Source of the DNA: Maylandia zebra
Lineage: Eukaryota > Chordata > Actinopteri > Cichliformes > Cichlidae
Assembly (NCBI RefSeq): GCF_041146795.1
Contig: NC_135167.1
Coordinates: forward strand, 9,739,954-9,803,953
Direction: 5' to 3'
DNA: 64,000 nucleotides
Below the pieces are notes generated by a model, which was not told the origin of the DNA, did not search any database, and saw nothing but the letters and a program-made list of their open reading frames with translations. The translations under genes were made by a program, and so were the position numbers. Below are positions 1-64,000 of this stretch, in pieces. The first letter of the stretch is position 1, and each line of letters starts with the position of its first letter.

Positions 1-3000
1 TGAGAACATGGACTAGCTGTCAGCTCATGAGAGGAGCTCTGTGCTCAATGATTATGGGCTGAATAGCTGGAGGCAGGGCATCAGAATCAGGTCAGTCTGT
101 TTACTGATCAGCTCTGAGCCTCCAGAGAGCTATCGGCTAACAGTGCTGTGCAGCAGTGTAAGGAGTGTTTTCACAACCAGTGTAGGTACCCACCGCCAAG
201 GGCCAAACTTGGCAGAATTTATACATGCAATGGAAAAAATATCTCAGAAAACTTGATATTCATCCATACGTCAATACATGAATCTTTATGTCCTTCCAAT
301 AAATGTGAAAACCAGGCTAAAATCTAAAATGTTCCCTTTTCATGTTTCCTAAAATTTCGAAACTTCTTAGTTAACAAAAAAAAAGAGAAAAAAAAAGACA
401 GAGATTTTATTTGTTTTGTTTTTGGGGTTTTTTGTTAATTTGAATTGGAAAATGTTAAGCAATGTCAATTTTTTGAATTAGTTTGGTTTGGCAATGATGT
501 AAATGGATAAACATTTGTAACAATTATTATTCAGCATCTGTTATTGGCACAAGGTAAAAATGGGAGAATCATTAAATGACCTGTGTGGCTGCAGCGTCTC
601 ATAGCCGAGACATTTCCTGGGTGAGGATTTGGGGCAGAATAGTGTGTTGTTTATTTGCAGTGTATGTATCGGAAAATGTTTAATAAAGCACATTTTTCAT
701 ACATAGTTTTGAGAGATATTGAAGAGAGTGAAGTTAAGACAACAAACATCATTGCTTGGCTGTTTTTTTGTTCAGTCAAGATTCTCAGTGTGTGGCTCTT
801 ACTGGCTTTTCCCATCATGCATCACAGTTACTTTATCCAGCAAATTATTAGTGCCCTATTCAGTTTAAATGTGACACACCAATGTGTGTAGAGAGAGAAA
901 GAAAGAACTGTATTATATCCAGCATCGGTAGCAATAGCTTCACCTGGTAAAACCTGTTGTTTTTGTACATGTTGTCTACTGTACAGTAGACAACATGATG
1001 GTTGTCTACTGTACAGTCTGCATAACAACAGAGAGCATGGGCCAAGTTTAACATATGGAAAGCATAAGGGCAGGATAATTATTTAGTGTATGATGCAAAC
1101 TTTAGAGAATTTTAGCTGGGATAATACAGACAGCTTACAAGAGTGGAAACAAGAAAGCCTCTTTTGATGAATTCTTTGTTCTACTTGTTTACAAGATGCA
1201 ACATTAACAATGCAGTACTTTTTTTCTTTACTAAAATGGATATTGTGTGGGATTTCTTTTGCAAAGTTCCTTTGTAAACATAAGAAGACTGCTATATTCA
1301 AGCATCTGCCATGCTGCATCAAGGATATGAAGCTGTGAGAGCAATAAGTGCTAATTCATAATATTAGCAGCTGTGACTTCTTTTTCAGACAAACACATTT
1401 TCTGTATGTTGATGTATATATGGGATTAATTCATGATATAGTAACCTTCCTGGTAAAATGCATCAACTAATCTCTTAAAAGTATGAGTGTGTGTATGTGT
1501 GTGTTCCCTGCAAGAAGGTGCTGATTATTCCTATTAGATTCGTGTTGTGTTTCAGGCAGAGTAACAGCAGTGTCATCTGCCAATGTTATTTCATGCTCGG
1601 TTGGGTGTGAATCAATTTCATTCCAGGGAGCAATTACTGAAGATTGCAGATTTTTTTCCATCCTTCCAATCATAACATTTGAATCAAATCATTGTGTGCT
1701 GCTCAACATACAGTGCCAGACTCAAAACACATCAACTGCTCAGTGCCGTGAACATGCTACGTCTATGACAGGCCGTTTCAGTTTCCCTCAGTTTTAAGCC
1801 ACAGCAAAATAATCCCCCATGTTTTCTGACCTCTTTTCTCTGAGTCAATAAATACCACTCCTGACCCTGGTGAACTCTGACTCAGAGCGTTTACATTGTT
1901 GGGCCACCATAGTCAAACAATATGCTGGATGGATGGGAGATAAAGCCTTACACATTCTCCCATTACTCACATAAAGAATGCTGGCCCCTCTGCGATGGAC
2001 AGAAAGCCTGGATTCCAGGGGCCTAGTTGAGCCAACACTGACAGTTATTTCTGGCCTCAGAGCTGGAATGAGGCAGACTGAAAGAAGGGCAGTCTGCACA
2101 AGGAGCCATGCTTCAACAGTTAAAAAGGCTGATCAGTTTGAGGTTGTGCAGCTCTCACTAACGTGGAAGCTGTCATTCAAGTCCAGCTACCTCTAACTGG
2201 AGGACAGGTTCCATCCATGGATCGCTGAACAACACAGACAGGCCCTTTTCAATTAGAACTGGCTGCAATGTATCCGCCCCATCTTTCACAGGCTTTTAGT
2301 TAGACATAGACGACTATACTGGGAAGGCTTCAAATAAAGATCATTATAATTAAACTGACAAAGCTTCCAGGACACAGAAGTATTAAATTAGTTCTTAAAT
2401 TTATTCTGAAATAATATGTCCACTTGGTTGCTGATTGATAGAAATTAAAGTGGTACTTTTTAAAGTGTACTACAGTAGGTAATATACTTTCACTTTTTCT
2501 ATTTTTTTCTTTTTTTTTCTAATCTACTTTTTAAATAACAGATTTATAAGATAAAATACTATATTCATAACTGAGAGTTCTTCAAGATTAATGTGCACGT
2601 TTTTAATTACTGCATGTAATACCTAAATTATGGAAAAGTAATAACTTACCGGGTTATCTTTAGCAGCAGCAACTACAATCAAATACTCAAGTATAACTTG
2701 GGGTTTTCATCTCTGACCTCACTGTGGTGAAAATTGGGCACTATCATCTTTGCAGAAATACTTACTTACAGCCATGTTTGAGGCTATGCGGGCATGAACT
2801 GCACTTCTCAGCATTACAGTGGGGTTTGGGTCTGGACTTTGACTAAGCTGCTATACATTCTTTAGTGGTTGACTTAGTTTTATGGTTGGGATCATTTTTC
2901 TTGCTGTTCTTATTTTGGTTTATCACAAATACAGATGAACTGACAATCACCTTTACTTTTATGTCGTAGAAACAAACGTGTTTTCCTCAGTTATAGGAGG

Positions 3001-4550
3001 CAACTAGTTGTGATGCCATGACTAGAGACCATAGAAGGTGCGACATGCAAAATGGTGGGAACACAGAGCAAGCAGGTCTCAAAGTTTGCTTAACCCCAAG
3101 ATAAGTGATTGAAGACTACCAATCTGATAACAATGAAAGGGTAGTAAATATGTTGGACAGCTGGAGTTTCCCAGCTTTCTGGTTTCCTCTTATAGTCCAA
3201 GTTCCTAGTCACTTTCTACATCAGCAAAATATCCCTATTTTAAGTTCAGTGTACATTTATTTAACAAAAACACACACTACATGCAGTTTTTATGTGGGCA
3301 TGAACTACACTCTAGATTACATATATTTATGTACATACTGACATAATTACATAAATATAGTAGTAAGATTATAGTAGGTACATCTGGCACTGTATTTGTT
3401 GAGAGATGATGAGATAAGCTGAAAACTGTCATTAACCTTGATGATATCAAAGCTTTTCTTGTTAAGAAACATTTCCTTATGATCCTTATGATAGGTCTGG
3501 TGTTTACTGAAGTAATGTTATCAGCAGTTCTACAACCAATATATAGTGCAGACTGATAAAGTTATTGTAATCAGCCATGCAGTGTCTAGATATGCCTAGT
3601 TTTAACAGCTATCCAAATGTTTTGTTCTCTGTAAATGCCCTAAGAAAACAATGATAGCCCCCCTGTGCATGCAGTGTTAAGACAGTATTTCTCCCTATAG
3701 GCCCCACATCCCTGCAGAGGTGGCCAGTAGACTAAAGGTCACCAGCTAATGAGCCTGGCTACAGTAAAGACACAGTAACAGCTTGAACTTTTGCAGAACC
3801 TTCAAAAAATGAATTCAAACATTGTGAACAAGAACATCCATATTATTCAGCCACAATGAATGAAGTGACCTTTTTTCCTAGGGTGCATTTCTGGAAATTT
3901 CATTTAGTTTGTTTATATATTTGCAGGCAGCTTAGTGAAATTAGTACAGTTTCATTGGAACAGCAATACTTGCATGAAGCCTGTATCGTTTTTCTAACAA
4001 GTCCATACTGAGGTATGACATTATATGTCAGCCATAAGGGAACGACTATTCTAAAAAATCTGATTGGAATCTGCGGAGTACAAATTGCTTTGTAACTCAT
4101 TCCAGGATAATGTATTTCAGTCGCCTACTTTTTCTTTTCTTCTGGTATTTTTGTTGATTTCGGAATAATGTGCTACTGGTGAAACATTTTAGTCAACTTT
4201 ACGCCTGTGAAAATGGTCATTGTAAGCGATGGTGTGATTAAACAAAGCTGGTAGTAATCATGTCTGGTTCAGCCGCAACCCGTTATCAGTGCAGTTTGTC
4301 AGGTGTTTTTTTGTACTTAGTAACTAAGGGGGTGTACACTTTTTCCCACAGCCGCAGTTTATCCATACATAATTCAAAACTTTTGTTTTCTCTTGTTGCC
4401 TTTGTTTTAGATTGTAGATGATCTGGCACGCTACTTAATGTCGCACATTTTGTTTAATTCCTAATGAACACATGCTTATATTGTTGCCATCGAATGTTTT
4501 GTATTAGCGTGCAGTCAGATAGGGTTAAATTTTACAGGCGACATTGTTAT
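1..4550. other. Gene-free AT-rich sequence
   Basis: No ORF with splice-site support or family resemblance on either strand. Apart from the palindrome at 968-1016 I see no defined element; mostly AT-rich unique-looking sequence. Confidence 0.6.
968..1016. repeat. 30-base perfect palindrome plus a third half-copy
   Basis: Positions 968-997 form a perfect self-complementary sequence centred on tactgtacagta. The 16-base half gttgtctactgtacag recurs at 1001-1016 after a 3-base gap. The stem could extrude as a hairpin; no RNA gene is recognised. Confidence 0.85.
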
Positions 4551-5921
4551 AGATAAAATGTCTGCCATGAAATGTTTTCTGAAATTGAGCGAGGAGCCAA
4601 TAATTGCATCTCCCCCTTCCAGAAAGATTATCTGTTTTAGCATCATGTCTTTCCTTTGTCACAGAGGAACACCTGGGAGAGAGTGTGAGCACAGCATACA
4701 CAGATTTCCGCCTTTCATGCCTTGTGAACTACTCATCCCTTTCCTGTCCATATCACACAGATAGCCGACTGCTTTCGACAAGGCTGCAATCATCGAGCCC
4801 TGATTTTTCACTCAGATCTCCACAATATCAAATTGACAAAAGGAGAAGAAGCTATTTCTGAAAGAGGCACAAGAGCATAAAAAGCCCCACAAATAGAAGA
4901 AGAATCGATAGAGATTCTCTTTTTGCAACATTGGGGATGTGCGATGTGGTGTATTGTATGGTACATCAACCTTCCACCCACACTTTGCAGATCTAAACAG
5001 ACACTTCGCTTGTTGTTCGTTGTGTTGCCACAGCAATATTTCTATTTATCCTGTGAGACAGCTATACAAATAGATGAAGTGCAACAACATGACATTTTCT
5101 GTACTTCAATTACTTTGCAGGGCTGGGCCACGTGGGTTAAAAGCCAACAAACCATAACTTTCCCTGACATTTCCTCCCCCCACAGTGACCGTTGATGGAT
5201 TCTCCCTGACAAAGCATTCATTATCGCAGAGAACAGAGAGTGCACTAAAATCTCTTCTCTTTTCTTCTCCCCTCCATCCTCTGCCTCTCTGTCCAAATCG
5301 AGATGAACTCAGCTGCAGAAGGAGAATGGGCTCCACACGCACACACCGTCTGAAGGAAAAAGCGTTGAATCGCTGCAGGATATTCACTGGCAATCAAAAA
5401 GTATATCCTTATTGCAAGGCAGCCATTATGGTGCAGTGGGCAGAGGGGCATATCAAATGGAAACAACTGTTCTGTGCCAGCTCAGATTTGATCCTGCTAC
5501 AATGAAAAGCCTTCTATGGAAATGAGCTACGATGGGATGCCATTGAAGATTAGCTCCCTTTTATCATTTATCTCAGAGTTCAGTGCACTGAAGCTCAGTG
5601 GTCCAAGATGCATCAAGTCACCATACGTGACAGGCAGTGCCCCAACCCCACCGCCCCACCCCCCATAAGCCCTCTGGAAGGGTGTAGCTAAGATGTACTA
5701 TTCAGACAGCTCAATCGGTGAAACAGTTGAGCATGCATATGCAGAGATTGAATTTGAAGTCTGGCTCAAAAATAAACCTGTGCTCCTTGTTTTACTTTCT
5801 TTCCTTTTTTTTTGTTTAATGTGATCGCATAGTAGTCAAACATGCGTAAGGGAGCAATTTACATGCCAGAGTTAATGTCTTAATCACATCTCTTTTGGAT
5901 GGATGCAAACAAACATACACA

Positions 5922-5941
5922 AACACACACACACACACACA
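5922..5941. repeat. (CA)n microsatellite
   Basis: Uninterrupted CA dinucleotides, about ten units. Confidence 0.95.
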
Positions 5942-7309
5942 AATACGCACACATTTTATTCACCTACAGGCAGGGGACTGATTGTCTGATAGCATTAGCA
6001 TTCCTGTCCAAGTCTGGTAGAAGCAACACAGGAATCAGGCTCACTTCAAGAGGTGCACATCGCAGACAGAAACACATCCATTCACTGTGGACAGGGTAAT
6101 AAATAAAAGAGTAACCCTGTGGCAGTAACAAGCCTATAAAGTATAGCTATGTTTTACAAGTGAATCAGACGGATGGGCAAGAAAGATGGTTGTCTCGCGA
6201 TAGTCAGGTATTTTATAAGGCTGAGAGTAGTGTGTGACTGTGCAATACTGCACTCTGCTGCAGATTGACTCTGCTTCATCATGATATGAAAATCTCACTG
6301 TCACAGCTTGAGTTATCATGTTTACACTGCAGAGATGACACGCTTCTCAGGTGATGTGCTTTTTTCGTAAGATATGAGCTGGATTAGAAATGCATCCAAA
6401 CATCTTGACACAAAAACTCTCTTTTAGAGTTTAAATACACACCTGTTTAAAAGCTTCAAAGCACTTTAATTATAAACTTTAATCTGAGAACAAAACTAAT
6501 TAATAGATCAGTGATGTAGTACATTAATTTATGGCTATAAAGTACTAAAGAATATTTTGTATATATCAATTTCCCAATCCTTATGATTTGATTTGAGTTG
6601 GAAAATTCATCAACTCTTAATAGGGCAAAGTTTTGTTGTCATATAAAGAATTGCTTGAATGGCAGTAGTGGTCAAAATATGGCACTTCTGGCATCTAAGA
6701 TGTATTGATCTCCTGTTTTGCAGTTTGGACAGATTGACCCAATGATCCCGTTCTGAGTAGATTATAAAAAAGTGAAATAACACATAACATGTTGTAATCT
6801 GACTGTATGACAAAATCATTTTTCTTTCATTTTTTCTCTTCTAGACACAATTTCTGGTGTTTTGTTTCAAAAACAGCTTTCAGTGATGGCACTCAGCGTG
6901 TGCCGGAGGTTCTAGTCATGCAGGATGACCTGAAACTGGAAAAATCAACCTTTTAAAATACTAATATGAAAGTAAAAAAGTCTATTTATTCCTGAAAATG
7001 TATTGGAATTATTAATTTTGATATTATGTTGTAAATCTTTTGTCCTTTTAAATATTACAGTATGGATACTTTACATGCTCTCCAGTGTTCTTATTACCAC
7101 ACTAGACATTGCAACCAGAACACAACTATATCACAAGTGGACAAAAGATAGAGAAATTGCTCTGAGGCTCCAGTCTGGCTGTCATGCCACATTCACGCCT
7201 GGTAGACACACCACTGCTCGGTAACTGACTCTATGTCAGCTCCAACATATGCACATCAAATTGTGGATCAAAACGCTGGTGGACATAGCATCTGTTTCAC
7301 AAGAACTAA

Positions 7310-7620
7310 AAGCCAACCAATCAAAGCAAGCTAACTCTGCTGCCTCAATTACTGGGATCGCCTGAGCAGCCAAAACACTGGCCTCATCATGTGAGCGTTA
7401 GCCCTACTCCTGTCCGCCGAGACTGCAATCAGCAGCACACAACACAAATATAAACACATTAGCTTTAATTAGATTGTGGCCAGCACTTTGACTCCATCAA
7501 ATCTAATACATGTTATGCTGGATGTAATCCAGCTGGTTGCTATGGTATTGTTGCTGTTGCAGACTATGGGGGCTGGGCCAATGCGTGCTGCTGTGGAAAC
7601 AGATCTTTTTGACTGGAGAT
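7310..7620. promoter_or_regulatory. Candidate conserved non-coding element
   Basis: Non-repetitive, balanced composition with homeodomain-like cores (tttaattagattgtgg) and a CCAAT box (aaccaatcaaag), open frames lacking coding character. Conservation is inferred from appearance only. Confidence 0.22.
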
Positions 7621-8968
7621 TTAGATGGGAGAATGTAAGTCTGGTTAATATGAATGCGTGTGCAGCTCATGCTCAAAAAATGTATACGGTTTTTCTGTAG
7701 GTTTGCATACAAGAGGGGAGTTTGTGCGAGTTTGTTAAAAGTGGTTTGGGCATAGCTGTTTGTGTAAATCCATACCGCACACACACGGGTCTGTACAACC
7801 ATAAACCATCTAACATATGCTCTGTAGAAGTTCACTTTGGATGGAAAACGAATTGGGGCAAAAGGCAGGTCTGTTCATGAAACGATCCAAGAGGATAATG
7901 TGGAGCACGTTTGTGTTGGCCGCACAGATGACCCTGGGGGCCTTGAGAAGGCTGGCGATCTGTTTGCGTCCTGACTGTTATTGTCTTGTCTGTTTACTGG
8001 CTGCTGGAATGCAAGATGCTATACAGCTATGCATTCCAGCATTTGGAAGAAGTGCAGTCATACACATTGAAATGTATGCACAGTTGTAAACACATGGCAT
8101 TTGACTGGTGGACTTGTGGTCGTTTGTATACAGAGTCGAAGCTTTGATGCAAAACAGCTCAGGTCTGCAGTTCATCAGATTGAAAAGCAGTGGTTACAAA
8201 CAGAGTACACACAAGCACACATGCTAAAATTATAACCAAACACAAGTGTAGATAGAAATATAACTTTGCAAACATCAATACACAAATATGCATGCACATT
8301 TGTACAGGGTGAATTATATGTGTAGACACAGTGATGTACTGATTGCTTTTTTAATGCCATTAAAAATTCAAAACTCAAAGATAATTAGGAACATCACATG
8401 AGGCATAGAAAACCATAAAATTTTCATCATTCAGATGCTTAAGTGAATGAAGTGGTTTGTCCTTAAATAATGTGTTATCATAATGGTTCGTTAGATAGGA
8501 TTTCCTCAGTCTATTTTCAAATGTGTCCATTGTCATAAATACGTCATGGGTATTGTCATTGCACCAACTCACCATCATCAGTAAGAACTCATTGTTGGCA
8601 TACTGCCCTGCCTATATTCTACATTTCCTAGTTTTACCTTTACCACATGACACTGGTCAGAGTCTGACAGCTCCAGAGACATCACCGCTGCCATAGACCA
8701 GAGTCTCTTCAGCTCCCTCAGACAAGTCCTGCAGACATTTCAGTCCTTTCTCTTTAAATTTATTAAGACACCTAGGGGGCTGGCCCATCCACAGCCTTGC
8801 TTCTTATCCATTATGACCTCAAGGAAACCCCTCAGGTTCAGCTGTCACTCCTACTGTCTGTTTTACAATGGCATCCCTATTGCCATATTGTCATTTTGTT
8901 TACATGGTGATCTATAAATCAGAACATCTAAATAATCCTAACATGTACTTTCCATGACAAAGAGAGGT

Positions 8969-8988
8969 AAAAAAAAAAAAAAAAAAAA
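8969..8988. repeat. poly(A) run
   Basis: Twenty consecutive A. No retroposed element is recognised directly upstream. Confidence 0.95.
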
Positions 8989-10246
8989 GCAGGAAGACTT
9001 GAGGAGTATTATTCCAACCTTAAAATGTTAAAGGAAGCATCTTATGTTTCTTAAAAGATAACATTTTGCCTAGTATAAGTGTTATGTTTCACACAGCAGT
9101 TATTATATCTGAGGAAGAAGATGCCATTGCTGATGGTGCTATTCAAAATACTAAACTCTTATGCGGTCCTTTGATAATTAAAGACATTGGAAAAAAAAGT
9201 AAATAAAAAATGCGTGGAATTTGAAAAAATAGTAATTTCTTTGCCTTAATTACTTTGAATAAAATAAACAGAGGAATTGAATAAATGAATAAACATATAT
9301 AGCTCCTGAAAGTTATGGGAATCTGCTTCCTTCATAAAGAACTGTTATGTTTCTGTCAAAATCACCCAAGAAAAATGTTTATTATAATATTAGATTTATT
9401 ATACAGCAGGAATGTCATTCAGACATTGTGTTTTTTTTCAGCTTCAGATCATCAAACTGTGACCTAATCTGCCACTTATACTTTGACAGGATGCGTATTT
9501 TCACAACAGCAGTTGTATTCCTGAAAACTATTAATAATTCCTTGAATAAGACTGTTATGGCCAAAAGTTGCTTGTTTTTGATTGGCTGGGATGACCACTG
9601 ATACTGTAAACCCAAATATTTCAAATACAGTTAAGTGCATCTAATGATGTGTAACGGGTTGGTTACATAACAAGGCTTATATAACCAGCTTGTCATACAC
9701 TATACTGATCAACATTGTTGGTCAGTCAAATTAAAGGTAAACTGTTTTCCCACTCAGAGTGCTGGACACACTTGGAGAAAATAAAGTGCCATGTTTATAA
9801 ATTGCATTAGAGATGACATTAGGTGGTGGGGATGGACAGCAGTTACATAAATTACATAACTCTTCCAGCAAAACCCTGGCATCCAGAGTTCTGTTTGTGG
9901 TTTGGTTTATTCAGCAGAAGCATTTTGTTGAGAACATGCAAAAACTGTGAAAATAAACAAGCTGGAGCTCACTGTGGATTATTTCCATTCATTTAAACCA
10001 GACCTTGATCGTTCCCCACCCCTTACAAGGAGTTTTACTTACAAAATGTAATAATTAGAGGGCAACAACACAGTTCATGACATATTTGCCTTATAGTTAA
10101 TAGTTTTGGTAACACAAAGACAGTTATTTTTATATTAAGATAAGTTCCTTGCAGCCTCTCCACAGGATGCAATGTGAAACTTGAAGGTTAATAGTTTTGA
10201 TTATCTGTTAAGACAAACAATATAAGCTGTTTATAGGCTATTTACA

Positions 10247-11442
10247 ATATGGTGCAAAAGTCTTGAGGCACCTTATTTCTTAATAGTTTGCTTCCAATGA
10301 GCCAAATGTTCTATATACTTTTCAAAATGGTCTCAAAAATAGTAATAAAAGTCCAGTCCCTGTACCTGACACATAACACCATTTGAGAAACATAAAAAAG
10401 TATTTTTGCACCTGCTATTACCCTGAAATCTAGAATATATGGCGTATAATATGGAACCAGCTGTCTGTTTTATCTTTTCCTCTCCCAATATGCACCATGA
10501 CCAATGTGACATTTGCAAATCCATTTCTGGACCTCCAGTAGAGCCTATGTTTTTTCCTAGTGTGGACTAGTTACATCCAAATTGCATTTGTCTAGAACGA
10601 CGACCCAGAAAAACCAAGGTGCTGCTAAGGCATGCCATCAAGTACGGCAACCTTGTCTCAAATATCCCACTTTGTCTAAGTATCAGCCGGGCAGGAGGTT
10701 TAGCTGTGCACCTACTAAAGCTACGAAATCTAGCACATCTGGTGTGTAATATGCCCAATAAAAAGTGTAAAACAAAGGAAGTGGCAGAAGGGTAGGATAG
10801 AATAGTATCTGAAAGCCATTGTTTTACGAAATAGAAAAAATCCAGCAAAGACCTGACACAGGACATGAAAGGTGCATCGGACCCAATACTCACAGAAGGG
10901 TCTCAGTGTAAAGTTGCTGTCAAGAAGCCAGAGAAACAGTTAGAAAAGGCTGATGTATTATAGGTGCCAAATTACACAAAAACTGGACAATAAATTAGTG
11001 GCAACATGTCTAATGTAGTGATGAATCCAATTTTGAGATTTTTGGTTCAGATCTTCATCAATACATACAAAGGAGGTCAGTAGAGAGGTACAACAGTAAG
11101 TGCTACAGTCATTTCTAAAATCTGGTGAAGGCTCTATGAAATAATGAACTATAAATTATAATATGAACACAGATTTTGACCCACCAAGGGAGATAAAAAA
11201 GAAGAGCTTTAGAATGTCCTTCAAGAAGCCTGGTGAGCTATTTCTGAACACTACTTAAAGAAATTACAAGAAAATTGGCCTAAAAGAGTTCAGGCTGTGT
11301 TAAAGAATAAAAGTGATCCAATGCGTTATATACTGCATTTCCATGTCTGTCCACACATGTTCCAAAAAACGCTGCACCTGTTTTCCATTTTCCTACCAAA
11401 ATATAAAGAAATGAGGGTTGGCTCAAGAATTTGTACACTAAC
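10247..11442 (+). mobile_element. Degenerate Tc1/mariner-like transposon
   Basis: The left end (gtgcaaaagtcttgaggcac) recurs as a diverged inverted copy at the right end (ggctcaagaatttgtacac), the Tc1-type ends common in teleosts. Inside, plus-strand remnants of a transposase are visible: RRPRKTKVLLRHAIKYGNLV near 10,600 and DESNFEIFGSD near 11,030, where the DE pair is the second-catalytic-Asp region. Stops and frameshifts make it inactive. Confidence 0.7.
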
Positions 11443-11889
11443 ATATACTAGATTCAGAATGTAGATGTACTGTACGTGTGATATTGATATTGTTTATGCT
11501 GTGTATATTCCTCTATTCCACTTTTATAGAAACAACTCCATAGGTTAATTCTTACTTTGTTGTCTGTCTTACTGTGGTTCTTTATATTACCACAGCTTCT
11601 TGGCTATGAAGGGAAATACTTGAGATGGGGGTTTTTTTTCAGTGTGGAGTGAACCCAAAGAGAAACCCTACAAATGACACAGCCGCAGCCTCAGCAGATC
11701 TCTGGCCAATGGATACAATCTGTGACGCGCAGAGCTTTTGCTGGTGTAATGTGCAAACATTACTGTTTGAGCTGATCTGGCTTTAGCCTGCACTAGTCTC
11801 TCTGCCTCTCCAAACTTGGAGAGCAGCACCCAAAGCTGTGTGCAGTTACACGTCTCTAATCCTGTAATTACTGGCCCATCAGCGCCTAG
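11443..11889. other. Spacer between Tc1-like copies
   Basis: No gene. 11,640-11,890 is relatively GC-rich and may be further repeat sequence, but I cannot assign it. Confidence 0.4.
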
Positions 11890-12153
11890 TAAAACCATAA
11901 TTGGAACCAGCTGTCTATTTGTTTTGTCTTTTCCTCTCCCAGTATGCACCATGACCAATCTGACATTTCTAAATGCATCTCTGGACCTCCAGTAGAGCCT
12001 ATGTTTTTACCAAGTGTGGACCAGTTAGGTCCAAATTGCATTTGTCTAGAACGGCAAGCCAGAAAAAAGAAGGTGCTGCTAAGGCATGCCATCAAGTACA
12101 GCAACCTTGTCTCAAATATCCCACGATTCCACTAAGTACCACCAAGGCAGGAG

Positions 12154-12157
<4 letters not shown>
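11890..12157 (+). mobile_element. Partial second copy of the Tc1-like element
   Basis: Closely repeats about 260 bases of the neighbouring element (10,450-10,712), sharing LLRHAIKY and LVSNIP in the same frame, and is cut off by the TA array. A 5' fragment from separate insertion or local duplication. Confidence 0.75.

Positions 12158-12218
<61 letters not shown>
12158..12218. repeat. (TA)n microsatellite, left of hAT-like element
   Basis: About 60 bases of pure TA ending exactly at the transposon's terminal repeat. Confidence 0.95.
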
Positions 12219-12221
<3 letters not shown>

Positions 12222-13865
12222 GGGTGCAACGATACACAAAATTCACGGTTCGGTTCGGTTCGATACTTTGGTGTCACGGTTCGATATTTTTTCGATACAA
12301 AAAAATGTTCATGCATTTTTAATTTGTCATTTATTAAAATTATAAATATATATTTTAACTCAAAAGTACAGTTTTTAAATTTAACCCTAACCCTTGTGCG
12401 TGTTTTTTATTTTGACAGCGAATGCGCACCTGCGGACCACTTATGTGCAGCCCTGGTTATTTAGCTCGTCATATTGCAGCCACAGAAATTCTTTTGTCCA
12501 TGAAACCATAAAGCTGCACTTTCTTTTTGCCTTATAGTCTGATTTGTCATAACTTCTCCGTTTTGTGGTAAGCTTTTCTTTGGCTGTCACTTCTTCACCC
12601 TGACCTGTCTTATTTGGCTCAGCAGAACTAAAATATATATCTGTCTGTGAAGGTTCTCAGTCATCCAGGTCATCGTAGTCAAATATAAACCTCTCACATG
12701 TTTAAGCTTGCTGCGGGAGATTTCACTTGTCATGTTTGCATAGTAAGCTAACGATTAATAAGACGATGTCAGAGGAATTGGTGCACAAATTATCATCACT
12801 CACAGATCAGTGCTGTCGCTCTCTATACACAGTTCGCACGATTGCAAAGTGAAAGCAAAAAAACAAGCGCAAATTCAAACGCGACTTCAATATGTCACAT
12901 ATTGACAGTGGCTCACCGATGCCAATGACATAATTACCCAGCTATATTTCTGAAAGAATGCAAAAGCATTGACATATATTTTTCCTACAATAGCCCGACG
13001 GGCAGGGCAGAGATAGATTTTGGTAGCCGGACTGAAAAAATCGCTAGCTCCGGGACGTCGGGCTAGCGATATTGCGAGCCCTGTATCTGATTGAGGAATC
13101 ACTCATCTTTGGAAAAGAGAGTTTATTACAGAGAAATGGCTCTTTCCAAAATAAAAGCTATACTATCCGCTTCTTCTGGGCTATATTCTCAGCAGCATAA
13201 GGAGAATCATGTGCTAACAGCTGTCTAAATGACTCGGCTAAAGTTAGTAGCATGCTTGCTTTTTTTTTGTCTGCTTCCACTTGTCTTTGCACTAGGATGA
13301 TGTCGGTGTAAATGTGCAGTCATATTCGTTGTGTTCCCACTAGTGCTTTCAGGTTAATCTCGTTGAAATGACCTTAACGCCACAACACGGCAAATCTCCG
13401 TTAACGAGCTACCGCCGATTGCTCCGTGCATGGGGCTAGACGGCCAACACGTTAACGAGCTAACTGCGCTAGCACACTAGTTCACACCAATGTAATTGAG
13501 CATTGCGTGGCACATCCAACATACTGTTTTACTTTAGTCCATGACTCGCTTACCTTCAGGGTCATACTTCACATGAAAACCAAAATAATTCCAAACGCCA
13601 GAACTGAATGAGGGTGGGGGAGGTGCCCTGCGCTCTTCCTTCTGACTATGCTGTCTGTGTTGAGCGCTCAGTGGATTTCCGCTGGACAGTGCAGCCTAGG
13701 CGGAGTAGTCGAACACAGATTCACTGAGCGCTCAACACAGACAGCATCGTCAGAAGGAAAATTGATAAAATAAATTACAAATGTTGTATTGTTCGATACA
13801 TATGCGTACCGAACCGAAAGCACTGTATCGAACGGTTCAATATCAATACGAATATCGTTGCACCC

Positions 13866-13868
<3 letters not shown>
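12219..13868. mobile_element. Non-autonomous hAT-like DNA transposon (1.65 kb)
   Basis: Perfect 16-base terminal inverted repeats TAGGGGTGCAACGATA at 12219-12234 and 13853-13868. Subterminal ends repeat the motif cggttcg, as in many fish hAT elements. Both flanks are TA arrays, compatible with an 8-base TATATATA target duplication. No transposase ORF survives. A 37-base inverted repeat (13637-13673 and 13722-13758, one mismatch) forms a strong hairpin near the right end. hAT assignment rests on TIR form and inferred target site. Confidence 0.75.

Positions 13869-13939
<71 letters not shown>
13869..13939. repeat. (TA)n microsatellite, right of hAT-like element
   Basis: About 70 bases of TA starting directly at the right terminal repeat. 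Creates meaningless IYIYIY frames. Confidence 0.95.
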
Positions 13940-13942
<3 letters not shown>

Positions 13943-15619
13943 GATACTCAAACATAAACTGACAGGCAACCAGAAGATAAGGCCGAATGAGACAGTTGTA
14001 TTTATGTAAGCATTTCCCAGAAGCAGCTGTGTTCTTGAAAAAAATAAACACCTTGGTTCAAGAAATGTTTTCTGCTTTCATAATAGGTTATTTCAACCCT
14101 GTTGACCTACAGAAGCAAAAATCTAAATAACTCTGTAAAATAACTCTGTACTGACAATAAAAACATAACTGTGAAAACACGGACAAATCTTCATAGTTTC
14201 ATCAGTTGACACGTTAGCTACGTAGACTGACACCACCCAGTTATATGCACATGCATATGGTTACTATTGCTAGAATGCACTATAATAATTTGAGTACAAG
14301 TGAGGCAATAAGAACTTGGGCATTTCCTCTAATCTGTCATTCATTTGATAACTGCTGCTGCATATGCCCTTAGTTTTATTTGCTTGGCTAATATTTAAAG
14401 GCGCTCTGTGGTGTTTCCTTGTACTGTAAAAGTACAAAAGTTAAAGTGCAAAGCATTGCAGAAGGAACACCTCCAACTCTGAAAATTGGAGAATGGCAAA
14501 AGCAGACTCTTTTATAAACCTCTGCTGCTGTTGTGTGTGTCAAGCACAGAAAAAAAGAAAAAAAGAAAAAACATTTCTATCTGCAAACATTATTCATTGG
14601 GTGAATAAAAACAAACTGATACAAGTTTATTTTCTCACAAATAGTAAGCCTTATACACAAGTTTTTAAAAAAAAAAATCAAAGCACATACTTGATATTTT
14701 GGTGCTCATTCCCTGTGCATAGATAAGTGTTTACTACTCCAGAGAAGATGTTCCTCACAGCTATTCTAACCTTCATTTTCATTCAATTTTCCTGGTGAAG
14801 GTCATTGTTTGCTTTCCCCCCCTCTGTATACATTACATTTCACAGTCTATTGCTTCATTCTCATCTAATGACTTGCAGGCTCCACTGTCTGATTTGCCAA
14901 AAATGAAAGTAGTCATGACAGACTAAATGACTTCAATTCTACTCGGGAGTAGAACTACATACCCTCAATGAAAACCACGCACTTGATAAATAGTGAATAG
15001 AGAAGCAGACAGAGCTATCAAGAAGTACAGTCATGATGCAATAAAGCTGAACCACAAAAAAGACACGATTAAAGTTGTTTATGCAATACAAAAAAGGAAA
15101 TGGTTATTTTATTTTGAATTGTGCTTTTAAAAAATTGCATTTCGTCAGACTCTGCGTGATTATAAAAGCCGCCTGTGCGATGTTGTCTTTTAATAGTGCA
15201 ACTGTTTTGTATTTGTGAATTTCATTTGGAACAAACATAAGGCACGAAACAATTCAGCTTGGACATATTTATTAGAGTTTATTCCTGATGATTAGAACTA
15301 CTTTAATGGATGTAAGAGGATAACCTGCTATCTAAAATAAATGAATGAACCAAACTGTATTCCAAAGAGTTTGGATGACCTTAGCAATTATTGACACCAC
15401 TTGATATGCTGTGTAACACTGATGTCTGATAATAGTACTGCTTATCTATGTTATCTCAAATTAGATAATAACCTTAGCATATAGAGTTTACAGATTTTGT
15501 TCATAGTGTTCAATAGAGTACCTTAAGCCAGCATCGCCTTTGGGCTCAAATTTAAAATGCTACAAATGCTGTAACAACACAGGATAATTTAATAGGTTTC
15601 TGACTGCCAGTCCCCAGGA

Positions 15620-15920
15620 GCCAACACGAGACAGGAGGGGAAAAAGCAGCTATTCTAATGTGCGCTTGGCTCTCTCTTCCTTGCAACTAGCTCTGATAGG
15701 AATGATGGTTTTTATATGTATCTCTTTCTGAGTGGAGGCAGATGTTCCGCATTCTCCAGCAGTGCTCCGTTCCAGGGGGAAATCAGGGAAAACTACGCAC
15801 TATAAAATTAAACCACTGACACTTCACCGGCCCTGAAACCAAACAGGGCCTGCAGCATCGGCAAGCTGGAGCGAATCCATCATTTCTCATTTTTAGAGGG
15901 TTCCATCTGCGCTTACTTTC
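15620..15920. promoter_or_regulatory. Candidate conserved non-coding element
   Basis: Unique, balanced sequence without coding potential, including aggagccaacacgagacagg and caccggccctgaaaccaaac. It stands out from AT-rich flanks. Conservation is not testable here. Confidence 0.22.
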
Positions 15921-17689
15921 ATTAACACTAGCTATATCTGCAGTGAGTTGCTTTATAAAAGATAAACACTGCGATACTTATTCGTCAGGTCCCATTGTGT
16001 CCTGCATGAAAAAATTTAGGAACACCACATATAAACAGGTACAAAAGCTAACATTATCTGATTTTATTATGTGCAAAACATCAGTAATTATTTACATCAT
16101 TGTGTGCCACAGTGAGATTGACTCTGTCCTAACAAAGAGACAGCCTGTTCAAAATATGTGTTTCAGTCTGAATAAGATATTTTTGGCTCAGGATGGTACA
16201 GATGGTAGGGCTGATTTCCTGGATGAGTCATTAGAGCTTTATTGTTAAGTCCATTTTCCAGAAATGATTTGTTGCTTTTTCAAACTAGGAACTAAAAATC
16301 TACTAGTTAGCAAATGCACTTGAATACTGCACACACACTGGTGTGCAAATGTTTTTGCCCATAAATGTAAATTGGGGATGCTTTTAAAAATGATGGCGTG
16401 AATTGTTTTTAATCAGGATTGATTCAGTATAAAGCGGTAAACAAGGGACAAAAGTCTCACGCGTGCGGTTTTTTAAAGTAGCTGGCAGGTAGATTGTTGT
16501 AAACACCTAACATCTGCTTTACAGAAAAGAAATAGAAGTCAAAAAGCTGACATGGTAAAACAGTTTTGGTGGACGCAAATTTGTGAGTTCTTTGATTATT
16601 GGAGGGGCTACAGTTAGAAATTCACTGATATTAAGAGATTTCCTTTCTATAGAAATGACTACAACCTCCCATAAATAATGTTGTGTTAAATATGGTTCTC
16701 CAGACTGTGGGCTGGTTCTCATAAATAGAGTAAAGGGGAACTGTTCTGTTGATTGAGGCTGTTTCAGATACTTGTGCCTCTTTATCTAAACTTAGTCTGA
16801 TTTGATAATGTTGATAACAGATAATAGATCATGACCACATTATCGGAGAACTCCATGTTCTTCTTGTGGCTAAACTGTCTAGTACAAAATGACTCACAGT
16901 ATGTTTTTGGTCATTACCATGCTGCAGAAGAAATCTTACACATGCAGTTTTTCATGTATATTTGTTACTGTTGCTCTGTTTAGTAAAATGTTTATTCATA
17001 CTGCATGAGAATAAAAATAATAATAAAATGAAAGTGAAAGCAAAATGTAATTGGAAAGAAAGGATAAACATTGGATGCTTAGAACAAAATGAAAAGATGC
17101 TGTAGCCTGTAGCTTGATGCACTCTACAGTATCTCTGCATGTTCCATTTGAAGTCAAAAGTTCAGAGAATTTTCAACTTGTAGCAGCTTCACAAACCCTG
17201 ATTTAACAGTCCAAGAGGGCGCCAGCATGCACAAAGATTAGTAAAACTGCACTGCTACTTTTATGTATTTGTGATTTGCTCCACTGGCCAGACTCTGTAT
17301 ATGAATGTGTTGCAGCAGTGTTATAAAGTGCAAGAAAACAAGCACTGAGCTGCATTGGTAGTGATGCGTGAATGGCTCTACCTCCTAAGGAGCAAAACAA
17401 ATGCTGTTTTTCTTTGTTTTTTCCACTTTATGACAAAAACACAACTCAACTCACAAGTGACATCACTCCCAGCTCCAACATCCCACTTCTGCAGTATGGA
17501 ATTCAGCACCTGACCAGTTCGATCTCCCTAAGCTTAATTGATGGCGTTAATAAAATGTATAAAATCAGTGTATTTACTTTCCAACACAGATTTAGTATAA
17601 GATCCTCATACAGCCCATTTTAATTATAGTAACTCTATTAATTTCTTTCTATTTTTTTGAGTGAGTCCATTGTAACTATTTAGCCTTTA

Positions 17690-18000
17690 AAGTTGCCTCC
17701 ACTAGTAGCCAATGACACCCAGTTGAACCTGGATAAGAGGATTAGGCCTCAAGCATTATGGAAATGGTAAAGATCAAAAGAGAACCAGCAATGGTCAGGC
17801 TGTTCATGCAGGTAGACTGGTGGAACAAAGCCTTTTTAATTACCCTTTTAATTGCCCCTTTAACAGCATGAATTAGCATTTTAATGATGGGTGTGTAATT
17901 AGGGTGGAAAAGGCTACAAGAGCTGCAGGCTGCTAATAATGCCTCTCAGCTCAGAGATCACAGCAACAGGAGACAAGAGCAGCTGCACCTGAGTGCCAAC
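17690..18000. promoter_or_regulatory. Candidate conserved non-coding element (TAAT-rich)
   Basis: Dense homeodomain-type cores: tttttaattacccttttaat, gcatgaattagcattttaat, gtgtaattagggtgg. Unique sequence, no coding character. Resembles developmental enhancers. Confidence 0.3.
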
Positions 18001-18700
18001 ACACACTGCATCACACAGCAAACAATGAACAGATGCTACATACAAACACCCACACACACACACACACGCATATTAGAGCTTTCTGCACACACAGATATAT
18101 GGATTCATATATACAAAAGTTTAGCAGTCACTGGGGTGAACAATTAATGGACATCCAGAAATGAAGAGAACTCAGTAACAAACATTTTCTCACACACGAC
18201 TGCTTGCCAACTCTACAAACGCCTGATTAAATCATTAAACTGATCATTAAAATAATTACACATCATCAGTCACTACCCTAAACCTGGCAGTTTCTTGTTT
18301 GTGTTACATTGTAGTTCTATATTGGGAGCAATGATCATGTTATCTACAACATACAATAACAGACGCACTTGCAAACAGACCACTTAAATACACAGACTCA
18401 TACGCGCACATTTCGAGCACGTAGCCTATCAGTGCACGACTTACAGAGGATAGCTTTGAGGACCTTGGCAATTACACTATTAACTACAACCTCCCGAGCT
18501 TCCCCACTCTCATGTTGAGATGGAAACGATGGTAAAGGATGAGAGTAGTTTTGCTAAAGGCTTTCCAGCTAATTAAAAGACTAACGTTGCTTCCAAATGA
18601 CCATTAGGATGCATTTGGCTTGTATGCAAAAAAGGCAGAGATGTACATCTCATCGTAACATCGAAACGCAAGTTGAAAGCAGGCACCATCAAACTTGCCA

Positions 18701-18730
18701 GTGTGTGTATGCGTGTGTGTGTGTGTGTGT
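18701..18730. repeat. (GT)n microsatellite
   Basis: GT dinucleotides with one interruption (atgc). Confidence 0.95.
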
Positions 18731-18959
18731 ATTATTTGTTTCAACAGAAACCTTTACCTGTGTTTACACGCAATGCAAATTGTTCAGCAATCTAATTTAT
18801 TTACATATGAACAATAACTTAAATCTGCCTGTAGGAGACACAATGCAGGCAGTAATTATGTGACATAATGACGATGTTTGAAAAACAACAGCAGCCACAT
18901 ATCTGATTATACTCTAGGAAGAATATCTGCAGTGCAATAATGGAGGTAGCTACCTAGAA

Positions 18960-19450
18960 GCTCATTGTAAATTCAAAGTATTCTTTTTCTTTTCCACATA
19001 ATGAAATATAAATGCGCTCCCTCTCATTGACCCTAGATTTGTATTTTATGAGAATCTTTGCTGCTAGTATTTACATTTAGACACTAATGCCATGTTTGTT
19101 TGCTTGCAGCTTTTTATTATGTGAAACTTGTAATCAGCCGCAGTCTGAAACCTGCCATTCTTTTCACTTGTCTTATTTGATTGCAGCGTCTTTTTACAAG
19201 CAAGTAAGTTTTATTTAGCACTGCAATAGGATTATTTAACCAGCACTTTGGTCTATCATGACCATCTTTGTGTAGTTTTGTTTCTGAGGAAGAGAGAAGG
19301 GGTTATTATGCTCTGGACGTTTGTCCTAATTATTTTTCCCACAGATGAGGTTGCATTCCTCATGACCCAATCACGGAGAGGGGATAGCTTGTTATTAACG
19401 ATCTGAAGACAAACAAACATGCTGACTAAATGGCATCCATTCAAAATAAC
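18960..19450. promoter_or_regulatory. Candidate conserved non-coding element
   Basis: Long unique stretch with gtaatcagccgcagtctgaa, ttatttgattgcagcg and acccaatcacggagagg. No ORF has coding character. Speculative. Confidence 0.25.
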
Positions 19451-20516
19451 CTTTTTCTTTTTTTTTCTTTTTTATTTGGCTGTCCTCGCAATGATAAAAT
19501 TCAAACAAACAAATGTAGAAACACAGCGAGCAAAACAAATAAGAGAATAATCTTAATATTTTTAGCATGAGACTTTCAGCTTTGGAACAATGGAACAGAT
19601 TTTTCTCTTTTCCCTTGAGGCATGCAGGACTGTGGCATGATGACACAGCGGGCAATAATGCCATTAGCAGACTATTACTGTTATTTGATGTGCATGAAGC
19701 AGCCCTTCTACAGATGGTTTAGTAATGTTCAGGGTATTAGGCCTGTTGTCATGGTGAACACAAAGGCTCCAGCAAACTGTCGGGGAAAATTATTGAGATA
19801 ATAAGCCTTTCTTGTCCTAATGGATTTGTTTCCAGTGATGTTAAATGTTGAACACACATAAGTGTGACAAGCCAAAAACACAAGCCAAACAGACAAATAC
19901 AAACATTCAGTTGTATTTGCTTTATTATCCTTTTGATATATGGCATACATTAAATATGTAGGATTTCTCAAGTATCCCCATTCCTTTTCTCCCCTTTTGT
20001 GGTGCTTGGAAGTCAGTTGCAACGTTAGAACGAGGCCCATTCTGTTAGAAGTCATGTATACTCCACAGACATGTCAGATGATAATGAACATGAGAGCCTG
20101 TGAGTGGGGGTCTGTAGTTAAACACTCAATAGCGGATGGAGTGTTGGATGAATATATTGGCTGTGATATCTGTTTGGTTTTTTTCACAGATATTTGTGGT
20201 CAACTTCCTTCAGCTCTGTAAATAACTATCTTGTATGTAAAAGCATATGCTAATGGAAAATGTAGTATGATTTAAATTGTCTTAACCAGCCCATCAAATA
20301 CTGCTATTAAAGCTGCTGGATTCAGAGATACAAACAAGATGTCCTTTGGTGTCCCTTTATGCAGCGGCTCATGGTCTCACTCCCAACCTTTTACATGTAG
20401 CCACTCATTGTTTTCAATTTTAATACATTTGATACTATTAATCGGAACTTTTATATTTTTGATCCAAATCGTGATTTTTTTTTTAAGTAATTTTGTTAAA
20501 ATGTGGAATGAGTATC

Positions 20517-20930
20517 CAGCATACATCTTTAGTGACTTTAAAAAACAAGAATTGGGTGCACAAGTTTGAATTTATTTTGAATTTTCTCTAATTCACACAG
20601 GATCAAAATGATTGATGTGGGCTGAAATATACAAGCATATAGTATGTATTTTTAAAAAGGTTCCCCACTTTCCCTGCGGGTGGTCTTCAGACCAATTTGT
20701 CTTATACTAACTAAGGGGAACTACCAGTTGTAGGTAAATGATTTTGGCCTCGTCAAGCTAAAAGATGTTGCAGAGCCTTTGGCACCAGTTAATAAAAGAT
20801 TTAGTGAGTATATGTGTTTATTTGAGCCTAAATCTAAACTTTTGATTCTGTGTCGATTAGAGAAAATTCAAAATAAATTCAAACTTGCACCCAATTCTTG
20901 TTTCATTGAAGTCATTGTAGATGTATGCTG
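20517..20930. mobile_element. Foldback MITE with about 90-base inverted arms
   Basis: The left arm (20517-20609) and right arm (20842-20930) are inverted copies, nearly identical over caagaattgggtgca and tttgaatttattttgaattt. The core is about 230 bases without an ORF. Superfamily unknown; a clear target duplication is not visible. Confidence 0.7.
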
Positions 20931-23045
20931 TACAATCGATCCAGTCTGAGTGAGAAACACATTAAAAACACCAAAATACCATGACATTACTCATGGGCAG
21001 GCATTCACACCTCTGATGAGTCATCATACTCTAGATCCTTTTGGGTTCCTGGATGAGTACAATTACAAATCAATGAATTTTTTTTGTCTTGTCTTTTTTT
21101 TTTTCTCAGTGATTGAGGGTGGCTAACAGCATCGTCAGCATGACCTTGGTTTGTTAAGAAAGGAAAGGCAGTTAGAAAGGCAGTTAAAGTAAACTGGCCT
21201 TGTTATCTGAGCTTCTGCAGGCCCCGCTACCATCCTTGCAGTTTACTTTTTGGTACTTTGATTACAAACTCTTTCTGTTTAAGCTAAAATATCCAACCCA
21301 TAAAAATGAAACAGAATCAATATAGTATGCGGTTAATATTTACCTTCATGAACAACACAAAGCAATAACATGTACAGAATAATCACCAGTGGTATTAAAA
21401 TCTGTTTAGACAACTCACAAAGCCTATATAGTGACACGCGTTTGCTTTTACACACTTTTTCTTATCAAATTTGATATTTCAGAGAGCTCACTTGTCCACA
21501 GTCACAATAGGAAGAGCTGATTCTGCTGAAGGTCACCCTGACATCAGAGCTGAATGAATGACATTTAGAGTACAATTTCCTATTTTTCACCATTTTCTTT
21601 GAAAGGAGTTATGCTACGTGAACAGACCATGCATGCGTCCACAGAGCCATACTCGCACACAACCATACAGAAGCCTTTCAGCTGCCGCTAAGCTATTGTA
21701 TTCTACTACAGTGAGTTACATTAATGACTTGTCCTGTCCCCCGGCCACTTCCTTCCCATCAGATCCCATCAGAATTAAAATATAGACTGATGATTCAAAA
21801 TGTATTTAAAATTTGAAAATGAATTGATGGTCAAACACTGAAATAGAATATACTCAAAATAAAGTTCTTAGGGAAACACTCTAAAATATTTCTTAAGAGC
21901 CTTTGGTTCTCTTCTTAATCCCCAGAAGAATCAAGAAGTACATTAGACATTATTTCAAAAGATTATGTATTATATAAACATTCTCTTTTTGCTTATATAA
22001 ATTTCCAGAATTATAGCTGGTACTTTTGCTTCTGTTATTAGAAGCTGGTATTTACTTTCTAACCCTGTTGCAAAAGGACATGTCTCTTTGTGCTCCTTTC
22101 CAGGATAATCAAGTCATCCTTGTTCACATGCCTCCCTATATCTTTCCCCCAGCACCTTGACCTTTATCTTCAGCTAAATCTTATTTGCCTTCAAGACTTT
22201 ATAGGGTTTCCCAGTCATTCATAATCTATTTGCAGTGTCCTACAGACTTTTCATTGCTATGACATTTGACAAAAAGCTTAATGGTAAGATATTTCAGTCC
22301 CTGTATTTGTTCACCGTTGACTTTTAGTGATTTATTTTGGAAACATTGAGTGCATATGTTGTGAGATGCTTTCCTCGGGTTATGTTTTCCACAGTTTAAG
22401 GAAATTTTAGATATATATTTCATCAATCATTTATATTTATGAAGGCAGAGGAAGAAATAAGAAAAAATATTTTTTTAATATGTTACTGTTTACTGTCAAG
22501 TTTCAACAGAATGCAACGCACTACATAAAAAAACTGTAGAATTACAATTATTAAGTGTCACAAAATATCGAATATAGTTTATGTACAAAGTATATTTATA
22601 ATCATGTAAATAATATATAAAAATCTTGGACCTTGAAATTTCTTTCTACACATTTTTTAGGATATTTAGATGCTCATATTTCCAAACTGAAAGTACCCTG
22701 GGGAATACCAACACGACTCTGATTTGCTGTCAAATCCACAGAAATAGCTGAATTCTTACCATAAACAGCTTCTAATAAGATCTGGACAATATTATCGACA
22801 GCATTTGGAAGTGCTAAATGATATGTGCATTCTAAAGTTTAGTACCATGGATACTGTTTGGTGGTATTATGCACAGTTTCCATTGACAAGAAAAGAAGAG
22901 CATAGAGCAGCAGGAATAGGAGAAAAATAGTTCCCAAATAGACATTTCACAGAACTGCAAACAGTGCACACAATGATTCAATGGCTTGTAGAATGACCTT
23001 TAACAGCGTTAACTTGAAGTTAATGCTTTCTGTATAAATTTATCA
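20931..23045. other. Gene-free AT-rich sequence
   Basis: No supported gene, repeat array or defined element seen. Confidence 0.5.
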
Positions 23046-23935
23046 ATTTCTTACACTGTTGTGGGTGAATTCAATTGAGGTTTGCAGGGATTTATTTAGG
23101 CACAGCTCTGTTGAGGTCAAATACAGCATTTAGTCATTCTGTTGTCGATTTGCTACTGTGCTTGGAATCTCTGTCCTGTTGCATGACCCAAAGTTGACCA
23201 ATCTTTAGCCGTTGGACAGATGGCCTGACATTTGACTCTACAGTGCTCTGGTGTACAGAAGAGTTCATGGTCGACTCAATGACTGCAAGGTGCCCAGGTC
23301 CTTGCAGTCATTGCAGCAAAATAAGCTCAAATCATTACCCTCTCCACCACTGTGCTTGAGAGTTGGTATGAAGGCTTTGTGTTGATATGGTATGTTTGGA
23401 TTTCACCAAATATTTCCACTTTGGTCTCGTCTGTCCAAAGGCTGTTGTTTTAAAGGTCTTAAGTTTTGTTCAGATGCAATCATTTTATTTTTTTCTCCTG
23501 GCAACCATTCTAAACAGGCCATACTTGTTCAGTCTTTTTCTAATTATACTATCATTAACAGTGATATTTAACATACTAGCATGCTAGGTTTTTGTAGTTT
23601 CTTTGACCATTGCAACCTTGGGTTAAATTCACTGGGAAGTCCACTCCTGGGAAGATTGGCTGTGCCGAATGGTTTCCGCTCGTGAATAATCTTTCGCACA
23701 GTAAAATAATGAACTTTAAATTGTTTGGAAATGGCCTTACAACACTTCCCAGATTGGTGGGGAGCAACAGTTGCTTTTTAAAGATCATTACTGATGTCCG
23801 TCCTCCTTGGCATTGTGTTAAAACCCCCCTGACTGCTCCAGACCTACAAACTGCCAAAACGTCTGATATAGAGGTGGTCACACTTACTGATGATCAGTTA
23901 ATTACGTGCATTTGAGTAACAGCACCTGGCTCCTC
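23046..23935 (-). mobile_element. Inactive Tc1-like transposon, internally deleted
   Basis: Minus-strand relic of a widespread teleost Tc1 family. The transposase start (MPRRTDISNDL) is read near 23,815, followed at once by a TAA, then helix-turn-helix remnants KAISKQF and NLPRSGLPS. Later segments (near 23,450-23,500 and 23,100-23,280) keep the family order, but the C-terminal part is missing. Stops and deletions show it is dead. Family identity comes from recalled repeat sequence. Confidence 0.75.
23277..23313. repeat. Perfect 14-base-stem hairpin inside Tc1 relic
   Basis: caatgactgcaagg (23277-23290) and ccttgcagtcattg (23300-23313) around the loop tgcccaggt. The right arm appears to be an extra inverted copy not present in related elements. 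Confidence 0.8.
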
Positions 23936-24885
23936 TTAATTCCTGTGAAAGAAAATTAGCAAAATGGATGAAGACTGACCTCCAAGATCATGACATAATA
24001 CTTTACCAGGTTTTGCATCATTTGTCACATAAAGTAGATTTAATGAAAGAAGACAGAAGGAGAGCCCAAATTCAAAGTCTAGTTGCTCTTGCAGGACCCA
24101 AAACCTGCAGCGAAAAGAGAACAAAAATGGATGAGAAGAAAATGTTGGACTTTTCTGAAGCTGTTTGTTGTGGAATTCCAATTTAGTTCCACTTTGTTTC
24201 TAAATAGTGTGCTCTTCGCTGAGCAGAAGGGTGCCATGGAATTTGAGACAACCATATCTTAGTATTTAAAAAAAAAAAACAACTGCAGAAAATGTTGTAA
24301 ATGAACTGTTAATTTAATGTGTCAGCTCTTCAAATATACTCATTTCCCCATTAAAAAACAACAAAAATGTTTTTAAAAATATAAGGTGATGGAAGCAAGT
24401 CCATATCCAAATGGAGCTGTTACAGGAATTAAAATTTGCAGGTGTGATAATGTTTGTGTTGTGAGACAATGGCATGTTTGACAGCCCACTTTTGCATCCT
24501 TTAAACAAGCACCACCAACTCATGAGTGTCAGATGACATACATGCGATTTTGTGTGCATTTATGTACCTTGAAATATTTACTTGCATCCTTGGTGTGCAT
24601 TTGCCACAAAAGGTTTGAAAACCGATAGAATGGGGGTTTGCTACCAAACATTTGGGTTTAAAACCACATTATTTCTCTATAAAATAACATGTTTCTCAAC
24701 AACTCTTCTTCTTTTGTCCTTTAGAGCCGATGGACTCAGGACCTCATTTATGATCTGCTTCTAATACCTGCAATCGGTAGCTATGGTGCAAGCTTCCTTG
24801 ATATCTTCCTTAATGTGGTTTCTCACGTTGTCTTTAACGCCGACTTTTGCAACTTCTGTTAGGCTGGTCTTTTGCACCACGGGAG
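23936..24885. other. Gene-free sequence
   Basis: No supported gene. Mostly AT-rich; the short open frames lack splice or family support. Confidence 0.45.
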
Positions 24886-24919
24886 CTTGGGATCACGGGT
24901 ATCGGCCCGTGATCCCAAG
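24886..24919. repeat. Perfect 14-base-stem hairpin
   Basis: cttgggatcacggg and cccgtgatcccaag around the 6-base loop tatcgg. GC-richer than its surroundings. It overlaps a minus-strand FKYLGS reading that resembles LINE reverse-transcriptase text, so it may be within a repeat. Confidence 0.85.
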
Positions 24920-24935
24920 TACTTAAATTTGTGAA

Positions 24936-25012
24936 CCTGAGCCTTGAGATGATGGTTGTTGTGATTTGACACTGCATAAATAAAACTGAATAGAATAGAA
25001 GTGAATTGGACT
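24936..25012 (+). mobile_element. 3' tail of a teleost LINE/SINE-type retroposon
   Basis: ttgagatgatggttgttgtgatttgacactgcataaataaaactgaatagaatagaa: the 3' end common to many fish retroposons, ending in a tgaat-type short repeat. The body upstream is not recognisable. Confidence 0.55.
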
Positions 25013-26939
25013 TTAGCCTGTATGAGTATGCATGAGTTCATAGTGATTCCAAAAGAGGTGTCCGTGTCTGTGAATATTGAACTATCACCAGCAAACATCA
25101 AATGAGTTAGGAAGCCATCTTCCCCAAAATTGGACTCCAGTGTTCAATTTTTCTCCTTTATAAGAGGTTTGGAGAATAGTTTATGAGTCACCTTTACTAG
25201 TTTAAACATATTTGAGAGAAAATAGTTTTTGGTTTTTTGTATTTAAGTGGAAGTGTAATAGTAATATTTGCCTCATCTGTAAGAGATGTCATAGTTTGAT
25301 ATAACCAACACAGTGATATATTGGCTAAAGAACCTGAGAGGACTTGTGCTTTGATATGATAATATGCACTACCTCGTTTAGATGTGTTGAACCAAAGATT
25401 CAAGCACAGTAAAAAACAAAAACAAACAACAAAAGCACTTCTTTAAGATTCCTGATTTAAACATCCTTGTTTACGTCTGGTATCACATAATGAGGCACTC
25501 TGACATCCTAAATGTATAAATTCATCTACCGCCACGTTTAATGCCTTGAAATGCAGTTGATTGATTCAAAAACTATGTTGGCATTATTTCTGAGCGTTTT
25601 CCCAACTTTAGTTTTAGTTCCCAAACTTTTACAATTCATGGTTGCAGCTTTTTCTCTTCACACTTGTTTCTGTGGGCATTATCAAGCGGAGCAATTTGGG
25701 ACACACGAACAGATAGATGTCAGACCCGGAGACTTCTAGCTTTATTATACTTGGAGAAAAATTATTGTTTTGGTTTTTTTGTGTATGCCAAATGTACCAG
25801 TGTTGGGGGTCTATATTACATCTTCAAATATAGATTAAACCAAAAACGTGTTATATTTCTGATATGAAGTCAAAGTGGGTTGCTCATTGAGAAAGTCTTA
25901 GCTATTTTTATACAATCAGCTGTTTACGAACCAGCACTCCAAAGGCCTCTGGGATCAGATGGTAGTGACAAGTTCTTAACAATGTTTTTTTCTCTTCTTT
26001 TTGAAAACACAAAATAAAGAAAGCCATAGCCCTCTAAACAACCAGAAACATGTTCTTGCACCACACTGTGAATAGGATGGTCTCTGTAGCCTGCAGTTGT
26101 GAGGGTGGAGGAGGAGGAGGAGGAGGGTGCAGGCTGGTTGGAATCAGTGACATTCTTCAAGGCCAGTGTAAGATTAAAGACCAGGGCTGTCGTGCCTCTG
26201 ATCATATATTCACAAAAGATACCCTGTGAAGAACACATCTTTAAAGAGAGGCTGGCTGAAAATAACACCACTACTTGTGAATATTTGTGGCAGGGTATTA
26301 TACATATCATATAAATGGTCTATTACTGAGTAAGGCGCTTACAAACCAAATACTTTTTGTAACTCGCCCTCTCGTTTGGCACAGTTGTGTGAGCAGCTGC
26401 CTCCAGTGGCATGAGTTTGTCCTCTGTGATTTTTTTATGTGTGTAAAAATCACAGATCCTAGATTTGGATTTAACTGAAAGACTTTGCAGTCTCTCTAGC
26501 TCTATTTTTTCTGATCGCAATACCTCCAACATCCTAGCATTGTGGCATTGAGCTTAAAGAGCACTGATTAAAAAAAGCTAACAGCCTTGGGCACAGTGTG
26601 CAACCACAAGCATTTATGCAGAAATGAAAAATGTCAATAGTGCTTCCTTCCATAATATTGCCTATTTCTCCAGCACATAACACTGGCCTGTGACTCATGA
26701 ACATAAATTCAGTGCACATAGTATACTAAACCGAGTAATGATTAATATAACTTTCATCTTGGGTTTGCTTCACTTGGTGTGGCCTTGAGCTTTTTTACAG
26801 TCATGGCATAGTGGAAAAATGTAATGGCTTGCTATTCTGCATGTCCTTCAAATAAAATATTTCCATAATGGATTCTCATTGGTAGATATATATACATAGA
26901 CTGCACCATAAGCTTTGCCCTCTTTGTATCTTTCACAAG

Positions 26940-27420
26940 AGAGTTAATCAAAAACTCTGCTTGATCTCACAGCCCCTGGAAAGCAACAGCAAATGGCTGT
27001 TGAGAAGTATTAATATAATAATCAAGCGTTTCAGGTTGCTCTTAATTCAATTGTCTCTCTTAACATTTCCCAGCTATGTCAATCAATGTGCCTGCCTTGT
27101 CTTTAAAGCAACAGAGGAGTTATCCATTCCGGCACCATTAAAACATCAATGTCTCATTTCTGCTAAATGGCAGAGGAAAGATAATTGGCATGTGTGCATG
27201 CATATTAATTAACTGATAATGAGACGATAAGGCCCCCTCTTTATCTGCAGGTGTGGAGCCACTAATCAATTGGCAGTGAAATGGGGTAAAAATGCGCTTC
27301 TTTTATCCCACTACTGAAATTAAAAACCTATTTAGTACCACGTTTTCCAACAAAGTGCTTTTCATTTATCTTCTCCGGCGCATTATTCAATCACACTTTC
27401 CATTTGTATAATGGTAATAT
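26940..27420. promoter_or_regulatory. Candidate developmental enhancer / conserved element
   Basis: About 480 bases of unique sequence with many homeodomain cores (cttaattcaattg, gcatattaattaactgataa), a GATA-like gataagg, tttatctgcaggtgtgg and ctaatcaattggcagtg. Strongly resembles conserved vertebrate enhancers; no coding character. Inferred from appearance only. Confidence 0.35.
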
Positions 27421-27598
27421 TTTCATGTAATTTCCCACTGCCTCTGAGATGGGTATTTTTGATATGGCTTTGTAAAATGGCTATTCCATTCCAGCTCCAT
27501 TCACTGGTAATAAACTTACAACCTATATTTCAGATTAAATGTCTTCAGCAAATGGAACCAGCCTCAGACGTCTCACAGCAGCGGGGGAAGATCGCTCC

Positions 27599-27611
27599 TG
27601 CTCCCTGGTGG
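27599..27611 (-). promoter_or_regulatory. CTCF-like motif (one mismatch), reverse
   Basis: On the minus strand CCACCAGGGAGCA, one base off the consensus CCASYAGRKGGCR. It lies 31 bases from a perfect match in the same orientation. Confidence 0.35.
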
Positions 27612-27641
27612 GGGCAAAGGGAACTGTTTCCCCTGTCTCTA

Positions 27642-27654
27642 TGCCCCCTGGTGG
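27642..27654 (-). promoter_or_regulatory. CTCF-like motif (perfect core), reverse
   Basis: On the minus strand CCACCAGGGGGCA, a full match to the CTCF core consensus, in a locally GC-rich patch. Occupancy is not shown. Confidence 0.5.
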
Positions 27655-28374
27655 CAAGGAACATAAAGTTCTGGAAGGTCTTCTCAATCCAGCTCTTGGC
27701 AGCAGTTTGTTATTTGTTGTATAAAGACTGTCCAAATGAACACCGGTAGCAGCCCTCTCATATGCAGAGCATCCCATCTAGCTGAGAGCTGCAAAGTACA
27801 CAGAGCTAGCACATAAGTTGACTGTCTTAAAGAGTTGCTGCTTTAGCCTACAGCAGTATTGGAAGCATTTAAAAGAGAGTGTTGTAACTATCAGCTCTGA
27901 CCAGAGGTGTGTGAGTGCAAGTAAAGAGGAGAAGAGAATGAAAATAAATGATTGTGAAAAAACAAAGCAAGGTACGCCGCAGGAAACGACGCCTAAAAAA
28001 GAACATAAAGGCAACAGAGGTTCAAGACAACACAATGTAATACTCCAAACGATATATTTATCACAAAATAGTTTCTAGACTTTGACAATAGGAGTCGGAT
28101 TTCTAGAGAAGTGTGCGTATTTGATTATGTGTGCCTGGCCCAGATGACAGACGTTGATGGACAGTAGTGCAGCGTCGCCTCATCCTGCTTACAGGTCCTC
28201 CTTCACCCTCGGACAGGCCAATCTGTGCACACACCAACACAGACACCACAGAACGCTTCTCAGTCACCATGCAGCCCATTTGTCACGTCAAACTGCTTCA
28301 GAAAGACACGGCGGTCAAGTTACAGAGGTAATTGTATCAAAGTGACCCCTATGCAATGGTCATAGATTGCTTAC

Positions 28375-28412
28375 TTTACAGAGAGGTGCTGTATCCTTGT
28401 TCATTGATAGAA
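28375..28412 (-). other. Splice-bounded 38-base segment, possible micro-exon
   Basis: Minus strand: a strong acceptor (tttcattctccttttag) ends at 28413 and a gtaagc donor begins at 28374. It would pair with the donor at 28502 downstream of the MGCNTS ORF. Spliced in the alternative frame of that exon it reads FLSMNKDTAPLCK. Purely structural evidence. Confidence 0.2.
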
Positions 28413-28537
28413 CTAAAAGGAGAATGAAAGGACATAGTCAGGTAATAACTAAAAATCTTAAAGGCAGATTATGAATAACATTTAAAGAAAAAATGTTCTT
28501 ACAAGAAGAAGAGTTAGGTTCGGTGTAAAGGTGGCGC

Positions 28538-28690
28538 TCAGCTGGAACTCTTCGTTTTTTCATCTTTTTCTTTTGTTCCATTCGTTTCCTCTGCAGGCGC
28601 CTGCTTGGTGGAAGTGGCAGTTTTCGGCCTGTCCTCTGGCTTTTCAGAAGGGTCAACCACTGTGACCCCCCTACTTGTGTTGCAGCCCAT
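28538..28690 (-). CDS. Candidate 50-residue acylated microprotein (MGCNTS...)
   Basis: ATG at 28690 in a fair Kozak context (aatcATGG), TGA stop at 28538-28540. The protein starts MGCNTSRGVTVVDPSEKPED and continues hydrophilic, rich in Lys, Glu, Thr and Ser, ending KTKSSS. Gly2-Cys3 is the usual signal for N-myristoylation plus palmitoylation, so membrane-anchored cytosolic location is inferred. The base composition is more GC-rich than its surroundings. A gtaaga donor lies 32 bases after the stop (exon edge 28503). I do not recognise the protein; it could be a real small gene, a first exon, or chance. Confidence 0.35.
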   Translation of the reverse strand: MGCNTSRGVTVVDPSEKPEDRPKTATSTKQAPAEETNGTKEKDEKTKSSS

Positions 28691-31600
28691 GATTTTTCAA
28701 AATTTGAGAGTGTGCAGCGTGTCGTTCAGCTGATGGTTGTCCACAGGAGTATGAAGTGTCAAAATCCTGGTCGTCACCTTAAAACTTGTGTGTTGTGGGC
28801 TCAGGTGCATTTGTTCTCCATGGCAACTATATGACTTCCTGTTGTGTTAACTTTGTTGGTTTATTTTACAGTCCTTTGTCTGTTGTATCACATTGCCTTT
28901 TTGCAAATACATCCCTAAGCGACAGTGGTTGAGAATTAACTCTGAAGCAAAACATGGTTACTGATAAACACTGAAGTGGGCTGTGTGTCAATCACACAGT
29001 AGCTATGGTTACTGACTTTTCCACAGTGGAAAAATTTGTGTTTTGATTCCCTTGGAGGAGTTTTAGCCATCGTCATTTCACAAAATCCAATTTACATCAA
29101 ACTTTATAGAGCAGAAAGAAACAGGTGTAAAAGTCAACAACTTGTGATCAGAAACGTTAGAATTTAAAAAAAAATCTTTTTTTTTTAGATATTGGATCTA
29201 TACATGACATGTTTCTGAATTATCTTTTTGTGAAGTGTCTTTCAAACTCTTTGAAAATTGGTTTAATTTACAGGTTAAAGTGGTTAATTTGCATTGTTGT
29301 AAAGTTTACAGTATTGTGATATGCTGGATGGTGCAGAGCAGGCTGTGGTGTGCACGGTCACTGGGAAGTTAAGAATGTCAAGGGTGGCCGACATTAAATT
29401 AAATTTAAGGGGATGATGCTGTTTAGATTCATTCACTAAATTTGACCTTATATACTAGCTTTATTGTGTCTAGGGGTTTGCTCATATCTTTCTATATTTA
29501 ACTGCCTAAATCCACAAAGACCAGTAAGCAACTGGTCCTATTCTGGACACAGTAAACTCTACTGGAGCTAACCACAGGAATTCTTACGTTACGTATTTCT
29601 AAGTTATTCCGTCGCTGAAGTGCTACAGCTGAGGGTTACCCCACCTTTGAAATCGCACGTTAACTCTTGATGTAACACAACATAACAAAAAGGAAAGAGG
29701 CAGTATATTGTGGTGCTATTCAGGAATAGCACAAATTAGTTACCAATTAAATTTTTCAAGGACGCAGATTAAATTAGCAAAATAAAAATCTCCACAAACA
29801 GAACTGCGGCTGAACTGAAATTTGAAAAATTCTATAGAAATAGAAAGGCATCTGTTCCATTGCCAAACCCTAGTTTTTTTACATGATGTTGCACTGGTTG
29901 GCAGTGTTTCTTGGAGGTTTCTGGTCCTCACTGGGTGAAATTGGTTGCAAAGAAGGCGCTGCACTGAACTGGTTGGGAAATAGACATTTTTCCTAGCAAC
30001 AGGTAGTTGACAGGATGTCACTGACTAATCTGTAGGCCTGCATGACTGGGATATTAGCAATCATTTTCCCAGCGACTGCCACTAACCTCCAACCATTTGC
30101 AATCAACTGAGGACTGCTCATTTCCCCCCTTCATGATGGGTTGTTTGCTGAGGGGTTCACTTGATCCCACATTATTAATTGTCATCAAGTTAAAATCTTG
30201 TGGTTAGTGGTCACGTGTCTTCAAAAGCTCGGTAATACCTACTTATTGTTAAACTCAGATTTAAAGAAACTTTGTTGCATCAGCAGATGATAATAAAGCC
30301 AACTTCTGTCAACTGACACATGTATCATTCTGCGCAATAAATCTCAAAAGCAAAACACTTTTCTGTTTGGAAAAGAGCTTTAATAAAATCACCATGCAGT
30401 TTTTGATTGATGTCCTGTTGAATCAGCTGTGATACTCAGTCTGTAATAAACGGTGGCTAAAACTGCTGACTGGATTTTTAAAGATTTATTGAGACTGAAT
30501 TTGTTTTAGCTTCTACATTTATGTTGACCAGTGCAAGTTTCTGCTACTGTAACAGCACTTTTCATTTATTATTTTTGCAACAGTCTTACTTTAGTTTATC
30601 CTCAATAGTTTTGCGATAAGTTGAATGTAAAAACAACTTTAAATTAATTTAGAGTGGTATGCATCAAACCCCTAGTATCACCAATATGCAGTCAGAATCA
30701 AATCACTTCAAACTTCAGTATTCATGCAAGTCATAGACTGGAGTTAATGTTAGTATGTACACTCAAAATTCCAAAAGTAAGTCAAACATAAAAAACAGAT
30801 CAGTCTAGTGAGAACAAATGAGTACATCCTCAAATTAATCACACAGGGCCTTCAAATATGGTGTCAGTTATTAGACTCTTCTTAGAGAGTAATAAGTCTT
30901 ATTTTAACCTCAGACATCCAGGGTTTGGTGTTCCCCAGTTAATTTAAATCAATAATTCTGCAAATCATCTAAAAAAAATCTTGTAGCTAAATTTAAAAAA
31001 ATAAATAGCTGCCAAATTGTCCATAATGGGTTGTCTCAGCAAATTATGCAAGTCTCCAAAGACCCCAAGCTTTCATCAGAGGATCTGCGGTGAACTCTTT
31101 GTGTTGTAAACAGTGCAAAAACTTGACCTGCATAACAGGAATGCCCAAAACAGCAAAGCTGTATTTTTATAGTTAACATAAAGGCAAAGACCAAGGCTAC
31201 TAAGGCACATCTAACATAGCCATGATAACAGTACGTGTGTGGATATATTATGGTTATGGGAATGCTTTGCTGCCTCTGGGACCTGGCAATTTGCAGTCAT
31301 ACAACTATGAAGTGAGAATGAAATTTAAAATATGCTTTAAGATAACCTTGAGTTGAAATCTTTCAACAGGACAGTGATGAGCATGCTGGAAAATCCACCA
31401 AAAATTGAGTTTAAAATGTTCATTGAAACATTTAAAATAAATAAAACATTTTGCATACATGTAAAGGTACCATGTTATTATTATTATGTGAGATTTAAGT
31501 CATTAAGATAACGAACTATAATTATATAAATGTTCTAATTATGCAAAAATGACTAAATCAAAATTTTGTTTTGTTATATTAGCTTCAGAGGCCTAAGTTA

Positions 31601-32086
31601 CACTTTTTTTAACAGAATTGTTAAATTTGTGCAGAAAAAAAACTTTTTGCCCAAATGTCTATTGGATGCATTTGTGGATACATTTATGTTTTCATATTAC
31701 TGTAAATATTAATTCCTGTGGATGCAGACAAACACTAACTAATCTGCCTTTTAGTTGCTAAAGTCCTGTCTCAGTCCTTTTTTTATCTAAGAAAAACTCA
31801 CTGGGCACTTTGCAGCCTTGTCTTTCTTTAAATTCATACAATATCATGAAGGACACTTCCATCAGGCAGCAACCCAGGATGACCAGTCTTCTATTACTGT
31901 GCTGGGGATAAAGTGGCTTATTCACAGACCTTCACACATGACTTATGGTATCAGAAAAAAATGGTTCCAAACAAAAGAGCCAAGCAACGGAAATTTAGTC
32001 CTTTGAGCTGACAGAGAATTTGTCAAGAAGTAAATGTGTGCTTTACTTCCATCGGAGTGGAGGTTAGGCCTGTTAGCTGGAATAAG
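28691..32086. other. Gene-free stretch downstream of the pocket-protein gene
   Basis: No gene seen. Contains the 3' UTR of the pocket-protein gene next to 32,086 (extent unknown) and a possible interspersed repeat at about 29,640-30,170. Confidence 0.4.
29640..30170. repeat. Possible teleost interspersed repeat
   Basis: Text such as caggaatagcacaaattagt, ttaaatttttcaaggacgca, gtttcttggaggtttctggt and cagcgactgccactaacctc resembles a dispersed fish repeat I recall, but no ends or coding motifs are defined. Weak call. Confidence 0.3.
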
Positions 32087-32287
32087 CTAGACCTGGTCCT
32101 GGTTCATTCTTGTAATGCGATCATTGAACACATTTCTCAGTCGTCTCTGCCAGGCTGACTGCCCATCCAAACGAAGCCTCTTGGCTGAGGATCCATCTCC
32201 TTCCTCATCTCTATCCAGTGATACCGCGTAGCATCGCATGTTTGGTGACCTGCCCGTTTTGATCATGTTGTTGATCTCACGCAGAAG
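32087..32287 (-). CDS. Pocket-protein terminal exon
   Basis: 66 codons and a TAG stop at 32087-32089. LLREINNMIKTGRSPN and AKRLRLDGQSAWQRRLRNVF match the p130 C-terminus (LREINSMIRTG, AKRICPENHSALLRRLQDV). It extends a few residues past the usual end. No poly(A) signal is obvious close by. Confidence 0.9.
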   Translation of the reverse strand, partial: LLREINNMIKTGRSPNMRCYAVSLDRDEEGDGSSAKRLRLDGQSAWQRRLRNVFNDRITRMNQDQV

Positions 32288-35200
32288 CTGTGAACAAAAG
32301 GAAAATAATATTCTACTGTGTGCGAGCAAAGTCAACCATTTTTATTCACTAAATCATTTCCAAAATAGGAATGTAAAATGTATTCAGCCTAGATTGTACC
32401 CCAACACACAAAATTTTTTAAGACGATCATGTGAAAACAAAAACACTATATCCACACACCTCTGGAGGACTTGAGTTGAAGTAGTAGCAGAGCCCAGTTC
32501 TGTGAGGGGAAGGGGTTTCTGTGTTGTATGGTGAAATGGAGATGGACGGGCTGTTGGACAGCTGATAACAGCGAGGAGATGCTTTCCACTGTCGAGGGTA
32601 TGGAGACAAAGGAGGGGTGTCTCGCTGGACAAGAAATGAAGTGTAAGCATTACATGGAAAATAAACATTTCCCATTTTTACTGAGTTCTTAGTTTTGTGA
32701 CGTCAGCTCAGAAAAAAGAAAAAATGTTCACTTACTAATGAGGTTTGAGCAAACTGTTTGGCAAAATGCTGCATCTTTGTCGTGTAGACCTGGTTGTAAA
32801 AATGGATGAGATTGCCCCGTTCCTCCTGCCCAGGTCTTGGATAATGTGTTGATGGTGTGTTGGGGGTTAGGATAGTGCTGCTGTGCTTTCCGGTATCTAT
32901 AATCAACAATATAATAAAAAGTTACTTATCACTGTGGAATTACTCTGGGATAATGGATATAATGCAGGTAAAATGTTGTAAGTGAATCATTTGGTAACTT
33001 GATGGGTGTCATTTTTCTTGTGCAATGAGGCATTGCTATGAGTTCTACCTCTGTATAGTACTTTATTTGGATCTAACACAACACATGCTGCATTCGTTTT
33101 CTTTAACTCTACCACCACCAGTGCCACTGTTTCCGAGCCACATAGCCAGCTAACAATACATGCGCATTTCTTTGCCCACAGTGGATTGCAAGCATGTGAG
33201 CATGCATTACACATATAAAGCTACGATGGCAGTGAGGGCAATGTGTAGTCCCATTTTCAATACTTATTGGGACGCATTATGTACATTACTGTAATTACAA
33301 GGCTATTTTGTAAGTGTGTTTTTTAAAACAGGTGTTCCATAATATTTAAAATATATGACTTTTTTATTTAAAAGCTTTCTTACTGATTTTTTTAATGGTA
33401 GAATTTTCCTCCATCCTTTCTGAAATCAGCACGTTTTTGCAGACCTGCAGATAGAAACGGTAAATGCTGAAACAAGTGCTTTGAGTTGTTACTGTCAACC
33501 TGCTAACCTCCTTGCAAGACTGAAATGCTCATGTAAAGCAGGTATAATGATATTGTCACAGTTATTTAAAAAATGTACCTGTTAACATTAAAACATTTGA
33601 TGATAAACACAAAACAGAATGTCGCTAAAACTGATGGAATCTTGGAATAAGTGGGCCCAGCTGATACACGTTTCAACCTGTATCGCTATATTTTGTTAAT
33701 TCACAGCTGTATACTAAAGACAGCAAAAAATAAAAACCAAAATAAAAGAAACTTACACTTTTGTTGGCACGTGGCTGTGACTTGTAGCATTTCATTATCT
33801 GTTTGAAGGGTATCTCCATCTTGGTAATCTGTAAAGGCAAATGCCACCACTTAACTGCTGAGTATGTGTTTTCCAATGAAGTCCATGCATTACCAACATG
33901 GATTCTTTTTAGGATTACAAATACAGTTTTCCTTTAATTTCATGTCAGTGAAAAGCGATAAAAACTTTTTCAGCTGTCAAGTGCCCTCACAACAGTCTTT
34001 AATTTTATTTAAACACCAAGTAGTTCTTTTCCATAAAACTGTAAATCTGTAAACCTCCCTGAAGGTTTTACTTCTCCGTGGTCAGGGTGGACTCAATTTG
34101 GGGCAGGTGTCCAACATCAGAGGTCTAAGAAGTCTGGCCATTCTGATTTACTGTGGCTTTGATTTACTGCACCGTCTCTCTGTTTGCTGTTCTCCCTACC
34201 TACATCTTGCTGGTACTGCATTAGTCATCATCTGCAAAATGCTGGTATATCTTAGCCCACCCTGAACATTTAAATGTATTCCTCACTCCCTAAGAATTGT
34301 TTAAAGTTTATTATTCATCTTCTCTGAGACAACCACTTGCATTTTCCAGTTGCATTGTCTTGCATTATTTTAGCAGATTCTGGTGGGTTTTAATAGTATC
34401 TTTTAAAACCCACCTTTGCTATGATGTAGATAGCACACATGAGCAGTTGGTCCAGGTGACGGTCTTCCATTAGACAAGAGCAGTGGACCAAGGAATACTC
34501 AAAGCAGGTCCAGATCTTTAATCGCAGCTCATCAGATATTTCCAGCGTGGAACACAGCTCCCTCAGACGCTTGGCCATCAAGCTGTAAACCTGAGATAAA
34601 GACAGACATGACCACACTAAACATGCCATATAACAACAATGGCAACTGGACGCATGATATAGAACTGACCTTCCGAGCAAACAGATGGAGGGAGCTGCAT
34701 CTCTCTTGTCTGTTTATAGCTGATGGGGAACACTGCTGCTCTGTCCTGGCTGAGTGGTTCATCCCCAAACTGACATCTACTGGCAAAAATAGTTTACCAC
34801 TCAATCTATAGTAATAGTGTAAACAGTTTGCAGGGAATGGTTTTATTTAAAATGAGTCTTTAGTGCACTGTGTTAATACCTCTCGGCACACCTGGATCCG
34901 TTTGCATTGGACCTTCAAGCCTATTTGGATGCATTACCTACATTTGACACAAGGCAAAACTCTCATTAAAACCCGAACTGCTCAAAGAAAAATTTAATTG
35001 CTTTGGATATGTTATAAAATTTCCAAATATTGATCATTTATGATGTCAGGCAAAGAGTATTTGTGTTATTCCAAACCTGCTGGCAGGTGGGCATATGGCC
35101 CTCGTTGGGTGTGATTTCATCCCACAGTGGTGAGTCGCTGATCCAAGCCAAGTTCTCCAAAACCTTTTCTTCCACTTGGATGAGGTGTGTGACCACATAG

Positions 35201-36637
35201 TGAGGCAAGCCTGACCCAACCCGCCAAACAGGCTCAATCACCTGTGAGAACAAAGAAAAACAAAAGAGGGAGCATTCAAATCACAGACTAAATGTTACTG
35301 TATCACTAAGTGTACAGTATATGGCAAAAACAAAGTACCTTCCAAAAGTGGTATGGTTCCAGTTTGAGGATCTGAAGGAGCAGCGGGAAGTCACATGGTA
35401 AGCTGTTTGAGGTTACAGCGATCTCCAAGCAACAGGCCACCAGACAGCGCTGGAAAAGATCATGCTCCAAGATGCCCTGCATCAAACACACCTGTTTTAC
35501 ATGCATTACAAGCACCAGCTGCTTTACTTCAAAGATGACTCAAAATAAATAAAATACATAAGTTATGAGATCACAGGTGCTGTGAGACATTTATCTGTGA
35601 CTGCTCAGTTAATATGGTCAAAGCTCAGTTCCATCTTTGGCCACCAGATGGCGTGCACTTACTGAGATGTCACTGAAGCCCAGCCTTTTCCTCTCTTGAC
35701 TGATCAGGCTCTCCAAGATTCTGTGATACCAAACCCCTGCCTCGTAGCAGCACTTTGCTGCCAACTCTGTGAACAATATTAGATAGATTATTTTTTGGCA
35801 CGTATCAACAACCCGGGCTTTATTCCAGAATTTCACACCTGCTATCAAAAGACAGCCTGCTCTCTAATCATAAGAATTTCGGCTATCAACCAGATACACG
35901 CTGAAGGCCACATTCCACTGTAAAATCATCACTGTACCTTTGGTCTTCTCATTTCCCTCGTCATCCCTGTAATGCTGTAGAAACATTTGCAGCATGCATT
36001 TCAGTCTTGTTTCAATCGCCTCAGTCGAATCTCTGGAGCAAGCCCTGAATCCAAGGCATCGTCACAGAAATTTGAGCAGCACAAAAGGAAATGGAAAATG
36101 TAATTCAACAATATTCTGCCATTGGCATAAAGTGGAGGTGTAAGTTCTAAACTGTAAATGAAATGCCACACGTGTGTTTTTTAAAGCTCTTGCTTACAAC
36201 AGTAGAAACTATATTAAAGAATTCCCAGTACAGAAACTTTATCAGCTCTGTGTGCTTACACATTATTGATCTTGACCACACCCTCAGTGCCTTTTAGCAA
36301 AACACCAGATGTTAACTACACTATGTAGCTGTTAAATTGATCTAGCCACATTTGTACAGTGTGTGAGGCAGACTGATGAAAGATCTGAGGCGCGTTGTGC
36401 TTTATTGCAGCTATTAGTGCTGCGAGTATCAGTATCAGGTTGACATACACACAGCCTACACAGATAAACACTGTGTGAGTCAGTAATGCTTTGTAACTGC
36501 AGGGCTAACCTCAACATTGCGATCAGACAGTCACTAGGGCCAAACCTTGGCTTTCCCACAATCCCCTGTGGCACAGTTGCCATGGTGACCTCCTCACTCA
36601 CACAGGATGAGAGTCAGAGCAGGAATCAAATGGACAC
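32087..36637 (-). CDS. Pocket-only RBL2/p130-like protein (13 exons)
   Basis: Retinoblastoma-family pocket protein; relatives bind E2F/DP and LxCxE partners and repress cell-cycle genes. Exons: 36510-36637 (ATG at 36583), 35938-36044, 35663-35766, 35339-35476, 35077-35241, 34880-34937, 34670-34779, 34414-34590, 33757-33828, 33384-33444, 32736-32896, 32460-32624, 32087-32287. All borders are GT-AG and phases agree throughout, giving 530 residues. Pocket A (about residues 10-200), a short spacer (about 200-252), pocket B (about 253-408) and a C-terminal region follow the p130 order. CSRDSTEAI, LREINNMIKTG and CYYFNSSP resemble p130 more than p107. The p130 N-terminal domain (about 400 residues) is absent: I found no N-terminal exon between here and chd9, and two in-frame TGA codons precede the CACCATGG start. 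It is therefore a truncated paralog, a shortened gene, or less likely a gene with missed distant exons. No coding lesion is seen, so I do not call it a pseudogene. Confidence 0.82.
32460..32624 (-). CDS. Pocket-protein exon 12 (C-terminal region)
   Basis: 55 codons. RDTPPLSPYP, SISISPYNTETPSPHR and CYYFNSSPPE parallel APPLSPYP, VYISPHK and YYFSNSPSK. Several SP/TP sites are possible CDK targets. Confidence 0.87.
32736..32896 (-). CDS. Pocket-protein exon 11 (LxCxE cleft)
   Basis: EERGNLIHFYNQVYTTKMQH matches EERGDLIQFYNNIYIKQIKT of p130. The Tyr-Asn pair that contacts LxCxE peptides in pRb (Y756-N757) is retained. Confidence 0.9.
33384..33444 (-). CDS. Pocket-protein exon 10 (pocket B, micro-exon)
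   Basis: 61-base exon encoding VCKNVLISERMEENSTIKKI, corresponding to VYRSVLIKG of p130. It supplies the one extra base needed to keep exon 11 in frame, which supports it despite weak identity. Confidence 0.7.
33757..33828 (-). CDS. Pocket-protein exon 9 (pocket B)
   Basis: 24 codons, ITKMEIPFKQIMKCYKSQPR plus ANKS, matching VTKEDKSFQNIMRCYRTQPQ of p130. Donor AGT|gtaagt. Confidence 0.9.
34414..34590 (-). CDS. Pocket-protein exon 8 (pocket B)
   Basis: 59 codons. VYSLMAKRLRELCSTLEISD, LRLKIWTCFEYSLVHC and DRHLDQLLMCAIYIIAK: the most conserved pocket B segment of RBL1/RBL2. Confidence 0.94.
34670..34779 (-). CDS. Pocket-protein exon 7 (end of spacer)
   Basis: Ends INRQERCSSLHLFARK, matching NRPRKTSSLSLFFRK immediately before pocket B of p130. 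The acceptor is ttgccag|TA; an upstream tatag would break the frame. No RRLF-type cyclin-binding motif is present. Confidence 0.72.
34880..34937 (-). CDS. Pocket-protein exon 6 (start of spacer)
   Basis: VMHPNRLEGPMQTDPGVPR resembles VMPPQNLERADE of p130 at the same exon boundary. Two donors fit the phase: gtatta (exon start 34880) or gtgtgc (34892). Short, so support is mainly phase and position. Confidence 0.6.
35077..35241 (-). CDS. Pocket-protein exon 5 (end of pocket A)
   Basis: 55 codons. HYVVTHLIQVEEKVLENLAW and MPTCQQ match VVKHLNQIEEQILDHLAW and VPTCEE of p130. Confidence 0.9.
35339..35476 (-). CDS. Pocket-protein exon 4 (pocket A)
   Basis: 46 codons. GILEHDLFQRCLVACCLEI is the conserved pocket A helix (HRSLLACCLE in p107/p130), and LEPYHFWK matches PLYHFYK. 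Confidence 0.9.
35641..35653 (+). promoter_or_regulatory. CTCF-like motif (perfect core), forward
   Basis: CCACCAGATGGCG matches the CTCF core consensus fully. It sits 10 bases inside the intron after pocket-protein exon 3 and points away from the reverse sites at 27.6 kb. Confidence 0.5.
35663..35766 (-). CDS. Pocket-protein exon 3 (pocket A)
   Basis: Contains WYHRILESLISQERKRLGFS, matching YYKVLESVIEQEQKRLGDMD of p130. The donor is TCA|gtaagt; a CTCF-like motif lies just inside the following intron. Confidence 0.88.
35938..36044 (-). CDS. Pocket-protein exon 2 (pocket A)
   Basis: ACSRDSTEAIETRLKCMLQM aligns with TCSRDPTQAIANRLKEMFEI of p130. Acceptor gattcag|G, donor G|gtacag, phase 1. 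Confidence 0.85.
36510..36637 (-). CDS. Pocket-protein exon 1: 5' UTR and start codon
   Basis: Acceptor atgtttag after a pyrimidine tract ends at 36638, so a 5' UTR exon should exist upstream. From the acceptor the frame contains two TGA codons before ATG (36583) in the context gtcaccATGG. Coding part: MATVPQGIVGKPRFGPSDCL then IAML, with a split R codon at the donor. GPSD...IAMLR aligns with the start of pocket A (APSEKLEQILR in p130). The residues before GPSD resemble nothing I know. Confidence 0.65.
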
Positions 36638-37287
36638 CTAAACATGGAGTGAAAAAAATACACATTTTGTTTACAAACTAGAGGTAACTTTGCATGAATC
36701 ATAATTGAAAATATTAGCTTGTACGAGGACCTGAGGCATAGGCAGACTAAGCAGCTGCTTATCACACACCAGATAACTGCATCATCATCAGTGTCAACTA
36801 ATCATTTTCATTCTAAATGGCTCAACGTGGTTCTCTATTGGACGGTGTGCTGGCAGACCATAGCGAGCTGCAGTGAGTGTGTTTTGCCACAGGGAGGCAG
36901 TGTCCAACATTTGTGGTACAATCAATGTGTGTGCGACTCTTGCTTGCGCTGTTGTTGGTCTGTGCAAGTCACGATGTTACAACATACAAAGTACTGAAGG
37001 AAAACCAAGTGTTAGAAATATTCAAAAGCGTCCACTGCAGACCCTTGTCTGCTTCAATTCTGTATTTTTGAGCTTTGATGAATTTTGGCACTTTTACTGT
37101 TCCACTTTCACCCCCATTCTTTTCCAGTTGGCTTGTCCACCAATCAGCAATCACCTTACATCCAGTTGAGCTACTTACTATTTTAGAGGATCATGTTTGC
37201 ATAGGTTAAAAACCCCTCACTGTAGGCAAATAACTAGAAAAATACACGCAACCTTTTGACAACGACTAACCTAAAAGCAACTGAACG

Positions 37288-37590
37288 GGGCTGTGGCTCA
37301 GGTGGTAGAGTGGGTCCGCTACTAATTGGAATTCCAGGGAGGGATGTCCGGTGTTGTGCGCATGCGCAGAAACAACGGGTAGGATGGTTTGCCAGGTAGG
37401 ATGGATTCCCAGAACACCGGCTCCTCCTGGTCATGTGTCGAAGTATCCTTGAGAAAGATACTGAATCCCAACTTTCATCTGTTGGAGTGAGTTTGTGAGA
37501 ATGTTAGATAAAAGTACGTAGGAACACATAAAAGCACTGCATGATTTTGTGTGACTGGATGAATTAGACTTTTAGTAGAAAGTGTTTTGA
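37288..37590 (+). mobile_element. tRNA-derived SINE
   Basis: The head has a pol III A box (gtggctcaggtggtagagtgg). The body (ctcctcctggtcatgtgtcg, tccttgagaaagatactgaa) is that of a common fish tRNA-SINE. The B box region is disrupted by about 80 foreign bases. Confidence 0.75.
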
Positions 37591-40144
37591 ATGTTCAAAT
37601 TAGTAAACGGTACTAAATAAGTACCAGTCCACTTACAGCTACACTGCTATAAAGCTAGCTGTTTGTTAATGGACTGCAACAATTGTGTCTCAAAAAAAAC
37701 AAACAAAAAACCACACTTTTAAGCCTGTTAATGGACAAATGGAGAATATATAGTTAATACTGACTGGTGATGGATTTTACTGGGAAGGGTGCCCAAAAGC
37801 CAGCTTATTTACAGAAACGTCAAACTATGGTCTTACACCTGGAGTTTTATATTTGCTGCTGCCTTTCTTGTTATGGATGCATTAGATGGCCTGGTGGTCT
37901 TGTTGACAGCACCACTTTCCCACTCTGTTCATTTGCCTTTAGTGACTCATGTGTACTTCCTGCTCTGAGGCAGCTGTGAATAGTCACTTTTGTTCCTGTG
38001 CACCTCACATACTGAAAACCTAAGAAAAACATCTCAAACTCAGTTTCCCTGTGCAGGGCAACTGTCAATTTGGCAAGTCGTGTAACAACAAGAATATTTT
38101 AGATGCCAGAGAAGACTCATGAGGAAATAATAAGTTAAATACTGAACCATCCTTGGGTCACGTGAATAATAATGGTGGATAATGTTGACTGTTAATCTCT
38201 AAAAAGTGTGTTTCAAAGCATGGTTCGATCTGCTGAGAATTGAATACTCCGTCCCCTCGCGGTAAAGTCCCCTCTTCTTTTTACAGTCTCTTTGTGTGCT
38301 ACCACCAGCCTGAACGAGACTCTGTTCCTCTAACCATTCTCACATGTGCTGTTTATTACTGCCTGTGCTGAGTCAGTCTACAATGACTGCGGATGACACT
38401 GTAGGTGGATAAGAAGCAGTTTTGCTCAAAAATGTGCCATAAGGTTTTCAGAGTAGAGCACGTCACACTCAACATTACTATTGTGATTTCCTAATATTTC
38501 CTTTCATGTGGCTATACTTTTCCCCCCACTAACAAGACAAAATCAGAACCAGAATTAGTTTAATTCTGACCTTTTGCTTAATCTCCAACATAAGGACATT
38601 TCTATATACTTTTGTGATCATTGCAGCTTAATGGATGCCTTTTGATTCTCTGTGTTCCAGATTTGCTCACAACTTACTGTTCGTGTTGGTTGAAGCAGCA
38701 GCTGTCTGATGCGTATTCCATGTGGTGAGGTAAAATGGCAAGAAAAACTCTCATCGTGCACTCCAAATTTTAGTCCAAATGCTGATATCAGTCCAATAGC
38801 ATCTTAAAACATCAAGTTGTGTCTCATTCTGACGGACTTCCAGCTGCTGCATCTCAGAAGAGACAAACAGGAAGTTGGAAGCATCAATATGCATGCAGCT
38901 TCTCATAAATATGAATCACACCCTATCTTGTTATCTTTAGCAGGAAGATCCTGGAAGCACGGTGTCGATTTAAAAACACCACAGATGTGTTTTCTGCATG
39001 TTTGTTTGCTGTTTTAATTTTGCTAAAAGCTGGCACAATATCTAAATCACACCCATTTCCTGTTTCCTCTGGACTGGACTCCACTCAAGTCAACTCACAT
39101 GCAACTCATGCTAAGTGAAAATAGGCCTACTTTCACTTTCTAACATGTGCTAGTCCCTTAAAGAGAATTAAACTAAACATTGCCTTTATCTTGGTTTACA
39201 ATCAGACTTTGTTATTCAGTGCATTAAAGCCTGCTGAAAAATAGCTATATAGATGGTTAATGTGTGCAGAGGATTCTTTTATTCTGCAGCTTTTAGGAAC
39301 ACTGAAGCAGATCGTGTAACTGTTGCATTTTACTCCAAATAGTCAGCTGACTTCCAGTGCAGTTTATTATCTCTGTGGAACTTTCAACGTAGCTCAAGAA
39401 AACAAAACTCATAAACCAGGATCAAAGTCACTCACCAGTGTCAGTGGCTCTTCTGGGATGGTGTTAGGTCAAACTGACAGACTTCTGCTCTTAAAAATCT
39501 CTCCTGTGTGTTTGTCTAGTAGCAGCAGAGCAATGCAGCATGATTCAGTGCAGCCAACCTGCTGCTCTGCAGGGTGAGGAAGTTCAGCCCATTGGCCTCT
39601 CACATTAGACAAGCCTCAACTTGTCATCTGGTCTGGTTGCTAAGATAAGTGCCAAACAGCAGTAGAAGCAGTTAAACAGGTCACTGAGCACCACCCTGAG
39701 GAGAAAAGAAGGACTTGCAGTGAAGAAAGGCCCTCTGCTGCAAGAGTTTGGTATGTAGCCTTGTTCATTTCCAACATTGCTGGAACAATATGGGCACTAG
39801 AGTTCTGTGTCTACTAACGTTTATGCAGTGTTTATGTGCAAATGGATCCATTAAACAAGCAGTAAATTGAATATTTAAAAAAAAAAAAAAATCACAAGGA
39901 AATATGTAATTGTTTTTTTAAGAAAATACTTGGGAGTGAAATAAATTATCAAGCCTCATCTAGAATATTAACAACAAAACTATGTTTTTCCTACTGCATT
40001 ATTTCAGTCACACATACTCACCTGTTGTGTCTTTGCTCTACGGCCTAACAGTTTGGGTGCTCACTGCTTCATCATTGTGTGTTACTGTGAGCTAGTGCCC
40101 TGCTGCAGTATGTGTGTAACTAAACTAATGTTGAGGCTACACAA

Positions 40145-40149
<5 letters not shown>

Positions 40150-40194
<45 letters not shown>
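40150..40194. repeat. (CA)n microsatellite
   Basis: About 45 bases of uninterrupted CA/AC. Confidence 0.95.
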
Positions 40195-40196
<2 letters not shown>

Positions 40197-43019
40197 ATTT
40201 TTGCATGTGTTGTGATGCTGAACAAAAATTTGATATATACCTGTACAATTTTTTTAAAGGATTCAAGACAAAGCGGTCAACTCCTTGATATAACTGAATT
40301 CTTCAAAAAGTCCCTGGGACAAAGTAAAAGGCACACTTAATTGATAGTCAGAAGAATATGTTTAATAAAAATAATTAAACCTCAATTTCCTCTATAGAAC
40401 TTCATAGAAAGTAATCCAATAAATTACAAATGACTTTTAAGACGTGTTTTCCTGCACTACATTAAGAATTATTTTGACTACACAGACCACAACTTGCAAA
40501 TATATCAACTGTCCAATGAGAAAGAAAGAAAAAAAAAAGAAAAGAAAGAAAAAGACACAAACTGACCAGGGTGACATTTAGGATACTATCAAGCTTGAAA
40601 TAAAAATACAAACCCCATGATGGTAGTTTTGTCATCTCAGTGATTACATGTATGAAAACCTCCCTGTACAGCAGTAGTGTGTTTTGTCGTTCCTCTTGCA
40701 TATTGGTCATTGTTTTCTTGTGTCTGTGTTTAATGCAGATTCAGCACAGCCTCTTTAGCAGCAAGCAGTGCTTTCAAGGTCTGTATACAATATAACCTCT
40801 ACAAAAAGAAGGGAAAAAAGGAAGGAAAGCAATGAAAGCGAGAAGTCCCATCTTGTGTCTACATTTATCTCTTAGCGAGGATTAACACAGTCATCAATCC
40901 ATCGCTGCGGGGCAACAAAAAGTAGCAAAAGTCATCAGTCAGTCACCTACAGCAGATGTAGCAGTGGCTGGGTGTTTGCATAAGGGCACTACAAGTTTAA
41001 AGAGCGTAGAGGTGCAGATATACAAAATGACAGTGGCATGTTTAAGTTCATTGCTCAGACATAGAAAAATACCGTACTGTTAGTAATAATAATTAAAAAA
41101 GAAAAAATGCAATTGCATTGCAAGCAAACCCATGACGAGGTCTATATATAACAGGCATACAAGAAAACCACATTAAAGCAACATTAGAAATCAGGCATGT
41201 CTTCAGTCTTTGTTCATGTCTGAACCCACGGAGAAAAATGCTACAGCTACACTTAAGAACTAAACAGGTTTTTCAGCGGGCTGTCACCCTCAGCCCAAAC
41301 AGAAACCTCACCTCGGAAATAATTTGTGTATCTAACAGTCCACTGTGTAACAGCAGTCCTAGAGCAAGCACTGTTGTGCTGAGAGAGACTTACAAAAAGG
41401 TACTTCGGTTCGAGTGAACTCCAGTGTTTGTGTGTATATCCTGGTTACAGGTTTAAAATGGACATGTGCACGGATGCTGAGCAAAACACACAAGCATGGA
41501 TAGTGAGCGTAGATGTGAGCGGTGAATGAAGGAGAGTGAGGTACAGGATAAGGGCACTTCTACATCTATCTGAAGCTCTGTTCGTCAGAAAACAGAGTTG
41601 AGGGTGAAGTGAAATAAATCAAGACAGCGCTGAAAACTCCCAGCAACAAAAGCTATTATTGAGCCCTTCCTGAAGCTAACCCGTGTGGCACTGCGTAAAA
41701 TTTAATACTTAGACAATGACAGTGATACTACAATCTTAGCCAGGAACTGAACTAACTTGTGCTTGTGCCCCATGGGCTTTGTAGGAACACAGGTTGCCAT
41801 GCAATGCGTATCATCAAGCACTTGAATCCTCCAAATTTCCAAAGAGAAATTTTTGACGGTATTAAAAAAACAAAACGACAAAAAAACCAAAAAAAACAAC
41901 AGCAATGCGGTTTTTTACGTCTCATAGCCTGTCAGCCCCCACACCACCACCTAACATACAGCCTGGTGAGTTATGGATGCGGCGAGAGGAGCAGCTCAGG
42001 AAGCAAAACACAGAGGAAGGTTTCATTTAAAATAAAATCAAAAAAGGCCTCTGACACACATTCCAGCAGAGATGAGAACATTGTGTACATTGACAGATCA
42101 CACACACACCCATGCACATGTACATTTGCACAGTGAAGCCAATCCATTTAGCAAAGTTGAGGTAAGATTCAGTCAAATACATCGGGGTTGTAGAAATAAT
42201 ATCCATCAACACTACAAAGACCAAACAACTCCGTCAAGACCGCCAAGGGTCAAAGGGCAGTTTTTTGGCACACAGTAGAAGGTTTTTCTCTGTTACCGCA
42301 GCTCAAGGAGCTTTTAGTTATAATTAAGAGATGTGCAGGTGAATGTGAATGCCTACTGTTGGTGGCTAAAGTGCGCCTTGAACATGCTGTGGCATGTTTG
42401 TAAGGTGATGGTGAATATTAAAATGTAAAGTCAGACAGTAGAGAAATGAATTATGTTTAACTTCTTCTTTTTTTTTGAAAGACAGATTTAAGCTTGTGTA
42501 CGTCTGGAAAAATAATAATTTTACCATTTTTCCAAGTCCTTACTAAGGAAGGAATCATTTCCTACCTGGACAAGGAGAAGTGATAAATAACCTCTTCAAG
42601 ATGATATGAAGATATTTGACAGGTTTGTGAGAGTTGTGCACTCGGGTGGAACATGGCAGACAGAGAATCTACAGCTTCAGTGACATTCATTAGCTGCCCA
42701 AGTTATTGCTGACATATCCAACGTATGATCTGCAAAGCATAAGTGTCAACGAACCTGTAAAAGTACTATTTACAAGAGAACCCAAAGTGTTTGTCAAGTG
42801 TCATTCCCCACACCCCTGACAATCAAAATATATTAATAGTACAGCTCAAAGAGCGTGTTGATGTAGTTTTACTTCTTTTAATAAAATTAATCCTGACATA
42901 ATTACAATAATGCCTTTTTTGTTGCAATAATTGCATGGTACAAGTTCAGAGTTCAGAAATCTACTAAAGTCTGACATGCAAAATGTCTCAAAACAAGACT
43001 GTACCTTGTGAACAAACAT

Positions 43020-43238
43020 TGACATTTTATTTCAGTTTCTTTAGGTCAGTTTTTCCTATTTTTTTATTTCTTTTTTAAAGGTTTTTGTAGTCTTTATTAC
43101 AGAACATTGTAGTTAGTTCTTGTATTTACATGTAAAGAAATCACAACAGAAGTGCTGGAAAATCCATATATATATGTGAATATATGTATACATTTCTAGG
43201 CAATACATAAATAAATTTATATTTATATATTTGTAGGA
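43020..43238 (-). terminator. chd9: chd9 3' UTR start with candidate poly(A) signals
   Basis: AT-rich sequence just after the stop. AATAAA hexamers read on the minus strand at 43093-43098 and 43026-43031. The true 3' UTR may extend well beyond this, since the next few kilobases contain no gene; which signal is used cannot be told from sequence. Confidence 0.35.

Positions 43239-64000
<20,762 letters not shown>

What the first reader, a model, noticed from the sequence alone, without database searches (positions are those of the whole stretch)
32087..36637. Pocket-only RB-family gene: p130-like protein lacking its N-terminal domain
The gene encodes pocket A, pocket B and the C-terminal region in thirteen phase-consistent exons (about 530 residues). 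Its start codon falls at the start of pocket A, in a good Kozak context and behind in-frame stops. p130 and p107 carry about 400 further N-terminal residues (a cyclin-fold domain). No N-terminal exon was found in the 6.6 kb up to chd9. The pocket and the Tyr-Asn pair of the LxCxE cleft are kept, so the product could act as a minimal pocket protein that binds E2F or LxCxE partners without N-terminal control. I know of no described vertebrate gene of this form.
Basis: partly seen in the sequence, partly recalled or inferred. Interest (0 to 1): 0.85.

Follow-up and report, generated by a model that had tools for sequence, protein, structure and literature searches.

The report
Conserved pocket-only p130 gene in fish
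Many bony fishes carry, beside the normal cell-cycle brake gene RBL2/p130, a second shortened version that keeps the binding pocket but lacks the parts known to hold and inhibit cell-cycle kinases; this window holds a cichlid copy.

Summary
The gene model is right. Thirteen exons on the minus strand (36583 to 32087) give a 530-residue protein with pocket A, pocket B and C-terminal region. It starts at the pocket boundary, 11 codons after an in-frame stop; no N-terminal exon was detected in the window. It is not a local oddity: of 297 related proteins listed by three capped searches, 119 belong to the same short clade (salmonids, pikes, Centroberyx, percomorphs); none has the N-terminal domain and 102 start within 25 residues of the same methionine. 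Full-length RBL2 is listed for the same species in 31 pairs I made by name, and for other cichlids. The tree puts the short clade inside teleost RBL2 (100/100). Its place favours a copy as old as the teleost genome duplication, but a younger duplication is not rejected (p 0.109, 0.055). The short clade also lacks the cyclin-binding RRLF motif (0 of 112 against 153 of 159). The LxCxE cleft is better kept than the pocket as a whole and the C-terminal E2F/DP helix is recognisable. It looks like a natural 'large pocket' freed from cyclin-CDK docking. Function is inferred, not shown.

The parts
36510..36583 (-). coding exon 1, start codon at 36583; MATVPQGIVGKPRFGPSDCLIAML
   Evidence: start position shared by 102 of 119 short-clade proteins within 25 residues
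36584..36637 (-). presumed 5' UTR of exon 1, preceded by an AG acceptor-like site; in-frame TGA at 36616
   Evidence: transcript end not verified
35938..36044 (-). exon 2, pocket A
35663..35766 (-). exon 3, pocket A
35339..35476 (-). exon 4, pocket A
35077..35241 (-). exon 5, end of pocket A
   Evidence: Pfam RB_A ends at residue 183
34880..34937 (-). exon 6, shortened spacer
   Evidence: 47-residue spacer without RRLF
34670..34779 (-). exon 7, shortened spacer and start of pocket B
34414..34590 (-). exon 8, pocket B with cleft residues matching RB Cys706, Tyr709, Lys713
33757..33828 (-). exon 9, pocket B (cleft Phe721)
33384..33444 (-). exon 10, pocket B, start of the shortened B insert
32736..32896 (-). 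exon 11, B insert and HFYNQVY (cleft Tyr756, Asn757)
32460..32624 (-). exon 12, C-terminal region with S/T-P sites
32087..32287 (-). exon 13, C-terminal helix LLREINNMIKTG matching the p107 peptide of PDB 5tuv, then the stop codon
   Evidence: E 7.8e-4
43239..49710 (-). 3' exons of chd9, upstream neighbour on the same strand (ORF pieces only, exon borders not worked out)
   Evidence: Pfam HTH_CHD6-9 in 49360-49710; the 43239-44324 frame resembles the chd9 part of the Scortum chd9-rbl2 fused prediction P0040

Best explanation
A second RBL2 (p130) gene of euteleost fishes that encodes only the 'large pocket': pocket A, a spacer (short in percomorphs), pocket B and the C-terminal region. Shown: an intact, conserved, multi-exon gene; no N-terminal domain; no RRLF cyclin-binding motif in its clade; shorter B insert; pocket fold, LxCxE cleft and C-terminal E2F/DP helix sequence kept. 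Likely origin (inferred): one RBL2 copy, probably from the teleost genome duplication, lost its 5' exons before salmonids and percomorphs parted, and translation now starts in the first remaining exon. Likely mechanism (inferred): it docks LxCxE-type partners (LIN52/MuvB, HDAC-linked repressors) and E2F4/5-DP through pocket and C-terminus, but lacks the parts with which p130 captures and inhibits cyclin A/E-CDK2, so it is a repressor or adaptor separated from the kinase-inhibitor function that the full-length p130 beside it keeps.
Against: The short gene differs about 2.5 times more than full-length RBL2 over the same pocket columns (median p-distance 0.369 against 0.135, 496 comparisons among 32 species), and Takifugu, Periophthalmus and Melanotaenia are very divergent. 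E2F-groove positions invariant in full-length RBL2 drift: the Lys548 site is R in 71, T in 14, K in 13 of 112; the Glu533 site is E in 72 of 112 and Gly in the window; the groove mean of 0.79 was not tested against a null. A looser RxL-type pattern still occurs in 6 of 112 short spacers. The same review says that p130 without the spacer can still suppress growth, so losing cyclin binding need not change much. The AU test does not reject a duplication inside euteleosts (p 0.109 with 54 rows, 0.055 with 38). No binding, expression-pattern or phenotype data. dN/dS could not be computed: for the relatives only proteins were available.
Confidence: 0.6

Rival explanations
1. It is a decoy: a dominant competitor that occupies LxCxE/LIN52 or E2F partners and so weakens the full-length p130/p107 complexes instead of repressing by itself.
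For: The LxCxE cleft is kept above the pocket mean, parts of the E2F groove drift, and the CDK-inhibitor parts are gone.
Against: The C-terminal E2F/DP helix is kept in sequence: its 21-residue window is among the top 3 of 107 C-terminal windows by conservation; and the review describes the large pocket as growth suppressing (PMC3325851, passages).
Confidence: 0.25
2. A duplicate under relaxed constraint on the way to loss, without an important role.
For: 2.5-fold larger divergence; long branches in several lineages; no short protein seen for killifishes, cods, otocephalans or basal teleosts among the 297 listed proteins.
Against: 119 listed proteins from salmonids to percomorphs, pocket residues invariant across 85 aligned proteins and cleft columns kept above the pocket mean. 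Listings were capped at 120 rows per search, so the absences are not established.
Confidence: 0.1
3. The N-terminal exons exist but were missed, or were lost by assembly error.
For: Only one genome's DNA was available here, and no transcript reads.
Against: No N in the window, no N-terminal tblastn match, an in-frame stop 11 codons upstream, and no N-terminal domain in the 119 short-class proteins (Pfam columns).
Confidence: 0.03
4. Same gene, younger origin: a duplication inside euteleosts rather than the teleost genome duplication.
For: AU test p 0.109 and 0.055, not rejected; no short copy seen in otocephalans or basal teleosts in the listed 120 of 790 hits.
Against: The node joining otocephalan and euteleost full-length RBL2 without the short clade has support 98/93 and 98/95. 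In 26 of 26 species pairs where both rows give a contig the contig lengths differ, so the copies are not close neighbours; some of these contigs are short scaffolds.
Confidence: 0.25

Closest known systems
RBL2/p130 (canonical)
   Same: RB_A and RB_B domains, LxCxE cleft, C-terminal region, descent
   Different: No N-terminal domain (PF11934), no RRLF motif, spacer 47 instead of about 180 residues, B insert 37 instead of about 67
RBL1/p107 pocket construct (PDB 7smd, 4yoo, 4yos, 4yoz)
   Different: A natural gene product, of RBL2 descent, with its own C-terminal region
RB1 large pocket
   Different: 34% identity in the aligned part; RB1 has its own N-terminal domain (recalled); not RB1 by tree
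Laboratory 'large pocket' fragments of RB-family proteins
   Same: Small pocket plus C-terminus, described as the minimal growth-suppressing part (PMC3325851, passages)
   Different: Here encoded by a conserved gene, not engineered

Membership tests
RB pocket-protein family | Pocket A (RB_A) and pocket B (RB_B) cyclin folds | tested here: met
RB pocket-protein family | LxCxE cleft residues | tested here: met
   Present in the window; 97 to 104 of 112 short proteins keep the Tyr709, Lys713, Phe721, Tyr756 and Asn757 equivalents
RB pocket-protein family | E2F transactivation-domain groove at the A/B interface | tested here: inconclusive
   4 of 8 checked positions 0.91 to 0.97 conserved, the others 0.45 to 0.81; positions recalled, no binding test
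RB pocket-protein family | C-terminal E2F/DP-binding helix | tested here: met
   Match to 5tuv_C, E 7.8e-4, by sequence only
RBL2/p130 by descent | Branches inside vertebrate RBL2, not RBL1 | tested here: met
   short clade within teleost RBL2; teleost node 98/98; one p107 and one RB row only
RBL2/p130 canonical architecture | N-terminal domain (DUF3452, PF11934) | tested here: not met
   No exon in window; absent from the Pfam scan; present in the cichlid full-length P0253
RBL2/p130 canonical architecture | Cyclin-binding RRLF motif in a long spacer | tested here: not met
   0 of 112 short, 153 of 159 full
Teleost genome-duplication ohnolog pair | Duplication older than the otocephalan-euteleost split | tested here: inconclusive
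   98/93 and 98/95 in free trees, AU p 0.109 and 0.055
Teleost genome-duplication ohnolog pair | Doubly conserved synteny | not tested
   No second fish region was fetched; the genome search did not complete

The most novel reading that the evidence does not exclude
Euteleosts split p130 into two proteins after duplication: a full-length form that both represses and inhibits cyclin-CDK, and a pocket-only form that keeps partner docking but, lacking N-terminus and RRLF together, cannot dock or inhibit CDK2. The short form would be a natural separation-of-function p130, a CDK-blind pocket protein kept since before salmonids and percomorphs parted.
Probability: 0.45. Interest if true: 0.78.

Novelty: new variant of a known kind. 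Interest (0 to 1): 0.62.

Why it matters
RB-family function has been dissected with engineered fragments. Here evolution made and kept nearly the same fragment beside an intact p130, and removed both halves of the CDK-inhibitor machinery. That gives a natural test, in living fish, of what the pocket alone does and of whether CDK inhibition by p130 matters in vivo, which the review seen here calls elusive (PMC3325851, passages). It also means that fish 'rbl2' expression or knockout data may concern either of two quite different proteins.

Tried and rejected
Local artefact or missed exons: rejected. RBL1 origin: rejected by the tree with one p107 and one RB row. Retrocopy: rejected, 12 introns. 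Spacer lengths by regular expression failed for most short proteins (10 of 119 parsed) and were replaced by an alignment. Start codon equal to an ancestral internal methionine: attractive (gar PVSMATQSV against salmonid MATQ), but Met stands there in 30 of the 168 full-class proteins in which the motif was found (of 178), so only a suggestion. CpG island: no 500-base window in 30-64 kb has both CpG o/e above 0.6 and GC above 0.5. Poly(A) signal: no AATAAA or ATTAAA within 1200 nt after the stop, unexplained. Genes in 1-31 kb: three ORFs scanned, no Pfam match at E 0.001; not surveyed further. Literature: ten searches of an open-licence library; no title or abstract start in the listings describes a pocket-only vertebrate RBL2. 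PMC3224931 (passages) reports no RBL2 found in Tetraodon, and the passages seen mention no short paralog. PMC6237963 (passages) reports rbl2 up-regulation by 11-ketotestosterone in tilapia brain; which of the two genes could not be told. Most subscription papers are not in the library.

Not done: dN/dS, synteny, expression by tissue, complex modelling.

Full report
Observation. The finding is correct in its essentials. A script rebuilt 13 coding exons on the minus strand, 36583 to 32087, with 12 GT-AG introns and consistent phases, giving 530 residues. Above their cut-offs Pfam finds only the RB_A and RB_B domains. The ATG stands in a strong context, 11 codons after an in-frame TGA, and the window holds no N. 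Seven full-length RBL2 proteins, and their N-terminal parts, were run against the whole window with tblastn: nothing N-terminal scored better than E 0.17, while pocket exons were found with E down to 1.5e-42 (two of the seven N-terminal cuts ran on into the pocket).

The gene is shared. A database search with the 530-aa protein gave 214 hits, 120 listed; searches with a salmonid short protein (790 hits, 120 listed) and a full-length one (1487 hits, 120 listed) brought the total to 297 distinct proteins. By BLAST score to short and full references, 119 fall in the short class and 178 in the full class. The short ones come from percomorphs, Centroberyx, salmonids and esociforms: 92 named species by my count of the listings, plus 13 proteins from unnamed SRA contigs. 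Of the 119, 102 start within 25 residues of the window's first methionine, 15 start later (fragments or other predictions) and 2 earlier; the earlier ones are P0040, a prediction that fuses chd9-like sequence to the short gene, and P0127, with 27 residues unlike RBL2. P0040 also suggests that chd9 lies next to the short gene in Scortum. No short protein was seen for otocephalans, elopomorphs, osteoglossomorphs, killifishes or cods, but the listings are capped, so absence is not established.

It is transcribed, at least in a close relative. P0001 is 98% identical over 530 residues (11 differences) and comes from a 2319-bp assembled SRA contig with 37 member sequences; the genomic gene spans 4497 bp, 2904 of them intron, so that contig must be spliced. 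Apart from splice-prediction differences, the Astatotilapia predictions P0002 and P0003 differ from the window by a single Arg/Lys exchange, so the window is from that or a closely related cichlid.

Full-length RBL2 coexists. Cichlid full-length proteins are listed (P0244, P0253, P0291, P0293), with the N-terminal domain confirmed in P0253. I paired short and full proteins by name for 31 species, and the window with Simochromis. In 26 of these 32 pairs both rows give a contig, and in all 26 the contig lengths differ, so the copies are not close neighbours. The contig column belongs to a 90% cluster and some contigs are short scaffolds, so this is good but not perfect evidence.

Descent. In a 54-row tree the short clade has support 100/100 and stands inside teleost RBL2, next to a node of otocephalan plus euteleost full-length RBL2 with support 98/93. 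With p107 and RB added, the short clade stays inside teleost RBL2. Holding the short clade with euteleost RBL2 costs 6.9 log-likelihood units (p 0.109), and 7.9 (p 0.055) in a 38-row set without the fastest rows. The teleost genome duplication is therefore favoured, not proven.

Rate. Over pocket columns the short gene differs at 0.369 against 0.135 for full-length RBL2 (medians, 496 comparisons, median ratio 2.49). It is constrained but faster; some lineages are very divergent.

Mechanism. The review PMC3325851 (passages) states that the large pocket suffices for E2F binding and growth suppression, and that p107/p130 inhibit CDKs by combining a spacer site, which binds, with an N-terminal region, which inhibits. 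The short gene lacks both parts and keeps the docking surfaces. The simplest reading is a pocket adaptor or repressor separated from CDK capture; a decoy role is the main rival. Neither was tested.

Novelty. The proteins are in public databases under automatic RBL2 names, but ten searches of an open-licence library (listed under Tried and rejected) showed no description of a pocket-only vertebrate RBL2. I rate it a new variant of a known kind.

Noticed in passing
P0002, P0003, P0040 (related proteins): Public predictions of this gene are often wrong: the Astatotilapia models read into introns or skip an exon, and in Scortum the gene is fused to chd9-like sequence.
   Followed up: partly
P0293: One full-length RBL2 protein is named Oreochromis niloticus in one source and Mustela putorius furo in another, which suggests a mislabelled record.
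   Followed up: no
P0268 and P0270: Full-length RBL2 labelled Lepidogalaxias groups with Merluccius on a long stem (100/100), unexpected for a salamanderfish; mislabelling or contamination is possible.
   Followed up: no
window 10567-10902 and 11886-12131, minus strand: Two stretches encode near-identical peptides (FETRLPYLMACLSSTLVFLGRRSRQMQFG and FETRLLYLMACLSSTFFFLACRSRQMQFG), probably copies of one repeat element.
   Followed up: no
window, about 40150-40195: A (GT)n microsatellite between chd9 and the gene.
   Followed up: no
PMC6237963: Tilapia brain rbl2 is reported as raised 1.464-fold by 11-ketotestosterone, with five transcript accessions; which of the two RBL2 genes is meant could not be told.
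   Followed up: partly
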